In this document: piece by piece, positions 1 through 64,000 of the stretch
Layout: every line of letters begins with the position of its first letter
Numbering within the stretch: position 1 is the stretch's first letter
DNA from: Pseudodesulfovibrio sediminis
Lineage (GTDB): Bacteria > Desulfobacterota > Desulfovibrionia > Desulfovibrionales > Desulfovibrionaceae
Direction: 5' to 3'
Assembly (NCBI RefSeq): GCF_020886695.1
Contig: NZ_AP024485.1
Location: forward strand, 1,559,001-1,623,000
DNA length: 64,000 nucleotides
Notes under the pieces: generated by a model
What the model was told of the DNA's origin: nothing
Seen by the model: only the letters and a program-made list of their open reading frames with translations
Databases searched by the model: none
Position numbers and translations under genes: made by a program

Positions 1-610
1 GCATGACCTCACATCCGAAAGCTCCTGCATCGGCTGTCACGCCAAGGCCCAGGAAAAGCCCCAGTGCGCAGGCTGTCACGAACAGCGTCCCGCAGCCAAG
101 GCCACTTCCGACGCCTCCTGCGTGACCTGCCACAACGCAGGCGTCAACGCGGCCGACACCGTCAAGCTGATGGCTTCCGCCTCCAAGGAAGAAAAGGCTG
201 CCGAAGCCGCTCTGCTCATCGCAGCACGCCCGGCAACCCAGGCCATGGTCGCTGTCGAGGATATCCCCGAGTTCGTGAACATTGGAGCCATCTCCAAGAA
301 GTTCGAGCCCAGCAAGATGCCTCACCGCAAGATCATCCTCTCCATGGTAAAAGGCATGGAAGACAGCCCCCTGGCTGCCACCTTCCACGCCGCACCTGAA
401 GCCGTCTGCGCAGGGTGTCATCACAACAGCCCGGCATCCATCACTCCGCCCAAGTGCGCGAGCTGCCATGCCGATCCCTTTGTCACTGACGGCAAACCGG
501 GACTCAAGGCTGCCTACCATGGCCAGTGCATGACCTGTCACACCGAAATGAAGCTCGATAAGCCCGCTGCCACTAATTGCGTTGCGTGCCACGAGAAGAA
601 AGCCAACTAA
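1..610 (+). CDS. hmcA: High-molecular-weight cytochrome c HmcA, C-terminal part
   Basis: The 5' end lies outside the window; the reading frame is open from base 2 and gives about 202 residues. Seven CXXCH heme-c motifs are visible (CIGCH, CAGCH, CVTCH, CAGCH, CASCH, CMTCH, CVACH), the last just before the C-terminus. The known family protein is a 16-heme periplasmic cytochrome that takes electrons from periplasmic hydrogenase/cytochrome c3 and passes them to the membrane Hmc subunits. The identification rests mainly on the five genes that follow in the canonical hmcB-F order. The stop is 15 bases from the hmcB start, with a GGAGGAG ribosome site between. Another large multiheme cytochrome is possible in principle, but the context makes that unlikely. 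Confidence 0.9.
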   Translation, partial: HDLTSESSCIGCHAKAQEKPQCAGCHEQRPAAKATSDASCVTCHNAGVNAADTVKLMASASKEEKAAEAALLIAARPATQAMVAVEDIPEFVNIGAISKKFEPSKMPHRKIILSMVKGMEDSPLAATFHAAPEAVCAGCHHNSPASITPPKCASCHADPFVTDGKPGLKAAYHGQCMTCHTEMKLDKPAATNCVACHEKKAN

Positions 611-625
611 CCGGAGGAGTAAACG

Positions 626-1681
626 ATGTTACGTAGAACATTCCTCGGATTGTTGGGCGCCGCAGGCGCGAGCGTCGCGCTTCCCGTGTCGGCCAAGGCC
701 GGAGGTAAATCCTTCGGTCCCCACCCCGACACCCTGGGCGTGCTCTTTGACGCAACCCGCTGCATCGGCTGCCGCAAATGCGAGCTGGCCTGCAACGAAG
801 TCAATGAACTGCCAGCACCCGACAAAAAGTTCGACGATCTGTCCGTATTGGACACCAAGCGTCGGACCGATGAAAAAACCCTGACCGTTGTCAATAAATA
901 TGAAAGCAGCAAAGGCTCCGTATTCCGCAAGATGCAGTGCAACCACTGCCTCGAACCGGCCTGTGCCTCTGCCTGCTTTGTCAAGGCCTTCAAAAAGGAA
1001 CATAACGGGCCGGTCAGCTACGACGCATCCGTATGCGTCGGCTGTCGCTACTGTATGGTAGCCTGCCCGTTCGAAATCCCAGCCTATGAATACGATGAAC
1101 CTCTGACTCCCCGGGTCATGAAGTGTACCATGTGCGCTCCCCGTCTGGCAGAGGGCAAGCTCCCCGGCTGTGTGGAGCGCTGTCCCAAGGAGGCCCTGAC
1201 CTTTGGCCTGCGCAAGGATCTCATCAAGATCGCCCGCGCCCGCATCACCACCTACCCCGACCGCTATGTGGATCACATCTACGGCGAGACCGAGATGGGC
1301 GGCACCAGCTGGATGTATATCTCCGGTGTGCCCTTCTCCGAAATCGGCATGCGCGAAGACCTCGGCACCAAGTCCGCTCCCGAGCTGACAGCCGGTGCCC
1401 TGGCTGCCGTGCCCATCGTTGTTGGTATGTGGCCCGTGCTGCTCGGTGGTATCTACGCTGTCAGCAAACGCAAGGACAAGATCGCCAACGATGAACGCGT
1501 GGCTGCCGTCAAGGACGCCCTGACTCGCGCCGGTGAAGAAGCCGAGAAGAAGCTGCACGACGAGCTCTCCAAGGCCGACGTCGCCAACCAGCGCCGCATC
1601 GAAGTCGAGGTCAAGAAGGCCGTTGAAGAGGCTCTCGCTCCCAAAGAAGAGGAAGCCGAAACCAACGAGGAGGAGTCCTAA
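626..1681 (+). CDS. hmcB: HmcB, periplasmic four-cluster ferredoxin subunit
   Basis: 351 residues. The N-terminus has a twin-arginine-type signal (RRTFLG followed by a hydrophobic stretch), so it is probably exported folded. Sixteen cysteines form four [4Fe-4S] binding groups: C46/49/52/56, C105/108/113/117, C137/140/143/147 and C167/170/182/186. A single hydrophobic segment near residues 262-285 anchors the C-terminus, and a charged coiled-coil-like tail rich in Glu and Lys follows. In Hmc-type complexes this subunit wires the multiheme cytochrome to the NrfD-like membrane subunit. The stop codon is directly followed by the hmcC start (TAAATG), suggesting translational coupling. Confidence 0.93.
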
Positions 1682-2857
1682 ATGTCTGTCGACACCACTG
1701 CGGTCGAGAAGAAATCGCTCTTCACACCGTTCAATATCATAGCTACGATCATTCTCATTGCCGGTGCCATCGTCACGGTAATGCGTTTCACCGGCGGCCT
1801 CGGAGCCGTCACCAATCTTGACCAGAACAACCCGTGGGGCATCTGGATCGGTTTCGATCTGATGTGCGGCGTCGCCCTGGCAGCTGGTGGATACACCACC
1901 TCCGCCGCCTGCTACGTGTTTGGTCTCAAAAAGTACCATTCCGCTGTTCGCCCGGCCATTCTGACCGCCTTCCTGGGCTATGCCCTGGTGGTCTTTGCTC
2001 TGCATTACGATGTAGGCCAGCCGTGGCGACTGACATACCCCCTCTTCGTCCAGAACGGGACAACCTCCCTGTTGTTCGAAGTGGGTCTTTGCGTGTTCCT
2101 GTACCTGACCGTGCTGTTCATCGAATTCACACCGGCCCTTTTCGAATGGCTCGGCATGACGAAGATCCGCAACATCGTGGTCAAGCTGACCCTGGCCCTC
2201 ACCATCATGGGTGTGGTCCTGTCGACCCTGCACCAGTCCTCCCTGGGCGCGCTGTTCACCATCGCCCCCTCGAAGCTGCATCCGCTCTGGTACTCGCAGT
2301 ACCTGCCGGTCTTCTTCTTCGTGTCGAGTATCTGTGCCGGTCTGTCCATGGTCATCTTCGAAGGAACGCTCTCACACAAACCCATGCATCACTTGATGGA
2401 TGAGGAGTACCTGAACAACCACGATGGTCTTATTCTTGGTTTCGGAAAGGCCGCTTCCCTCGTACTGTTCGGGTACTTCTCCATCAAGGTGATCGGCCTG
2501 GCATACGACAACAACTGGCACTACCTGACCACCGGCTACGGCGCGTGGTATCTGGTTGAAATGCTCGGTTTCGTGGCCCTGCCTTCCTTCCTCTACGCCA
2601 TCGGCGTTCGGGACAAGAATATCACGGTTATCAAATGGGCCGCAGGGCTGACCGTCCTCGGCATTATCGTCAACCGATTCAACATCTCCATGGTTGCCTT
2701 TAACTACCAGCTGCCCTCCGCAGAACGGTACTGGCCGAGCTGGGGCGAGATCACCATCTCCCTGTTCGTGGTCACCATCGGCGTACTTGTCTTCCGGTTC
2801 ATCAGCACCAGGATGCCCATTTTCCATGAGCATCCCGATTACAAGGAAGAACACTAG
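1682..2857 (+). CDS. hmcC: HmcC, NrfD/PsrC-type integral membrane subunit
   Basis: 391 residues, almost entirely hydrophobic with about ten predicted membrane helices, as in the NrfD/PsrC family. It has a soluble N-terminus and a charged C-terminus (HPDYKEEH). Family members bind menaquinone without cofactors of their own and exchange electrons with the neighbouring ferredoxin subunit. The start ATG touches the hmcB stop. An AGGAGG site just after its stop serves hmcD. The position between hmcB and the tiny hmcD is diagnostic of the hmc operon. Confidence 0.93.
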   Translation: MSVDTTAVEKKSLFTPFNIIATIILIAGAIVTVMRFTGGLGAVTNLDQNNPWGIWIGFDLMCGVALAAGGYTTSAACYVFGLKKYHSAVRPAILTAFLGYALVVFALHYDVGQPWRLTYPLFVQNGTTSLLFEVGLCVFLYLTVLFIEFTPALFEWLGMTKIRNIVVKLTLALTIMGVVLSTLHQSSLGALFTIAPSKLHPLWYSQYLPVFFFVSSICAGLSMVIFEGTLSHKPMHHLMDEEYLNNHDGLILGFGKAASLVLFGYFSIKVIGLAYDNNWHYLTTGYGAWYLVEMLGFVALPSFLYAIGVRDKNITVIKWAAGLTVLGIIVNRFNISMVAFNYQLPSAERYWPSWGEITISLFVVTIGVLVFRFISTRMPIFHEHPDYKEEH

Positions 2858-2868
2858 GAGGTTGCAAC

Positions 2869-3000
2869 ATGGAATTCTTCAGTCTGCAGGAATATTACAC
2901 CCACACCAAAGGCATCGTCTATCTCATCATGGGCGGTATTCTGGTGGCGGTGACGCTGTACTGGCAGTTCCTCATGGGTGGAAACAAGAAGGACGACTAG
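2869..3000 (+). CDS. hmcD: HmcD, 43-residue single-helix subunit
   Basis: A short frame of 43 codons starts 8 bases after an AGGAGG ribosome site. The protein begins MEFFSLQEYY, has one membrane helix (about residues 14-36) and ends in a charged tail GGNKKDD. It resembles the small hydrophobic HmcD subunit known between hmcC and hmcE, whose role is unknown but probably structural. Its size makes it easy to miss in automated annotation. Confidence comes from position, ribosome site and membrane helix. Confidence 0.88.
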   Translation: MEFFSLQEYYTHTKGIVYLIMGGILVAVTLYWQFLMGGNKKDD

Positions 3001-3054
3001 GCTTCATCGCCTGCGTTCATCAATCAACGATATGACAATCAAGGAGAAGCGGAA

Positions 3055-3732
3055 ATGTACGATTTCCTGACAGGGCCTATGCTCTGGGTGACGTTTCTCG
3101 TCAGCTTTGGCGGCCTGCTTGTACGCGCCGTGATGTATGTCAGGGGCCTCAACTGGCAGCTCGACAGAGTGGCTTACCGCCCCAACATGAAATACGGCCT
3201 GCGTGGTGGAATCATTTCCATCCTGGCTTTCATAATCCCGTTCAGGGCCCGACTGTGGCGTGTGCGCCCCGGTTTCACATTAATATTCTTTGCCTTCCAC
3301 ATCGGGCTGCTCGTCACTCCGATCCTGCTGGAAGCGCATAACGTGATGCTCAAGGAAGCGTTCGGAATCAGCCTGCCCACCCTGCCCACCGGCGTGGCGG
3401 ACGTGCTGGCCTGGACCTGCCTTGTGGGTGGCCTGTTCATGGTCCTCCGCAGGATCGCCTTCCCGGAAGTGCGCATCATCACGACCTTCTACGATTACCT
3501 GCTGATCGCCATCACTGTTGCACCGTTCATCACCGGGCTCATCGCCCGTTATGAAATGGGTGACTACAACTTCTGGCTGATGGCTCATATCATCACCGGA
3601 GAAATCTGGCTTTTGAGCCTGCCCTTCACCAAGCTCAGCCACGCCATCCTGTTCTTCATGTCCCGCATGCAGCTGGGCATGGACTACGGCATCAAGCGCG
3701 GCGGCATGAAGGGCTCGGACATGGCCTGGTAA
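3055..3732 (+). CDS. hmcE: HmcE, NarI-like cytochrome b membrane subunit
   Basis: 225 residues with about five membrane helices, resembling the gamma subunit (NarI/DsrM-like) that binds b hemes and oxidises or reduces menaquinone. Histidines usable as heme ligands occur in the helices (for example FAFHIGLL near residue 82, and HIITGEIW, LSHAILF further on). It lies between hmcD and hmcF. Together with HmcF it resembles the DsrM-DsrK pair, so electrons probably pass from this subunit to the cytoplasmic iron-sulfur protein. The start is chosen at the ATG with AAGGAGAAG upstream. Confidence 0.92.
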   Translation: MYDFLTGPMLWVTFLVSFGGLLVRAVMYVRGLNWQLDRVAYRPNMKYGLRGGIISILAFIIPFRARLWRVRPGFTLIFFAFHIGLLVTPILLEAHNVMLKEAFGISLPTLPTGVADVLAWTCLVGGLFMVLRRIAFPEVRIITTFYDYLLIAITVAPFITGLIARYEMGDYNFWLMAHIITGEIWLLSLPFTKLSHAILFFMSRMQLGMDYGIKRGGMKGSDMAW

Positions 3733-3755
3733 CGGGCAGTTAAAGGAGAAGCACT

Positions 3756-5147
3756 ATGCCTGAAGGACAATTCTGCAATAAGACGCCTATTACCACCGAT
3801 GAGCAGCTCAAAGCCACGCTCAACGACAAAGGCGGCAAGCAATACTACGAAGAAATGAACCACCTGGATGTGGATTCAGAGAAATTGTGGGGAGCCATAC
3901 AGAAGACCATGAAGTCCAGGATCAAAACCTGGCTGGAAATCTGCGCTCACTGCGGCCTCTGCGCCGAATCCTGCTTCCTCTACCAGGTCAACGGACGCGT
4001 TCCCGAACAGGTCCCTTCCTATAAGATTCAGGCCACCCTTGGCCAGATCGTCAAGAAGAAGGGCAAGGTCGACAACGAGTTCATGCAGATGTGCATGGAG
4101 ACCGCATGGTCCAAATGCACCTGCTGCAACCGTTGCGGCATGTACTGTCCGCACGGCATCGACATGGGTATCATGTTCGGTTACCTGCGCGGCCTGCTCT
4201 ACTCCCAGGGGTTCGTCCCGTGGGAACTCAAGATCGGTTCCGGCATGCACCGCGTGTACCGCGCCCAGATGGACGTCACCATGGAAGACTGGGTCGAGAC
4301 ATGCGAATGGATGGCCGAGGAAACCGAGGAAGAGTGGCCGGGACTTGAGATCCCCGTGGACAAGGTCGGCGCGGACATCATGTACACCTGCAACGCCCGC
4401 GAACCCAAGCACTACCCGGAAGACATCGCCGAAGCGGCCATCCTCTTCCATGTGGCCGGCGAAAACTGGACCGTGCCCTCCGAGGGTTGGGAGCAGACCT
4501 CCCTGTCCATGTTCGCCGGAGACTGGGAATGCTGCAAGGACAACGTCCAGAACGTTTACGACGCCATCGAGCGCCTGAAGCCCAAACGGGCCACGGGCAC
4601 CGAGTGCGGCCACGCACACCGTGCCACCGTTATCGAAGGTCCTTACTGGACCGGTCGCCCTGACGGTCAGCCGCCTGTCCCGTTCCTCCACTATGTGGAG
4701 TGGCTGGCAGAAGCGCTGCGCACCGGCAAACTCAAGATTGATCCTTCAAAGCGGATCAAGGAGCCGGTCACCCTGCAGGATTCCTGCAACTACGTGCGCA
4801 ACCAGGGTCTCAAGGACATCACCCGAGAGATCATCAGCTATATAGTCGAACCGGGCTACTTCGTTGAAATGGCACCGACCAAGGAGCACAACTACTGCTG
4901 CGGCGGTGGTGGCGGTTTCAACGGCATCGGCAAATACCGCGAACAGCGCAACATGGCCCTTCGCAAGAAGATGGATCAGATCCTCGATACGGGCTGCAAG
5001 CTCGTCATCGCGCCGTGTCACAACTGCTGGGACGCCATCCGCGACCTTGAAGAAGAATATGAAATCGGCATCCGCTGGTCCTTCCTCAAGCCGCTGGTCA
5101 TCAAGATGCTGGATGTTCCCGAGCATCTGCTGCCCAAAGATGAATAG
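3756..5147 (+). CDS. hmcF: HmcF, cytoplasmic HdrD/DsrK-like iron-sulfur protein
   Basis: 463 residues, no signal peptide. Two [4Fe-4S] groups lie near the N-terminus (C63/66/69/73 and the cluster [11 protein letters not shown] at about 121-131). The C-terminal half carries CCG-type cysteine motifs: a degenerate one near the middle, and [11 protein letters not shown] followed by APCHNCW. CCG domains bind the special non-cubane or catalytic cluster in heterodisulfide-reductase-like proteins. HmcF faces the cytoplasm and is thought to exchange electrons with thiol/disulfide or ferredoxin partners. The gene is last in the core operon; the stress-protein gene follows after 34 bases without an obvious terminator. 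Confidence 0.93.
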
Positions 5148-5181
5148 TCTGAGCACAAGTAACCAAAGGACTAGGTGAAAT

Positions 5182-6069
5182 ATGTTCAAAAAGATTCTGT
5201 TGGCAACCAGCGGTGCTCCGTCCACCTTCGGCGCAGCCCGTGTGGCCTTCGACATGGCAAAACGCTATGGCGCCGAGGTTCTGGTCTTCAACGTCATGGG
5301 TGTGCCCACCAAGGCCTTCTCGCAGGAGGTCAACGATGTCCGCACCGGTGAGAAGATCGAGATCGATGACGAATACCAGAGCTGGGTCGAAGAAGAGCTG
5401 AAGTCCACGTTCGAAAAACAGATCGAATCCGTGGAATTCTCCAAGATCATCACGACCACAGGTGTGCCTCACCGTGAAATCCTCCGCGCCGCTCGCGCCG
5501 AGGACGTGGACCTGATCGTCATGGGCGCAAGCTCCGGCGATTCCAGCGCCTACCGCAAGGGCTATCCCGGTTCCACCCTGCAGAAAGTGGCCAAGGCCGC
5601 CCGCTGCCCGGTGATGACCGTCCACCGCGAGACCGCATCCTACTGGGGCGGATTCTCCAATATCGTCTTTGCCACCGACTTCTCCAAGCAGGCAGAAAAC
5701 GCGTTCAAGTTCGCCCTGGCTTCGGCCAAGGAGCTGAACGCCGACCTGACCGTTCTGCACGCTCTGGATATCAGCGGCAAACTGCTCGACCAGAACGCCA
5801 TCGAAGACAAGCTCATCGAAACCCGCAGCCGCATTCGCAGCAGCTATGACTTCGGTGACTTCAAGAACTACGATGTGGAAGTCTGGGAAGGCGTGCCGTA
5901 CGTAGAGATCGTCAAAATGGCCCGTGAGCGGAGTGCCGACCTCATCGTCATGGCGCACCACTCCCACGAGCTGGACCCGGAAAAGGCCCGCATCGGCTCC
6001 ACCATGGAGCAGGTCATCCTGCGCGCCGGTTGCCCGGTGGTCAGCGTGAGCAAGCCTGACAAGGTCTAA
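5182..6069 (+). CDS. Tandem-domain universal stress protein
   Basis: 295 residues in two UspA repeats (about 1-150 and 155-295). Each shows the typical start (KKILLATSGAPST; FSNIVFATDFSKQ) and a C-terminal nucleotide-loop-like block (VMGASSGDSSAYRKGYPGST; VMAHHSHELDPEKARIGST), so ATP binding is plausible. Tandem Usp proteins act in energy stress or redox adaptation, but the precise role is not known. It starts 34 bases after hmcF and ends at a strong terminator, so it is probably co-transcribed with the redox complex. Confidence 0.88.
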   Translation: MFKKILLATSGAPSTFGAARVAFDMAKRYGAEVLVFNVMGVPTKAFSQEVNDVRTGEKIEIDDEYQSWVEEELKSTFEKQIESVEFSKIITTTGVPHREILRAARAEDVDLIVMGASSGDSSAYRKGYPGSTLQKVAKAARCPVMTVHRETASYWGGFSNIVFATDFSKQAENAFKFALASAKELNADLTVLHALDISGKLLDQNAIEDKLIETRSRIRSSYDFGDFKNYDVEVWEGVPYVEIVKMARERSADLIVMAHHSHELDPEKARIGSTMEQVILRAGCPVVSVSKPDKV

Positions 6070-6081
6070 CAAAAGTAAAAA

Positions 6082-6116
6082 GCGTCCGGCCCTCGGTTGG
6101 GCCGGACGCCATAAAT
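6082..6116 (+). terminator. Rho-independent-type terminator after the hmc-usp unit
   Basis: Perfect 11-bp stem GCGTCCGGCCC / GGGCCGGACGC with a 6-base loop, followed by an AT-rich stretch (CATAAATATT) rather than a pure T-run. It lies 13 bases after the Usp stop and marks the likely end of the hmc operon. Confidence 0.75.
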
Positions 6117-6201
6117 ATTAAAGCCGCAGCCGACCTTTGGCGGGAGCGACTGCGGCAATGTCAAGAATCACGAATGATTCATGCGTACCAGGAGAAGTAT
6201 T

Positions 6202-6555
6202 ATGTCAAAGAAGATTCTGATTGTCGACGACGACCAAGAAATCCGTTCTTACCTGTCCGAACTGCTCGGCGACAACGGTTATGAAACCGTGACGGCCAAT
6301 GATGGAGCTGAAGCTGTTGAGATTGCCAAGGCCGAAAAGCCTGATCTCATCACTCTGGACCTGGAGATGCCCAACGAATGGGGTCCCCGTTTCTATCGCA
6401 AGATCAGCCAGGATGAAACTCTCAAGCGAACTCCGGTCGTGGTTATCAGCGGACTGGCCTCGATCAAATACGCTATTCCCAAAGCAATCGCAAGTCTTAC
6501 CAAGCCTTTTGAGCCTGCTCAACTGCTGAAAATCGTCAAAGACGCCATCGGCTAG
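6202..6555 (+). CDS. Stand-alone receiver-domain response regulator (first paralog)
   Basis: 117 residues, only a CheY-like receiver. The acidic pocket (D9-D11), phosphoacceptor D53, switch S83 and K101 are all present. The segment after the phosphoacceptor is EMPNEWGPRFYRK, unlike the usual MPxMDG of receivers. The start is the ATG at 6202 because AGGAGAAG lies 4-12 bases upstream; an ATG 21 bases earlier has no such site. It has no output domain, so it probably acts by protein contact or in a phosphorelay with the nearby kinases. It shares the D53/S83/K101 layout with the next gene, so the two are recent paralogs. In Desulfovibrio vulgaris a regulator named Rrf1 sits after hmcF, and this may be its counterpart. 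Confidence 0.9.
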   Translation: MSKKILIVDDDQEIRSYLSELLGDNGYETVTANDGAEAVEIAKAEKPDLITLDLEMPNEWGPRFYRKISQDETLKRTPVVVISGLASIKYAIPKAIASLTKPFEPAQLLKIVKDAIG

Positions 6556-6579
6556 TTCTGCTTTCCAAGGCTACCTGTT

Positions 6580-6616
6580 CCGGTTCGCGTGTGGGCCATG
6601 CGCGGACCGGATTTTG
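6580..6616 (+). terminator. Hairpin between the two receiver genes
   Basis: Stem CCGGTTCGCG / CGCGGACCGG (one mismatch) with an 11-base loop, followed by ATTTTG. The T-run is short, so it may only attenuate read-through. Confidence 0.45.
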
Positions 6617-6699
6617 GGGCTTGAACAAGTGGACAGGTTAAGTATAGGTTTATGACGCGGGGAGCACCTCCCCGACACCTTGAGAACCAGGTAGAGCAC

Positions 6700-7056
6700 A
6701 TGCCAAAGAAAATCATGGTGGTGGACGACGACCCGGATATCGTCGATTACCTCGTCAATGTATTTGAAGACCATAACTACGAGACCTGCCGCGCTTCAGA
6801 CGGCGTGTCCGCCTTTGATGTCGCACTGACGGAAAAGCCGGACCTTATTACCCTGGACATCGAAATGCCCCACGAGTGGGGACCCAGGTTTTACCGTCGA
6901 CTGACAAATGAAGATGAATTCAAGGATATCCCGGTGATTGTCATCAGCGGACTTTCCGGAATTCATCTGGCCATCAGACGGGCAGTGGCGACGATAAAGA
7001 AGCCCTTTGACCCGACTGATGTGATCCAGATAGTGCGTGAAGCTCTCGGCGAGTAG
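6700..7056 (+). CDS. Stand-alone receiver-domain response regulator (second paralog)
   Basis: 118 residues, single receiver domain with D9-D11, phosphoacceptor D53, S83 and K101, in register with the preceding paralog. It has the same unusual EMPHEWGPRFYRR segment. The start at 6700 is preferred because the upstream 16 codons are unlike the paralog and the receiver fold begins here; the ribosome site (GGTAGAG) is weak. It is probably one of several receivers fed by the kinases at 7.1 and 9.6 kb. Confidence 0.88.
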   Translation: MPKKIMVVDDDPDIVDYLVNVFEDHNYETCRASDGVSAFDVALTEKPDLITLDIEMPHEWGPRFYRRLTNEDEFKDIPVIVISGLSGIHLAIRRAVATIKKPFDPTDVIQIVREALGE

Positions 7057-7102
7057 CCGAGACAAATCAGGCGGCAATGCGCCGTCCACCAGAGAGAACT
7101 GA

Positions 7103-9055
7103 ATGCTGGGCCGTGCAGGCGGTTCCGGGGGTATGATGGACTTCAGGAAGTTGATGCTCGTTGACGACGAAGAAGGTGTTCGTCGATTTGTGGGGCTCTC
7201 TCTCGAAGAGCTGGGGTATAAGGTCGAGACCGCGGAAAACGGTCAGGTCGCCCTGGAGCTTTTTGACGAGTTCCGGCCCGACGTTGTTTTCACGGACATC
7301 AAGATGCCCGTCATGGACGGCATAGAACTGCTCAAAAACATCAAGAAGCGCTCTCCCGATACCGAGGTGATCATGATCACCGGCCATGGCGACATGGACC
7401 TGGCCATCGAGTCGCTCAAATACGACGCCTCGGACTTCATCACGAAGCCCATCAACAACGACGTCCTCGAATTTTCCCTTGATCGCGCCAAAGAGCGCCT
7501 GACCATGAAACTCCAGCTCAAGGAATACACCGAAAACCTTGAGAACCTCGTGGAAGAAAAGACCCAACGCATTGTCCAGCTTGAGCGGCAGAATGCGGCA
7601 TCCCATGTGGTTGCAGGCCTGTCAAACGCCCTGTCCGACGCGGCCCAGTCCGTGGAGACCGGCGGCGGCCTGTTCAATGAGCTGCCCTGTCTCGTCTCCA
7701 TCCACAGCCAGTATCTCGAAATCATTTCGCACAACACGCTGTTCGAAGAACGACTCGGCAACATGGTGGGCGCCAACAGCTTCGATATTTACTCCGACCG
7801 CGACTCCGGCGGCAACGCCTGCCCGGTCCAGCAGACCTTTGCCACTGGCAAGGGGCAGCGAAGCAAGGAGACCTTCATCGGCAAAAACGGTGAAGAAATC
7901 CCGGTCACGGTCTACACCGCCCCCATTCCGGGCAACGACGGCGATGTGGAACTGGTCCTCGACATCTCCGTGGACATGACCGAACTGCAACGCCTCAAGG
8001 ATGAGTTGCTGACCACACAATACAAGTATCAGCGCCTCTTTGACGAAGCCCCCTGCTACATCACGGTGCAGAATCCAGATCTTTCCATTGCCGAAGCCAA
8101 CCGCCGCTTTGTGGAGGACTTTGGCGAGGCGGCAGGCAAGCCCTGCTTTGCCTATTACAAGCACCGCGACGAGCAGTGTTCGAACTGTCTCATAGAGAAG
8201 ACCTTCAAGGACGGGCAGTCGCGCCAGCGGGAGACCGTTGTCACCACCCTGGCCGGAGAGCAGAAAAACATGCTGGTCCAGAGCGCTCCCATCCACGATG
8301 CCTCGGGCACCATTGTCCAGGCCATGGAGATGTCCACGGACATCACCGAAATACGGCGTCTGCAGGATCACCTGACCTCTCTCGGCATCATGCTCGGCTC
8401 CATGTCCCATGGCGTGAAAGGCATGCTCACCTCACTGGACGGCGGTATCTACCGCCTTGAGTCCGGCCTGCAAAAAAAGGACAGCGTGCGCGTCGAGGCT
8501 GCCACCAAGACGCTGAAGTCCATGATTGGCCGGGTCAAGAAAATGGTACTGGACATCCTGTACTACGCCAAATCCCGCGAACTGGAGACAGACGCCGTGG
8601 ATGCCACCCAATTCCTGCTCGACACAGCGGATATCGCCGCCGCCAAAGCGGATGCAGCCTGTGTTGAATTTGTCCGCGACATCCCCGAAGGACTCGGCAC
8701 ACTGCATGTGGACACGGCGGCCATGTCTGCGGCACTCATCAACTTTCTGGAAAACGGCGTGGATGCCAGCGACCGCAAAAAGGACGGGAAGGTTGAACTC
8801 TCCGCTCAGCGCAAGGGCACGGATCTGGTCATCACCATCGAAGACAACGGCATGGGCATGGACCCGGAGACACGAGACAAGATATTCACCCTGTTCTTTT
8901 CTTCCAAAGGCAAGAGAGGCACGGGAATCGGCCTGTTCATCTCCAACCAGACCATAGAGCAGCACGGCGGCACCATCGAGGTCGACTCAACCCCGGCTCA
9001 GGGCTCGACGTTTGTCATCACCCTGCCCGAAAAACCCGGCCAGGTCGCGGCCTGA
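7103..9055 (+). CDS. Receiver-PAS-histidine kinase hybrid
   Basis: 650 residues, soluble. Order: receiver (about 14-130, phosphoacceptor D65 in FTDIKMPVMDG), a coiled-coil linker (about 135-170), two PAS-like modules (about 190-290 and 300-420; the second has CSNCLIEK with a cysteine pair), a HisKA-like helix with H436 (SMSHGVKG), and an HATPase core ending with the G-box TGIGLFIS. The receiver sits at the N-terminus, so input may arrive by phosphotransfer. An alternative start at 7133 gives the more usual MDFRK receiver beginning, but GAGAGA precedes 7103. It follows the two receivers closely and may share their operon. Confidence 0.85.
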   Translation: MLGRAGGSGGMMDFRKLMLVDDEEGVRRFVGLSLEELGYKVETAENGQVALELFDEFRPDVVFTDIKMPVMDGIELLKNIKKRSPDTEVIMITGHGDMDLAIESLKYDASDFITKPINNDVLEFSLDRAKERLTMKLQLKEYTENLENLVEEKTQRIVQLERQNAASHVVAGLSNALSDAAQSVETGGGLFNELPCLVSIHSQYLEIISHNTLFEERLGNMVGANSFDIYSDRDSGGNACPVQQTFATGKGQRSKETFIGKNGEEIPVTVYTAPIPGNDGDVELVLDISVDMTELQRLKDELLTTQYKYQRLFDEAPCYITVQNPDLSIAEANRRFVEDFGEAAGKPCFAYYKHRDEQCSNCLIEKTFKDGQSRQRETVVTTLAGEQKNMLVQSAPIHDASGTIVQAMEMSTDITEIRRLQDHLTSLGIMLGSMSHGVKGMLTSLDGGIYRLESGLQKKDSVRVEAATKTLKSMIGRVKKMVLDILYYAKSRELETDAVDATQFLLDTADIAAAKADAACVEFVRDIPEGLGTLHVDTAAMSAALINFLENGVDASDRKKDGKVELSAQRKGTDLVITIEDNGMGMDPETRDKIFTLFFSSKGKRGTGIGLFISNQTIEQHGGTIEVDSTPAQGSTFVITLPEKPGQVAA

Positions 9056-9084
9056 TTCATCCGAAACGTTCCCCGGGCGCACCA

Positions 9085-9134
9085 TTGGATTGTCCGGCCT
9101 TTTTTGCTATGCTGTGGAGATAAAACACTCCACA
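9085..9134 (+). promoter_or_regulatory. Promoter and probable operator of the rrf2-type gene
   Basis: A sigma-70-like promoter TTGGAT (9085) - 17 bases - TATGCT (9108) is followed immediately by a perfect inverted repeat TGTGGAG-N8-CTCCACA (9113-9134), which overlaps the end of the -10 element and the likely start of transcription. Rrf2-family repressors commonly autoregulate at such sites; that this one does is inferred. Confidence 0.65.
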
Positions 9135-9159
9135 ATCCATTCCCCCGGGGATACAGAAT

Positions 9160-9600
9160 ATGAAACTCACCACTCGCAGCCGTTACGGCACAAGATTGCT
9201 TCTGGATATAGCCCTGCATTCCATCGAAGACGCCCCTGTGCCCAGTAAAGACACTGCCGAACGCGAAGGCCTTTCCCTCAAATACCTGGAAAAGCTGATT
9301 AAAATGCTCAAACAGGAGGGGTACGTCAAAGGCAAGCGCGGCCCCAATGGCGGCAATGTCCTGACCAGGGAACCAGCCGACATTTCCATAGGAGAGGTGG
9401 CCCGCATACTGGACGGCGAAGATCAGGTGCTCGAATGCGACTGTGACCCTTCCACCTGCACCCGGGCAGCGGTCTGTCTGAAACGTTCCATATGGGATGA
9501 CGCTTCCATGGCCATGTACAAGATGCTCGACTCGTATTCCCTGGCAGATCTGATGAAAGACGCTCGTCTGTGTCCGCAAAAACCACTCGCGGACGATTAG
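9160..9600 (+). CDS. Rrf2-family iron-sulfur transcriptional regulator
   Basis: 146 residues. The N-terminal winged helix-turn-helix (about 1-65, with LSLKYLEKLIKMLKQ recognition region and the GKRGPNGG wing) is typical of Rrf2/IscR. C93, C95, C100 and C106 lie in the loop where family members hold an Fe-S cluster, so DNA binding may respond to redox, nitric oxide or cluster state. The family was named after the regulator downstream of hmc in D. vulgaris, where it represses hmc. Here three regulatory genes and Usp separate it from hmcF. The kinase gene starts 36 bases later and is probably co-transcribed. Confidence 0.9.
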   Translation: MKLTTRSRYGTRLLLDIALHSIEDAPVPSKDTAEREGLSLKYLEKLIKMLKQEGYVKGKRGPNGGNVLTREPADISIGEVARILDGEDQVLECDCDPSTCTRAAVCLKRSIWDDASMAMYKMLDSYSLADLMKDARLCPQKPLADD

Positions 9601-9636
9601 CCGTCCCTGACCTCAACACCGCATGAGGGGAGCCGC

Positions 9637-11907
9637 ATGCTGTTCAAGAGACTGCGCGAAAGCCTGATTGCCAAGATGATCCTCACCGCCGGTGTCACCC
9701 TGACCCTGTGCGTGATCATGTGGACCGGATTCAACTTCTATTATTTCGAAAAAAACGTGGTCTCCAGCGTCAAGTCGGACATCGAGATGGTATCCGACAC
9801 CATCCTGCTCGCCCTGCACTACGCCATGATGCTCGACTCCGAAGAAGACATCAAAGAGAACATCAACAACATTTCCAGGCAGGAGGAGATCGAGAATATC
9901 CGCGTCTACAACAAGCAGGGACGCATCGTATTCTCCAGCAAGACGGACGAGATCGGTACGGTCATCCAAATGGAGACCCCTTCCTGCTGGACCTGCCACC
10001 AGTATACGCCACCGCCTCCCAACCTGCCGCTTGCCAAGCGAACCCGCATGGTGGAAAGCGCTGACGGCCGCCAGCTCATGGCCATCATGACGCCCATTTC
10101 CAATGCAGAGGGATGTTCCCCCGGCCCCTGCCATGTCCACTCCAACGACGAGCAGGTCCTCGGCCTTCTGGACGTGACCGTGAGCATGGAAAAGAAAAAC
10201 GCCATCATCTCCATGTTCGAACGGGTCAACGTGGCCATCTCCGTGGTGGTCTTCATCGCCACGTTCCTGGCCCTGTTCGCCTTTGCCTACAAATTCATTT
10301 TCCGCCCCATCAAGCGGTTCATCAGTGCCACCAAGGGGGTCCAGGGAGGCGATGAGTTCCCGACCATTGATATCGAACAGGTGGATGAGATCGGCACCCT
10401 CGGCGAAGCCTTCAACATGATGGGCCAGCGGGTCAGCGAGAAACATCGCCAGCTCATGGAGCAGCGCGAGGAGTTCCGTAATCTCTTTGACAACGTCCCC
10501 TGTCTGGTCTCGGTCGTGGACACCGACTACCGTGTCATCAGACACAACAACGCCTACGAGAAGCACTTCGGTCTCCCCATGGGCAAGCGCTGCTGGCAGA
10601 TCAACAAGGGACGACTGGAAAAATGCGAGATCTGCCCGGTGGACCGCACCCTTGAAGACGGCAGGCCCCATATGTCGGAGGAATCCGGCCTGTCCAAGGA
10701 AGGCAGGCCCATCCACTGGATCGTGTACACCTCGCCCGTGCGCAACAAGGACGGCAAGGTCGTGGCCGCCATGGAAATGATGATCGACATCACCCGCAGA
10801 AAGGAGCTTGAATCCAAGCTGGCCGCGTCCGAGCATCGTTATCATGCCATCTTCGACTCCATCCCCAACGCGGTCTTTGTCCTCGACAAGGAGACCTTGA
10901 TCATCCTCAACTGCAATGAATCCGCCGTGGATATCTACGGGTGGCCTCAAGAGGAGCTGCGCGGCCTTTCCTTCATGAATTTCTTCCGCGAGGAGGAAGT
11001 CCTGGATTGGGAGACGCCCATGCGCACGTGGCCGGAAATAGAACTCTGCACGCATGTGACCAAATCGGGAGAGCCGATTTTCGTGTTCATGCGCATCTCC
11101 CCGGCGCGATTCGACGAGCAGGACACGCTCATCGTCACCTGCACTGACGTAACCAAAAAGATGGAAGCGGAACAACAGCTCATCCAGGCGTCCAAAATGA
11201 CCACGCTGGGTGAAATGAGCACTGGCGTTGCCCACGAGCTGAACCAGCCATTGACCATCCTGAAGGCTATTTCCAACCTGCTGGCCAAAAAGGTCTCCAC
11301 CAACAAGACCCTGGAACCGGAGATCATGGAAGAAATGGCCGAAGGCATCTCCACCCATGTGGACCGGGCCGCAAAGATCATCGAGCACATGCGCGAATTC
11401 GGGCGCAAGGCCGATCTGAAGACCATGCCGGTCCAGATCAACGACGTGTTGGAACGCGGGTTTGAATTTTTCAGCCAGCAGCTCGAAGTGCACAATATCA
11501 AGGTCGTCTGGGAATTGGAGCATAACCTCCCCATGATCATGGCCGACTCCAACCGGTTGGAACAGGTGGTCATCAACCTGCTGCTCAATGCCCGTGACGC
11601 CATCGAGGAGAAATGGAACGGCCAGGGGTTGATGGCGGACAAACGCATCCACCTCACCTCGTTCAGACAAGACGAGCGCGTCTGTTTCCGTGTCTGCGAT
11701 ACCGGCTCCGGTATCCCCAAACCCATCAGGGAACGCCTCTTCGAACCCTTCTTTACCACCAAGAACGTGGGCAAGGGCACCGGGCTGGGACTGTCCATCT
11801 CGTACGGCATCGTGGGAGACTACGGCGGCGACATCAAGGCGCGATCCTGGGAAGGCGACGGAGCATGTTTTGAAATATGCTTCCCCATCGCCGAGTGCGA
11901 ATTGTAA
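9637..11907 (+). CDS. Membrane histidine kinase with periplasmic two-heme-c motif sensor
   Basis: 756 residues. TM1 about 11-32, periplasmic domain 33-197, TM2 about 198-222, HAMP, two PAS domains (about 275-390 and 395-515), HisKA with H533 (VAHELNQPL) and a full HATPase (NLLLNARDAI, DTGSGI, GTGLGLSIS). The periplasmic part carries CWTCH (117-121) and the longer CSPGPCH (C160, C165, H166). CXXCH and CX4CH are both genuine heme-c attachment motifs in Desulfovibrio cytochrome c3, so covalent heme binding is likely. The first PAS also has CEICPVD. It overlaps no cognate DNA-binding regulator; the nearby receivers are candidates. Start has GAGGGGAG upstream. Confidence 0.88.
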   Translation: MLFKRLRESLIAKMILTAGVTLTLCVIMWTGFNFYYFEKNVVSSVKSDIEMVSDTILLALHYAMMLDSEEDIKENINNISRQEEIENIRVYNKQGRIVFSSKTDEIGTVIQMETPSCWTCHQYTPPPPNLPLAKRTRMVESADGRQLMAIMTPISNAEGCSPGPCHVHSNDEQVLGLLDVTVSMEKKNAIISMFERVNVAISVVVFIATFLALFAFAYKFIFRPIKRFISATKGVQGGDEFPTIDIEQVDEIGTLGEAFNMMGQRVSEKHRQLMEQREEFRNLFDNVPCLVSVVDTDYRVIRHNNAYEKHFGLPMGKRCWQINKGRLEKCEICPVDRTLEDGRPHMSEESGLSKEGRPIHWIVYTSPVRNKDGKVVAAMEMMIDITRRKELESKLAASEHRYHAIFDSIPNAVFVLDKETLIILNCNESAVDIYGWPQEELRGLSFMNFFREEEVLDWETPMRTWPEIELCTHVTKSGEPIFVFMRISPARFDEQDTLIVTCTDVTKKMEAEQQLIQASKMTTLGEMSTGVAHELNQPLTILKAISNLLAKKVSTNKTLEPEIMEEMAEGISTHVDRAAKIIEHMREFGRKADLKTMPVQINDVLERGFEFFSQQLEVHNIKVVWELEHNLPMIMADSNRLEQVVINLLLNARDAIEEKWNGQGLMADKRIHLTSFRQDERVCFRVCDTGSGIPKPIRERLFEPFFTTKNVGKGTGLGLSISYGIVGDYGGDIKARSWEGDGACFEICFPIAECEL

Positions 11908-11936
11908 TCAGCCCCACGACAGCAAATCCAATATGA

Positions 11937-11974
11937 CACGACAGAAGTGCAGACTTCTGTCGTGTTTTTTTTTG
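11937..11974 (+). terminator. Strong intrinsic terminator after the heme-sensor kinase
   Basis: Perfect 11-bp stem CACGACAGAAG / CTTCTGTCGTG, 6-base loop, followed directly by ten T residues. It closes the rrf2-kinase unit. Confidence 0.9.
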
Positions 11975-12063
11975 CACCACACTCCGATCGAATTAAAAAC
12001 CTCATAAAAATAAAGCAAAGCATACTGTCTTTTTCTATGGTTTGTAGTAAGTGAGAAGTACTT

Positions 12064-12097
12064 TCCTTTTCAGGTGGGGGCTATACCTGAAAAAGGG
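12064..12097 (+). promoter_or_regulatory. Leader hairpin upstream of the NrfH-like gene
   Basis: TTTTCAGGT (12067) pairs with ACCTGAAAA (12085) around a 9-base loop, extendable by neighbouring C/G pairs. It lies about 20 bases before the AGGAGGAGG ribosome site, in the presumed 5' untranslated region or at an operator. No FNR/HcpR-type TTGTGA-N6-TCACAA box was seen here. Confidence 0.4.
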
Positions 12098-12118
12098 AAA
12101 CACCGACCAGGAGGAGGT

Positions 12119-12691
12119 ATGAAGCGAAAAACCAAGTCTATCTTATTGGTTTTATGCGGCATCGTGATCGCGTTTCCGCTCTTCAGCATGACCTATTACA
12201 CCATGGTCAGGACTTCGACCCCGGAGTTCTGCGGCTCCTGTCATGAAATCAGGCCGGCAGTCATGGCGTGGAAGATGTCATCGCACGTCAACAACGGGCA
12301 AGGGTTTGTGGCTGACTGTATGGACTGCCATCTGCCCGCTCCCCATGACACGTTTGACTTCTTCTTTGCCAAGTCCGCACACGGGCTCAAGGATGTCGTC
12401 TCTCACTTCACCGGGGGAGCCGAAGCGTATGATCGTACGATCATGAAAGAACGCATCTGGGTATCAATGAAGAACGACCAGTGCTTGAAATGTCACCGCA
12501 ACATCCTGCATATGCCGGACAAACGCGGGGCCATGCTTGCGCACCGAAGAGTGCTCTTCAACCAGGGTGGCGATGAATATCGCTGCACAGATTGTCACAG
12601 ACATCTTGTTCACAATGACAGACAGACATTTGATTACAAGCAGTACAAGGCTCCCTATCGGGCCAACGGACTGCGCAATCTGGGTATCTAG
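12119..12691 (+). CDS. NapC/NrfH-family tetraheme quinol dehydrogenase
   Basis: 190 residues. One N-terminal membrane helix (about 8-28) anchors a periplasmic domain with four CXXCH motifs: CGSCH (38-42), CMDCH, CLKCH and CTDCH. NapC/NrfH proteins oxidise menaquinol and hand electrons to a periplasmic multiheme reductase. The start at 12119 is supported by AGGAGGAGG immediately upstream; an upstream in-frame start lacks this. The octaheme cytochrome gene begins 11 bases after its stop with its own GGAGG site, so this is the membrane half of a two-gene reductase resembling the HaoC partner in HaoCA systems. Confidence 0.9.
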   Translation: MKRKTKSILLVLCGIVIAFPLFSMTYYTMVRTSTPEFCGSCHEIRPAVMAWKMSSHVNNGQGFVADCMDCHLPAPHDTFDFFFAKSAHGLKDVVSHFTGGAEAYDRTIMKERIWVSMKNDQCLKCHRNILHMPDKRGAMLAHRRVLFNQGGDEYRCTDCHRHLVHNDRQTFDYKQYKAPYRANGLRNLGI

Positions 12692-12702
12692 GAGGACAGC
12701 GT

Positions 12703-14088
12703 ATGTATCGTAAATTGACTCTCATCCTGTTCACGGCACTTGCTCTCACCACATTCCTTGCGATGTCGGCCAGTGCACAGAACTTCCCCAAACAACGAGA
12801 ACTTCGCATGGACCGCGCCATCCCGCCCCAGGGCAAGGCCTGCATAGAATGTCACAAACAGGAAACCCCAGGTATTTTTGCTGACTGGGCAATGAGCCGC
12901 CACGCATCCGCGGGCATCACCTGCCTCGACTGTCACCAGGCCCAGCCCGGCGACAAGGACATCAGCGTCGACCATGAACAATACTACTCCAAGGGCAACA
13001 TGCCCATGGGTGAAAAACAGTACTTCGTCCCCATAGCCTCTCCGGTCACTCCCAAGGATTGCTCCCGCTGCCATCCCGACGAAGCAAAGTCGTATGCAAA
13101 GAGCAAGCACGCCAACACCATCGAGATCATGTGGAAGCTCGATCCGTGGCTGAACAAGGGCATGAACTCCGACAATGAGCGCAAGACCGGCTGTTTCTAC
13201 TGTCACGGTACGGTTCTGGAGATGAAAGACGGCAAGCTCGATCCGGCCACATGGCCCAATGTCGGTGTTGGCCGCGTCAACCTTGATGACTCATTGGGCA
13301 GCTGTACCAGTTGTCACACCCGTCACCGCTTCTCCGTCATGGAAGCACGCAAGCCCGAGACCTGCGGCCAGTGCCACCTTGGTCCTGACCACCCGCAAAT
13401 CGAGATCTTCACCGAATCCAAACACGGCGACATCTACAACGCCTTCAAGCATGAGTACAACTTCGACTCCGCCCCTGGCGCGTGGACTCCCGGCGTGGAC
13501 TATCGCGCACCGACCTGCGCCTCCTGCCACATGTCCGGTTCAGGCAATCAGCCCACCACCCATGACGTGACCGAACGTCTATCCTGGGAAACCCAGGCAC
13601 CGCTCACGGTCCGGCCGCAGGACTTCAAGCCCTTCCCGTCAGGAACTGAGTGGAGCGTTGAACGCGACAAGATGAAAGACATCTGCCGCCAGTGCCATGG
13701 CAAGGTTTGGGTCGATGACTTCTATACCCAGCTCGACACCTCTGTCGAAGAGTATAACGAAGTCTACTTCAAGCCGGCCAAGCAGATGCTCGGCGAGCTG
13801 TATGAAAAGGGTCTGCTCGACAAGACAACCTACTTTGACGAAGGGCTGGAAGTCGAGTTCTACGAACTATGGCACCACGAAGGACGCCGCGCCCGCATGG
13901 GTACGGCCATGATGGCTCCCGACTACGCATGGTGGCATGGATTCTACGAATGCAAGAACCGTTTCAACAAGTTTATGGAAGAAGCACGGCATCTTATCGA
14001 GACCAACACAAAGGCTTACAAGTATCCCGATTTCCCCAATACGGGCGGCGATACGAAACGGCCTGAAAAAATCTTCGGCAAGAAGTAG
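12703..14088 (+). CDS. Octaheme cytochrome c of the hydroxylamine-oxidoreductase-like family
   Basis: 461 residues with a cleavable signal peptide (cleavage probably after SASA, residue 25). Eight CXXCH motifs lie at about 47, 74, 120, 164, 201, 221, 272 and 328, followed by a heme-free C-terminal part with conserved YAWWHGFYE. Count, spacing and length fit the HAO family; the fourth motif would be the active-site heme. In HAO-like proteins paired with a NapC-type donor, the characterised direction is reduction of nitrite or hydroxylamine toward ammonium, so that is the favoured role. Oxidising HAO enzymes need a C-terminal tyrosine cross-link to the active heme; whether it is present needs alignment. 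The pair has its own promoter region after a strong terminator. Confidence 0.88.
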   Translation: MYRKLTLILFTALALTTFLAMSASAQNFPKQRELRMDRAIPPQGKACIECHKQETPGIFADWAMSRHASAGITCLDCHQAQPGDKDISVDHEQYYSKGNMPMGEKQYFVPIASPVTPKDCSRCHPDEAKSYAKSKHANTIEIMWKLDPWLNKGMNSDNERKTGCFYCHGTVLEMKDGKLDPATWPNVGVGRVNLDDSLGSCTSCHTRHRFSVMEARKPETCGQCHLGPDHPQIEIFTESKHGDIYNAFKHEYNFDSAPGAWTPGVDYRAPTCASCHMSGSGNQPTTHDVTERLSWETQAPLTVRPQDFKPFPSGTEWSVERDKMKDICRQCHGKVWVDDFYTQLDTSVEEYNEVYFKPAKQMLGELYEKGLLDKTTYFDEGLEVEFYELWHHEGRRARMGTAMMAPDYAWWHGFYECKNRFNKFMEEARHLIETNTKAYKYPDFPNTGGDTKRPEKIFGKK

Positions 14089-14112
14089 CGTCAATAAACA
14101 GGCAAAAACACC

Positions 14113-14146
14113 AAGGGAGGGCGCGCATGGAGGCGACCTCCCTTTC
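14113..14146 (+). terminator. Possible terminator after the octaheme cytochrome gene
   Basis: AAGGGAGG (14113) pairs with CCTCCCTT (14137) around a 16-base loop, 25 bases after the stop. There is only a short T stretch, so it may be weak. Confidence 0.45.
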
Positions 14147-14202
14147 ACCATTCAAAACCTGTAAAAGGACACGATCATGACCCTTTGGAATTGGCTCATA
14201 CC

Positions 14203-14315
14203 AGGTCATAATGGGTAAAACCCCCATTGACCTAACCCGCGTTTCACGTATCATAAATACTCGCCTTGAAAAGGGGGAATGAACACCCTTGACCCATTGA
14301 TCGTTCAATCCCCTT
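14203..14315 (+). promoter_or_regulatory. Two leader hairpins before the Cys-rich PAS kinase
   Basis: First hairpin: AGGTCATAATGGG with CCCCATTGACCT (14203-14232), stem with a 2-base bulge. Second: AAGGGGGAATGAAC (14271) with GTTCAATCCCCTTT (14302), 12 of 14 paired, ending 21 bases before the start codon and next to the AAAGGA ribosome site. A structured leader or attenuator is plausible; nothing here identifies a known riboswitch. Confidence 0.4.
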
Positions 14316-14336
14316 TCAGGGCCAAAAGGATACACC

Positions 14337-15488
14337 ATGCACAAAACAGGAATCGGCCTTACAACCCATTTTGCCTCGCCGGAAAGAGACACCAGGGAAA
14401 CCATTGAAAAACTCGTAATGCAATTGCGGGAGGAACCCACACTGGGCTGGTTCAACGCGCTTCCCATGAGCATGGCCATTATCAATGAGCACCGCCAGAT
14501 AATCCACTGCAACACAGAGTTCAAGGACCTTGCCCAAAAAGAGGACGTCATGGACATAATCGGACTGCGGCCAGGAGAAGCACTGAACTGTATCAATGCC
14601 AGAGCAGTCAAGGCGGGCTGCGGCTGTTCAAATTTCTGTAATGTCTGCGGTGCGGCCCAGGCTATCATCAAGAGTCTCAACGGCCATGCCGACTGTCAGG
14701 AATGCCGCCTTGTGCGTCTGGAAAATGGAACTGAAGTCCCTCTGGATTTACAGGTATTTACACAACCCATGCAATTCAATGGGCACCCCCTCATACTGGT
14801 CTTCATCATGGACATCAGTCATGAGCTCAGGCTGCGCTATCTCAACAGGACGTTTCATCATAGTCTCATAAACGGCGTTGGGGGCATTGCCACCCTGACG
14901 GAAATTATCGAATCCGATCCTGTGGATTCCGACCTCTTTCCCTTGCTCATCGAGTCTTCCCAGCGCACCTTGCGCGACGTGCTCTACCACCGGGATGTAG
15001 AAGCTGCCGAACATAATCGACTGACAGCCAAAATGGAAACCATCGAGGCCGAACCGTATTTCAAACAGATAGCCATGGATGAGTGCATTCAACGCAACAC
15101 CCAGGACAGCTGTGTCGATATTTCCGTCACCACAAAAACCATCATCTCAGACAAACGCCTTCTGGGCCATGTCGTGCACAACATGCTGAGCAACGCCCTG
15201 GAAGCCTGGCACGAGAAAACAGGCACGATCACGCTTTCCTGCTCTGATTCAACCGATGGCAGAACTGTTATCACCGTGACCAACCCCGGCGTCATACCGG
15301 AAAACATCCAGAAGCAGATGTTCAAGCGATACGTCTCCACAAAGTCGAGAGATCGCGGTCTTGGAACCTACGTCATGAAGCTTCTTACGACAGGATACCT
15401 GGGTGGCGAAATCGCCTTTACTTCTGAAAACAATGTAACGTCTTTCACGGTTACGCTTCCCGCCGCATCTGCGGAAAGGTCTGCATAG
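14337..15488 (+). CDS. Soluble histidine-kinase-like sensor with cysteine-rich PAS domain
   Basis: 383 residues, no membrane helix. A PAS-like region (about 35-165) contains seven cysteines: C85, C95, C97, C101, C104, C120 and C123 (NCIN, GCGCSNFCNVCG, CQECRL). A helical region with HHSLINGVGG follows, where a HisKA-type His would sit, then an HATPase module (NMLSNALEAW, DRGLGTYVMKLL) in which the usual first G-box is reduced. The cysteine pattern suggests a metal or Fe-S site, or a redox thiol switch. The stop overlaps the GTG start of the next gene (TAGTG), so the two are translationally coupled. It could signal directly to the diguanylate cyclase. Confidence 0.82.
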   Translation: MHKTGIGLTTHFASPERDTRETIEKLVMQLREEPTLGWFNALPMSMAIINEHRQIIHCNTEFKDLAQKEDVMDIIGLRPGEALNCINARAVKAGCGCSNFCNVCGAAQAIIKSLNGHADCQECRLVRLENGTEVPLDLQVFTQPMQFNGHPLILVFIMDISHELRLRYLNRTFHHSLINGVGGIATLTEIIESDPVDSDLFPLLIESSQRTLRDVLYHRDVEAAEHNRLTAKMETIEAEPYFKQIAMDECIQRNTQDSCVDISVTTKTIISDKRLLGHVVHNMLSNALEAWHEKTGTITLSCSDSTDGRTVITVTNPGVIPENIQKQMFKRYVSTKSRDRGLGTYVMKLLTTGYLGGEIAFTSENNVTSFTVTLPAASAERSA

Positions 15489-17833
15489 TGACTTTACCCG
15501 ATCTGAAAAAAGAACTTGAAATCGCCCGGACGCGATTGGCAAAGCTGGAAACGGAAAATGAAGTGGCCGAATGTGCCATGGACATGACCCTTGAAAAGCT
15601 CATTTTCGAAAACATTCCAGGCGGAATGGCCGTCATCGGTCTTGATGGCAGCATTCTGGTGCCCAACAGTGAAGCCTCCCAGATCATCGGGTATACCACA
15701 GAGGAAATAGTCAAGCTCAACGCATCCAGTATCATCTGCAACAGACAGGACCTCCTCACCCTGCTGAAACAACTCAAACAAGGAAAAATAATCTCCGGAT
15801 ATCCGCTCATGTTACGGTGCAAGGACAACTCGACCATATGGACCAGTTTCAGCGCCAAACCCATTGAGTACGGCGGATCAAAAGCAGCGCTGATCACATT
15901 CACGGACATCACCAAGCACAAGCAGGCACTCAAAGAACTGGAACTGGACGAGATTCGTTTCGAGATGCTCTACACCATTTCGGGCATGATCCATAAGCCT
16001 GAAAAGGATATCCTGAATTTCGCACTGGACGCCATCGTCAAAGTGACTGACAGCGAATTCGGCTACATCTTCCACCTGAACGAAGATGAAACTGAACTGT
16101 CTCTGCACGCCTGGTCCACAGATGCACTGAGGCAATGCAAAATAAAATCAATGCCTCGTGTGTTCAAAATCGAGGACACAGGACTTTGGGGCAATGCTGT
16201 CAGACAAAGAAAACCGATCATAACCAATGATTATATGGCGTGTCCGAACAAGAGAGGCCACCCAGAAGGCCATGTCCCGATCATCAGGCATATGAATATT
16301 CCCGTATTCGAGGGGAAACGCATCACCTTTGTGGCCGGCGTGGGCAACAAGGACACGGAATACACCAAAGAGGATATCCGCCAACTTGATCTGGTCATGG
16401 ATGGCACCACAAGCGTTCTGCACAGAAAGCGGGCCATCACAGCCATGGAAAAGGCGCACGACCGGCTGGAAGAACGAGTCCAGGACAGAACAGCCAAGCT
16501 GCAAAAAGCCAACGAGGATTTTGCGCGCCTGACAACCAAACTGATCAAGCAGGACAAAGAGCGTGAGCTGGCCAAAAAAACACTGATCCGTTACGAACGT
16601 ATCATCTCTTCATCGCCGGACCTCATTTCCCTGATTGATCAGGAGCATCGGTTCGTCATGGTCAACGACGCCTACGAAAAAGCCTTTGGGATCAAACAGG
16701 AAGCGATCATCGGGCACTCTATTCACGGCATACTTGAGGACACTGTCCTTGATGAACGATTACATAAAAACGTGGACAAGACGTTCAACGGTGAAGTCAT
16801 CAAAGTGGAAACATGGGTGAACTTCCCCACACTGGGCAAACGGTTCATGGCCGTGTTTTACCATCCGGTTTCCATTGAGGAAGGGATAATAGAATTCGTC
16901 TCTATCGAAGCCCGGGACATGACAGATCTCAAGACCAAGGAGGAAGCGCTTCGGGAGGCGGCAGAGAGACTCGACCTCGCAACCGATGCAGGCAACATAG
17001 GCATCTGGGAATGGGACCTGTTGGACGACGACACGATATGGGATAACAAAATGCATGAACTCTACAAGGTCACCCCCGGCGAGTTCGATTCCATTTATGA
17101 TGCCTGGAGAACACGGCTCCACGAGGAGGACCTCCCCGAAATCGAGCGCGAGCTGGCCGATTGCATTGCAGAAAAGAAACGGTTCGACACCGAATTCAGG
17201 ATCGTCTGGCCCGACGGCTCCGTTCGTTTCATCCGCGCTGCGGCGTCGCTACGAATCAACGAAGATGGCGTTCCTTTTTCCATGACCGGCGTCAACTGGG
17301 ATGTCACGGATCGCCGCACCATGGAAATAGAACTGCGCCGACTCGCCTCCACCGATCCCCTGACCGGCGCCAGCAACCGCCGTCATTTCATGGACCGTCT
17401 TCAGGCGGAATTTGAACGGTGCAAGCGGTACTCCACCCCCATGGTTCTGCTCTCCATCGACATCGATCATTTCAAAAAAATCAACGACAGCTTCGGTCAC
17501 CCGGATGGAGATGAAGTTCTCAAGGATCTCGTTCAACGGTGCAAGGCCACTCTGCGTACCACAGATGTTTTCGGCCGTGTGGGCGGTGAAGAGTTTCTGG
17601 CCGCGCTCACCCAGACCAGCAACATCGCGGGAGAACGCACGGCAGAAAGGCTCCGCTCCATCATCGAATCCAATCCGGTTTCCGTGCATGGCAATCAGAT
17701 TCCCTACACCATCAGTATCGGCCTGACCGGCATACTCGATGAAGACAGCTCCATCGAACCGCTTCTCAAACGCGCGGACGAAGCACTCTACAAAGCGAAA
17801 AACAATGGACGCAACAGGGTCGAAAAACACTGA
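15488..17833 (+). CDS. PAS-GAF-PAS-PAS-GGDEF diguanylate cyclase
   Basis: 781 residues, soluble. Short N-terminal coiled coil, PAS (about 35-150), GAF (about 160-310; FEGKRITFVAGVGNK), coiled coil (about 315-370), PAS (about 375-490), PAS with PAC (about 490-615) and GGDEF (about 620-781). The catalytic signature is GGEEF at 699-703, and an inhibitory RXXD site (RTTD) precedes it by five residues, so it should synthesise c-di-GMP with product inhibition. GTG start is shared with the upstream stop. Coupling to the Cys-rich sensor suggests the pair turns a redox signal into c-di-GMP. Confidence 0.9.
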   Translation: MTLPDLKKELEIARTRLAKLETENEVAECAMDMTLEKLIFENIPGGMAVIGLDGSILVPNSEASQIIGYTTEEIVKLNASSIICNRQDLLTLLKQLKQGKIISGYPLMLRCKDNSTIWTSFSAKPIEYGGSKAALITFTDITKHKQALKELELDEIRFEMLYTISGMIHKPEKDILNFALDAIVKVTDSEFGYIFHLNEDETELSLHAWSTDALRQCKIKSMPRVFKIEDTGLWGNAVRQRKPIITNDYMACPNKRGHPEGHVPIIRHMNIPVFEGKRITFVAGVGNKDTEYTKEDIRQLDLVMDGTTSVLHRKRAITAMEKAHDRLEERVQDRTAKLQKANEDFARLTTKLIKQDKERELAKKTLIRYERIISSSPDLISLIDQEHRFVMVNDAYEKAFGIKQEAIIGHSIHGILEDTVLDERLHKNVDKTFNGEVIKVETWVNFPTLGKRFMAVFYHPVSIEEGIIEFVSIEARDMTDLKTKEEALREAAERLDLATDAGNIGIWEWDLLDDDTIWDNKMHELYKVTPGEFDSIYDAWRTRLHEEDLPEIERELADCIAEKKRFDTEFRIVWPDGSVRFIRAAASLRINEDGVPFSMTGVNWDVTDRRTMEIELRRLASTDPLTGASNRRHFMDRLQAEFERCKRYSTPMVLLSIDIDHFKKINDSFGHPDGDEVLKDLVQRCKATLRTTDVFGRVGGEEFLAALTQTSNIAGERTAERLRSIIESNPVSVHGNQIPYTISIGLTGILDEDSSIEPLLKRADEALYKAKNNGRNRVEKH

Positions 17834-17919
17834 TTTTCCCCATTGCCCTTGACGAGAATACGCTCACTGAATATCTTGCAAATAAGATTGATTATCACAT
17901 AGAACCAACGAGGTCAGCC

Positions 17920-19605
17920 ATGGCACCCCATTTCAAGCGCGATAAAGACGATGACTGGTTCCTGCCCAAGGACGTTCAGGACCAACTCACCAAAACCTTC
18001 AAGGACCTCAAGGATGACGTGATACTTGAGGTCTTTACCCAGCCCGGAGTCAACGACGAATTTTCCGACTATACGGTCAAGTTCTGTACTGATCTGGCCC
18101 GACTGACAGACAAGATCACTGTGCGCGAGTTTGCAATCCCCTCGGCCAGAGCCGACGAGCTCGGGGTCACGGCCTCGCCGACCCTGTGCATCAACCCGGA
18201 TGAATACCACATCCGCTTCCTTGGCGCGCCCCTTGGCGAGGAAGGCAAGGCGTTCATTACCGCCATCATGCTCGTCTCTCTCAAGATGAGCGCATTGTCC
18301 GAGACCTCTGCCCCCATCATCGAGGCACTACACGACAAACGACTGATTCAGGTATTTGTCTCGCCCACGTGCCCATACTGCCCCGGGCAAGCGATGAACG
18401 CCATCAAATGCGCCATTGCCAAGCCTGATCTGGTTACGGCCGAATGCATCGAAATGAACGAAAACCCCGAACTCACGGAGCACTATAACGTCGGCAGCGT
18501 TCCGCACACCGTTATCAACGAAGGCGCGCACGAGGCCCTCGGCCTCCTGCCCGAAGAGCGCTTCGCGGTGGAGCTGGTGTATCTCAAATCCGCCGAGGAG
18601 CTGCTCAAGGAAGGTGCTCTGCCCGGTCAGGAAGGAGACAAAGCCCCCAAGGGGTTCGGCACCATCGAACCCGGCGAAGTGGACCTGGTCATCATCGGCG
18701 CAGGCCCGGCCGGTCTGACAGCCGGTATCTATGCCGTTCGCGCCGGTCTCAAGGCCGTGGTGCTGGAAAAAAGCATTATCGGCGGCCAGGTGGCACTCAC
18801 CCCCGTTGTGGAGAACTACCCCGGTTTTGCCACCGTACCGGGCAAGCAGCTCATGGACATCATGAGCGAGCACGCCCGCGAATACGTCCCTGTCCATGAA
18901 GGCGAGGGGGTGGAGTCCATTGAGATGGGCGACATCGAAAACGATGAAACCATCACCGTGACCACCACGCGCGGCGTCTACTCCACAAAAGCGATCATCC
19001 TTGTCACCGGGGCCAGTTACCGCAAGCTCGGTGCCAAGGGCGAAGACACCTATTTCGGACGCGGCATCAACTACTGCGCTTCCTGTGACGGCTACCTGTA
19101 TAAAGGCAAATCCGTGGCCATCATCGGCGGCGGCAATACCGCCCTGACCGACGCCCTCCACCTCAAGAACCTTGGCGTGGAGGTGACGCTCATCCACCGC
19201 CGCGACACCTTCCGCGCCCAGCAGCCGCTTGTGGACTCGGTCGAGCGCGAAGGCATCGCGGTCCTCTGGGACACGGTGGTCGATGAAATACAGGGCAATG
19301 ACCAGCGCGTGACCAATCTCAAAATACGCAACCTCAAGACCAAAGCTGTCACCGACCTGCCAGTGGACGGTGCGTTCGTGGCCATCGGCCAGGAACCTGC
19401 CACGGAGCTGGCCCTCTCCATGGGCGTGGAACTCAAGCCCGACGGCTTCGTCAAGGTCGGCCCGGACATGCGGACCAACGTTCCCCGCGTCTACGCCGCT
19501 GGCGACCTTGTCGGCGGCCTGCAACAGATCGTCACCGCCATAGGTGAAGGCTCCATAGCGGCCATGTCCGCCTTCGAAGATATCGCACATCCTTATTGGA
19601 AATAA
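17920..19605 (+). CDS. Thioredoxin-reductase-like flavoprotein with N-terminal disulfide domain
   Basis: 561 residues, AhpF-like length. The N-terminal part (about 1-235) looks like two thioredoxin folds; the second carries CPYC (C151/C154). The C-terminal part is an FAD/NAD(P)H module with GAGPAGLTAGIY (about 258), the redox CASCD pair (C386/C389), and the second nucleotide motif GGGNTAL. It ends with the FAD-site signature YAAGDLVGG. It should reduce an internal disulfide domain with NAD(P)H and pass electrons on to a peroxidase or protein disulfides. No AhpC lies nearby. It starts at AACGAGG-ATG 87 bases after the cyclase. Confidence 0.88.
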   Translation: MAPHFKRDKDDDWFLPKDVQDQLTKTFKDLKDDVILEVFTQPGVNDEFSDYTVKFCTDLARLTDKITVREFAIPSARADELGVTASPTLCINPDEYHIRFLGAPLGEEGKAFITAIMLVSLKMSALSETSAPIIEALHDKRLIQVFVSPTCPYCPGQAMNAIKCAIAKPDLVTAECIEMNENPELTEHYNVGSVPHTVINEGAHEALGLLPEERFAVELVYLKSAEELLKEGALPGQEGDKAPKGFGTIEPGEVDLVIIGAGPAGLTAGIYAVRAGLKAVVLEKSIIGGQVALTPVVENYPGFATVPGKQLMDIMSEHAREYVPVHEGEGVESIEMGDIENDETITVTTTRGVYSTKAIILVTGASYRKLGAKGEDTYFGRGINYCASCDGYLYKGKSVAIIGGGNTALTDALHLKNLGVEVTLIHRRDTFRAQQPLVDSVEREGIAVLWDTVVDEIQGNDQRVTNLKIRNLKTKAVTDLPVDGAFVAIGQEPATELALSMGVELKPDGFVKVGPDMRTNVPRVYAAGDLVGGLQQIVTAIGEGSIAAMSAFEDIAHPYWK

Positions 19606-19829
19606 GCACATCCCCGACTGGATGACGGGGAGGAAGCACCTTCTTCAACAGGTGAATTCCTCTCCGTCTTCAGGCCATCATCCCCCTTTTTACGAGACCA
19701 TGCAGTCCCTCTATGCAGGGGCCAAGACAGGGCGGCAACAGGCTGTCAGGCAGCCTTTCATTCCCTTTGCGCAGCACCGATGACCCCACTGCCGGAACCC
19801 TCGGATATCCACTTTGATATCGCCTTTGC
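19606..19829 (+). other. Intergenic region with small hairpins, no gene seen
   Basis: No convincing reading frame or RNA gene. CCCCG-N9-CGGGG (about 19613-19631) just after the flavoprotein stop and AGGCTG-TCAGG-CAGCCT (19740-19756) followed by TTCATT are short hairpins that could act as weak terminators. Confidence 0.4.
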
Positions 19830-19915
19830 TTGACACTATTCTTGGGGGCGTGCTAGCTCTGAAACTCTTGAGTGACTATCGGTCACTTTTTGACCGCGAG
19901 TCACAATGCGACCGA
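19830..19915 (+). promoter_or_regulatory. Promoter and operator region of the TetR gene
   Basis: TTGACA at 19830 with a poor -10 (TGCTAGCTC, about 19851). Downstream are overlapping inverted repeats: GTGAC-N5-GTCAC (19872-19886) and CGGTCA-N5-TGACCG (19880-19896), with a further GAGTCAC and GCGACCG half site. This cluster before a TetR gene is a likely autoregulatory site and might also control the TRAP genes downstream. Confidence 0.5.
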
Positions 19916-19955
19916 AAGTCATTCAGCATTCATATTCTAACAGAAAAAGTGTAAC

Positions 19956-20549
19956 ATGGCGAAAAAACAACAGGAAAAATCACAACAAACCATGAACGAG
20001 CTCATGGCTTCGGCCATTGAATTGTTCGGTTCAAAAGGGTTTTCCTCCACTTCCGTAGCCGAAATCACCGACAATGCAGGGTACGCCAAAGGCAGCTTTT
20101 ACCGTCACTGGAATTCCAAGGACGAACTGTTTCTCCAGATCGTTGAGCAGAAGTTCAAGCAGTACCGCGCCACCCGTCATGACAGGATACGCGAGGCCGA
20201 GAATCTGGAGCAGGCCATGCACATCATCTGGGATTTTCTGGAGACCATCGTGTCCGACAAGGACTGGTCTGCCATCTTCCTAGAATTCACGGTCTATTCC
20301 GCTACCAACGAATCCCTGCGCAAGATCTTGAACCAGTCCGACTACCGCCTGTCCAACAAGGTGTTTGCCGATCTGGTCCGCGACCACCTGGAGACGGATT
20401 TTCCGCCGGAAAAAATCGGCGCGCTGAACACGGCGTTATTCGAAGGCTACCTCATTCACAGCGCGCTGGGCACGCAGGTGCTCTCCTTTACCGATGTGCG
20501 CAAAACCGCCGTCGCCATGGCCCTGCACAATGGAACCAGACAGGACTGA
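19956..20549 (+). CDS. TetR-family transcriptional regulator
   Basis: 197 residues. The N-terminal helix-turn-helix (about 12-60: ASAIELFGSKGFSSTSVAEI, YAKGSFYRHW) is typical TetR; the C-terminal domain would bind a ligand that is not identifiable. It lies 51 bases upstream of, and in the same direction as, the TRAP transporter genes, suggesting control of substrate uptake. The cluster of inverted repeats upstream is its likely operator. Confidence 0.88.
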   Translation: MAKKQQEKSQQTMNELMASAIELFGSKGFSSTSVAEITDNAGYAKGSFYRHWNSKDELFLQIVEQKFKQYRATRHDRIREAENLEQAMHIIWDFLETIVSDKDWSAIFLEFTVYSATNESLRKILNQSDYRLSNKVFADLVRDHLETDFPPEKIGALNTALFEGYLIHSALGTQVLSFTDVRKTAVAMALHNGTRQD

Positions 20550-20600
20550 GCCGAATCACGTCCTGTTCCCTATATCAATTTCAATCAAGCGAGAACGAAC

Positions 20601-21608
20601 ATGAAAAAACACCTACTCACACTAGCCGCACTGTTTCTGCTGACTCTGGGGCTATCCTCAATGGCCAGCGCCGAATCCGTCCGCCTCTCCTACTCCAGTT
20701 TTTTCCCGCCCACCCACATCCAGTCCAGACTGGCCGAGCAGTGGTGCAATGAAGTGGAACTGCGCACGGGCAAGGATGTCATCATCGACTTCTACCCCGG
20801 TAGCACTCTGACCAAGGCAAAACAAACCTACGACGGCGTGGTCGAAGGCATCTCCGACATCGGACAATCCGCACTGGCCTACTCGCGCGGCCGGTTCCCG
20901 GTCATGGCCGCCGTCGACCTGCCCATGGGCTACCAGACCGGCGTCCAGGCCACTCGCGTTGCCAACGCGGTGTACACCGAGTTCAACCCCGCAGAATTCA
21001 ATGATGTAAAAGTCCTGTACTTCCACGCCCACGGTCCCGGCCTGCTCTTCACCACGGAAAAACCGGTCAAGACCATGGCAGACCTCAAGGGCCTGAAAAT
21101 CCGCTCCACCGGCAACTCCGCAAAGCTGATCAAGGCCCTGGGCGGCACGCCTGTGGCACAGCCCATGCCCTCCGCATACCAGTCCCTGCAAAAGGGCGTG
21201 GTAGACGGTTCCGTTCACCCCATGGAGTCCAACAAAGGCTGGAAGCTGGGCGAAGTGGTCAGGCACTGCACCATGACCGTCCCGGTCGGCTACACCACCA
21301 CCTTCTTCGTGGTCATCAACAAGGACAAATGGGACGAGATCTCTCCCAAGAGCCAGGAAATCATCGAGCAGATCAACAAGGAATGGTCCGTCAAGCACGG
21401 CCAGGCCTGGGATGAATCCGACAAGGTCGGCAAGGAATTCCTGCAGAAGCAGGGTGGCGACTTCACCGAACTCGATGCCGCCGAAGCCGCCAAGTGGGTT
21501 GAAGCCGCACAGCCTGTCCTCGAAGCGTATGAGCAGGGCGAAGGCAAGAAAGTGGACGGCAAGAAAGTGGTCGAATTCATCAAGGCTGAAATGACAAAAA
21601 GTCCATAG
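20601..21608 (+). CDS. TRAP transporter periplasmic binding protein (first of two)
   Basis: 335 residues with a Sec signal peptide (cleaved near ASA, about residue 24). DctP family: FPPTHIQSRLAEQWCNEVE at the start of the mature part, and the substrate-carboxylate arginine region LKIRSTGNSAK. It captures an organic acid in the periplasm for the DctQM permease. It is highly similar to the next gene along its whole length (SRGRFPVMAAVDLP shared exactly), so the two arose by tandem duplication. A hairpin follows its stop. Confidence 0.9.
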   Translation: MKKHLLTLAALFLLTLGLSSMASAESVRLSYSSFFPPTHIQSRLAEQWCNEVELRTGKDVIIDFYPGSTLTKAKQTYDGVVEGISDIGQSALAYSRGRFPVMAAVDLPMGYQTGVQATRVANAVYTEFNPAEFNDVKVLYFHAHGPGLLFTTEKPVKTMADLKGLKIRSTGNSAKLIKALGGTPVAQPMPSAYQSLQKGVVDGSVHPMESNKGWKLGEVVRHCTMTVPVGYTTTFFVVINKDKWDEISPKSQEIIEQINKEWSVKHGQAWDESDKVGKEFLQKQGGDFTELDAAEAAKWVEAAQPVLEAYEQGEGKKVDGKKVVEFIKAEMTKSP

Positions 21609-21614
21609 GGGACT

Positions 21615-21647
21615 TGCCCCTGTGCGTCATGCGGCGTGACAGGGGCA
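21615..21647 (+). terminator. Hairpin between the two binding-protein genes
   Basis: TGCCCCTGT (21615) pairs with ACAGGGGCA (21639), loop 15 bases, followed by TTGTATATA. Without a clear T-run it may stabilise or attenuate the messenger rather than stop it fully. Confidence 0.45.
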
Positions 21648-21708
21648 TTGTATATATGGGTGGGGCTGGCGGCCCCTCCTCGGAACACAGTACTCTTTCG
21701 GAGGGAAC

Positions 21709-22707
21709 ATGAGAAAACTTCTGGCAACAATTCTGGTCGCAGCCGTTATCTGCGTCGCTCTGCCCACCCTGGGCCAGGCCGAAACCAAACTGACCTACTC
21801 CAACTTCTTCCCACCCACCAACCACCAGTCAAAACTGGCTGAAGAGTGGTGCAAGGAAGTGGAGAAGCGGACCGGCGGCAAGGTCGTTGTGGAATACTAC
21901 CCCGGCGGCACACTGACCAAGGCCAAACAATGCTATGACGGTGTTGTCGAAGGCATGTCCGACATCGGCATGTCCTGTCTCGCTTACTCCCGTGGCCGCT
22001 TCCCGGTCATGGCCGCCGTAGACCTCCCTCTGGGATACAAGACCGCAGCCCAGGCAACACACACCGCCAACGCCGTGTACGAACACTTCAAACCGGCAGA
22101 GCTGTCCGACGTCGAGGTCATGTACTTCAACGGACACGGTCCCGGGCTGCTCTTCACGGTCAACAAACCGATCACGACTCTGGAAGACATCAAGGGTGAA
22201 AAAATCCGTGCAACCGGCAACTCCGCAAAGCTTGTGGCTGCGCTGGGCGGCACCCCCGTGGCCAAGCCCATGCCGGAGAACTACCAGCTCCTGCAAAAAG
22301 GCGTGGTGGACGGCAGTATGCACCCCATTGAGTCCAACAAGTCCTTCAAGCTGGGTGAAGTCTGCAAGTTCGGCACCGACTCCTTTGACGTTGCCTACAC
22401 CACGGTCTTCTTCATCGTCATGAACAAGGACAAGTGGGCATCCATTGATCCCGCTTCCCAGCAGATCATCCGCGAGATCAATAAAGAATGGGCGGAAAAG
22501 CACGCTGCCGCCTGGGACGAAGCCGACACCAACGGCCGCCAGTTCTTCTTGGACCAGGGAGGCAAGATCGTCGAACTCACCCCTGAAGAATCCGCCAAAT
22601 GGGTCAAGGCCGCACAGCCTGTTCTGGACAGTTATGTCGCTGACACCTCCAAGAAGGGCCTTGACGGCAAGGCAGTCCTGGAGTTCACTCAGTCCACCCT
22701 GAAATAA
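21709..22707 (+). CDS. TRAP transporter periplasmic binding protein (second of two)
   Basis: 332 residues with Sec signal (cleaved near GQA). DctP family, paralogous to the upstream gene throughout; the arginine region is EKIRATGNSAK. The mature part starts ETKLTYSNFFPP. Minor differences (CYDGVVEGMS versus TYDGVVEGIS and the C-terminus) suggest a related but different ligand range or affinity. A strong terminator follows, placing the two binding proteins on a shorter, more abundant messenger than the permease. Confidence 0.9.
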   Translation: MRKLLATILVAAVICVALPTLGQAETKLTYSNFFPPTNHQSKLAEEWCKEVEKRTGGKVVVEYYPGGTLTKAKQCYDGVVEGMSDIGMSCLAYSRGRFPVMAAVDLPLGYKTAAQATHTANAVYEHFKPAELSDVEVMYFNGHGPGLLFTVNKPITTLEDIKGEKIRATGNSAKLVAALGGTPVAKPMPENYQLLQKGVVDGSMHPIESNKSFKLGEVCKFGTDSFDVAYTTVFFIVMNKDKWASIDPASQQIIREINKEWAEKHAAAWDEADTNGRQFFLDQGGKIVELTPEESAKWVKAAQPVLDSYVADTSKKGLDGKAVLEFTQSTLK

Positions 22708-22718
22708 CATTGAAATTG

Positions 22719-22753
22719 AAGCAGGGCAGGCAGTACCGCCTGCCCTGCTTTTG
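22719..22753 (+). terminator. Intra-operon terminator between binding protein and permease genes
   Basis: Perfect 13-bp stem AAGCAGGGCAGGC / GCCTGCCCTGCTT with a 6-base loop and TTTTG at the end. Partial read-through would lower permease expression relative to the binding proteins. Confidence 0.8.
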
Positions 22754-22771
22754 TCACAAGGATCAGTAGAA

Positions 22772-23260
22772 ATGGAAAAACGGAAAAAGGGCATCCTCGG
22801 CATGACCGAGAAGACCATGCGGATAATCGCCGCGTGCAGCCTGTTTGCCATGGCCCTCATGACCGGCGCTGATGTCGCCATGCGAGGGCTTTTCAACACC
22901 CCCATTTTCGGATGCGAAGAGATCGTCTCCATCCTCGGCGTCATAGCCGTTGGATTCGCCCTGCCCTACACCCATTTTCAACGCAGCCATATCGGTGTGG
23001 AAATTTTTGTTCGCAAACTTTCAAAAGGCCCCCGCCGCATACTCAAGTTCATGACGAACCTGTGTACGCTCTTTCTGGTGGGCGTCATCACCTGGCGCAT
23101 GTTCCTCTATGCGCAGACGCTGGGTGAATCAGGCGAAGTCTCCATGAATCTGGAACTTCCCGAATACCTCGTTGTCTATGTGCTTTCCTTCGGCTTTTCC
23201 ATATACGCCCTTTGTCTCGCTAAAGACATCGTCAAATTTTTCACCGGAAACGAGGCGTAA
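22772..23260 (+). CDS. TRAP transporter small membrane subunit DctQ
   Basis: 162 residues, four predicted membrane helices, as expected of the small TRAP subunit. The ATG at 22772 is preferred with AAGGA upstream; a TTG 21 bases earlier lies inside the terminator hairpin. It ends with TAA one base before the DctM start, so the two subunits are coupled. The family assists the large permease and contacts the binding protein. Confidence 0.85.
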   Translation: MEKRKKGILGMTEKTMRIIAACSLFAMALMTGADVAMRGLFNTPIFGCEEIVSILGVIAVGFALPYTHFQRSHIGVEIFVRKLSKGPRRILKFMTNLCTLFLVGVITWRMFLYAQTLGESGEVSMNLELPEYLVVYVLSFGFSIYALCLAKDIVKFFTGNEA

Positions 23261-23261
23261 T

Positions 23262-24575
23262 ATGGACCCGACCACTGCCGGAATCATCGGCATCACCCTC
23301 ATGGTTCTTCTGTTCATGACCCGCATGCCTGTCGCGTTCGTCATGATGCTCGTGGGTTTCATCGGCTTCTCGCTCCTGACCTCTTGGAAAGGCGGCCTGA
23401 ACCTCATGTCGCGTAATGTCTACGACTCCTTTGCGGCCTATGAGCTGTCCACCATCCCGCTGTTCATTCTCATGGGGCAGATCGCCTTCAACTGCGGTAT
23501 TTCAAAACGACTCTACAACACGGCCTATCATTTCCTGGGGGACATACGAGGCGGCCTGGCCATGGCCACGGTCTCGGCCTGCACCGCGTTCGGCGCGGTG
23601 TGCGGGTCCAGCCCGGCCACGGCAGCAACCATGTCCACCGTGGGCATCCCGGAAATGAAACGCTACGGCTACGCCAACTCCCTGGCCACCGCATCCGTGG
23701 CCTCAGGTGGCGGACTGGGCATGATCATGCCCCCTTCCGTGGTACTCATCATCTATGGCGTGCTGACGGAGCAATCCATCGGCGCATTATTCGTGTCCGG
23801 CATCTTCCCCGCCCTGCTCCTGACCGCCCTGTTCATCATCGGTATCTACATTCAATGCCGCCTGAACCCGGCGCTCGGTCCCAAGGGGGATTCCTTCACC
23901 TGGAAGGAAAAGCTCAAATCCACGATCAACCTCATTGATACGCTGATCATCTTCGTGCTGGTCATCGGCGGTATCTTCAAGGGCTGGTTTACCCCCACGG
24001 AAGCGGCCTCCATCGGCGTCATCGGCGTGCTCACCCTGGCTGTCATAAAACGGCAGCTCTCGTGGCAGGCGTTCGTCAACTCTCTGTACGAGACCCTGCG
24101 CACGTCCTGCATGGTGCTTGTGCTCATCGCGGGTGCGGTGGTCTTCGGCAAGTTCCTGGCCGTGACGCGTATCCCCTTTGATCTGGCAAACGCGGTCGGA
24201 TCTATGGACCTGCCCCCGTTCGCCATCATGGCCGCCATCATCGCCATCTACTTCATCGGCGGCTGTTTCATGGATTCACTGGCACTGATCATGCTGACCA
24301 TTCCGGTCTTTTTCCCGGTAGTCACAAACATGGGGTACGACCCCATCTGGTTCGGCATCATCATCGTGCTGGTCACGGAGATGGGCGTCATCACACCGCC
24401 CGTGGGCATCAACGTGTACGTGGTCTACGGAATGTGCCAGAAGATAGCGCCGGATGTAACGCTGGAAGACGTGTTCAAAGGGATCATGCCCTTCATGTTG
24501 TCCATCATCATCGGCATCGCCCTGCTCTTCATCTTCCCGCAGATCATCCTGTTCCTGCCCGGTCTGATGTACTAG
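23262..24575 (+). CDS. TRAP transporter large permease DctM
   Basis: 437 residues from the ATG at 23262, the usual length for DctM. Around 12 membrane segments; family-type sequences FGAVCGSSPATAATM, MIMPPSVVLIIYG and VVTEMGVITPPVGIN are visible. It forms the Na+ or H+ driven path for the ligand delivered by DctP. The substrate cannot be told from sequence alone; C4-dicarboxylates, other carboxylates or sulfonates are all possible in sulfate reducers. Confidence 0.92.
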   Translation: MDPTTAGIIGITLMVLLFMTRMPVAFVMMLVGFIGFSLLTSWKGGLNLMSRNVYDSFAAYELSTIPLFILMGQIAFNCGISKRLYNTAYHFLGDIRGGLAMATVSACTAFGAVCGSSPATAATMSTVGIPEMKRYGYANSLATASVASGGGLGMIMPPSVVLIIYGVLTEQSIGALFVSGIFPALLLTALFIIGIYIQCRLNPALGPKGDSFTWKEKLKSTINLIDTLIIFVLVIGGIFKGWFTPTEAASIGVIGVLTLAVIKRQLSWQAFVNSLYETLRTSCMVLVLIAGAVVFGKFLAVTRIPFDLANAVGSMDLPPFAIMAAIIAIYFIGGCFMDSLALIMLTIPVFFPVVTNMGYDPIWFGIIIVLVTEMGVITPPVGINVYVVYGMCQKIAPDVTLEDVFKGIMPFMLSIIIGIALLFIFPQIILFLPGLMY

Positions 24576-24599
24576 CGCACAGCCACACACAAAAAACCA

Positions 24600-24632
24600 A
24601 GGCCCCGGAATCCGTTCCGGGGCCTCTTTTTT
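24600..24632 (+). terminator. Intrinsic terminator of the TRAP operon
   Basis: Perfect 11-bp stem AGGCCCCGGAA / TTCCGGGGCCT with a TCCG tetraloop, then CTTTTTTG. Confidence 0.92.
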
Positions 24633-24673
24633 GATAACAACATATCAATCGGACAGGGTGACCATCCGGCAAA

Positions 24674-25483
24674 TCAATGACTTGTTTTGACAAAACCATA
24701 TTCCTTGATCAGCGTCGCATACATGCCGTTTTGCCTTATGGCATCCAGACCGGCATTAAACTGGCCGCGCAAGGAATCACTCCGAAACGACAGATGCCTG
24801 GGGGCAGGGGGAAAGACAGGAAAAAACACCACCTGCTGCTCCATGCCCAACGCAGCAGCCTGTTGTGAATTCTCCAGATACTGGCGCCAATAGAGAAAAA
24901 TCCGTTTGTCCGCGATCACCACATCGACCCGTTTGCTATAGAGCAGTCGAACCTGTAGCGCCTGGTCCGCAATTTCAGAGTAGTTTGCATTGGTCGCTGC
25001 CATGGCTGCATACTCCGGGCCGAGGTATTTACTGGCGTTGTTGAATCCGAGAACCCGCAGTTTTTTCAGATCGTCGATCTGTATGATGCGAACGTCTCTG
25101 TCTGCCAGGGCAATGGCATAGTTATGGTATTTGAGCGTGACCTCCGAATCAAAGGCAACAACGGCGGCTTCCGATTTCACGTCATAGGCGACGTTCGCGG
25201 CAATGGCATCGACCCGCCCTTCGTTCAGGGCAAGAGGCAGTCGCAGATTGGGCAGGTAAGAGAACTCGACATCATGCCCCACGGCTTTGAACGCCTCTCT
25301 GATGATCTCTACCTCAAGACCGCTCTGCGTCTCCCTGATCACATACGGAGGCATGGAATACCCCACCCCGACGAGTACTGTTTCAGCACGGCACGGCGGA
25401 ACAATCAGCAATATTGGCAACATGGCCAGGAGCACTATGCTAAGTTTATTTTTCTGCAACACAGACTCTCTATAGACAAACAT
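24674..25483 (-). CDS. Periplasmic solute-binding protein, family 3 type
   Basis: 269 residues. Start at 25483 with GGAG 8 bases upstream; an earlier TTG is less likely. Signal peptide ends near CRA. The mature part (VLVGVGYSMPPYVI...) is the SBP_bac_3 fold used by polar amino-acid transporters and by sensor kinases. No ABC permease or ATPase lies beside it, so it works with a distant transporter or as a sensory input. It is convergent with the TRAP operon. Confidence 0.8.
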   Translation of the reverse strand: MFVYRESVLQKNKLSIVLLAMLPILLIVPPCRAETVLVGVGYSMPPYVIRETQSGLEVEIIREAFKAVGHDVEFSYLPNLRLPLALNEGRVDAIAANVAYDVKSEAAVVAFDSEVTLKYHNYAIALADRDVRIIQIDDLKKLRVLGFNNASKYLGPEYAAMAATNANYSEIADQALQVRLLYSKRVDVVIADKRIFLYWRQYLENSQQAAALGMEQQVVFFPVFPPAPRHLSFRSDSLRGQFNAGLDAIRQNGMYATLIKEYGFVKTSH

Positions 25484-25532
25484 GCCAGTATCTCCAACCT
25501 GCAAGAAAAAATAATAACATGTTCAGAAAAAA

Positions 25533-27959
25533 TCAGGCCCCGGCAAGTCTCCGGATTCGTTCCGCGTTGAGCCGCCCGTCGATATATTGAGCTAGCGCGG
25601 CAACCGCCTGATCCGAAGTGCGGAACGTACACAAACCCGCTTCCTTCAACCGATCCACCAACGGATCATACAACCGCCCTCCGTCAACAACCCCGATGAC
25701 CGGGGTATCCAGACCAGGGAGAAGCTCCTCAAGCAGGTTCGTGATGGATCGCTCGTCATCCAACTGAAATTCGGCGTGCTCCGGGTCGGCCAACGTGCGC
25801 ATGACCGGCGACAGCGGGTCCAACCCGACCACCACGGCATCCACGCTGTTGCCCTCAGCCAGGATACGGACAGCGTCCGCGTGTACCTGATCGTTTGCGC
25901 CGGGCGTGATATCCAGCGGATTCGTCACAGTGACCAGCGAAGCCAGCCGGTTCTTCTCACACAACGAGGCGAGGCGGTCCTTTGTCTCTTTCGAGAGCGG
26001 TGCCAGCTCCATGGAATAATCATCGGACTGGATGGAGTCGGCCATGCCCACGGCCTCGAACCCCGCCCCGGAAACCGCGGCCAGACGATTGCCGAGGATG
26101 GTCTTGTCGTGCAGCCGCTCGGCCAGCATGAACAGGTTCTCGAACTGGGTGAACGACTGGGCCACCACAGCTCCGGCCTGGCGCACACAGGACTCGCAGA
26201 CCACGTAATCACCGGCGAGCGAGGCCGTATGTCCGCTGGTGGCGGTCTTGCCCTCCGGGGTCCGTCCGGCCTTGTAGAAAATCACTTCCTTGCCTTTGAG
26301 CACGGCCTGACGCACGCCCTTGCAGAAGTCCAGACCGTCCATGTCATTGAACCCTTCCGCATACACCGCGAGCACGTCCACCTCGTCACTGTCGGCAAAA
26401 TAGGTCACCAGATCACCCAGCGTCAGATCGGTCTGGTTGCCCACGGAGATCATATAGGCCGGGTCCAGAATGGGACACTGCGAGAGACGGGTGAGCATGA
26501 ACGCACCGGATTGCGAAATGAACGCTGCACGGTGATGCCTGCCGGACGAGAACTTCGGCAGCTTCTCCTCGGGGATGAACCATGTATCATAGGCTCCCGG
26601 TCTGGAGACCACCCCCATGCAGTTGCCGCCCAGAAAGACGGGCCCGCCCCCCAGATCATGCGCGGCATTGATCTTTTTGATGACTGTTCGTGCGCGCTCC
26701 TCGCTCTCTGCGGTCTCACCCAGTCCACCGGGAATGAGCATGACCGACTCGGCACAGTCAAGATCGATGAGATCGTCGACCAGAGCCGGAACCTGCCCTG
26801 CACCCACCGCGACCACGAAAAGATCAAGCTTTCTGTCCAGCGCGGACAGACTGTCCACGCACCGCACACCGTCGATTGCATCCACACCAGGACGAATAAT
26901 GACGCACTCCTCCTTGTCAAAGCCTGCCTTGAGCACGTTATTCAGGATGATACGACCGAAATTCATACGCGAAGACGATACCCCCACGATTCCCATGGAG
27001 CTGGGATGCAGCAGCCTGTCGATCTTCTCCACAGGACGGGTTGCCGGCAATGCGTCGGGCTTGGAGAAACGACACATGCCATCCAGCGGCACCATGAGGT
27101 AATCCGCATAGGCAAAGGGGTTGATCTCCAGCTCCTCGATGATGAACGGCGCGTCAGGGTTGTCCGGTGAATACTGGTTGGCCATGTCAATAAAGGAGGT
27201 GAAACATTCGATAAGTTGCTCGTCAGTGACGATGCGCCGCTGGCCGCGCGTCAACCCGGCCAGCTTCTTGTAGGACAGGGTCTTGCGAAACAGCTCGAAA
27301 AACGTCTCGCCATCTGTCAGGGACGTGGACGAGGCCACCACGGCCTGCCCCTTGCGAAACCGCTCTGCATACAGCTCGGTATCGGTGCCGCCCAACCCGG
27401 CGCCGAGGATCATGCCGAACTCGCGGGTCCGGCGAATGCCCACGATCAGTTCATTGCCGAAAGCCTGGGAATCCGGCTGCATGAATTCGACCAGGAGGAC
27501 GCCCCGGATATCCCGGGAGATGGCCGTGATCAGGCTCTCGCCGGTCAGTCCGGCGTACGGACCGGCACTGTCGCCGCCTCGCCGCTCGATCATGTCCGCA
27601 CTTCGTTCCGGCACTTCGTACAACATGCGCCGCCAGGCCGAACGGATCTTGTCCGGGGTGTTCTCCACCACACGAACGCCCCCCACTTCGGTTTTGTGGA
27701 TGATTGTCGGCGACACGATCTTGAGGACGACCTTGTCGCCGGTCATGCCGGAGATGGTCTCGTCGGCGATACGCGCGCCCCGTTCCAGCAGGATCGCACG
27801 GGGCGGTGTCTCGGCCCCGGATTGACGCAACAGATCGTACACTTCGTATTCAAACAGGGTGTCGCGCCCTTCGGCATGGGCCTGCTTGAACAATGTGGTG
27901 ATGGCCGTGAAATCGATGGAGACTTCCACGGAGCCGAAAGCGTGACAGTTGGTGGACAT
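25533..27959 (-). CDS. NDP-forming acyl-CoA synthetase with N-terminal ATP-grasp domain
   Basis: 808 residues in one chain. The ATP-grasp (beta) part lies first (about 15-290; KVVLKIVSPTIIHKTEVGGV, EELEINPFA), followed by the CoA-binding domain (about 310-430; MGIVGVSSS) and the ligase domain with the phosphohistidine loop SGHTAS (H577). In the better-known order of Acd/PatZ proteins the CoA-binding part comes first, so this is the permuted arrangement. The reaction would be acyl-CoA + ADP (or GDP) + Pi to acid + ATP + CoA, possibly giving ATP from acetyl-CoA or another acyl-CoA. The nitroreductase gene lies upstream on the same strand with a 21-base gap. Confidence 0.88.
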   Translation of the reverse strand: MSTNCHAFGSVEVSIDFTAITTLFKQAHAEGRDTLFEYEVYDLLRQSGAETPPRAILLERGARIADETISGMTGDKVVLKIVSPTIIHKTEVGGVRVVENTPDKIRSAWRRMLYEVPERSADMIERRGGDSAGPYAGLTGESLITAISRDIRGVLLVEFMQPDSQAFGNELIVGIRRTREFGMILGAGLGGTDTELYAERFRKGQAVVASSTSLTDGETFFELFRKTLSYKKLAGLTRGQRRIVTDEQLIECFTSFIDMANQYSPDNPDAPFIIEELEINPFAYADYLMVPLDGMCRFSKPDALPATRPVEKIDRLLHPSSMGIVGVSSSRMNFGRIILNNVLKAGFDKEECVIIRPGVDAIDGVRCVDSLSALDRKLDLFVVAVGAGQVPALVDDLIDLDCAESVMLIPGGLGETAESEERARTVIKKINAAHDLGGGPVFLGGNCMGVVSRPGAYDTWFIPEEKLPKFSSGRHHRAAFISQSGAFMLTRLSQCPILDPAYMISVGNQTDLTLGDLVTYFADSDEVDVLAVYAEGFNDMDGLDFCKGVRQAVLKGKEVIFYKAGRTPEGKTATSGHTASLAGDYVVCESCVRQAGAVVAQSFTQFENLFMLAERLHDKTILGNRLAAVSGAGFEAVGMADSIQSDDYSMELAPLSKETKDRLASLCEKNRLASLVTVTNPLDITPGANDQVHADAVRILAEGNSVDAVVVGLDPLSPVMRTLADPEHAEFQLDDERSITNLLEELLPGLDTPVIGVVDGGRLYDPLVDRLKEAGLCTFRTSDQAVAALAQYIDGRLNAERIRRLAGA

Positions 27960-27980
27960 GCGTTTCTCTCTTGAACGGGT

Positions 27981-28799
27981 TTACAACCAGGTAACAGACG
28001 GTTCCGGACGGGGCGGAATCGCTGTGTACCGACGCGCGGGATGACCGAGCATCAACGCACCATAGACGGTACAGTCATCAGGCACACCCAACACGCTGTC
28101 AAAGGTCGATTCCAGTGACGCGGCAGCCATCACATAGCCGCACCAGCAAGCCCCAAGGCCTGCAGCCGAAGCCGCCAGCTCCAGATAGGTGGTGGCGATG
28201 ACGCCGTCCTGCAGAGGGGTGACGCCCTGTTTGGGACCATAGGCCACGGCCAACACCGGAGCATGACGGCAGATCATATCCTGCCCGTTGTCAAAGGCAC
28301 GGACGATCCCTGCCAGATGGAGTTTTGCCGCCACAGGAGATTCGGCCTCCACCTCGCCCCGCATCCATTCAGCCGTTGCAGAGGCAATGGTCGCCACGGC
28401 CTCAGGCGTTGCGGCTACGGCCCAGCGAGTGGGGCGGGCGTTATGCCCTGACGGCGCGAATTCGGCCACCTTGATCAGCGAGGCTATCTGTTCCCGATCC
28501 ACGGGCTTGTCCTTGAATGAACGCACGGAACGGCGGCCAGTGAGAAACTGCTCGGCCTGCGCGAAAGAGACTTTCAGGGCTTTGTCCTGTCGAACGGCAG
28601 ACACAGGAAAACGGGCAAGCTCAATGGCGTCCGTGGGGCACACGGCGACACAGTGGCCGCACTCCAGGCAGTAGGCCTGTTTCTTTTCATGGGGGACAGG
28701 CAGGGCGCCTTTTTCAAAGACAATACAACCAGCCGGACAGTCGGCGGCGCACAATCCGTCCTTATTGCATTTGTCGGGATTTATAGTGAAAAGCGGCAT
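27981..28799 (-). CDS. Ferredoxin-nitroreductase fusion protein
   Basis: 272 residues. The N-terminus holds two [4Fe-4S] ferredoxin motifs (CNKDGLCAADCPAGC and CLECGHCVAVCPTDA); the rest is a FMN-binding nitroreductase fold (RRSVRSFKDKPV..., GHNARPTRWAV). Such fusions reduce unidentified substrates with ferredoxin or hydrogen-derived electrons. The gene probably shares an operon with the acyl-CoA synthetase, whose start is 21 bases downstream. Confidence 0.88.
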   Translation of the reverse strand: MPLFTINPDKCNKDGLCAADCPAGCIVFEKGALPVPHEKKQAYCLECGHCVAVCPTDAIELARFPVSAVRQDKALKVSFAQAEQFLTGRRSVRSFKDKPVDREQIASLIKVAEFAPSGHNARPTRWAVAATPEAVATIASATAEWMRGEVEAESPVAAKLHLAGIVRAFDNGQDMICRHAPVLAVAYGPKQGVTPLQDGVIATTYLELAASAAGLGACWCGYVMAAASLESTFDSVLGVPDDCTVYGALMLGHPARRYTAIPPRPEPSVTWL

Positions 28800-28970
28800 A
28801 AAAGCTCCTTTGTGTGGCGTGCAGGGTAGTCTCTACACACTCAATATATACAATACCGGGAAAGTTACGTGACCAGAGCAACGGGGTCAACGCCGTCCAG
28901 ATATAGGGAGTTTTTTGCCCCTCGCTATACCCTCCTTGCACGCTTTTCCCCTCTCATGTATATGTAATAG

Positions 28971-29738
28971 ATGCTCAACCTCCTATCAACTTTTACAATC
29001 CTCGCTTTTTTGCTCATCTCAGGGTCGGCCATGGCGCAGGAAGTCGTCGTTGCCGTGGACCATTTCCCGCCCTGGAAAATCATCGATGAAGAAAAGATCA
29101 GCGGGATAGATATCGAGCTTGTCCAAGCCCTGCTCGCAGAGGTTGGAATGACCCCCAAGTTGTTCCCCTGCCCGTGGTCACGCGCCTTGAGCATGATGAA
29201 AACAGGGCAAGCCGACATGATCAGCGGGATACTCAAACGCCCTGAGCGCGAAAAAACCATGATCTTCATTGCCCCTCCCTATAAAACCAAATCACGCAAA
29301 GCCTTTTACATACGCACAGGCACACGAGACATTGTCAGTTATGAAGACCTGAGCAACCTGACTATCGGGGTGCAACACGACGCCATTTATTTCGACCGAT
29401 TTGATACGGATCAAAGCCTGAGAAAAGCCCCCGTACATGAGGACAAGCTCAACTTCAAAATGCTCGCCGCAGGTAGAGTGGACACGGTGATCATCACTGA
29501 AAGCATCGGAGACTACCTTGTCGCGGACCTTGGCTTGAACTCCCGGATAACCAAGGCGACCTACTGCCACGACAAGGCCGTCCCGGTCTATTTCGCCGTA
29601 TCGAGAAAGTCCCCGTTGGCCGCTCGGGTCAAGGAACTCTCGGAGGCGGCTCAACGTCTCTCGGAATCGGGAGTATTCGACAGGATCATCGCGGACTATT
29701 TCACACAGCTGAAGACAGACCAGCCCCCTTCTCAATAA
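28971..29738 (+). CDS. Periplasmic solute-binding protein, family 3 type
   Basis: 255 residues with signal peptide (cleavage after AMA, near residue 22). The mature protein begins with VVAVDHFPPWKIIDE, the usual opening of extracellular family-3 binding proteins. No transporter partner adjoins it. The ribosome site is weak (TAATAG before ATG), so expression may be low or the start may lie elsewhere. It is only distantly similar to the binding protein at 24.7 kb. Confidence 0.78.
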   Translation: MLNLLSTFTILAFLLISGSAMAQEVVVAVDHFPPWKIIDEEKISGIDIELVQALLAEVGMTPKLFPCPWSRALSMMKTGQADMISGILKRPEREKTMIFIAPPYKTKSRKAFYIRTGTRDIVSYEDLSNLTIGVQHDAIYFDRFDTDQSLRKAPVHEDKLNFKMLAAGRVDTVIITESIGDYLVADLGLNSRITKATYCHDKAVPVYFAVSRKSPLAARVKELSEAAQRLSESGVFDRIIADYFTQLKTDQPPSQ

Positions 29739-29879
29739 GGAAACAACTTCGGGACAGACCGACATCGGAGCGTTGACCACTCATCCGATTTCCCGTATTT
29801 CCAGTGCCACGGACAGCGTCCGTCACAAGACAACGACACGGAGACCCGCAGGGTCAATCATATACAACGAGGTTTTTTC

Positions 29880-31655
29880 ATGAGCGCCAAGCCTGATACC
29901 CCGGAACGGGGCAAAGATTTCATCCGACAGATCATCGATGCTGACAACGCGAGCGGCAAATACAAGGGACGTGTCCAAACCAGGTTTCCCCCGGAACCCA
30001 ACGGATACCTGCACATAGGCCACGCCAAATCAATCTGCCTGAATTTCGGCGTTGCCAGAGACTATGACGGCATCTGCAAGTTGCGCTTCGACGACACCAA
30101 CCCGGTCAAGGAGGACGTCGAGTACGTGGACTCCATCCGGGAAGACGTCTCATGGCTCGGTTTCCAGTGGGAAGCCAACCCGTTCGCTTCCGATTATTTC
30201 GAAAAGCTCTATTTCATCGCCGAGCTGCTCATCAAGATGGGCAAGGCATATGTGGACCACCAGTCCGCCGACGAAATCCGCGAGAACCGGGGCACGCTCA
30301 AGGAACCCGGCATCAACTCTCCCTACCGCGACCGCACCGTGGAAGAGAACCTTACGTTGTTCCGTGCCATGCGCTCCGGCGACCTGGCTGACGGCGAATG
30401 CATTCTGCGCGGCAAGATAGACATGGCCGCGCCCAATGTCATGCTCCGTGATCCGGCCCTGTACCGCATCAAGCATGCCGACCATCACCGTACCGGCGAC
30501 ACATGGTGCATCTACCCCATGTACGATTTTGCCCACGGCCTGTCCGATGCCATCGAGGGCGTGACGCACTCCATCTGCACCCTGGAATTCGAAAACAACC
30601 GTCCCCTGTACGACTGGTGCGTGGACACCCTCATGGACGGCCTCAAACAGCCTGAACTGTTCGGTGAAAACAGCGCGATCTACGAAGACCTGGCCGCACG
30701 ACCCGGTCTGAAAGACCGCCCCTGGCAGTACGAATTCGCCCGCCTGAACATCACTGGCACCGTGCTCTCCAAGCGCAAACTCATCCAGTTGGTGCAGGAA
30801 GGCCACGTATCGGGCTGGGACGATCCCCGCATGCCCACCATTTCCGGTTTCCGCAGGCGTGGCTTCACCCCGGAATCCATCCGCGACTTCTGCGACCGCA
30901 TCGGCGTTGCCAAGGCGGATTCAACGGTTGAATACGCCCTGCTTGAGGCGTGCGTCCGCGAAGACCTCAACAAACGCGCTCCCCGCTATATGGGCGTCAT
31001 GGACCCGGTCAAACTGGTCATCGAGAACTACCCCGAAGATCAGGTGGATGAGTTCGATGTGGCGCTCAGCCCCGAAGATGATTCCTACGGCACCCGCAAA
31101 GTGCCGTTTACCAGGGAGCTGTGGATAGAACGCTCCGACTTCATGGAAGATCCGCCCAAGAAATTCTTCCGCATGGGGCCGGGCCGCGAAGTACGACTGC
31201 GCGCCGCATATTACGTCTTGTGCACCGGTTACGACACCGACGCAGAGGGCAATGTCACGGAAATCCGCGCCACCTACGACCCTGAAACCAAGGGCGGATG
31301 GCTGGAAGGTGGACGCAAGGTCAAAGGAACCATGCACTGGGTCTCTGCCACCCACGGTCTCAAAGCCGAGGTGCGCAACTACACCAGCCTCTTCTCCGTG
31401 GATAACCCCGGTGCTCCCGAAGAAGGCAAAACCTTTGTGGACTACGTTGACCCCGACTCACTGGAAGTCCTGCCCGAATGCTACGTTGAACCGGCGCTGG
31501 CCGACATGGAGCCGGGCGTGAACTTCCAGTTCGAGCGCACCGGCTATTACTGCTCGGACAACAAGGACCACAAGCCCGGTAAAACCATGGTCTTCAACCG
31601 CACCACCACCCTGCGTGACAGCTGGGCCAAGATTCAGAAGAAATTGGAAAAATAG
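29880..31655 (+). CDS. glnS: Glutaminyl-tRNA synthetase
   Basis: 591 residues, slightly longer than the E. coli enzyme. Class-I signatures are present: [15 protein letters not shown] near the N-terminus (HIGH) and VLSKRKL (KMSKS equivalent). The GlnRS-specific catalytic and anticodon domains follow ([24 protein letters not shown]). It charges tRNA-Gln directly; the organism therefore does not rely only on the amidotransferase route. A terminator follows. Confidence 0.96.
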
Positions 31656-31683
31656 CGTACCGCGCTGACAACTCCATACAAAC

Positions 31684-31720
31684 AATCCCCGGCAGCCTGC
31701 AGCTGCCGGGGATTTTCATT
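31684..31720 (+). terminator. Terminator after glnS
   Basis: Perfect 12-bp stem AATCCCCGGCAG / CTGCCGGGGATT, 7-base loop, then TTCATTTT. Confidence 0.85.
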
Positions 31721-31774
31721 TTCGGGAAGAGCCCCTGAAGTCTGAGGCTTCAGCAATGCCGGGGGATACGACCG

Positions 31775-32404
31775 CTACGCGGCAACCGGCTGCACCCGCT
31801 CACGAAGGGCGGCGACCAGTATGTAGACTATCGGAGTATCAAGTGCCGCGATCAGCAACTTCACCAACCATTGACCGAAGATGACCTCTCCCACCGGGAA
31901 CACGCCATAAAAGGCAACAGTGACAAAGATGGATGAATCTATGAGCTGGGAAACCATGGTGGAAAGATTATTGCGCAGCCACAAAAAACGGCCATTCATG
32001 CGGCGTTTCAGCAGATGGAACAGCCAGATGTCATGCTTCTGGCTAACGATATATGCCAGCAGGGACGCGACCACGATGCGCGGCGTGTTCCCCACAACAC
32101 CGGCGAATGCGTCCTGATTCTGCCAGAAAGACGCGGCAGGCCAATAGACAGCCAGCCACGCAAGAGCGGTGATGAAGATGAGAGTGACAAACCCGCAGGT
32201 CACGGCTTCATTTGCCAATTCCTTGCCCCAAACCTCGCTGATGACATCCGAGACAACAAAGGTTAGGGAGTACGCCAGAACCCCGGCGGGAACGGTCAGG
32301 CCGAAGATGGTAATGATTTTGCTCGAAATGAGCGCAGCCACAACGAGCCCGCCGATAAACAGGCTGATGAGCAAGGCATATGCCTTGCGTTCCAGATTTT
32401 CCAT
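31775..32404 (-). CDS. yhhQ: Queuosine precursor transporter of the YhhQ/VUT family
   Basis: 209 residues from the ATG at 32404, which has AAGGAAG six bases upstream. Six membrane helices. Family features include the acidic SDVISEVWG motif in a membrane helix and the later QLIDSSIFVTVAF motif. YhhQ imports preQ0/preQ1. It is divergent from queF, the next step in the queuosine pathway, which supports the assignment. Confidence 0.9.
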   Translation of the reverse strand: MENLERKAYALLISLFIGGLVVAALISSKIITIFGLTVPAGVLAYSLTFVVSDVISEVWGKELANEAVTCGFVTLIFITALAWLAVYWPAASFWQNQDAFAGVVGNTPRIVVASLLAYIVSQKHDIWLFHLLKRRMNGRFLWLRNNLSTMVSQLIDSSIFVTVAFYGVFPVGEVIFGQWLVKLLIAALDTPIVYILVAALRERVQPVAA

Positions 32405-32449
32405 TTTTTCTTCCTTGGATTGAACTGTCCAAATGTGGTGGTACAAACC

Positions 32450-32482
32450 TGTCGCTTGGGGGAAAAACTGTCCCCGGCGACA
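32450..32482 (-). promoter_or_regulatory. Leader hairpin before yhhQ
   Basis: On the minus strand TGTCGC-(C)GGGG...CCCC(CAA)-GCGACA forms a two-part stem 46 bases before the yhhQ start. The position fits an attenuator or small-molecule leader, but the sequence does not match the preQ1-I or preQ1-II signatures I know. Confidence 0.35.
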
Positions 32483-32564
32483 CCTCAGTTGAGCAGCACT
32501 TGCCATCAGCACATGGAAAAGTCAAAATTTCCCTCGATACCCGTGACGCATGAAGGAGCAATCC

Positions 32565-33062
32565 ATGTCAAAGAGCCAAGATAAAACCAGCCACCTGCAA
32601 ACCCTCGGTGCGGGTGGACAGACCACATACCAGATGGATTCGCCGAATCCCGGCATCCTCGAAGCCTTCCCGAACAACTATCCGGGCAGGCCCTATGTCG
32701 TGTCCATCTCCTTTCCAGAATACACCTCGCTCTGCCCCATGACCGGCCAGCCGGATTTCGGAACCATTGCCATGGAATACATCCCCGATCAGAAAATCGT
32801 GGAATCCAAGAGCTTCAAGCTCTACATGTTCGCCTACCGCAACCACCAATCCTTCATGGAGACATTGGCCAACAAGATGCTCGATGATTTCGTTGAAGTG
32901 CTTGATCCGCTCTGGTGCCGCGTCAAGGGACTCTTCGCACCGCGCGGCGCCACGGACCTGCATGTTTTTGCGGAATACTACAAACAGGATTCCTCCCAAT
33001 ATGAGCAGGTAAAAGGGATAGTGTCCGAGTGGAAACAGGAAGTAGGCAAACACTCCGCCTGA
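32565..33062 (+). CDS. queF: NADPH-dependent 7-cyano-7-deazaguanine reductase
   Basis: 165 residues, the short (type I) QueF. EYTSLCPMTGQPDFG contains the catalytic cysteine, and ESKSFKLYMFAYRNH is the family signature. It reduces preQ0 to preQ1 with NADPH in queuosine synthesis. The start at 32565 has AAGGAG seven bases upstream. The divergent neighbour is the preQ transporter yhhQ, with a shared 160-base control region. Confidence 0.95.
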   Translation: MSKSQDKTSHLQTLGAGGQTTYQMDSPNPGILEAFPNNYPGRPYVVSISFPEYTSLCPMTGQPDFGTIAMEYIPDQKIVESKSFKLYMFAYRNHQSFMETLANKMLDDFVEVLDPLWCRVKGLFAPRGATDLHVFAEYYKQDSSQYEQVKGIVSEWKQEVGKHSA

Positions 33063-33115
33063 GGCCTCCAGCACGGCACACGAACTAGGTGGATCGTGCC
33101 CAAGACGCCAGCAAT

Positions 33116-33155
33116 GCCTGCTCTCCCCCTATGAGCCGAGAGAGGGAGAGCAGGC
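33116..33155 (+). terminator. Hairpin after queF
   Basis: Perfect 12-bp stem GCCTGCTCTCCC / GGGAGAGCAGGC. No T-run follows on this strand, so termination efficiency is uncertain. Confidence 0.45.
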
Positions 33156-33257
33156 CTCGTCCAGCCCATGACCCGCTGTCATAAAGCCGAAATCACAGGG
33201 CGAATCTCGCTTACATATAAATATAAAGCCGAAAGACGATTTATTCATTTTTTGCGC

Positions 33258-33314
33258 TTGACACTGATTGCACAATCAATCTATACATTGATCAACAAGT
33301 TGATTGCACAATCA
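33258..33314 (+). promoter_or_regulatory. TetR-gene promoter with two perfect palindromic operators
   Basis: Promoter TTGACA (33258) - 18 bases - TATACA (33282). The palindrome TGATTG-CA-CAATCA occurs twice, at 33265-33278 inside the spacer and at 33301-33314 just downstream of the start region. Identical sites 36 bases apart around a promoter strongly suggest autoregulation by the adjacent TetR protein. Confidence 0.8.
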
Positions 33315-33340
33315 ATCGATAGCAGAAAGGGAACCGAATC

Positions 33341-33928
33341 ATGTCGAAAAAGGAAGCAATACTCAGAGCCGCCCAGGAGGCCTTTGGCCAGCTGGGGTTC
33401 ACCGCCGCCACCGTCAAGGACGTGGCCGGTCGCGCTGATGTTTCCTTTGGATTGGTTTCCCATTACTTCGGCAGCAAGCAGGAGCTCTTCCTTGCAGCGG
33501 GCTTTGACATGGCGGACAGCCTCATCACCCGACTGACCGAAGCCACGGCAGAACCCGCAGACGGGTTGGAACTCGTCCGCAGGTATATGGTCTCATATTT
33601 CGAGTTTACCGAGGAACACCGGAACCGCTTTCCGATCCTCCTCAGGTGCTCCCCTTTCAGCCACATAGAAGTCGGTGTCAACGGCAAGAAAGTGGCCGAA
33701 AAATTCAGCATCTTCATTGAAGGGCTGAAACGCTGCGTGACAATTGGCATTGAAGACGGCTCGATCCGCTCCCTCCCGGTGGAGGTGACCGCGTTGATCA
33801 TCTACGGCAATATTGTCGGTTCGGTTCGCACCAGCCTCCTGACTCCGTATGAGTCCGACGGCATATTTGCGGAGACCATCAACCATGTCATGCGCAGCCT
33901 TGAAAACAGCCCTGGCCAGGAAGGCTGA
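33341..33928 (+). CDS. TetR-family transcriptional regulator
   Basis: 195 residues. Helix-turn-helix in about 1-50 (AAQEAFGQLGFTAATVKDVA, ADVSFGLVSHYFGSK). The ligand domain is not recognisable. The start has GAAAGGG upstream. A 40-codon frame follows 70 bases later, and a terminator closes the unit. No obvious target besides its own promoter lies here. Confidence 0.88.
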   Translation: MSKKEAILRAAQEAFGQLGFTAATVKDVAGRADVSFGLVSHYFGSKQELFLAAGFDMADSLITRLTEATAEPADGLELVRRYMVSYFEFTEEHRNRFPILLRCSPFSHIEVGVNGKKVAEKFSIFIEGLKRCVTIGIEDGSIRSLPVEVTALIIYGNIVGSVRTSLLTPYESDGIFAETINHVMRSLENSPGQEG

Positions 33929-33998
33929 TAAAAATCTGGCACAACAACGGCACTGAATAGTTCACTGTCTTTACAAAAGTTATCAAGAGGATTTCAAT

Positions 33999-34121
33999 AT
34001 GTTCACTAATCTTACTGCCTCCAGAATCATGGAAATCGTTCTCGGCAGCCGCGCATGGCTGACATACATCGATTCCTGGAAGTCCTGGTCCCAGGACTGG
34101 AATCGCGATCAAAATTCCTAG
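33999..34121 (+). CDS. Short tryptophan-rich 40-residue open frame
   Basis: ATG preceded by AGAGGA at 8 bases; 40 codons ending TAG. The protein starts MFTNLTASRIMEIVLG and has four tryptophans in its C-terminal half (RAWLTYIDSWKSWSQDW). It lies between the TetR gene and a strong terminator, so it is transcribed if the TetR message continues. It is not recognised; it could be a regulated small membrane-active or partner peptide, or a non-coding stretch. Confidence 0.45.
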   Translation: MFTNLTASRIMEIVLGSRAWLTYIDSWKSWSQDWNRDQNS

Positions 34122-34221
34122 AACACCGAACGGATCACCTCCTAAGGCACCAGATTGGACCGCAACCCACACCTGATAGCCTGAAAGATACGATTCGGAA
34201 CCCGGTTCGCCGGGACCTAAA

Positions 34222-34252
34222 GGGAGCTGCCATTGGCAGCTCCCCTTTTTTT
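34222..34252 (+). terminator. Strong intrinsic terminator of the TetR transcript
   Basis: Perfect 10-bp stem GGGAGCTGCC / GGCAGCTCCC with ATT loop, then C and seven T residues. Confidence 0.93.
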
Positions 34253-34408
34253 GTGCACGAATAACCACGATGAAACCCGATCAGTATAGGTTGAGCTGGT
34301 TCCAGAGAAAACGCCGCACATCCTCAGCCGTCCACTTGGGAACGTTCTCTCATCTTTTGCCTGCCTCCTGAGCAGCGTGCATCACCATTTTATTGTGTAG
34401 CGCGCCAC

Positions 34409-34462
34409 TGTCGCATGCGACATAATCGTCGCATGCGACAACATAAAGTGTCGCATGCGACG
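34409..34462 (+). promoter_or_regulatory. Three GTCGCATGCGAC palindromes upstream of a sigma-54 promoter
   Basis: TGTCGCATGCGACA at 34409 (perfect 14-base palindrome), GTCGCATGCGAC at 34428, and TGTCGCATGCGAC at 34449, spaced 18-22 bases, plus a half site TTGCGACA just after. They lie 90-143 bases upstream of the sigma-54 -24 element, the usual distance for enhancer-binding activator sites. The activator itself is unknown. Confidence 0.75.
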
Positions 34463-34551
34463 CCTTTGCGACAAGATACCGTAATAATACCAAACCAATA
34501 CACTCGTTATAACCATTAGAATCATTAGATTTAATCCATTACTTTCATCTT

Positions 34552-34567
34552 TGGCACGCTGGTTGCT
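34552..34567 (+). promoter_or_regulatory. Consensus sigma-54 promoter
   Basis: TGGCAC-GCTGG-TTGCT, an exact match to the -24/-12 consensus with correct spacing, 75 bases before the CII-like gene. Sigma-54 promoters need an enhancer-bound AAA+ activator, consistent with the three palindromes upstream. Confidence 0.85.
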
Positions 34568-34641
34568 CATAGCCAATCTAAATACCAAGGGTGACGACCT
34601 CACAGTGACAACAACCAACAAACTCTTGCGGGAGGGCAATG

Positions 34642-34890
34642 ATGTTTGAAAAGAACGTAACCAAAGTGGTTCAGGACTGCATTCTCGACAGCGGCATTCA
34701 AGCGAAGCTCGTTGCTGAAAAGATCAACAAGCCGTATTCAACCCTGATGCGCGAGATCAACCCCTTCGACGTCAGCGCCAAACTCGGTGCCGAGACCCTG
34801 CTTGAAATTATGAAGGTGACCCATGACATTCGTCCGCTCCAGTACATGGCTTCGGAGATGGGCTTCTCGCTAGATAGTGCAAACGCGTAA
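34642..34890 (+). CDS. Small CII-like regulatory protein (first paralog)
   Basis: 82 residues. It resembles phage CII-type regulatory proteins and aligns with the protein at 40.7 kb: KPYSTLMREINPFD, AKLGAETLLEIMKVTH and LQYMASEMGF are shared in pattern. Of the two adjacent ATGs the second (34642) gives 5 bases to GGAGGG and matches the paralog's MFEKN start. Transcription is likely from the sigma-54 promoter 75 bases upstream. A helix-turn-helix role is plausible but no target is known. It stands alone, with a terminator after it. Confidence 0.75.
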   Translation: MFEKNVTKVVQDCILDSGIQAKLVAEKINKPYSTLMREINPFDVSAKLGAETLLEIMKVTHDIRPLQYMASEMGFSLDSANA

Positions 34891-34912
34891 CTCGCCGCGT
34901 TCACGAATTTTT

Positions 34913-34944
34913 AAGGCCGGATTGGTATCCGGCCTTTTTTTTTG
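34913..34944 (+). terminator. Strong terminator after the first CII-like gene
   Basis: Stem AAGGCCGGAT / ATCCGGCCTT with TGGT loop, then an uninterrupted T-run. Confidence 0.93.
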
Positions 34945-35009
34945 CCCCTTGCCTGCCCGAGGTGTAAGGAAAATGCCACGCGTTCTTGCCAAGATCGGCC
35001 GAACACCAT

Positions 35010-37061
35010 ATGAACTCAAGAGGTGATACATTCTTTCAAAAAAACGACCGCCACATGACACGAAACCACATGCATGGGCTGATCAGAGCCCACTCCATCA
35101 GCCGCCGGGCCTCGCTCGTACAGCTCGGAATCACTGCATTCATCGTGCTCTGCTTTTCCTGCGCCATAATCCTGTTCACGGCATATCGGCTCAATGTGCA
35201 ATTGGAAGAGCAAACTGACAGAATCTGTGCACTGGCTGAAACCAGCCTAGCCTCTGCTGTCTGGCAGATCGACCAGTCCTCAGCCAGAGACTTTATCGAT
35301 GCTGTTTTCCGTGACGAAACCGTTGTCTTCGCGCAAGTCACTACCGGGCGTGAGATCATGGCCTCGAAATCCCGGGCACAGTACGCCGGGATGCCGTTCA
35401 AGGCATTCACCAGGGAGCATGTTTTCATCACCAAGGATATACCCATCCGTAAAAACGGCGACTGGATCGGCTCATTCAGACTGGTGGTGTCGACCGAAGC
35501 CAACAACACCGAAGTATGGATATATTCCTGTGCGATACTTGGCTTTGCACTGTTGCTCATCATGGCCATATCTCAGACAACCATTCGCTTTACGCAAAAA
35601 ATATTTTTTGCGCCACTGGCAAGATTGGAAGAATCAGCCGCACTCATTGCCGATGGCGATCTGGATGCTCCCATCGACACATCCGCGCCGAATGAGCTGG
35701 GGAGTCTGGCCCGGGCCATTGACGATATGCGGGAGTCGGTCCGCCACCTTATCCAGGACCTGCAGGGGGCAAATACAAAGCTCCAGAAATATCAGGATAT
35801 TCTGGAATCCAGGGTCAGGGAACGCACCGAGGAGCTCAATGCCAAGAACACGTCCCTGAACAACGCACTGGAAGAGGTGCGCAAATCCAAAAAAGCCGCA
35901 GACATCGCCAACCTCGCCAAGAGCAGCTTCCTGGCCTCCATGAGCCATGAAATCAGAACCCCCATGAACGCCATCCTGGGCATGGCCGATGTGCTGTGGG
36001 AAACCGAGTTGACCGAGGACCAAAAGGAATATGTCGACGTGTTTCGGACAGCTGGCGAAGCACTGCTTGAAATCCTCAACGATGTCCTTGACTTGTCCAA
36101 GATAGAAGCGGGCTACATGGAGTTGGAAGGAACATGGTTCTCCCTGAACGAGATACTGGACAAGACCTGCGCTCTCGTAGACGCCCAAGTCTATCAGAAA
36201 CAGTTGACGCTTTCCTGCGAAGTGTCCAACGGCATTCCAGACAAACTCCACGGAGACCCGGCACGACTCAGGCAAATACTCGTCAACCTCCTCGGCAATG
36301 CCGTCAAGTTTACCGAAAAAGGCAGCGTCTCATTGACCGTTGAGAAAATGCCCAACCCCGGAGACGAAGTACTGCTCCAATTTTCCGTGGCCGACACCGG
36401 CATGGGCATCCCGGGCCAGAAGCTGACCACCATCTTCGACGCGTTCACGCAGGCCGACAACTCCACCACCCGAAAGTTCGGCGGCACCGGTCTCGGGCTG
36501 GCCATCAGCAGAAAGCTGGCCCAACTCATGGGCGGACGTATCTGGGCCGAATCCACTCCCGGCAAAGGGAGCACCTTTCATTTCACGGCCCGATTCAAGG
36601 GCGACTCTGAAGCTGCCCCCGTACCGACAGCATTTCCCACCGCCAACAAAGAGCTCCCGCAGCTTCCCACGGCCAACATCCTCATGTTCGAGGATTCCAA
36701 CTACAACGCCTTTGTCATTCAGACATATCTCAAGGACACTTCCTGTTCGATAACCGTGGTTGAAAACGGACGGGACGGCGTTGAAGCCTTCAAGAACGGC
36801 ACGTGGGATCTTGTCCTCATGGATATCCAGATGCCCATCATGAACGGCTATGAGGCCACCCGGACCATACGGGAATGGGAACAGAAAAACGGCGTTGCAC
36901 AGGTCCCCATCATTGCCATGACAGCATACACCTTAAACGAAGAAGCCAAGCAATGTCTTTCGGCAGGAGCCAATCACCATCTGCCCAAGCCGGTGAAAAA
37001 AAGCGCGCTTTTTGACGCTATTCGCAGGTTTGCAGGCACGACACCTTCAAGTGAGGAGTAG
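35010..37061 (+). CDS. Membrane hybrid histidine kinase with C-terminal receiver
   Basis: About 683 residues from the ATG at 35010; later ATGs (35055, 35070) are possible because no ribosome site is clear. TM1 about 38-58, periplasmic sensor about 60-165, TM2 about 168-190, HAMP, coiled coil (about 245-310), HisKA (SMSHEIRTPMN), HATPase (NLLGNAVKFT, DTGMGIPGQ, GTGLGLAIS) and a receiver (DLVLMDIQMPIMNG). No output gene follows; the next three genes appear to be in the same operon, so the phosphatase and binding protein may share its pathway. Confidence 0.88.
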   Translation: MNSRGDTFFQKNDRHMTRNHMHGLIRAHSISRRASLVQLGITAFIVLCFSCAIILFTAYRLNVQLEEQTDRICALAETSLASAVWQIDQSSARDFIDAVFRDETVVFAQVTTGREIMASKSRAQYAGMPFKAFTREHVFITKDIPIRKNGDWIGSFRLVVSTEANNTEVWIYSCAILGFALLLIMAISQTTIRFTQKIFFAPLARLEESAALIADGDLDAPIDTSAPNELGSLARAIDDMRESVRHLIQDLQGANTKLQKYQDILESRVRERTEELNAKNTSLNNALEEVRKSKKAADIANLAKSSFLASMSHEIRTPMNAILGMADVLWETELTEDQKEYVDVFRTAGEALLEILNDVLDLSKIEAGYMELEGTWFSLNEILDKTCALVDAQVYQKQLTLSCEVSNGIPDKLHGDPARLRQILVNLLGNAVKFTEKGSVSLTVEKMPNPGDEVLLQFSVADTGMGIPGQKLTTIFDAFTQADNSTTRKFGGTGLGLAISRKLAQLMGGRIWAESTPGKGSTFHFTARFKGDSEAAPVPTAFPTANKELPQLPTANILMFEDSNYNAFVIQTYLKDTSCSITVVENGRDGVEAFKNGTWDLVLMDIQMPIMNGYEATRTIREWEQKNGVAQVPIIAMTAYTLNEEAKQCLSAGANHHLPKPVKKSALFDAIRRFAGTTPSSEE

Positions 37062-37065
37062 AATC

Positions 37066-37572
37066 ATGTCTGACATCAATCTGATTTGGTGCCATGGCTC
37101 TCTGGGAGAACCCTGGGGAACCAAGAGCAAGGCCCTGGCTGAAACATCGGCTCAGTTGGGTCTGACCATGGAAGCCCCGGACTTTCGGGAAACCGAGGAC
37201 CCTGATCTGCGTGTGCAATGGCTGCTGGACCTGCTTGAAGAAAAAACCGGCCCCACCATCCTTGCCGGCTCAAGCATGGGCGGATACGTTGCCACGGCAG
37301 CAGCCAAGCATGCGAATGTGCTGGGCTTGTTCCTGCTGGCTCCGGCCTTCTATTTCCCCGGCTACGACATACACGTCTTCACGAAGCTGCCGCCCGTCAT
37401 CACCGTGGTCCATGGTTGGGATGACGATGTCGTGCCTGTTGAACACGCAATCCGCTTTGCCAAAGGGCACAAGGCGGACCTGCACATTTTTGATGATAAC
37501 CACCGCCTGCAAAACAGCACCGGTACATTGTGTACCCTCTTCTCAAGCTTCCTGACTTCGATCACTGCATAA
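37066..37572 (+). CDS. Small alpha/beta-hydrolase
   Basis: 168 residues, soluble. The nucleophile elbow GSSMGG (in LAGSSMGGYVATA) and the later HGWDDDVVP and DDNHRLQ blocks give a plausible Ser-Asp-His triad. The length fits small esterases of the YqiA/UPF0227 kind. The start at 37066 has GAGGAG 7 bases upstream and follows the kinase stop by 4 bases. The substrate is unknown. Confidence 0.78.
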   Translation: MSDINLIWCHGSLGEPWGTKSKALAETSAQLGLTMEAPDFRETEDPDLRVQWLLDLLEEKTGPTILAGSSMGGYVATAAAKHANVLGLFLLAPAFYFPGYDIHVFTKLPPVITVVHGWDDDVVPVEHAIRFAKGHKADLHIFDDNHRLQNSTGTLCTLFSSFLTSITA

Positions 37573-37582
37573 GGCGCTAAAC

Positions 37583-38563
37583 ATGACGAAACGTCCACTC
37601 GGGTTTACGGCATTCCTGCTCTTTCTCATCGCGCTCACCGTTGGCACACTCCCGGCCCAGGCCGCAGAAAGGGACAAGGCGCGGATTGTGCTGCAATGGC
37701 TGCCACAGGCCCAGTTCAGTGGATTTTACATGGCGCAGGACAAGGGGTTCTACGCAGAGGCAGGCATCGACCTGACCATTATCTCCGGCGGGCCGGACGT
37801 CATGGCCAGTGACTATCTCAAGGAAGGCAAGGCGGAATTCGCCACCATGTTTCTGACAACCGGATTGCAGAAGCATGAGACCATGCCCATAGTCAACATA
37901 GGGCAGTTCGTTCAGCGTTCCGCCCTCATGCTCATTGCCAAGAAGTCTTCCGGCATCACATCGTTTGCGGACCTGGATGGCCGGAAAGTCGGCCTGTGGG
38001 CCAATGAATTCGAAATACAGCCCCGGGCCTTTTTCCATCAGAAAAACATGAACGTTACTGTCGTACCCCAGACGTCCTCGCTGGATCTCTTCCTGCGAGG
38101 GGGCGTGGATGCCGCCTCAGGCATGTGGTACAACGAGTACCATACGCTATACTCATATGGTCTGGACGAAGACGAGCTGGTCCCGCTCTTTTTCAGCGAC
38201 GTGGGCCTCAACTTTCCCGAGGACGGCATCTACTGTCTGCAAAAAACGGTCACCACCGATCCATCCCTGTGCAGACGACTGGTCGAGGCAACGGTTCGCG
38301 GCTGGAAATATGCTTTCGCCCACAAGGAGGAAGCGCTCCAGAGCGTCATGCGCCGTATGCGTGAAGCCAACGTCCCCACAAACACCCCCCATCAACGATG
38401 GATGCTCGCCAGAATGGAGGACATCATCGCCCCTGCCAACGACTCAACCATGGGCATGTTGCGCTGGGTTGACTATGACAGGGTTCGCAAGACCCTCCTC
38501 AAGGAAGGTTTTCTGAAAGAAGGCCCGCCCTTCGGCGATTTCTACAAGGGAAAAATTCGATGA
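37583..38563 (+). CDS. Periplasmic NMT1/THI5-type solute-binding protein
   Basis: 326 residues with signal peptide (cleaved near AQA, about residue 29). The mature part begins IVLQWLPQAQFSGFYMAQDKG, the pattern of pyrimidine-precursor or taurine/sulfonate-type binding proteins. No ABC permease lies in the neighbourhood. The stop overlaps the start of the phosphatase gene by four bases (ATGA), which ties it to signal-transduction genes. It is likely a sensory binding protein for the membrane kinase or phosphatase. Confidence 0.82.
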   Translation: MTKRPLGFTAFLLFLIALTVGTLPAQAAERDKARIVLQWLPQAQFSGFYMAQDKGFYAEAGIDLTIISGGPDVMASDYLKEGKAEFATMFLTTGLQKHETMPIVNIGQFVQRSALMLIAKKSSGITSFADLDGRKVGLWANEFEIQPRAFFHQKNMNVTVVPQTSSLDLFLRGGVDAASGMWYNEYHTLYSYGLDEDELVPLFFSDVGLNFPEDGIYCLQKTVTTDPSLCRRLVEATVRGWKYAFAHKEEALQSVMRRMREANVPTNTPHQRWMLARMEDIIAPANDSTMGMLRWVDYDRVRKTLLKEGFLKEGPPFGDFYKGKIR

Positions 38564-40494
38564 AACAGCGCCGCCCCATAGCATTCAAGCTCACCCTCTC
38601 CATCCTGTGTTGCGCCTTCATCATCGTGGCCGCCATTGTCGGGTATAACTACACCTACTCGAAACAGGCCCTGCTCAAGCAGACTGAAGAGAACTCCCGA
38701 CTCCTGGCCCAATCCACAACGGCCCGCATTGACGCCTTCCTCGCCAGCGTTCAACAAGTTGCCGAACACATGGCCATCTCACTTGCAGATGAATCCATGC
38801 CCGAAAAAGACCTTCTGGCCCTCAGTCGAAATATCCTGGCCCACAATCCCGAGGTGTATGGCATTGCCGTGGCCTTTGAGCCTAAAACCATAAAGCCGGA
38901 ACAACGCTATTACGCGCCCTACCATTTCAGGTCCAACGGGCGCATCGCGCAGACCATGCTCGGCGATGCAAACTACCGGTATTTCTACATGGATTGGTAC
39001 CAAATCCCCAAGGAGATGGGCACCCCCATCTGGACCGAACCCTATTTTGACGAAGGTGGCGGCGGTGTTGTCATGGCAACCTATGCCGTCCCCTTTTACC
39101 GAAACGTCGATGGAAAAACGATCTTTGCCGGTGTTGTCACGGCAGACATCTCTCTGGAACGACTCAGGGAGATGGTCTCCGGCATCCGCATCTTTGACAG
39201 CGGCTTTGCCTTCCTGCTCTCGCACCATGGCACATTCATCTCCCACCCCGACAAGTCGATGATCATGAACCAGACCATCTTCTCCCTGGCCGAAGAACGC
39301 GGCTCCAGCCGCATGCGGGAACTCGGCAAGCAAATGCTAAATGGCGAATCGGCTTTTATTTCAATCGGTTCCAGCTACTCAGGAGAAGATTCGTTCCTCT
39401 TCAGCAAGGGGCTCGAACACGGCGGCTGGGCCATCGGCATCCTGTTTCCCAAAGGCGAGATGCTGGCCGAAATGGAGCAACTGTCCAAGGTCATGACCCT
39501 TATCGGACTGGCCGGATTCTTCATCCTGGCCCTGGTGACCATAGCCATAGCCCGTCGCATCACCCACCCCCTGCGCAACCTCTCTGCCTCGGCGCGTGTG
39601 ATCGCCTCCGGGAATCTCGACACCACGCTGCCGGAGACCAGCAACGACGAAGTGGGTGATCTGGCGGCGTCCCTCGAATACATGAAAGGCTCCCTCAAGG
39701 AGTATATCGCCAATCTGACCGACACCACAGCGGCCAAGGAGCGTATCGAATCCGAACTGCGCATTGCCCGCGACATTCAAATGGGCATCCTGCCCAAGCT
39801 CTTCCCAGCCTTCCCGGAACGCAAGGAATTCGAAGTCTTTGCCTCCATTGAACCGGCAAAGGAAGTGGGCGGAGACCTCTACGATTTCTTTTTTATTGAC
39901 GACGATCATTTCTGTTTTCTGGTGGGTGATGTCTCGGGCAAAGGGGTGCCTGCGGCCTTCTTCATGGCCGTGACCAAGACCCTGCTCAAGGTCGTGGCCG
40001 AAAAGGGGCTCGATCCCGGCGAAGTCCTGACCAAGGTCAACGCGGACCTCGCCGCAGACAACGAGTCCTGCATGTTCGTCACGCTTTTCCTGGCGATCAT
40101 GAACATCCATACGGGCGAGACCCGCTTTGCCAATGCCGGGCACAACCCGCCCATCTACATGCCTTCCGGCAAGAAACCGGAATGGATACCGCCTTTTGGC
40201 GAGCCAGTGGCCGGCATCATGGACACCATGGAATATTCCACCAAGACCATGACCATGCACCCCGGCGACATCATGTTCATCTATACTGACGGCGTCACCG
40301 AAGCCATGGACCCGGATAAACACATCTACTCGGATGATCGACTCATGAACCTTTTGGAATCCATGGACACCCCCACCGCTCCCAAGGTGGTCGGTGACAT
40401 CGCAGAGTCCATCACGGTCTTTGCCAAGGGCGCCGAACAGTCAGACGACATCACCATGCTCGCCATGCAATTCATGGGAAATACAAAGAAGTGA
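38560..40494 (+). CDS. Membrane-bound SpoIIE-type serine phosphatase with Cache sensor
   Basis: 644 residues. TM1 about 10-30, periplasmic dCache-like domain about 35-310, TM2 about 315-337 (VMTLIGLAGFFILALVTIAI), HAMP, then a PP2C-like domain (about 400-644) with ASIEPAKEVGGDLYDFF, LVGDVSGKGVPAAFFM and the distal DGVTEAMD and DDITML acidic sites. RsbU/SpoIIE-type enzymes dephosphorylate an anti-sigma antagonist, but no antagonist or anti-sigma gene lies beside it. The start overlaps the binding-protein stop, suggesting that ligand binding reports to the Cache domain. Confidence 0.9.
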   Translation: MKQRRPIAFKLTLSILCCAFIIVAAIVGYNYTYSKQALLKQTEENSRLLAQSTTARIDAFLASVQQVAEHMAISLADESMPEKDLLALSRNILAHNPEVYGIAVAFEPKTIKPEQRYYAPYHFRSNGRIAQTMLGDANYRYFYMDWYQIPKEMGTPIWTEPYFDEGGGGVVMATYAVPFYRNVDGKTIFAGVVTADISLERLREMVSGIRIFDSGFAFLLSHHGTFISHPDKSMIMNQTIFSLAEERGSSRMRELGKQMLNGESAFISIGSSYSGEDSFLFSKGLEHGGWAIGILFPKGEMLAEMEQLSKVMTLIGLAGFFILALVTIAIARRITHPLRNLSASARVIASGNLDTTLPETSNDEVGDLAASLEYMKGSLKEYIANLTDTTAAKERIESELRIARDIQMGILPKLFPAFPERKEFEVFASIEPAKEVGGDLYDFFFIDDDHFCFLVGDVSGKGVPAAFFMAVTKTLLKVVAEKGLDPGEVLTKVNADLAADNESCMFVTLFLAIMNIHTGETRFANAGHNPPIYMPSGKKPEWIPPFGEPVAGIMDTMEYSTKTMTMHPGDIMFIYTDGVTEAMDPDKHIYSDDRLMNLLESMDTPTAPKVVGDIAESITVFAKGAEQSDDITMLAMQFMGNTKK

Positions 40495-40693
40495 GCTGAT
40501 TCCGTCCGATTTCAATCAAAAAAAGTGCCTCAAGAGAAATTGTTATAAATTGTTAAATTTATAGTATAAAATAAAAAGACTCAGCATTCGGACCAGCGTT
40601 TTTTGTACAAACTTGCTATTTTCGTTGACGCAAAAAACCAAAATGGAGTAACTTCCAGCATAAGGCAGAAAATTCTACTTTATGGGGGGAACC

Positions 40694-41005
40694 ATGTTCG
40701 AGAAGAATCTGACAAAAAAAATGCAAGATGTCGTTTTAGAAGGGCGTATTCCGGCCAAAGAAGTCTCACGATCGATCAAGAAGCCGTATTCAACGCTGCT
40801 TCGTGAATTGAATCCGTTTGATTCGCATGCAAAGCTCGGTGCCGAGACCATGTTCGAGATTTGCCGTGTGACGCACAACGTCGCCATTCTCGAGTTCATG
40901 GCCCATGAAATGGGCTACACCCTCATGCCGGTAGAAGGCGCGAAGCCCAAAAAAAACAAGACGAAAACCACCAAACTTCAGCTCGCACAAACCGCTACCA
41001 TGTAG
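40694..41005 (+). CDS. Small CII-like regulatory protein (second paralog)
   Basis: 103 residues from the ATG at 40694, with GGGGGGA upstream. Aligns with the 82-residue protein at 34.6 kb from MFEKN onward (KKPYSTLLRELNPFD, AKLGAETMFEICRVTH, LEFMAHEMGYTL). It has an additional basic tail (PKKNKTKTTKLQ). Its own upstream region is AT-rich and lacks the palindromes and sigma-54 promoter of the first copy. Function unknown; likely a DNA-binding or bridging regulator. Confidence 0.72.
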   Translation: MFEKNLTKKMQDVVLEGRIPAKEVSRSIKKPYSTLLRELNPFDSHAKLGAETMFEICRVTHNVAILEFMAHEMGYTLMPVEGAKPKKNKTKTTKLQLAQTATM

Positions 41006-41162
41006 CGCCGAATGCTGATATCGTCGACAGGACGGAGTGTGGGCAACCATGCTCCGATTTTGGGTTGTATGAAATCCTGCATATCGTGCCCTTTCATTTT
41101 GACTTCCTGCAACGATTGGTTTCTACTATCCTGATAATTCAACGTTCCCAAGGAGGAAGGGT

Positions 41163-42428
41163 ATGTCCCAAGACACATTCAAAAAAGCTCTCGCCGTCGG
41201 TCGTCCGCCGAACGTCGTTCAAAACTTCCCCGGCTCCCAGGCCCTGCTGGTCAGCGGCAAGGTCATTGACCGCGCCATGACCGCCAAAGGCGGTGCCATG
41301 ACCATCGCTGCCAACGGCCGTAATATTTTCATTATAGAAGGCGCCCTCAAGGCCGCCCAGCGCGCCAACGCAGCGATCATCATCGAAATCGCCCGGTCGG
41401 AAGCCACATACTGTCCGACAACGCTGTGGAACATCGCCCGCAGGATTGACTACCTCTGCAACAAGCTCGGCATCACCATTCCGGTAGCCGTTCATGCAGA
41501 CCATTATTTCATGAAAAAATGGGATGACGTGGCCGTTGCCAAAGCGGAAATCCCTTCCCTGTTCGAAACAGGCGTGACCTCCATCGCCATCGACGCATCA
41601 CACATGACCGACGATCTCAACCTGCTCGCCAACATCGAAGTCTCTCCATCCATCCCTTCCTGGGCTGGCTACGAGACCGAAATCGGCGAGATCAAAGGCG
41701 CGTTCGGTCTGTCCAGCCCGTTGGAAGCCAAGTTCCTGTGCCAGGGACTCAACGCCCACGGCCTGTGCCCGGACTGGATCGCCCTGAACAACGGCACCAC
41801 CCACGGCATCGAAGCATCAGGCGAAGGCATCCAGGTGGAACTGACCGCTGATATTCACAAGGCTCTGGAACCCTACGGCACCTCCGGCGCACAGCACGGC
41901 ACCTCTGGCAACGACTCCGACCGTCTGCGCGCCATCGCCGCACAGACCGCCACCACCAAGGCCAACGTGGCCACTGCGCTGCAAATGATCGGTTGGGGCG
42001 TGAAGGTCAACGACTTCGGCAACGCCATCATGGACGGCGATCACTTCGCCAAGGTCCCGGGTGAAGGCGTGGACGACGCGCTGTGGGACGAAATGGTCGC
42101 TTACGCCGATGCCAACAACATCAAGGGCGGCGACTACAAGAAGCTCAACCTGGTCTTCGAACGCCGCTGGCAGGGACAATCCCAGGCCGTGCAACAGCGC
42201 ATGGCCCAGGGTGTGGAAGAATTCGTCTACGACCTGCTGGTCAACGTGTTCAACGCCCAGGACACCGCTCCCATCGCCTACGACCTCATCCTCGAAGCCG
42301 GTTCCTACGATCTCGGCCTCAAGAAGGAAAAGTTCGAGGACGCTGCCGAGTGGACCGAAGAAAAAATCAAAGCCATGGCCGCCGAGATCGACACGGACAA
42401 GGGGCCAGCCGGCGACTTTGACGATTAG
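41163..42428 (+). CDS. fba: Class II fructose-bisphosphate aldolase family protein
   Basis: 421 residues, longer than classical 340-360-residue members. Metal ligands of the class II fold are recognisable: AVHADHYF, SIAIDASHM, EIGEIKG, NNGTTHG and the phosphate-loop-like GTSGAQHGTSG. It should cleave or form fructose-1,6-bisphosphate (or a related ketose) with Zn2+. AAGGAGGAAGG precedes the start. The 3' end runs directly into the hairpin element at 42430. Confidence 0.85.
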   Translation: MSQDTFKKALAVGRPPNVVQNFPGSQALLVSGKVIDRAMTAKGGAMTIAANGRNIFIIEGALKAAQRANAAIIIEIARSEATYCPTTLWNIARRIDYLCNKLGITIPVAVHADHYFMKKWDDVAVAKAEIPSLFETGVTSIAIDASHMTDDLNLLANIEVSPSIPSWAGYETEIGEIKGAFGLSSPLEAKFLCQGLNAHGLCPDWIALNNGTTHGIEASGEGIQVELTADIHKALEPYGTSGAQHGTSGNDSDRLRAIAAQTATTKANVATALQMIGWGVKVNDFGNAIMDGDHFAKVPGEGVDDALWDEMVAYADANNIKGGDYKKLNLVFERRWQGQSQAVQQRMAQGVEEFVYDLLVNVFNAQDTAPIAYDLILEAGSYDLGLKKEKFEDAAEWTEEKIKAMAAEIDTDKGPAGDFDD

Positions 42429-42429
42429 A

Positions 42430-42562
42430 GGCGGCTTGCGATAGCGGCGCATCTGCACATTTTTCGGGCACTCTTCAATCCTCACCGTAGCTAGGCTACG
42501 CCTCCGGTTGAAGAGCACCCGAGAAAATGCACAGCTACACCACTCTCACAAGCCTCACGGCT
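42430..42562 (+). repeat. Left copy of a ~130-bp inverted hairpin element
   Basis: Begins 2 bases after the fba stop. Its reverse complement is identical, apart from one substitution and an insertion, to the element at 43851-44037. Each copy is itself an imperfect palindrome with arms of about 46 bases (outer GGCTTG...CAAGCC, inner CTCTTCAA...TTGAAGAG) around a centre containing GTAGC-CTA-GCTAC. Read outward from the cassette, nearly all non-Watson-Crick positions in the arms are G-T. A terminator (42581) follows. Confidence 0.9.
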
Positions 42563-42580
42563 CGTATTGGAAAAATTAAG

Positions 42581-42613
42581 AAAGCCCCCTGCCTAACGGC
42601 AGGGGGCTTTCTT
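42581..42613 (+). terminator. Terminator after fba and the hairpin element
   Basis: Perfect 13-bp stem AAAGCCCCCTGCC / GGCAGGGGGCTTT with TAAC loop, then CTTATATATTT. Confidence 0.9.
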
Positions 42614-42671
42614 ATATATTTGTAAGTCCGGCATCCTTTTGCATAGGGCAAATTAGATAAATCATTATATT

Positions 42672-43022
42672 ATGAACCTACTGCTGATAGTCAGATCGTT
42701 ACTGCCTAGTCTGGGCATACGGCTTGGTTTGGGATATAGAGTGGACATCGACCACGCCACCAAAAAGGAGAAGCCGTTGAACGTTGATAATATTATTGAA
42801 GGACTCATCATCGGGCTTGGCCTTGCAGTCATTCTTTGCCTGTTTAGAGCGGTCCGAATTGTTTTGATTGCAGTTGTCAAAAGTCCATACACTCTCGTCT
42901 GTTGGTTGAAGGGTAGAGCCATTGAATGGGAGTATGGAGAATTTGACCCCACACTTGGTAAATATCCCAACAAACGGAAAGCCGGATGGTTTAAGCGACA
43001 CGGTATCTACATCAAAAAGTGA
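42672..43022 (+). CDS. Unknown small membrane protein of the AT-rich cassette (first)
   Basis: 116 residues, not recognised. It has one or two hydrophobic segments (about 42-70, IIEGLIIGLGLAVILCLF then IVLIAVV) and a basic C-terminal tail ending KKRKAGW... then RHGIYIKK. There is no good ribosome site and the start follows AT-rich DNA. Composition is clearly more AT-rich than the neighbours, suggesting transfer. A reading frame on the other strand overlaps but has no hydrophobic or domain-like features. Confidence 0.5.
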   Translation: MNLLLIVRSLLPSLGIRLGLGYRVDIDHATKKEKPLNVDNIIEGLIIGLGLAVILCLFRAVRIVLIAVVKSPYTLVCWLKGRAIEWEYGEFDPTLGKYPNKRKAGWFKRHGIYIKK

Positions 43023-43150
43023 TTTCATCTTTCACCCACTTCTTTTGAAATCTACGTTTACGCTGCCATCGGAATTGACAATTCATCCGGCAGAGGAGCA
43101 TGTGTAATTGAAATCCAATATCTAATTAGTATGACGCGAATGGAGACAGC

Positions 43151-43753
43151 ATGTTCGATGAGAATAAAAGCACCGACCCAAAGAAGGAAAAGATTGAATC
43201 CTCGATAGAGCATATGAAGGAAAATCCCTTCATAACTCTCCCGCTTCAGGCGTACAAAACACGTCGAAACATGCTTCTTGTCGCAAGCATTTGTCTCTTT
43301 CAAGCTTGCTATGGGCAACTCGGTGGCATGTTTACCGTATTTGGCAACACTCTGACTTTCCCCAAAATCCATTTTAACTTTCTTTTGATCTGCATAAGTG
43401 CTTATTTTATTAGTTACTTTGTCATGCTGTGCTGGCCTGCCAAAATGGAATGGCAATTGCGATGCACAGGAATCTCTTCCATGTTTTGGGATGACACCCC
43501 GAAAAAGATTACAGCTTACCAGGTGATAGATAGTATTAGAGAGAGCGGGAAACCTGAAGAAAAGGCACTGCAAGAGCTTCTGGATCGGCTCGCTGCTTTT
43601 GAAGCAACCTTTTGGGACCATCAAAAAGCTTGTTGGCGTAGTTTCCACATTTGGGAGTTTGGAGGCCCTTTGCTTCTGAGCCTCTCTGGCACTCTGGGGC
43701 TGCTTGGTCGAATTGTATTCGATCTCTTTTTGCGGTGTCCGGCAGTTCGTTAA
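43151..43753 (+). CDS. Unknown membrane protein of the AT-rich cassette (second)
   Basis: 200 residues, not recognised. Charged N-terminus, then membrane segments at about 40-62, 73-97 and near the C-terminus (about 172-192). The region between (SIRESGKPEEKALQELLDRL) is amphipathic. GGAGACAGC precedes the start. It is preceded by the other unknown gene and both sit in the same direction between the inverted hairpin elements. AT-rich composition suggests horizontal origin. Confidence 0.65.
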   Translation: MFDENKSTDPKKEKIESSIEHMKENPFITLPLQAYKTRRNMLLVASICLFQACYGQLGGMFTVFGNTLTFPKIHFNFLLICISAYFISYFVMLCWPAKMEWQLRCTGISSMFWDDTPKKITAYQVIDSIRESGKPEEKALQELLDRLAAFEATFWDHQKACWRSFHIWEFGGPLLLSLSGTLGLLGRIVFDLFLRCPAVR

Positions 43754-43802
43754 ATTCATTGGAGTCTACCTACTATCAATAGTACGCACCAATCCAGCCA
43801 AC

Positions 43803-43835
43803 AAAAAAAAGACCCCGCCGAAAATCGGCGAGGCC
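43803..43835 (-). terminator. Terminator of ychF
   Basis: Read on the minus strand: CGCCGA-TTT-TCGGCG core with flanking CC/GG pairs, followed by eight T residues. Transcription of ychF thus passes through the right hairpin element before stopping. Confidence 0.85.
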
Positions 43836-43850
43836 TATATATTTCTTTCT

Positions 43851-44037
43851 AGCCGTGAGGCTTGTGAGAGTGGTGTAGCTGTGCATTTTCTCGGGTGCTC
43901 TTCAACCGGAGGCGTAGCCTAGCTACGGTGAGGATTGAAGAGTACCCGCTATACCTGAGGCATAAGATCTTGTACGGCTCGAAGACTCGCCTACAATTCA
44001 CTTAAAATGTGCAGATGCGCCGCTATCGCAAGCCGCC
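43851..44037 (-). repeat. Right copy of the inverted hairpin element with a 55-base insert
   Basis: Mirror image of the element at 42430-42562. The two copies differ by one base (GTGCCCG versus GTACCCG) and by about 55 extra bases here (about 43949-44003), placed at the internal bulge of the hairpin. The end abuts the ychF stop (44039), just as the other copy abuts the fba stop. Confidence 0.9.
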
Positions 44038-44038
44038 G

Positions 44039-45136
44039 CTAAACATTAAACAGGAAGTGGACTACATCGCCATCCTTCATGACGTAGTCCTTGCCTTCGA
44101 CTTTGAGGACGCCCTCGGAACGGCATTTGGATTCTGAGCCGAACTTCACGTAATTATCGTAGCTGATGACCTCGGCGCGAATGAAACCGCGCTCGAAATC
44201 GGTGTGAATGACACCGGCTGCCTGCGGGGCCTTGTCGCCGTCGTGGATGGTCCAGGCGCGGACTTCCTTCACACCGGCAGTGAAATAGCTGATCAGGCCC
44301 AGCGAGTGGAAGCCGGTACGGATGATCTGATGCAGGCCGGATTCCTCAATGCCGTAGGATTCGAGAAATTCCTTTTGCTCTTCCTCGTCGAGACCGACCA
44401 GTTCTTCTTCCATCTTGGCGGAAATCTTGACGAACTCGGCGCCACGTTCAGCGGCCAGCGCCTTGACTGACGCCACATACTCGTTGTCTTCGGCCACACC
44501 GTCTTCATCGACATTGGCGCAATAGATGACGTTCTTGGCCGTGATCAGATGCAGCTCGGCAAGCAGGTCACCAAGCGCCTTGTGCTCACCGGGGAACGTG
44601 CTGGCAGGCTGCCCTTCGTTCATGTGGGCGATGAGTTGCTTGGCCACCTCGATCTTCGGAGCCAGGGTCTTGTCGCCCTTGAGTTGCTTTTCCATGCGCT
44701 CCAAACGATTGTCCAGAACCTGAACATCAGCGAGGATCAGTTCGGTTTCGATCACCTCGATGTCGCGGATCGGGTCCACCGAGTTGGACACGTGGATGAC
44801 GTCGTCATCATCAAAGCAACGGACCACGTGCAGAATAGCCTGTGTCTCACGGATATTGCCCAGAAATTTATTGCCAAGTCCTTCGCCCTTGCTGGCACCG
44901 GCCACCAGACCGGCGATATCCACGAAATCGACCGTGGAACTCTGCACCCGTTGGGGTTTGACCAGATCGGACAACACTTCAAGGCGGCTGTCCGGCACCG
45001 GCACCACAGCCTTGTTCGGCTCAATGGTACAGAATGCATAGTTGGCACTCTCGGCGTTTTGCGCCTTGGTGAGTGCATTGAACAAAGTGGATTTGCCGAC
45101 ATTGGGCAGGCCGACGATACCTATACTGAGTGACAT
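44039..45136 (-). CDS. ychF: Ribosome-associated ATPase YchF
   Basis: 366 residues from the ATG at 45136, with AGGAG five to nine bases upstream. Obg-like G domain: [20 protein letters not shown], then the C-terminal TGS domain ([29 protein letters not shown]). YchF/OLA1 prefers ATP over GTP and binds ribosomes. It is convergent with fba across the cassette. Confidence 0.95.
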
Positions 45137-45237
45137 GGCAGCTCCTGAAAAAAAATGAATTGCCGGAAAAGAACGTCTCCAGCGCGAGCACTCACTACAT
45201 CTCTTCCCGGAATCATGCAAGCTTCTCCCGCTCGCAC

Positions 45238-45456
45238 TCAAAATTCACCCCGAAAAGGCGTGTAGTCAGGGCCAACCACCATCCGCGCAAGGTGTGGCAC
45301 AACCAGTCCGACCCAGCCTATGATGCCATTGATAGAGACAGCACTGGCAGTGATGACAGTCACGGCCACCACCACGCCTAGACGTAATCTGCCAGCCTCC
45401 ACGCCCAATGCCCGGGCCTCTTCATCGCGCCCCTCTCCGCCGGTAATGCAACGCAT
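45238..45456 (-). pseudogene. Remnant of a FecCD-family ABC permease
   Basis: About 72 codons resemble the centre of BtuC/FecCD iron or cobalamin permeases: RALGVEAGRLRLGVVVAVTV and GIIGWVGLVVPHLARMVVGP. The family normally has over 300 residues; both ends are missing and no transporter partners adjoin, so this is a decayed fragment. The surrounding 45137-45572 has no other gene that I can support. Confidence 0.8.
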
Positions 45457-45572
45457 ATCAGATCAAAAAAAATGAGGAAGAAAAGGCTGTTAGTGGACCT
45501 TTTCTCCCTCATCGAACTGTCCCGATGCGAGGCGCTCATTCAAGAGGAGCGTCACAATTTACTGTCTACGAA

Positions 45573-48500
45573 TCACTGTATTGGCCGCCTGGCTTCCACG
45601 GTCATGCCGGGCTTGAGATCATACTCCTTGCCGAAGATTTCAACCGGCACGATCTTGTCGCCCGTATGGTAGGCGGTCATGTTCACCCGGTCTGCCTCGA
45701 TAACCAGATCAAACCAGATGGAGCGCCAGATAAAGCTCAGTTTCATCTCGCCCCAATGGGGAGGTAAATCCGGGTCCACCTTCATCGGCATGGAGGACAG
45801 GTTCAACCCGGCGAAGTCCTGTTTAAGGACCTCCAGGGTTCCTGCCATGACACCGGTGTGCACGCCCTCGACAGTGGTGCCGCCTTGGGTGTCATTGATA
45901 TCTGACTCCATGGCCTCCATGAACCAATCCCATGATATTTCACTGGAGTAGATGTACTTGGAAATAACCGCATGTACAACCTTGGACAATGTTGAGCCAT
46001 GGGATGTCCGCTTCTCGTAGAAGTCGTAGTTGGCCTCCAGCAACGACAGCGGATTGTCCACGTTGTGTCCCAACTGAGTCAGAATGCGAGCCACTTCGTC
46101 CGGCTCCAACAGGTACCAGGTCATGAGCGTGTCCGCCTGCTTGGCGACCTTGTAATGATCCGGATTGTCTCCTTCGGCCTTGAGAATCCGATCCATGCGG
46201 TGGATGGAATAGAACCGCTTGCGATACCCGTCCCAATCCAGCTCATCCAGATCCATATAGCCGTCAAACTGACTGATGATCCCGTCTTCGTTCATGATCA
46301 CGTTGAGTTTGGTCGTCATTTCCCGCCACTTGAAGATTTCCTCTTCTGTCAAACCGATCTTGGCCACAACCTGCGCGCGCACCTTGGGCGGCAACTCGTC
46401 AAGAATGGCGAGCGATTTTTCGAGCAGCCAGACCACCATTATATTGGTGTAGGCATTGTCGCGCACTCCCGGTTCCTCTGATCCGGGCAGCGCCTCATGG
46501 AATTCATCCGGCCCCATTATGCCATCTATGTGATACTTGTCAGTAGCCTCTTCATAGGTCGCGATACCGCCCCAGAACCGGGCAATATCAAGCATCAACT
46601 CCGCCCCGTAGTCCCGCAGGAAACGTTTGTCTCCAGTCCAGGAGACGTAGCGCCAGGCATTGACGAACACAGCGATGGAGACATGCCGTTGGCGGCGGGA
46701 CAGATCCGGTCCCCAATTGTCGGCATCGGGGTTGTAATGGACTTCCTGGGTCTCCTCGGAACCATCATCCGCTGTCTGCCAGGGATACATGGCCCCGATA
46801 TACCCGTTCTCCCGGGCATATTCACGCGCGGCATCCAACCGGTTGTACCGATACATGAGCAGCGCCTTGGAAATTTCCGGAAAGTTCGTGTCAAAAAACG
46901 GCTGGATATACACTTCATCCCAGAAGATATGGCCGCGGTAGGCCTCGCCGTGCAGACCGCGCGCAGGCATGCCCGCATCCCGATTGACATTGTGCGGGCT
47001 GGCCGTAACCAGCAGGTGATAGATATGCAGTCGCAGTACGCGCTGGACGAACCGATCGCCAGTGACGCGGATGTCCGCCTTCTGCCACAGGGCCTTCCAG
47101 TTCTTGGCATGCGGGCCATGCACCCCCTTGAAGGTACGCATGTTTTTCAGACCGTCCAGGCACATTTCCTTGAGATCGCCGGGTTCCCTGTCAAGGGAGG
47201 TGCGCACATAGACGAACTTTTCAATGGAATAGCGATGGTTCTCTTTGACATTGACCTGCATTTCTTCGGAGATCTTGGCCCTGTCCCGAACATAGTCCTT
47301 TCGGACGGTGAGCATCTTGCCGTCTTCCTCAACCTTGGTCTTGGACGTCATGACGATCTGGTAGCGGGAATGGGAGGTCTCCACATGCAGGAAGAAGCCG
47401 TCTCCGGCCTTGCCACCGGCCACCTGATTCAGATGATGGGTATTCAGACTGGCATAGCGAGCCACGCCGTCATTGCTCACATTGCCGTCAATGGAAGAAC
47501 GGATGGTCAACCGGGCTGAATAGTTGAGTGGCGTATAGTTGATCTTCATCGCCAATTGGTGCGGGTCAGCCATGGAAGCCACCCTTCGTGACGAAATACG
47601 GGTGATGCGCCCGACCTGATCCTTGACGACCAGGTACCGCTCCATGACGCCTTCACGCATGTTCAGCCTGTGACTATAGCTCAACATCTCCATGGATAAC
47701 GGGCTGGTAAAATCACCAGTCCCGATCTTGAATTCAACAGGCAACCAGTTGGGGCAGTTGACAAAATCATTATTCCATATTTCACGTCCCTGGACCATGC
47801 TCGGAGTCTTGTTGAACACTCCGGAGATATAGGTGCCGGGGTTGAAATAGTACGAGGAGCACTCGCACTCATAAGCTCCCCGCGTCCCGAGATAGCCATT
47901 GCCCACGGTGGTCAGCGTCTCACGCAACTTTTCATCACCAGGATCAAAGCCGTTGTAACTGAGATACCACTCATCCGTGGCCATGCCGGTCTCAAACCAT
48001 TCAAGGAGATCGAATACGGATATTTCACCGAGATCGGAGACAACCTTGTCCGCGCCGAACCGCTTCAGCATCTCGCCCGGCGTGTTTCTGGCCACTCCCA
48101 GCGTCAAACCGAAGTTCCCCATGCAACCGGCCTGCACGCCTGAAATAGCGTCCTCCACGACCACGCATTCGCCCGGTGATAACCCCAGATTCTTCGCCGC
48201 TGCCACAAAAATGTCTGGCTCTGGCTTGCCCTTGAGTTCCAGTTCTGCAGACACCACGCCATCCACCTGCGTCTCAAACATATCCTCCAGCCCGGCCAGC
48301 TTGACCACCAAAGAACAATTGCGGCTGGAGGTCGCCAGACCGACCCGGATACCCTGGCTTTTAAGGTCCTTGACGAGTTGGACGGAAGAGGCAAAGACCT
48401 CCGGCCCCTGCTCCTTGAGAATATCCTGAAAAAGTTCGTTCTTCCTGTTACCGATGCCGCAGACCGAGTCAAAACCCGGTTCGCAATCAGGCGAGCCGAC

Positions 48501-48743
48501 TGGCAACCGGATATTTCTCGACTTGAGAAAGCTCATGACGCCTTCAAAACGCGGTTTGCCGTCCACGTAGTTATGGTAATCGGCAGTGCGGTCAAAAGGC
48601 TCGAACGAGATATTCGCGTTCTCGCTGTGAATCTTCAAAAATTCGTTGAAAGCCGTCTCCCATGCCTCTGCATGGACGCGAGCGGTTCGAGTAATGACAC
48701 CATCAAGGTCAAAGATAACGCCTTTGAGTGTGATTGCTGACAC
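45573..48743 (-). CDS. Fusion of beta-phosphoglucomutase and family-65 disaccharide phosphorylase
   Basis: 1056 residues. The first about 250 are a HAD beta-phosphoglucomutase (GVIFDLDGVITRT with the nucleophile aspartate; VEDAISGVQAG motif). The rest (about 265-1056) is a GH65 (alpha/alpha)6-barrel with the acid-residue motif GPDEFHE (about 744-750) and the HGSTLSKVVHA segment. GH65 enzymes phosphorolyse trehalose, maltose, kojibiose or similar sugars to beta-glucose-1-phosphate, which the fused mutase turns into glucose-6-phosphate. The next gene is a HAD phosphatase-like protein, so trehalose is the favoured substrate. Only a 3' end of about 30 bases separates them. Confidence 0.88.
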   Translation of the reverse strand: MSAITLKGVIFDLDGVITRTARVHAEAWETAFNEFLKIHSENANISFEPFDRTADYHNYVDGKPRFEGVMSFLKSRNIRLPVGSPDCEPGFDSVCGIGNRKNELFQDILKEQGPEVFASSVQLVKDLKSQGIRVGLATSSRNCSLVVKLAGLEDMFETQVDGVVSAELELKGKPEPDIFVAAAKNLGLSPGECVVVEDAISGVQAGCMGNFGLTLGVARNTPGEMLKRFGADKVVSDLGEISVFDLLEWFETGMATDEWYLSYNGFDPGDEKLRETLTTVGNGYLGTRGAYECECSSYYFNPGTYISGVFNKTPSMVQGREIWNNDFVNCPNWLPVEFKIGTGDFTSPLSMEMLSYSHRLNMREGVMERYLVVKDQVGRITRISSRRVASMADPHQLAMKINYTPLNYSARLTIRSSIDGNVSNDGVARYASLNTHHLNQVAGGKAGDGFFLHVETSHSRYQIVMTSKTKVEEDGKMLTVRKDYVRDRAKISEEMQVNVKENHRYSIEKFVYVRTSLDREPGDLKEMCLDGLKNMRTFKGVHGPHAKNWKALWQKADIRVTGDRFVQRVLRLHIYHLLVTASPHNVNRDAGMPARGLHGEAYRGHIFWDEVYIQPFFDTNFPEISKALLMYRYNRLDAAREYARENGYIGAMYPWQTADDGSEETQEVHYNPDADNWGPDLSRRQRHVSIAVFVNAWRYVSWTGDKRFLRDYGAELMLDIARFWGGIATYEEATDKYHIDGIMGPDEFHEALPGSEEPGVRDNAYTNIMVVWLLEKSLAILDELPPKVRAQVVAKIGLTEEEIFKWREMTTKLNVIMNEDGIISQFDGYMDLDELDWDGYRKRFYSIHRMDRILKAEGDNPDHYKVAKQADTLMTWYLLEPDEVARILTQLGHNVDNPLSLLEANYDFYEKRTSHGSTLSKVVHAVISKYIYSSEISWDWFMEAMESDINDTQGGTTVEGVHTGVMAGTLEVLKQDFAGLNLSSMPMKVDPDLPPHWGEMKLSFIWRSIWFDLVIEADRVNMTAYHTGDKIVPVEIFGKEYDLKPGMTVEARRPIQ

Positions 48744-48772
48744 GAAGAACTCCTTGAATACGGTATGCCAGG

Positions 48773-49969
48773 CTACAGAGTGCCCAGAATGGTTACCAGC
48801 ATATCAGGTTCGGGTACGATCAACGCAGAGTGCGTAAGCCCGTTTATACGAGTTGCCAGTTCAGTATTTTCAGTAACGTAAATGGCCCTGGTGTCAGGAG
48901 CCAGCTCCAGGGCGGCTTCCAACATGGGAACATCGGACCCGGTGTCGCCGCAGATGAGGTGCGGCCCCCGGAACATCTGAAGGTCCAATTCATCATTGAG
49001 ATATTTTACCCCGTCCCCCTTGTCGAAATCCTTGAGCCCTTCTCCCGCCGTTTCAACGGTGAGAATGATTTCCACATCCAGGCCGGTATCTTCCATGCGG
49101 AAATTCAGCCCATCCGGGTCAAGCTCTGCCACCAGTGCTTCCAAGGTCTTCAAAAACGCCTTGGATTCGGCTTCATCAATGGACTTGCCGATGTCCTGCC
49201 GGGCAACGGTGGATTGGCCGAACTTGAATTGCAGGCCGGAGCCGATGAGCGTGAACTTTTCGTATTCGGCCCCGCTCGTCAGATCACCCAGTCGCTTGTT
49301 AAGTAATTCAATGGCCTCCTGTTTCTGCGGTGTAATGCTCAGACGACGAACGCGGCCCTCCAGGTCCAGGCACTCCCGTCCCTTGGAAGCCGCATAGTAG
49401 ATTTCACCCTCCGGGTTGACGCTGATCTCAATAAGCCCGTCCAATGGGGCCGAGGTCAGAATCACCGGCCGTTTCGCCTTGTTCAGGGCAAAACGGGTCA
49501 GAAAAACCGCATTGTAAATGGACTGAATCGAGGTAAGGTATCGAGCGCAATAGTTGTTGATGGTCCCGTCACGATCAGTGATAAACCCGTTCACATCCAA
49601 TCCATTGAGCAACTCATGTCCGGCTCGAACGTGCTCCTCAAAGTTCGGATGCAGGTCGGAGAGCAGATCGAGGAACGTCTCCTCTCCTTCCTCCAGATAG
49701 AAGATATCCTTCCTCAATTCGTTGATCTCGTAATCCATATCAAGAGAGATGGTCCTCTCGCCATCCAGCGACAGGACCTTTTTCCCCTCGGACTCCGATA
49801 CATCTTCGAGCGTGTCCAACCCGTTCTGTAACGAGGCAACGCTCCGTTCAGGTACTGCGTCACCATTGATGATGGCATTGACCGCATTGAAGCGAACAGC
49901 GCGTGTGGCCGCCATGAGCGCATAAAAACCTTTGAGTGTCTTCAGTTCATTTCGTTCGATTTCGACCAT
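48773..49969 (-). CDS. HAD-family protein resembling trehalose-phosphatase
   Basis: 398 residues; start at 49969 with AGGTG upstream. HAD motif I is TDRDGTINNY (D132, D134) and motif IV is GDTGSDVPM near the C-terminus. A 120-residue N-terminal helical extension precedes the HAD core, unlike the short OtsB. It is next to the GH65-mutase fusion, so it may process trehalose-6-phosphate or another sugar phosphate. No OtsA-type synthase is visible here, so the substrate is unproven. Confidence 0.7.
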   Translation of the reverse strand: MVEIERNELKTLKGFYALMAATRAVRFNAVNAIINGDAVPERSVASLQNGLDTLEDVSESEGKKVLSLDGERTISLDMDYEINELRKDIFYLEEGEETFLDLLSDLHPNFEEHVRAGHELLNGLDVNGFITDRDGTINNYCARYLTSIQSIYNAVFLTRFALNKAKRPVILTSAPLDGLIEISVNPEGEIYYAASKGRECLDLEGRVRRLSITPQKQEAIELLNKRLGDLTSGAEYEKFTLIGSGLQFKFGQSTVARQDIGKSIDEAESKAFLKTLEALVAELDPDGLNFRMEDTGLDVEIILTVETAGEGLKDFDKGDGVKYLNDELDLQMFRGPHLICGDTGSDVPMLEAALELAPDTRAIYVTENTELATRINGLTHSALIVPEPDMLVTILGTL

Positions 49970-49980
49970 GATGTGCACCT

Positions 49981-51378
49981 CTAATATGTGATCCTGACGG
50001 TGTAGGTGATGACCTTGGGCACGCTTGTGAGACCGGAGATGTTAAACGCGATGGTGGAACCATCCACCTTGGAATACGGCACGTCTGCCTTGATCACTTC
50101 CCAGTCGCCGGGGAAGGAGTCGAGCAACTTCAGGTCCTGCGGCTTGGCGTTGCCATTGGTGGCAGTGATTTCCCAGGTCATGGTAAACGCATTCTTGCCG
50201 ATCTTTTCATAGTTCTTCTGAACACGCTCCACATTCACGTCAAAGGAACGGCCGAGAACCAGACGGACCTCTTTTCCTTCTGCCTTGTGCCCCACGGCGA
50301 CTTCACCTGCCAGCAGGTTGTTGCCATCGGACGTGGGCATGAAGACACGGACCAGCCCCTCGGGCATGGGAACTCCCAACCCGTTCTGCTTGGTGTTAGT
50401 GAAGATGAGCGCCGATTCCACAGGCTGTTTCATCTCACCGCGTCGTACTGACGGGCCACTGCTGAAACGGCTGGTCAGCTCCTGGGATACTGCCACAGCC
50501 GGAGCAGAGAAAAGGCCAACCTGCTTGGTGCCGTTGGCAGGCAGGGAGATTGCGCGGTCGATCGCATAGACATGATATTGAGAAAAGGATTCCTCGGAAG
50601 CAGGAGCCGGAACAGCGTCCATGTCCATGGATTCCATGGCCATGACAGGCGCATTGCGCGTCATCCTCTTGCCCAAGGCGCGACTGACCTCACCGGCCAC
50701 AAGACGAACGTCAGCCGATTTGAACATCTTTCCCGAAGTATTGGTTACCGTGGCCCACGCATCAATGGCGGCACGGGCACCATCCTTGTCCACAGTCATT
50801 GTATAGTCGGCCCGCCAATTGAGCCCACCCATGAGATAGCTCAACGAGACGCCTTTCGTCCCCTTGTCCGCGCTGTCCGTGGTCAAGGTCAGGGTCGGCT
50901 CCGCGTTCAATCCTTTGGGCAGTTCCGGCAAAAGAATGGCGTCATAGTCACCGACATAGACTTCCTTTCCGGTGATAAAGACAGGACCATCCTGATTGGA
51001 AACCAGCGTGGCCTTGCGCAGGATGCGCGCATTGGCATCCGAAGGATCGGGAAGAATAACCGTCAACTCCTTGCCCACGTAGGCGTCCAGCAGATTTCTG
51101 ACAGTTATGGGCGTATAGCTGTACGCTATATCATTGACTGTCATGCCTTGCGCAAAAGCCCGAATAGAGGTGGGGTCCAGGGTTTCGGGAACATCGGTAA
51201 AGACCACAGCCGCCGCGCCTTTGGGCAGGGTGACCACACGCGTCTCCCGGACCTGTGCACGGCCCGAATTATATACGGCTATAAACGCACCACTTCCAGC
51301 AGCAAAAGAAGGAAGCGGAAGGAGTGAGAGAGCAAAGAGAAAGAGCATCAGGGCAGCAGAAAATTTGAACCGAAACAT
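49981..51378 (-). CDS. DUF4139 secreted protein
   Basis: 465 residues with a Sec signal peptide (cleaved after SFAA, about residue 27). The sequence shows the DUF4139/MuiA-type beta-rich layout (VTLPKGAAAVVFTDVPETLDP; WRADYTMTVDKDG; TWEITATNGN). Function of the family is unknown; it is probably periplasmic or on the surface. It lies head-to-tail upstream of the HAD gene with 11 bases between, so they may be co-transcribed. Confidence 0.82.
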   Translation of the reverse strand: MFRFKFSAALMLFLFALSLLPLPSFAAGSGAFIAVYNSGRAQVRETRVVTLPKGAAAVVFTDVPETLDPTSIRAFAQGMTVNDIAYSYTPITVRNLLDAYVGKELTVILPDPSDANARILRKATLVSNQDGPVFITGKEVYVGDYDAILLPELPKGLNAEPTLTLTTDSADKGTKGVSLSYLMGGLNWRADYTMTVDKDGARAAIDAWATVTNTSGKMFKSADVRLVAGEVSRALGKRMTRNAPVMAMESMDMDAVPAPASEESFSQYHVYAIDRAISLPANGTKQVGLFSAPAVAVSQELTSRFSSGPSVRRGEMKQPVESALIFTNTKQNGLGVPMPEGLVRVFMPTSDGNNLLAGEVAVGHKAEGKEVRLVLGRSFDVNVERVQKNYEKIGKNAFTMTWEITATNGNAKPQDLKLLDSFPGDWEVIKADVPYSKVDGSTIAFNISGLTSVPKVITYTVRITY

Positions 51379-51632
51379 CGGACCTCCGAATATAGATGGG
51401 GCTGAACAACACAGCTCGTTATCAGTACTTACCGTTCAAGGTACACCGCACCAAATTTTTTTGCAAAATAATAACACAGATTATTACATCATTTTTACAG
51501 TCGAATGCAAAAAAACGGATCAGGCCGAAAAGTAACGGCTGACAACGGAAGATATGGACGCAAATACCCGCCCATATTACTGAAAATAGGGGGTCGCAAA
51601 AAGTATAGATCTTTGCTAAAGAATCTGTAGTC

Positions 51633-52613
51633 ATGAAAATTCTCTTAATTAACGACCTCATCGCCAATGTGGAGATTATATCCGACACCCTGAAAGCTGC
51701 CGGATATAATGATCTATTTTCAGTATCTACGCTGGATCAGGCCTTGAAATACATAGGTACTTCTCTCGACTCTGACACACCGGTGGATCTGATACTGCTT
51801 GACCTGGATATTCATGACACGAATGGCATTGGCGCCCTGCTGACGATCAAATCGCACCGCACATTTGAAGATATTCCGATAATCGCTCTCACGGCAAACA
51901 AGGAATCCGGCATCCTGGACCGGGCGTTTGCCGCCGGGGCCTCCGACTACATAGTCACCCCCATCTGCCCCATCGAACTGAGGGCGCGTGTCCGTTCCGC
52001 TCTGCAACTCCGCCGGGAAATGCTCAAGCGGATGTTCCGTGAACAAGAGCTGGAACATCTGGCCCGGCGTCTGGAACGCATGACCAATCTCGACGGCCTG
52101 ACCGGCATCGCCAACAGGCGCTGCTTTGATGACACACTGGTTCGCGAGTGGGTGCGCAATGGCCGGGACGACAGGCCCATCGGGCTGCTCATGATCGACA
52201 TTGATCACTTCAAAAAATACAACGACTCACTCGGGCACGTCGTGGGCGACACCTGTCTCTGCTCCGTTGCCAGGGCAATCCAGGCAGCCACCCACCGGCC
52301 GGGCGATCTCGTGGCCCGATACGGCGGCGAAGAGTTCGCCATCATTCTGCCCAACACCGATTACGAAGGAGCCTGCTCCGTTGCCGAGGCCATCCATACA
52401 AACCTCGCCAAATGCAACCTGCATCACCCCTGCTCGCATGAAACCGAATCGGTAACCGTGTCCATCGGCGTTTCCTCTGGCGTCCCGAACTGCAGCAATT
52501 CGCCGGAACACCTGCTCAAAGCCGCGGACAACGCTCTCTATCTCGCCAAACAATCAGGCCGCAACCGAACAAAATCCGTCAACCTCCCCCGCACCAAGGA
52601 TATTCGCCAGTAA
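51633..52613 (+). CDS. Response regulator with GGDEF diguanylate cyclase output
   Basis: 326 residues. The receiver (about 1-125) has D57 in LILLDLDIHDTNG. A short linker leads to a GGDEF domain with GGEEF (231-235) and an RXXD inhibitory site (RPGD) five residues before it. It makes c-di-GMP on phosphorylation by an unlinked kinase. The 250 bases upstream are AT-rich and hold no further gene; they contain the promoters of this gene and, opposite, of the DUF4139 gene. Confidence 0.92.
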   Translation: MKILLINDLIANVEIISDTLKAAGYNDLFSVSTLDQALKYIGTSLDSDTPVDLILLDLDIHDTNGIGALLTIKSHRTFEDIPIIALTANKESGILDRAFAAGASDYIVTPICPIELRARVRSALQLRREMLKRMFREQELEHLARRLERMTNLDGLTGIANRRCFDDTLVREWVRNGRDDRPIGLLMIDIDHFKKYNDSLGHVVGDTCLCSVARAIQAATHRPGDLVARYGGEEFAIILPNTDYEGACSVAEAIHTNLAKCNLHHPCSHETESVTVSIGVSSGVPNCSNSPEHLLKAADNALYLAKQSGRNRTKSVNLPRTKDIRQ

Positions 52614-52796
52614 ATGTCATCAACCGGATGACTACAGAAAGCACGCTTTCGTTCTCCATTTCCTGACCGACCACAGATTTTTTTTCATCTCAGCCATTCA
52701 GTTGCAAAGCCCAAGGCAAAAGCAGAACCGCCGCGCATTCCGATACGCAAGGGCCTGCTTACGCAATAGCAATGCGGCAGATGAACGACTGAGGGC

Positions 52797-52839
52797 AAAA
52801 AACAAGGGCCATGCGCTCCAGGGAGTGCGCATGGCCCTT
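52797..52839 (-). terminator. Terminator of the zinc-ribbon gene
   Basis: Perfect 13-bp stem AAGGGCCATGCGC / GCGCATGGCCCTT with a 10-base loop; on the minus strand it is followed by G and six T residues. It ends the 54-codon gene that starts at 53060. Confidence 0.9.
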
Positions 52840-52895
52840 GCCAACAGGGATGGGTGGACTGAAACCCTCAAGGATAGGGTGTCCGCCCGGAACAA

Positions 52896-53060
52896 TTATC
52901 TCAGGAAATGTATGGAGAGGTAGGTCCCGCAACAGGGGCAGACCTTGACTGGAGAAACGACCGTGGAATCATCCACGATAACTGGCTCCCAGGGAAGAAA
53001 GCCATCAAGGGTATACTGCACCATCAACTTGTGACCACACTTGCAAAAACGTTCCTGCAT
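52896..53060 (-). CDS. Small zinc-ribbon protein
   Basis: 54 residues, start at 53060 with GGAGAGAG five bases upstream, stop TAA at 52898-52896. Two cysteine pairs, FCKCG near the N-terminus and VCPCCG near the C-terminus, form a probable zinc ribbon. The protein is not recognised further. A dedicated terminator follows, which supports expression. Confidence 0.7.
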   Translation of the reverse strand: MQERFCKCGHKLMVQYTLDGFLPWEPVIVDDSTVVSPVKVCPCCGTYLSIHFLR

Positions 53061-53233
53061 GACTCTCTCCTTAGTATACGGGCGCCGCAGCGCAGTTGTT
53101 ATTCTTTTAGCCCCAACGTGACTCTTTGATAAACAACTCAGCCTGTTTTTGTCAACTATTTTTTTACACTTTGTATCACTTTGATCTACAATCTGTCCTT
53201 TAATAAAAATAAATCAATCATATCAAGAACAAA

Positions 53234-53271
53234 CAAAACCCCCGCACCGTGTACACGGTACGGGGGTTTTG
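53234..53271. terminator. Bidirectional terminator
   Basis: AAAACCCCCG...CGGGGGTTTT outer stem with an inner ACCGTG/CGGT pairing. It serves the repressor gene on the minus strand (ends 53293), and the A/T flanks would also work in the other direction. Confidence 0.75.
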
Positions 53272-53292
53272 TTTGTCTACAATATGCAATGA

Positions 53293-53955
53293 TCAGCGAT
53301 ACTCTCTCGAAGCCCACAAGACCTGGCCTATGACCCGGACATTGTTCAGCTCGTCGCCCGAAAGATGGATAGGCGAATAATCCACGTTGTCGCTACGCAG
53401 TACCAATGTACCGGGCAGCCGTTCAACCCGTTTCACCATAACCGTGTCTTCCACGCCAACGGCATAAATGCCGCCGGAAAGCACATCGGATCGGGACTGA
53501 TCGATAAGTACCAGATCCCCTTCCTTGATCTCGGGTTCCATGGAATTTCCTATGACTTCCATGAGCACCATATTGGCTGGATTACCGCGTCGGTTCAGCC
53601 AATCCGAACGAAAGGAGTAATAACCTTCCACCAGCCCTTCTGTCTCAAAGGACCCGCCACCGGCACACAGCCGAGCGCGCACTTTGGGGACTTCTTCATA
53701 GCAGGCCCCCTCTTCCACTGCAGCAGCTATGGCTGCTTCCGGCCGAGGAAACCCCTTGCCCTGTTCCAACCAGAGCGGGTTCAGTCCGAACCGCGCCGAC
53801 AGGTCGAGAATCCACCGTGCAGGTACGGAATCCTTGCGCTTGGCAAGTGACACCGCGGCCCGGCCGACATCCAGCTCACGGGCAAGCTGGGATTGATTTT
53901 TGATTTCCGTCTCTGAACAAAGCCTCTCGAAAAAAGACTCGAATCCGTTACTCAT
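53293..53955 (-). CDS. S24-family (LexA/CI-like) transcriptional repressor
   Basis: 220 residues. N-terminal CI-type helix-turn-helix (about 10-65: KNQSQLARELDVGRAAVSLA). C-terminal S24 peptidase domain with the Ser-Lys dyad S138 (IGNSMEP) and K175 (VMVKRVERL). An AG site precedes the peptidase domain (CAGGG, A98-G99), so RecA-type self-cleavage is possible. It could be a phage-type or SOS-responsive repressor; no phage genes lie near. Confidence 0.88.
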   Translation of the reverse strand: MSNGFESFFERLCSETEIKNQSQLARELDVGRAAVSLAKRKDSVPARWILDLSARFGLNPLWLEQGKGFPRPEAAIAAAVEEGACYEEVPKVRARLCAGGGSFETEGLVEGYYSFRSDWLNRRGNPANMVLMEVIGNSMEPEIKEGDLVLIDQSRSDVLSGGIYAVGVEDTVMVKRVERLPGTLVLRSDNVDYSPIHLSGDELNNVRVIGQVLWASREYR

Positions 53956-54152
53956 TGTTGCGCCTTAGTTAATATAGTGTTGCTCTATGGAAAAAATGTT
54001 TACTAAGATTTAACTATTATGTCAACAATCGAATACATTTTTCTCCTCTCTTTGTTCACCGCACGGCAGGCAAACAGCGTGTATGTGCGCTTGCACCAAA
54101 CAACACGCGCGCACAATGCACCCATACATCAGGGAGAAAACGGCGTGGAATC

Positions 54153-56351
54153 CTAGATCAAGTCCTTGTAATCCATGGCAGCGGCCACCACGGATTTGAG
54201 ACTGAAGTTGAGTTCAAGCCGTTCAAGTGACGCTTCATCGAGCACGACCTCAACAGCCTGCCCAAGAGAAAACGCCCGGCCCGTGCGCTCGCCAACCAGC
54301 ATCTCGCGCTGTGACCAGTAGGTGTAATAGTCATCGTCCATTGTGGACAATCGGACCAATCCCTCGGCCATGACTTCCTTGAGTTCCACATAGAATCCAA
54401 AGTCCGTGATATGCGAGATTACACCGTTGAACGACTCGCCCACATGGTCACGCATGAAGAGCACGGTCACGCGCTTGAGGATTTCGCGTTCGGCGTCCAT
54501 GGCCACACGTTCGCGCCCAGAGATATGCCCCGCGACATTCTGGAGTTTTTTCTGCCCAGGCAACGGCATGGCCGTCGTCTCTTCGCCTTCAAGGGCAATG
54601 GCGGCCTTGACCAACCGATGGACCACAAGGTCGGCGTACCGGCGGATGGGTGACGTAAAGTGCGCGTACTCCTCGCTCGCAAGCCCGAAGTGCCCTTCGT
54701 TCTCCGGCGAGTATTTTGCCTGCTTCATGGACCTGAGCAGCATGCGGTTGACCACATACTCCTTGTCCGTGCCACGCATGGAGGCCACCAGCATTTGCAG
54801 CTTCTTGGGTGTAATCTCCTTGGGCATGACAATGGATTTATCCGTCTTGGACAACAGCCGGAACATATTCTTGAGCTTTTCCTCATCCGCAGGCGGATGG
54901 ATACGGAAGAGACAGGGCAGGTCACGCTCGATGAGGTAATGCGCCACGGCCTCGTTGGCGGCGATCATAAACTCCTCAATGAGCTGATGGGCAAAATTGC
55001 GCTGACGAGGCCGGATATCCGTGGCCTCGCCGCTGGCATTGAAAAATATCTCCGGTTCCGGCAGGTCGAAATCAAGCGATCCGCGCTTGGAGCGAAGCTT
55101 GTTGATTTTTCGCGCCAGTTCTTCAGCCAGCTCCAGCATGGGCAGCAGCGGTTCCAGTTCTTTTCTGACGGCCTCATCCTTATCGATAATAGCCGCTTTG
55201 ACCTGGGTATACGTCAATCGTGCGTGGCTCTCGATAACCGCCGGAAACAGCGTTGCCGATCGGGTGAGACCGGCCTCGTCCGTGTCCATGCGCACCACCA
55301 TGGTCAACCGTTTGACCTGGGGATTGAGCGAACACAACCCATTGGAAAGCCGCTCCGGGAACATGGGTTCCACAGACCGTGGGAAATAGTACGAATTACC
55401 GCGCTCCAAGGCTTCCTTGTCCAGCGGGGTCCCCTCATTCACATAGTGCGCCACATCGGCAATGGCGACCCAGAGGCGGTATCCTTTGGGCAGACGTTCC
55501 ACCAGAATGGCGTCATCGAAATCCCGGGCCGTGGCCCCGTCGATGGTCACGAACTGCTTGGCACACAAATCTTTTCGACCTTTGAAATCCTTTTCGGACG
55601 GCTCCGAAGGCAATCCCTCGGCCTGACCGGCCGATCCGGACGGAAAACGTGTACGGATATTGTGATTCGATTTGACCATGGCCTCCTGCACAGCCACGTC
55701 TGTCTCGGCTCCGAGTACCTCCGTGATCTCCCCTTCCCACATGGTCGGGTCGATCTTTTCACCGGGCGCGCACATGACGATATCGCCCACCGTGATCGCA
55801 AGCGAAGCCTCCTTGAGCGAGGCGATAATGCCGAACCCGAGGCGAGGGTCACTAGGCCGACACAGCCAGTCGCCGCCAGTCATGCGCTTGATGATCTTGG
55901 CGGGCAGTTCCTTGCGGCCACGCTCCAGCACCCGAATAATTCGGCCCTCGGCGTTACGACCGGCCTTGGGTTCGCCGAACACGGACACAACGACCTTGTC
56001 TCCATGCCATGCGCCTCCCAGATCGCGCTGATTGACAAAAACATCTCTGCGCCGGGCGTCTTCGGGCACCACAAAGCCAAATCCCTGACGCTGAATCTCC
56101 AGCCGTCCGGTGATACAGTGCATGGCGTCCGCCAGGCCATACCCTCTGCGAATACGAATGAGCTTGCCCTGCCGGACCAGCTCCTTGAGCATATCCTTGA
56201 CGTTGCGCTTGTCGTTTTTCTTGAGCTGAAGCTGACGGATCACTTCTGCGCGCGACAACGGCCGCTGCACTTCCTTGAACAACTTGAGCAAAGCGCTCGG
56301 AGCAAGGGGCGGCTTGGAAGGCCTGGGTTGCTTGCGTTTATTTTTTGCCAT
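54153..56351 (-). CDS. rnr: Ribonuclease R
   Basis: 732 residues. Order: basic, winged-helix-like N-terminus, cold-shock OB domains, RNB catalytic domain with the aspartate cluster in DGATARDFDDAI, and the C-terminal S1 domain (VISHITDFGFYVELKE). It is a 3'-5' exoribonuclease for structured RNA. Start at 56351 is preferred over 56354 because it is 7 bases from AGGAG. It overlaps the lpxK stop by 14 bases, so the two are translationally coupled. Confidence 0.94.
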   Translation of the reverse strand: MAKNKRKQPRPSKPPLAPSALLKLFKEVQRPLSRAEVIRQLQLKKNDKRNVKDMLKELVRQGKLIRIRRGYGLADAMHCITGRLEIQRQGFGFVVPEDARRRDVFVNQRDLGGAWHGDKVVVSVFGEPKAGRNAEGRIIRVLERGRKELPAKIIKRMTGGDWLCRPSDPRLGFGIIASLKEASLAITVGDIVMCAPGEKIDPTMWEGEITEVLGAETDVAVQEAMVKSNHNIRTRFPSGSAGQAEGLPSEPSEKDFKGRKDLCAKQFVTIDGATARDFDDAILVERLPKGYRLWVAIADVAHYVNEGTPLDKEALERGNSYYFPRSVEPMFPERLSNGLCSLNPQVKRLTMVVRMDTDEAGLTRSATLFPAVIESHARLTYTQVKAAIIDKDEAVRKELEPLLPMLELAEELARKINKLRSKRGSLDFDLPEPEIFFNASGEATDIRPRQRNFAHQLIEEFMIAANEAVAHYLIERDLPCLFRIHPPADEEKLKNMFRLLSKTDKSIVMPKEITPKKLQMLVASMRGTDKEYVVNRMLLRSMKQAKYSPENEGHFGLASEEYAHFTSPIRRYADLVVHRLVKAAIALEGEETTAMPLPGQKKLQNVAGHISGRERVAMDAEREILKRVTVLFMRDHVGESFNGVISHITDFGFYVELKEVMAEGLVRLSTMDDDYYTYWSQREMLVGERTGRAFSLGQAVEVVLDEASLERLELNFSLKSVVAAAMDYKDLI

Positions 56352-57501
56352 CATCCGGCTCCTGTAATTCCGTCATTTCGCCCGCTCGCCGGGCCTGTAA
56401 ATCCGCTTCATACTCCACCCGGTCCGCACGCCTGAGATCGAAGGCACCGTACCTGCGGCCCCACCAGGTCTCAAAGGTCGTGTCCTTGGCGATGGTCGAC
56501 GGCCCGAAGTCCACACGCAGATTGAACTGCCAGAACTCTTCGGTACACATGGGACCCAACTTGACCGCATCCTTGGGCGTACACAAAATCCTTTTGCAGC
56601 CCAGCTTTCTGGCCCTGTCGAGCATGTTCATGACGTTATACTTGGTATATGTATGGTGATCCTTGAAAATCATGTGATCCACAGGTGAATACCCGAAATA
56701 GGCCTTGGCCGTGCGCTGGACCTGCTCAGGATCGCCCACACCGGTGACCAGCAGATAGCTTTCCGTGGCAAACCCGAGGGCGGTCTGCCCGTCAACCACG
56801 CGCCGTACCCCGGTGGGCTGGATCTGAAACGTGAACAGCGGTTTGTGCAAATGTCCCAGCCGCTCCTCGATGAACGGCTCGAGTCGTTCAAACCCCCTGG
56901 GACCGGTCTTGATCATGAAGGCATCGGCACGAGCCAGGGCAGCCTTGGGTTCACGCCAGGACCCCGCGGGAACAACCCGGTTCCACTCTCCGATGAGATC
57001 ATCGGGCTTGAGAAGCACCAGATTGAGATGCCGCTTTACGGCCATGTGCTGAAATCCGTCGTCGAGAATAAGCAGATCCGGTTGAAATTTCTTGATGGCC
57101 ATCTTTCCGGCGCGGGTCCGGTTCGGGTCCACAACAATATGTGCCTTCAGGTGATCCCGTGCCAACATCAACGGCTCGTCACCGGCTTCCTCGGCCAATG
57201 CCTCGGGATGCACCTCGTACGGAAGAGAGACCGCCTTGGAACGATAACCGCGAGTAAGCAGCACCGCCTGCACCCCATTGGTCTCGGCCCAACCAAGCAG
57301 CCAACCGGCCACAGGCGTCTTGCCGGTGCCGCCCCAGCCAATGTTGCCCACGGACACCGTCAGTACGGGCGGCTCCCAACTCGGCATCAGCCCACGATTG
57401 AACAGCTTCTCGCGCACGCGCATGCCAGCCCCGTACACCCAGGAAAAGGGTTTGAGCACAGGGGTGAGCGAGCGTTGCATCTCGGTTACGACATCAGACA
57501 T
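56338..57501 (-). CDS. lpxK: Tetraacyldisaccharide 4'-kinase
   Basis: 387 residues. An N-terminal membrane-anchoring helix precedes the P-loop GWGGTGKTP (about residue 58), followed by the LpxK-specific LILDDGFQH block. It phosphorylates the lipid A precursor at the 4' position in the inner membrane. Its presence shows that the organism makes lipid A. It lies upstream of rnr in the same transcript. Confidence 0.94.
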   Translation of the reverse strand: MSDVVTEMQRSLTPVLKPFSWVYGAGMRVREKLFNRGLMPSWEPPVLTVSVGNIGWGGTGKTPVAGWLLGWAETNGVQAVLLTRGYRSKAVSLPYEVHPEALAEEAGDEPLMLARDHLKAHIVVDPNRTRAGKMAIKKFQPDLLILDDGFQHMAVKRHLNLVLLKPDDLIGEWNRVVPAGSWREPKAALARADAFMIKTGPRGFERLEPFIEERLGHLHKPLFTFQIQPTGVRRVVDGQTALGFATESYLLVTGVGDPEQVQRTAKAYFGYSPVDHMIFKDHHTYTKYNVMNMLDRARKLGCKRILCTPKDAVKLGPMCTEEFWQFNLRVDFGPSTIAKDTTFETWWGRRYGAFDLRRADRVEYEADLQARRAGEMTELQEPDDGKK

Positions 57502-57587
57502 GGGCCTCCAAGGGTATCAAGCATCCTGAGTATATACGTTGCTCCTCCCAACGTGGCAAGGCGCAAGAAGAGGGGGGGAGGAGGCTT

Positions 57588-57820
57588 GAAGCCGCCTTTG
57601 GCTGCGATAATTGGGTGATTTCGCCTCCGGCGGGCAAGGACTCGCGCCCTTGCATCCCTTTTGTGCACCTGCGGTGCGGGTTGGCTTTTTCCCTTGCTAC
57701 TCATAAAATAGTCTTCCCCATGCAATATCGCACCATAGGTGCCAAACAGGATTCCAAAGGACATGTCCTTTGGCCGCCGGAGGCGAAATCATCCGACAAA
57801 TCGCCGCCAAAGGCGGCTTC
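57588..57820. repeat. Inverted pair of a ~47-bp palindromic intergenic element
   Basis: Left arm 57588-57633 (GAAGCCGCCTTTGGC...TTCGCCTCCGGCGG) and right arm 57774-57820 are inverted copies, about 80% alike, enclosing 140 bases with further hairpins (GCACCTGCGGTGC; AGGACATGTCCT). It occupies most of the gap between lpxK and the BAX-inhibitor gene. It resembles the interspersed palindromic units common in many genomes; the stretch 57502-57888 holds no gene. Confidence 0.8.
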
Positions 57821-57831
57821 CACCCTGATCT

Positions 57832-57868
57832 AAAAAAAAGGGCCGCACCCGACAAACGAGTGCGGCCC
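57832..57868 (-). terminator. Terminator of the BAX-inhibitor gene
   Basis: On the minus strand: stem GGGCCGCAC / GTGCGGCCC with an 11-base loop, then eight T residues. Confidence 0.92.
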
Positions 57869-57888
57869 TGATGATGCGTGTGAACCGG

Positions 57889-58620
57889 TTATCTGCGGCT
57901 GCCCATGAGGCGCAGCAGCATGAGGAACAGGTTGATGAAATCAAGATACAGGGTCAGGGCGCCCAGGATGGAGCCGCGCCTGATGGCTGTGGCATCACCC
58001 AGAGGGACATTCTCGCCCATGGTCTTGAGCTTCTGCGTGTCATACGCTGTGAGGCCCAGGAAGATGATCACGCCGATAACGGAGATGGCAAAGGACATGG
58101 CCGAGCTTTGCAGGAACATGTTGACGACCATGGCGATGATGATGCCGATCAGCCCCATGAAGAGTAGACTGCCCCAGCTCGTGAGGTCCTTCTTGGTGAT
58201 CATGCCGTAGGCGGACATGGCACCAAACATGCCTGCGGTACAGACAAAGGTCGCGGCCACGGATTCAGCCGTATACATCAGCAGAATGGGCGTCAGGGTC
58301 AGCCCGTTCATGGCGCTGTAGACCAGGAACAAGCCTGTGGCCATGCTGGCGCTCATGGTCCCGATCCGTGCGCCCAGATAGAAGACAATACCGAGTTCGG
58401 CGAACATCAGTATCCAGACAAGGCTGGAAATGCCGATGGAGCCGTCTGCCCGAAAAGAAAAGACAAGCTGCTGCAAAGCCGGGGTAGTGGCAGTCAGAAA
58501 TGCGATGACAGCGGTCAGCCCCAGGCCTGCGCTCATCCAGCCATAGACACCACGCATAAACGCATTAACCAGCTCGGCCTTGGCCGTGCCTGAACGTTGC
58601 ATGCTGGGATATTGAGCCAT
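57889..58620 (-). CDS. BAX inhibitor-1/YccA family membrane protein
   Basis: 243 residues with seven predicted membrane helices, starting MAQYPSMQRS. BI-1/YccA sequences are visible (MRGVYGWMSAGLGLTAVIAF, GMFGAMSAYG). Bacterial members are linked to protease FtsH control or calcium leak; the function here is unproven. It is followed by a strong terminator. Confidence 0.88.
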   Translation of the reverse strand: MAQYPSMQRSGTAKAELVNAFMRGVYGWMSAGLGLTAVIAFLTATTPALQQLVFSFRADGSIGISSLVWILMFAELGIVFYLGARIGTMSASMATGLFLVYSAMNGLTLTPILLMYTAESVAATFVCTAGMFGAMSAYGMITKKDLTSWGSLLFMGLIGIIIAMVVNMFLQSSAMSFAISVIGVIIFLGLTAYDTQKLKTMGENVPLGDATAIRRGSILGALTLYLDFINLFLMLLRLMGSRR

Positions 58621-58738
58621 TGTTATTCCTCCAAATGGATTTCGTATAAAAAGATCGGGATACTCCCGACATAGAGTCTATCTAAGCAGCTTTGCACTCC
58701 ATGGCAAGGGGCTGCACACTTTTGCACAAGGATTATTG

Positions 58739-59167
58739 CTACCGAATGCCGTGCAGCCTTTCCGCCTCCTCCACCGTGACCGTAGTCAGCCCGATGGGAG
58801 CCAGGGTAAATCCGGCCAGCTTGAGATGCTGCCAGCCCCAGGGGATGCCGATGATGGTCACGAAACAACCGAGCGCCGCCATGATATGGCCCAGACAGAG
58901 CCACCAGCCCGCAAAGACGAACCAGATGATATTGCCCACCACGCCCCAGTCCGAAGTGCCCGCATCCTTTTCGCCGGTAATCAGATCACGCCTGACAAGG
59001 GTGCGCCCAAAGGGAAGCAGGGAGAACCGGGCAATGACAAACGCACTGCGCGCCCACGGGATGCCGATAATGGTGATGGCCAGCAAGCACCCTGCAAACA
59101 ACCACCCAAGGGCCATGACCAGCCCCCCGATGATCCACCAGATAAGATTGCCGAGAATAGACAACAT
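58739..59167 (-). CDS. YccF-domain inner-membrane protein
   Basis: 142 residues with four hydrophobic segments forming two YccF repeats (LIWWIIGGLVMALGWLFAGCL; NIIWFVFAGWWLCLGHIMA). The family has no known function. Start at 59167 with AAAGGAG upstream. Confidence 0.85.
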   Translation of the reverse strand: MLSILGNLIWWIIGGLVMALGWLFAGCLLAITIIGIPWARSAFVIARFSLLPFGRTLVRRDLITGEKDAGTSDWGVVGNIIWFVFAGWWLCLGHIMAALGCFVTIIGIPWGWQHLKLAGFTLAPIGLTTVTVEEAERLHGIR

Positions 59168-59206
59168 GGTCGCTCCTTTACGTTGGGAATTTCGTACGGT
59201 GTTCGC

Positions 59207-60376
59207 CTATCTTGGCCCCAACGTCAATATTGAAGAGCCGTTTTTTTTCTTCTCGCTCCCCACAAGGAGCATGCCGCCGACGATGGCGGTGAACGGCGCG
59301 ACAGTGACCAGCCCGAAGCTGCCGACCAGCGTCTTGAGGACCTCGGCGGCCACATAGATGAAATTGAAGGTGGAATCGAGCGGTATACCCTGAGCCATGA
59401 AGGCCATCAGCAACGTCATATACCCGCCGGAATAGGCCAGAAGCAGCGTGGTGGTCATGGTGCCGACCACGGCACGCCCCACTCGGATGCCGGACCAGAC
59501 CGCTTCCACACGAGATATCCCCGGCTTCTTGTGCACCACCTCGCTCATGGCCGAGGCCACATCCATGGCCAGATCCATGACCGCGCCGGACGACGCCAGA
59601 AACACTCCCGCCATGAAGATACGGGTCAGGTTGAGATGCCCGTACCCGGAATAGAGCAGGGTCTCGGCAAAGGGCATGACCGCCCCGTGGACGTGAAATT
59701 TGTTGGTGAAGTAGACACCCAGTGCACAGCTGGAAACCACACCGAGGAAGGCTCCGAGAAAGGCTGTCAGCCCTGTTCGGTTGATACCCGCCACCAGAAA
59801 GATGATACCGGCACACAACAGCGCGACAACACTGAGCGCCAGCCAGACCGGGTCCATGCCCTTGAGCAGGAGCGGCACCAGCACCTTCCACATGGTCATG
59901 CCCGTAAAGACAAACGACAGCAGGGCCTTGAATCCGGTAAGCCCTCCAAACAGCAGCAGCAATGTCGTGAACAGGCCGAGCAGGAAAAGCTCCAGCCCGA
60001 GCCGGTAGTGGGCCTGCGGATTGACGTAGATGACCTTGCCACTCGCATCCAGCGTCAGGATGACATAGACCTTGTCACCCTGCTGAAAAATCTTGTCCCG
60101 ATCCAACTGCCCCAGCAATTGATTGTTGCCGGTGAATTCCTGTCCTTTGAACGGACCATCCAACACCTTGAGCGTGACCGCCTGCTCCCCGGCTCGGATC
60201 ATGCCCAGATTCTGGATATTCCCGTTATCCACGGACACCACAGTCCCGCTGCAACGTACCGCGTCATTGTCCTTGTTCTTCTCAAATCCGGTGGGAAGGA
60301 AATACAACGCCCCGGTCACAACGATAAAAAACGCGACGAGCAGCCAATCGCGATAACTCTTGCTGGATAATTTCAT
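59207..60376 (-). CDS. YibE/F-like membrane protein
   Basis: 389 residues. A short N-terminal membrane helix and an extracytoplasmic domain (about 40-140) precede seven or so membrane helices. Family-like segments are GAVMDLAMDVASAMSEV and AYSGGYMTLLMAF. Function of the YibE/F family is unknown. The gene lies between YccF and alkaline phosphatase on the same strand, separated from the latter by a terminator. Confidence 0.82.
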   Translation of the reverse strand: MKLSSKSYRDWLLVAFFIVVTGALYFLPTGFEKNKDNDAVRCSGTVVSVDNGNIQNLGMIRAGEQAVTLKVLDGPFKGQEFTGNNQLLGQLDRDKIFQQGDKVYVILTLDASGKVIYVNPQAHYRLGLELFLLGLFTTLLLLFGGLTGFKALLSFVFTGMTMWKVLVPLLLKGMDPVWLALSVVALLCAGIIFLVAGINRTGLTAFLGAFLGVVSSCALGVYFTNKFHVHGAVMPFAETLLYSGYGHLNLTRIFMAGVFLASSGAVMDLAMDVASAMSEVVHKKPGISRVEAVWSGIRVGRAVVGTMTTTLLLAYSGGYMTLLMAFMAQGIPLDSTFNFIYVAAEVLKTLVGSFGLVTVAPFTAIVGGMLLVGSEKKKNGSSILTLGPR

Positions 60377-60386
60377 GATGTCCTTG

Positions 60387-60420
60387 AAAAAAACGGGCGA
60401 GCCTGCATCCGGCTCGCCCG
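60387..60420 (-). terminator. Terminator between phoA and the YibE/F gene
   Basis: Minus-strand stem CGGGCGAGCC / GGCTCGCCCG with a 7-base loop, then seven T residues; it lies just beyond the phoA stop. Confidence 0.9.
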
Positions 60421-60438
60421 CAATGATCTCTGTAGTGT

Positions 60439-61917
60439 TTAGTTGGTAGCCATCTGTTCCATGGAGGAGTCGACAAACTGCGCCTTGGCGGGCAGGCCCA
60501 TGGCTCCCATGATCTTGGTTGCCACGTCCTTGTTGTCATAGCTGCCGTTAAAGGTCAGGGCAGACACGCCGATGGCGGAGGTGGACACGGGCACGCCGGT
60601 GTGCTTGTAGGACGTCCAGCCCAGACCGGCCTTCTGATTGAGCACGTGAGTCAACGTGACGGACAAAGGATCATAGCTGCCGTACAGCAGGTACTCGGAG
60701 CCCTTGACCTTGTCGCCGCTCATGGAACGCTCGAACGCAGTCTTGATATCAGCGGCCTGATAGTCGGCCAGAACCATGGGGTCTTTCTTGGCGTCACCGT
60801 CAAACTTCAAGCCAAAGGCGGCGGTGATGATGGGCTTCATGGCAGCAAAGTCACCGCCCTTCTTCTTGAAATCGACCAGGGTTTCATCGGTGAACTTCTG
60901 AAACGAGACATTCTGGGTATTCAGGATATCGTAGTTAGAGCCATACTTGGTACCAGCGAAACCAAGGGTCAGGCCGCCACACTCATGGTCACCGGTGACC
61001 ACGATAAGGGTCTCCTTGGGGTGCTTCTCATAGAATGCGAGGGCCTCTTTCACGGCATCGTCAAAAGCGAGCGTGTTCTTGATGGCCGCTGCGGCGTCAT
61101 TGGCGTGGCATGCCCAGTCGATCTTGCCACCTTCGACCATGAGGAAAAACCCCTTGTCGTTATCCAGCATTTCAATGGCCTTGGCAGTGAACTCGGGCAG
61201 GGTGATGTCCTTGCTGCTCATGTCCATGACATAGGGAAGCGCCTTGCCGTCCTGCAGCCAGGCGTTCCAGGCGAGAACCTTGCCGTCACCCGGCTTCAGC
61301 GCCATGAACGCATCCTTGTTGTCGATGATCTTGTAGCCATTGGCCTTGGCCTTTTCCAGGGCGTCGCCCATGGGATCCTCGGACTTTTTGCCGGAAGGGT
61401 CTTTCAACCCGCCGCCGGCAAAGAAGTCGAAACCGGATGCGGCCAGCGCGTGGTCGATTTCGTGGTACATGTTGCGCGTCTTGACGTGCGCATAAAAAGC
61501 GGCGGGTGTGGCATGGTCAAGGGATACGGAAGAGACGATACCGACCTTCATACCGTGTTCCTTAGCCATTTCAGCCACGGTCTTGACCGGCTTGAAATTC
61601 GGATCCATGCCGATGTAGTTGATGTTGGTCTTGACGCCGGAAGCCAGAGCCGTGGCCGAAGCGGCGGAACCGGTGATAAACCGGTTTGCGGCAAAGGTTG
61701 TGGTCAAGCCCTGTGCAGGCATGGCGTCGATGGCCAGCTTCTTGCCGAGGTAGGCGGAACTGGCGGCACGCTGAGGCAGGCCCATGCCGTCACCGATAAA
61801 GAAAAAAACATATTTTGCGCCCTTGGCGTGCGCGTTCCCTACAGTAGCACCCACCATGAACATCATGGCGAGCATGAACATAAGCCCATATTTTGCTGAT
61901 TTTTTTGCCAATTTCAT
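60439..61917 (-). CDS. phoA: Alkaline phosphatase
   Basis: 492 residues with a Sec signal peptide (cleaved after AHA, about residue 31). PhoA fold: FFIGDGMGLPQR for metal binding, nucleophile S84 in TGSAASATA (the E. coli DSAAS has D where this has G), and the later GDHECGGLT and HT segments. It hydrolyses phosphate monoesters in the periplasm. AGGAGG precedes the start. The upstream region has repeated TGTCACAA motifs. Confidence 0.92.
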   Translation of the reverse strand: MKLAKKSAKYGLMFMLAMMFMVGATVGNAHAKGAKYVFFFIGDGMGLPQRAASSAYLGKKLAIDAMPAQGLTTTFAANRFITGSAASATALASGVKTNINYIGMDPNFKPVKTVAEMAKEHGMKVGIVSSVSLDHATPAAFYAHVKTRNMYHEIDHALAASGFDFFAGGGLKDPSGKKSEDPMGDALEKAKANGYKIIDNKDAFMALKPGDGKVLAWNAWLQDGKALPYVMDMSSKDITLPEFTAKAIEMLDNDKGFFLMVEGGKIDWACHANDAAAAIKNTLAFDDAVKEALAFYEKHPKETLIVVTGDHECGGLTLGFAGTKYGSNYDILNTQNVSFQKFTDETLVDFKKKGGDFAAMKPIITAAFGLKFDGDAKKDPMVLADYQAADIKTAFERSMSGDKVKGSEYLLYGSYDPLSVTLTHVLNQKAGLGWTSYKHTGVPVSTSAIGVSALTFNGSYDNKDVATKIMGAMGLPAKAQFVDSSMEQMATN

Positions 61918-61965
61918 CGAATTTGCCCTCCTGGAGCTCCTGAGTTTTAGGTTGACTCCCTACCT

Positions 61966-62037
61966 ACGCCTTCAAGGTGACATAATTGCGTTTGAAGGCG
62001 TCGGTTGTGTCACAACAGGGCGGCAGCTATGTCACAA
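61966..62037 (-). promoter_or_regulatory. Repeat-rich region upstream of phoA
   Basis: ACGCCTTCA (61966) pairs with TGAAGGCGT (61993). TTGTGTCACAA (62005) is a short palindrome and TGTCACAA recurs 22 bases further (62030), two helical turns away. These could be PhoB-like or other activator sites; the match to a classical Pho box is only partial. Confidence 0.4.
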
Positions 62038-62077
62038 ATGCACCGCAGAGGGGAATGGTTCCAGGTGGTACAAACGT

Positions 62078-62117
62078 AAAAAAACAAGCGTCACTCCCTG
62101 CATGGGTGGTGACGCTT
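62078..62117 (-). terminator. Terminator of the CaCA exchanger gene
   Basis: On the minus strand, AAGCGTCAC / GTGACGCTT stem with a 14-base loop, then a T-run of seven. Confidence 0.88.
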
Positions 62118-62155
62118 GCTAAAACAAACTCGATTGATTTTGGTGTAATCAGACG

Positions 62156-63085
62156 CTAGGCCATGAAGTCGTGCGCCCAGCGCAACAGGTTGATACCGAT
62201 GAGGAGTGCGCCCTCCAGACGGGAAACCCGCCATCCGGTACGCAACAGCACGAGCACCAGCCCGACCATGCCCACAAGGATGAACAGACCGGAGGAAGCC
62301 TCGGGAGAGACAGGAAGCGGCTTGAGCAGACAGGTCAGCCCGAGTACGCCCGCGAAGTTGAAGAAGTCCGATCCGATGAGGTTGCCGAGCAGCATCTCGT
62401 TCTTGCCTTTGACCGAAGCAGCCAGACAGGTGACCAGTTCCGGCAGGCTGGTTCCGGCGGCAACAATGGTCACACCGATCACCCATGAGGAGACACCAAG
62501 CTCCGTGGCAATGGACGTGGCTGCGGAAACCATGAGGTGCCCGCCAAGGGCAATGGCCACGAACCCGCCGACCAGCAGGAGCGCGTCCAGCCAGGAGGCG
62601 GTCTTTCCCTTCAACTCCTCCAGTTCCTCTTCCCCCACACTCTCTCGGTTCATGCCGAGATACCCCAGATAAGCAATGAGCAGGATCATGAGCGCGCCGC
62701 CGAACAGCCGTCCCAGCTCGCCCGTATAGGACACGGCCAGTATGGCCGCGGTGGTCAGAAACAGGAGCACCCCGTCACGGTAAACGATGGTCTTGTTGGA
62801 CTGAAGCGGTTTGATCATGGCCATGAGGCCGAGGATGAAACCGAGGTTGAAAATATTGGACCCCACGACATTGGACAGCGAAATATCATTGTGCCCACGG
62901 AGCGCTGCATTGATGGTCACCAGAAACTCCGGAGCGGAGGTGCCGAGCGCCACGATGGTCAGGCCGATGACAAGCTCGGAAACATTGAACCTGCGGGCGA
63001 TGAGGGCGGCGGATGTCACGATCCAGTTGGCACCGAACCACAACAACAACGCGGACGCACAGAAAGTGAGGATATCAAGAGTCAT
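62156..63085 (-). CDS. Calcium/sodium antiporter (CaCA family)
   Basis: 309 residues, about ten membrane helices in two inverted alpha repeats: GTSAPEF with GSNIFNLGFILG in the first and GTSLPELV with GSDFFNFAGVLG in the second. These are the ion-binding sites of K+-dependent and related Na+/Ca2+ exchangers. It exports calcium or exchanges it for sodium. The neighbour on the right starts only a few bases away on the same strand. Confidence 0.92.
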   Translation of the reverse strand: MTLDILTFCASALLLWFGANWIVTSAALIARRFNVSELVIGLTIVALGTSAPEFLVTINAALRGHNDISLSNVVGSNIFNLGFILGLMAMIKPLQSNKTIVYRDGVLLFLTTAAILAVSYTGELGRLFGGALMILLIAYLGYLGMNRESVGEEELEELKGKTASWLDALLLVGGFVAIALGGHLMVSAATSIATELGVSSWVIGVTIVAAGTSLPELVTCLAASVKGKNEMLLGNLIGSDFFNFAGVLGLTCLLKPLPVSPEASSGLFILVGMVGLVLVLLRTGWRVSRLEGALLIGINLLRWAHDFMA

Positions 63086-63094
63086 TGTGAACCT

Positions 63095-64000
63095 TTATAT
63101 CATGGACACGTTTGGTGCAAGCGAGGCCTCACGTTCAGCCTTGGCCTTTTTCCATTCTTTCACGAGTTCGGGTTTGGGTTCGGCCCAGGGCAACAGATTC
63201 TCGCGGGTGGGCACGACTTCGATGATGTCCGTTTCGCCCCCGCGCGTCACCGTGACCCGGATCTTCTCACCAGTGGTTTCACAGTGCTTGCGCGCCTTGC
63301 CGGAATAGGAGGCGACAAGGGCCGCGGCATCGAGAATGGAGGCACTTTCCCAATCCCCTTCCACTGGACGACAGACGGCAAGTGGACCGGGGAAACCGGC
63401 CAGCTTGAGCACGTAATCCGTGGGTTCCACACAGGCTGCGATCTGGTCGTTGTCTTCGGCAGTCCGGCCAAAGGTCAACCAGTGCGCACCGGCCCAGTAT
63501 TGCCGTCCGGCGCGGGCCAGAGAAAAATCACTGGGCGAAGGACGATGCCTATACGTGAGCAGTTTGACAAACCGGGCCGCGCCGGTCGCCTCGGTTAGGC
63601 AGCAACCGCCTGCCGGAGTGGGAATCTCCGTGAATCCGTAGTGCTCGGCCAGCGCCATTTGCGGCTTGCGGCCACGCCCGGCCCAGTCGTGAAGCCTGTC
63701 CCGATCCACCAAACCGGACTCTTCCATGGGAGTGGGATTGAGATTCTTTGCCGACAGGGGGCGCAGCAGAATATCACGGACCCGCGCCCGTTTGGAAATG
63801 AGATTGAGAGCATCAGGCCGCTGGCTCATGGGACGCTGCCCGACCACTTCGCCCGAGATGAGAAAGGTGGCTCCGTATTCCGGGAGCAGCTCCACGGCAC
63901 GGGAGAGCATGGTGATCTTGCAGTCGATGCACGGGTTGAGCCATTTGCCGAACCCCTGCGAGGGGCCGTCGAGCATCATGTCCACGAATTTCTGTCGTAC
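63095..64000 (-). CDS. MnmA/ThiI-like tRNA-thiolation family protein, N-terminus outside window
   Basis: At least 301 residues; the frame is open to the window edge, so the start is missing. NPCIDCKITML contains the cysteine motif of the ATP-dependent tRNA thiolation superfamily, and GGCCLTE provides the second cysteine pair. The C-terminal part (about the last 110 residues, LTFGRTAEDN onward) resembles an NFACT-R-like RNA-binding domain. The likely role is tRNA sulfur modification, but the N-terminal P-loop is not visible. It lies 9 bases upstream of the CaCA gene. Confidence 0.72.
   Translation of the reverse strand, partial: VRQKFVDMMLDGPSQGFGKWLNPCIDCKITMLSRAVELLPEYGATFLISGEVVGQRPMSQRPDALNLISKRARVRDILLRPLSAKNLNPTPMEESGLVDRDRLHDWAGRGRKPQMALAEHYGFTEIPTPAGGCCLTEATGAARFVKLLTYRHRPSPSDFSLARAGRQYWAGAHWLTFGRTAEDNDQIAACVEPTDYVLKLAGFPGPLAVCRPVEGDWESASILDAAALVASYSGKARKHCETTGEKIRVTVTRGGETDIIEVVPTRENLLPWAEPKPELVKEWKKAKAEREASLAPNVSMI

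Follow-up and report, generated by a model that had tools for sequence, protein, structure and literature searches.

The two inverted hairpins that follow fba and ychF in Pseudodesulfovibrio sediminis are rather likely to be members of a dispersed family of non-autonomous, MITE-like palindromes of Pseudodesulfovibrio, which have moved as one folded strand and whose settled copies decay neutrally. The mobile palindrome is probably recognised as a folded DNA strand rather than as locally made RNA. Folding of this strand is important to the family, the simplest role being that of a single-stranded DNA intermediate of movement, and no selection for RNA was seen at the fba-ychF locus itself.

The arrangement that the original prediction had described was found in the 64-kb window, that is, the whole stretch of DNA that was analysed. 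Palindromes of about 122 nt and about 99% identity follow fba and ychF in inverted orientation, one of them with a 55-nt insert; each abuts the stop codon of one of these convergent genes and has a terminator-like hairpin on its inner side (Table 1). The unit of copy 1 measures 122 nt from GGCTT to AAGCC, and GGCTT begins 4 nt past the TAG of fba and, on the opposite strand, 4 nt past the TAG of ychF. The inverted arms match over 98 nt with 99% identity (42465-42562 and 43851-43948) and over 47 nt with 91% identity (42417-42463 and 44004-44050). Because the two copies are nearly identical, they point to a relation by recent copying or conversion. The end that carries GGCTTNCGATAGCGG is termed the A-end here and the opposite one the B-end; the strand that starts at the B-end, which is the outward strand at the fba-ychF locus, is termed the B-first strand. 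The A-end of copy 1 lies on the side of the fba 3' end and that of copy 2 on the side of the ychF 3' end; the better-folding, B-first strand is accordingly the minus strand in copy 1 and the plus strand in copy 2. The interior is AT-rich, also as predicted, with a GC content of about 41-49% between the copies versus 54-63% outside (400-nt windows), and its two ORFs matched no Pfam or PHROGs family; a single NCBIfam match was weak (E 0.015) and far under its cut-off.

Table 1. Features of the fba-ychF locus, in positions of the window. A slash marks an element end.
Feature	Position	Strand	Evidence
fba, class II fructose-bisphosphate aldolase	41163..42428	+	ORF; Pfam PF01116, E 2e-21
Copy 1, C/GGCTT...AAGCC/T, A-end toward fba	42432..42555	+	Covariance model R1, 138 bits (copy 1 belongs to the training alignment of R1)
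Intrinsic terminator hairpin, B side of copy 1	42577..42622	.	17-nt perfect inverted repeat and T-run
AT-rich ORF, 116 aa, without family match	42672..43022	+	
AT-rich ORF, 200 aa, probably a membrane protein	43151..43753	+	Read from sequence
Terminator-like hairpin, B side of copy 2	43803..43834	-	Read from sequence
Copy 2, A-end toward ychF, split by the 55-nt module	43858..44035	-	
55-nt module within copy 2	43949..44003	.	
ychF GTPase	44039..45136	-	ORF; Pfam PF06071, E 5e-39

A covariation-based search in related genomes, which the original prediction had proposed, recovered a dispersed family that is not private to this locus. The P. sediminis genome gave 11 BLAST pieces at about nine places, and BLAST matches occurred in 23 of 60 genomes including its own, all among the 36 genomes of the genus and none among the 24 of other families. 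The exact A-end pattern was present in 21 of the 36 genus genomes, with up to 34 occurrences per genome, and the reversed pattern gave one hit in total. The covariance model matched 32 of the 36 genus genomes and 16 of 150 genomes of the order, five of the latter outside the genus in four genera of the same family and one of these five (G170) by a single weak hit; its E-values are rough, a palindromic place may count on both strands, and at most 98 candidates were scored per genome. In diverged relatives the long stem and the tip are retained and the ends differ; among 17 of them, some from genus members, the A-side lies at a gene 3' end in 11 and otherwise in six. No match was found for the exact A-end pattern in viral contigs, for copy 1 by blastn in plasmids and phages, or for the diverged relatives by blastn in viral, plasmid and phage collections.

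The element is about 122-124 nt long and has the exact ends C/GGCTT...AAGCC/T. The preceding C occurs in 98% and the trailing T in 97% of 160 copies (2 of the 162 collected copies were left out by length), and the flanks further out are not conserved; some of the 162 are orthologs or overlapping double calls, and the copies are not independent. Conserved, unequal outer arms are followed by a variable yet complementary inner stem and a conserved tip. A second hairpin lies beyond the B-end in 78 of the 162 copies, mostly 19-20 nt past it among the 60 positions listed, and the same motif appeared on the A side, the mirror control, in 2 of 162. Nearly all distinct second hairpins (50 of 51) were near an element, most loci having been fetched for holding one. 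This hairpin begins 5'-GGAG, a start that resembles tagged REPs.

Several further observations accompany the family. The 55-nt module is a recurrent insert found in either element arm (the window; L006, L059, L109, L111, L275), and it occurs in at least six distinct contexts, five near element ends and one in a related hairpin. Four tandem copies of an element variant with a 173-bp period are present in the P. sediminis genome (L011 and L351; G000:C1:2276412-2277051). Locus L291, the G026 ortholog of the L038 gene, holds a relic with little beyond both element ends and the interior deleted. Among the G131 loci L335-L337, a related hairpin sits between 23S and 5S rRNA in L335, and the stretches with the other two copies match the L335 region at 99.8% identity or more. 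In G006 all 30 exact A-ends fall within 0.83-2.9 Mb of a 3.4-Mb contig, with none closer to the contig ends, a clustering that is possibly related to replication. Another palindrome, of about 57 bp (CCGGGGGAAGGGGAGG...CCTCCCCTTCCCCCGG type), is present in many fetched loci, for example L025:1893-1949 and L183:797-855.

Placement and orientation were strongly constrained. With genes called by a codon model, 155 of the 162 copies were usable (seven with short flanks were dropped), and 139 of these have the A-end toward the 3' end of a gene: 94 are convergent, 44 lie in tandem pairs at the 3' end of the upstream gene, and one has no gene called opposite. The other 16 include six divergent copies and seven in reverse tandem orientation, so that tandem pairs split 44 in the usual orientation versus 7 reverse. 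The distance from stop codon to A-end is bimodal, with 82 of 139 copies at 20 nt or less and 42 at 45-130 nt, many of these directly after a terminator. A-side stop codons are TAG in 94 of 139 copies versus 239 of 493 elsewhere, a moderate excess on which TAG was rejected as a strict target; TGA accounts for only 7 of the 139 and is also rare among convergent B-side genes (8 of 101). Hairpins scoring at least 10 were found within 90 nt upstream of 44 of 158 elements versus 0 of 158 at a control placed 300 nt further up, which is mostly coding and hence unmatched. Part of the dyad symmetry next to the element may arise after insertion.

Orthologous sites were found both filled and empty, an A-end being present in 5 of 30 orthologs of one gene and in 1 of 30 of another (245 nt inspected). 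Whether fba and ychF are interrupted in relatives could be checked as the original prediction had suggested, and in two of them the genes are only 100 nt (G004) or 87 nt (G020) apart. In the part of the 30 fba loci that was readable in the right orientation, G006 carries an element copy 1 nt past the fba stop. G019 has a single copy adjoining fba. We infer movement from such presence and absence across species, not between near-identical strains; in the comparison of G025 with G035, one of the two candidate differences proved to be a copy common to both genomes and the other an isolated A-end motif next to a length difference of 24 nt. In being multi-copy and dispersed, with inverted repeats and filled and empty sites, the element fits a MITE-like interspersed palindromic repeat.

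The two strands of the element differ markedly in folding. The fold of copy 1 (42433-42554) has an energy of -80.6 kcal/mol for the outward (minus) strand versus -52.9 kcal/mol for the inward strand. Against shuffles, copy 1 with short flanks gave z -10.1 outward and z -5.1 inward, with 0 of 200 as stable in each case. The outward fold contains 44 Watson-Crick and nine G-T pairs, with 1x1 mismatches G-A, G-A and G-G and no A-C, which bears out the predicted excess of G-T and G-A without A-C on this strand. These mismatches, which the original prediction had weighed against random decay, do not represent separate decay events: those of the outer arms are consensus positions of the repeat family. 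Across 100 copies and 30 outer pairs read on the B-first strand, there were 2168 Watson-Crick pairs, 443 G-T, 257 G-A, 27 A-C, 79 other and 26 gapped. The alignment comprised 100 copies out of 140 distinct ones, thinned by hand, and the pairs were likewise set on it by hand. Of 158 copies, 153 were more stable on the B-first strand under RNA parameters and 156 under DNA parameters.

Covariation in the outer arms follows the same strand. Read B-first, position pair 17-116 is TG in 55 and GC in 45 copies, 18-115 is GC in 53 and TG in 37, 7-126 is GC in 51, TG in 39 and TA in 6, and 21-112 is GA in 93 and AG in 6; two-sided changes of outer pairs thus keep wobble or G-A on the B-first strand. RNAalifold predicted 34 pairs, 20 of them with two-sided changes. 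The covarying outer positions may represent a few old haplotypes exchanged by conversion. Among the 140 distinct copies, wobbles of the outer arms number 627 versus 74 between the strands, on few consensus positions, and those of the inner stem 106 versus 104. The predicted selected strand therefore finds support in that the outward strand folds well and covaries, and it finds none as ongoing selection at the locus, given the even inner-stem count.

Close orthologs show how settled copies change. The original prediction had named equal loss of pairing on both strands as a result that would argue against selection, and 13 close orthologous pairs came near to it, with 44 one-sided and four two-sided changes and with Watson-Crick/wobble changes at 12 on the B-first versus 9 on the A-first strand (13 of 78 orthologous pairs, with element identity of at least 90%, equal length and not both members already used). 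We infer that B-first pairing matters while the element still moves and not afterwards. In more distant orthologs both inner arms are sometimes replaced together (25 of the 78 pairs displayed), and this pattern points to conversion or to other copies having taken their place.

A structured RNA, either antisense or a 3'-UTR element of the convergent gene, could also account for the strong fold and the covariation on one strand if that outward strand were selected to tune mRNA stability or translation. The 82 A-ends that lie no more than 20 nt past a stop codon are near the ribosome-stalling distance, under 16 nt, described for REP in passages of PMC12306157, and PMC2229807, in its part on ERIC, reports an orientation-dependent effect of ERIC RNA on mRNA stability. 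We consider this explanation rather unlikely, however. The strand that folds better runs antisense to the gene beside it, and in the 44 tandem copies it would not form a convergent gene's 3' UTR; single-stranded DNA is for this reason likelier than RNA as the folded form of the B-first strand. In recent orthologs pairing is lost with no clear preference for either strand, and the inner stem shows no bias. The element is missing at the same genes in many relatives, and no Rfam family reached its gathering score in the 64-kb window, where permissive E-values gave sub-threshold hits only, mostly on terminators. The earlier proposal of antisense RNAs to the 3' ends of fba and ychF is unlikely.

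The reading of a mobile DNA palindrome can be put as a sequence of steps. An enzyme would recognise the B-first strand, outward at the fba-ychF locus, as a folded single strand, and this strand would be inserted near hairpins at gene 3' ends. Pairing would be selected in copies that are still moving, and settled copies would decay neutrally on both strands. Template switching during replication at neighbouring hairpins would perfect stems and make long terminator palindromes by the A-end. The copies after fba and ychF, in their usual places, would then happen to bracket an AT-rich insertion.

Profiles of candidate mobilising enzymes (PF01797, TIGR02249 and PF08388) were searched and none was associated with the element. 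The Y1 transposase (PF01797) was rejected as mobiliser, since 7 of the 11 genomes that have at least 11 exact A-ends lack it; of 12 Y1 loci inspected among 43, 11 lacked an element-end motif and one (L202) has such a motif about 1.2 kb away. The integron integrase was likewise rejected, with matches above the curated cut-off in 0 of 36 genomes and tyrosine-recombinase matches below it in 36 of 36, as was the group II maturase, whose domain occurred in 1 of 36. No target-site duplication was detectable in 32 comparisons of flanks by offset and length (z -4.2 to 2.6), and in several of these comparisons the flanks resembled each other less than after shuffling (z as low as -4.2).

Long palindromes occur at terminators beside the element. 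Among the 42 copies lying 45-130 nt past a stop codon, 11 have a palindrome with ungapped arms of at least 29 nt (two of the 11 are orthologs), which starts no more than 1 nt from the stop codon in nine and ends 5.5-6.5 nt before GGCTT in ten by one count, or 4-6 nt before it in most by a second count. Arms of at least 25 nt were found at 9 of 31 element-adjacent terminators versus 0 of 107 others (p 5e-7), and in this comparison the palindromes start 0-6 nt past the stop and end 4-7 nt before the element. The filled site in G032, the sole A-end among 30 fetched orthologs in the stretch read, has a perfect palindrome of 35 bp. The closest other orthologs of this gene have ordinary terminators; further orthologs hold an apparently decayed element (L266) or related hairpins (L275, L280). 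It is conceivable, though we regard it as doubtful, that the element, by inserting or by its presence, rewrites the 3' region of the adjacent gene: the stretch from stop codon to terminator would be copied in inverted form beside the element, which would yield near-perfect palindromes from the stop codon to about 5 nt short of the element.

These palindromes also bear on the possibility that the element spreads passively, without dedicated transposition, as hairpins undergo template switching and ectopic gene conversion with one another. Hairpins are reported to be both created and repaired by template switching (PMC8794818). At orthologous sites whole inner stems are replaced on both arms, and, as read from the sequence, one palindrome extends 8 nt into the element (L120) and another meets the remnant of another copy. 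At a further gene the G025 arm is perfect and those of G034 and G035 share a three-base mismatch cluster, but this clustered difference gives no sure direction of change, as the arm of the more distant G026 is like that of G025. Moreover, empty sites would not be filled by conversion alone, and sharp, nearly invariant termini together with strong orientation suggest site-specific recognition. Passive spread is therefore improbable, more so than a structured RNA.

A mobile cassette with hairpin ends that carries the two genes, as the original prediction had considered, is very improbable: near-identical inverted copies do enclose AT-rich genes, and at least two relatives have fba and ychF without these genes between them, but the element disperses singly, each copy is in a place and orientation taken singly elsewhere, for example after fba in G006 and G019, and model R1 detected no element at the loci of the five other genus genomes that hold relatives of the 200-aa protein. 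A second bracketed cassette suspected at the G029 relative of this protein was rejected, its two B-like motifs being chance occurrences by model R1 and sequence reading. In our reading the cassette is a separate AT-rich insertion that lies between two normally placed elements.

The mobile palindrome can be compared with several known systems. attC sites have a hairpin directly after a stop codon that folds on the antisense strand, and group IIC introns insert beside terminator hairpins. The element resembles them in its hairpin after the stop codon on the antisense strand, or beside a terminator, and differs from them in the scarcity of integron integrase and maturase given above; no attC-type core motif was noticed in it by eye. 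The general kind is known and is ERIC/YPAL/REP-like, whereas the Pseudodesulfovibrio family and its palindromes look new. A search of the open literature on palindromic repeats of Desulfovibrio or Pseudodesulfovibrio and on similar topics found nothing on the present family, and the nearest kinds, as far as the passages on them in PMC2229807, PMC3733652, PMC2267715 and PMC12306157 go, are YPAL, ERIC and REP.

YPAL (RU-2) is described in PMC2229807, in its part on this repeat, as a 168-bp Yersinia palindrome that is not AT-rich, has filled and empty sites, and targets sites spanning or adjoining dyad symmetry. By this description the element is alike in being a short palindromic repeat that is not AT-rich, with filled and empty sites and a target next to dyad symmetry. 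It differs in its strong 3'-end orientation and companion hairpin, YPAL being compared by description, and in having no detectable duplication, whereas YPAL makes target duplications of 3-26 bp according to the same passages. ERIC (RU-1; 127 bp, enterobacterial) is similar in length, in forming one long imperfect hairpin and in being intergenic and group-limited, but the account of it in PMC2229807 gives 5'-TA termini and target duplications, in contrast to the C/GGCTT...AAGCC/T ends without detectable duplication seen here. With REP and REPIN-RAYT the element would share the proposed logic of single-stranded hairpin recognition; it is much longer, and Y1 (RAYT) is absent in 7 of 11 high-copy genomes. 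Finally, the Gmet_R1005 entry in PMC2700814 lists 24 'predicted short RNA elements' in Geobacter metallireducens with the central palindrome GRCGTAGCGCTGCTACGCC. This core, compared by its stated sequence alone, fits the element tip, with three or fewer substitutions in 20 of 181 copies, and differs in that Gmet_R1005 is described in that entry as RNA elements, for example 5' of lysine and arginine genes (PMC2700814).

With more than 100 collected copies, the family lets constraint on a folded strand be told from decay after insertion, and it illustrates that covariation in hairpin repeats can suggest RNA where mobile DNA is likelier. The palindromes bounded by stop codons offer a natural record of how perfect hairpins arise in bacterial genomes. 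If they are coupled to insertion, the inverted copies of the 3' region would be a new footprint that a mobile palindrome leaves on integration.
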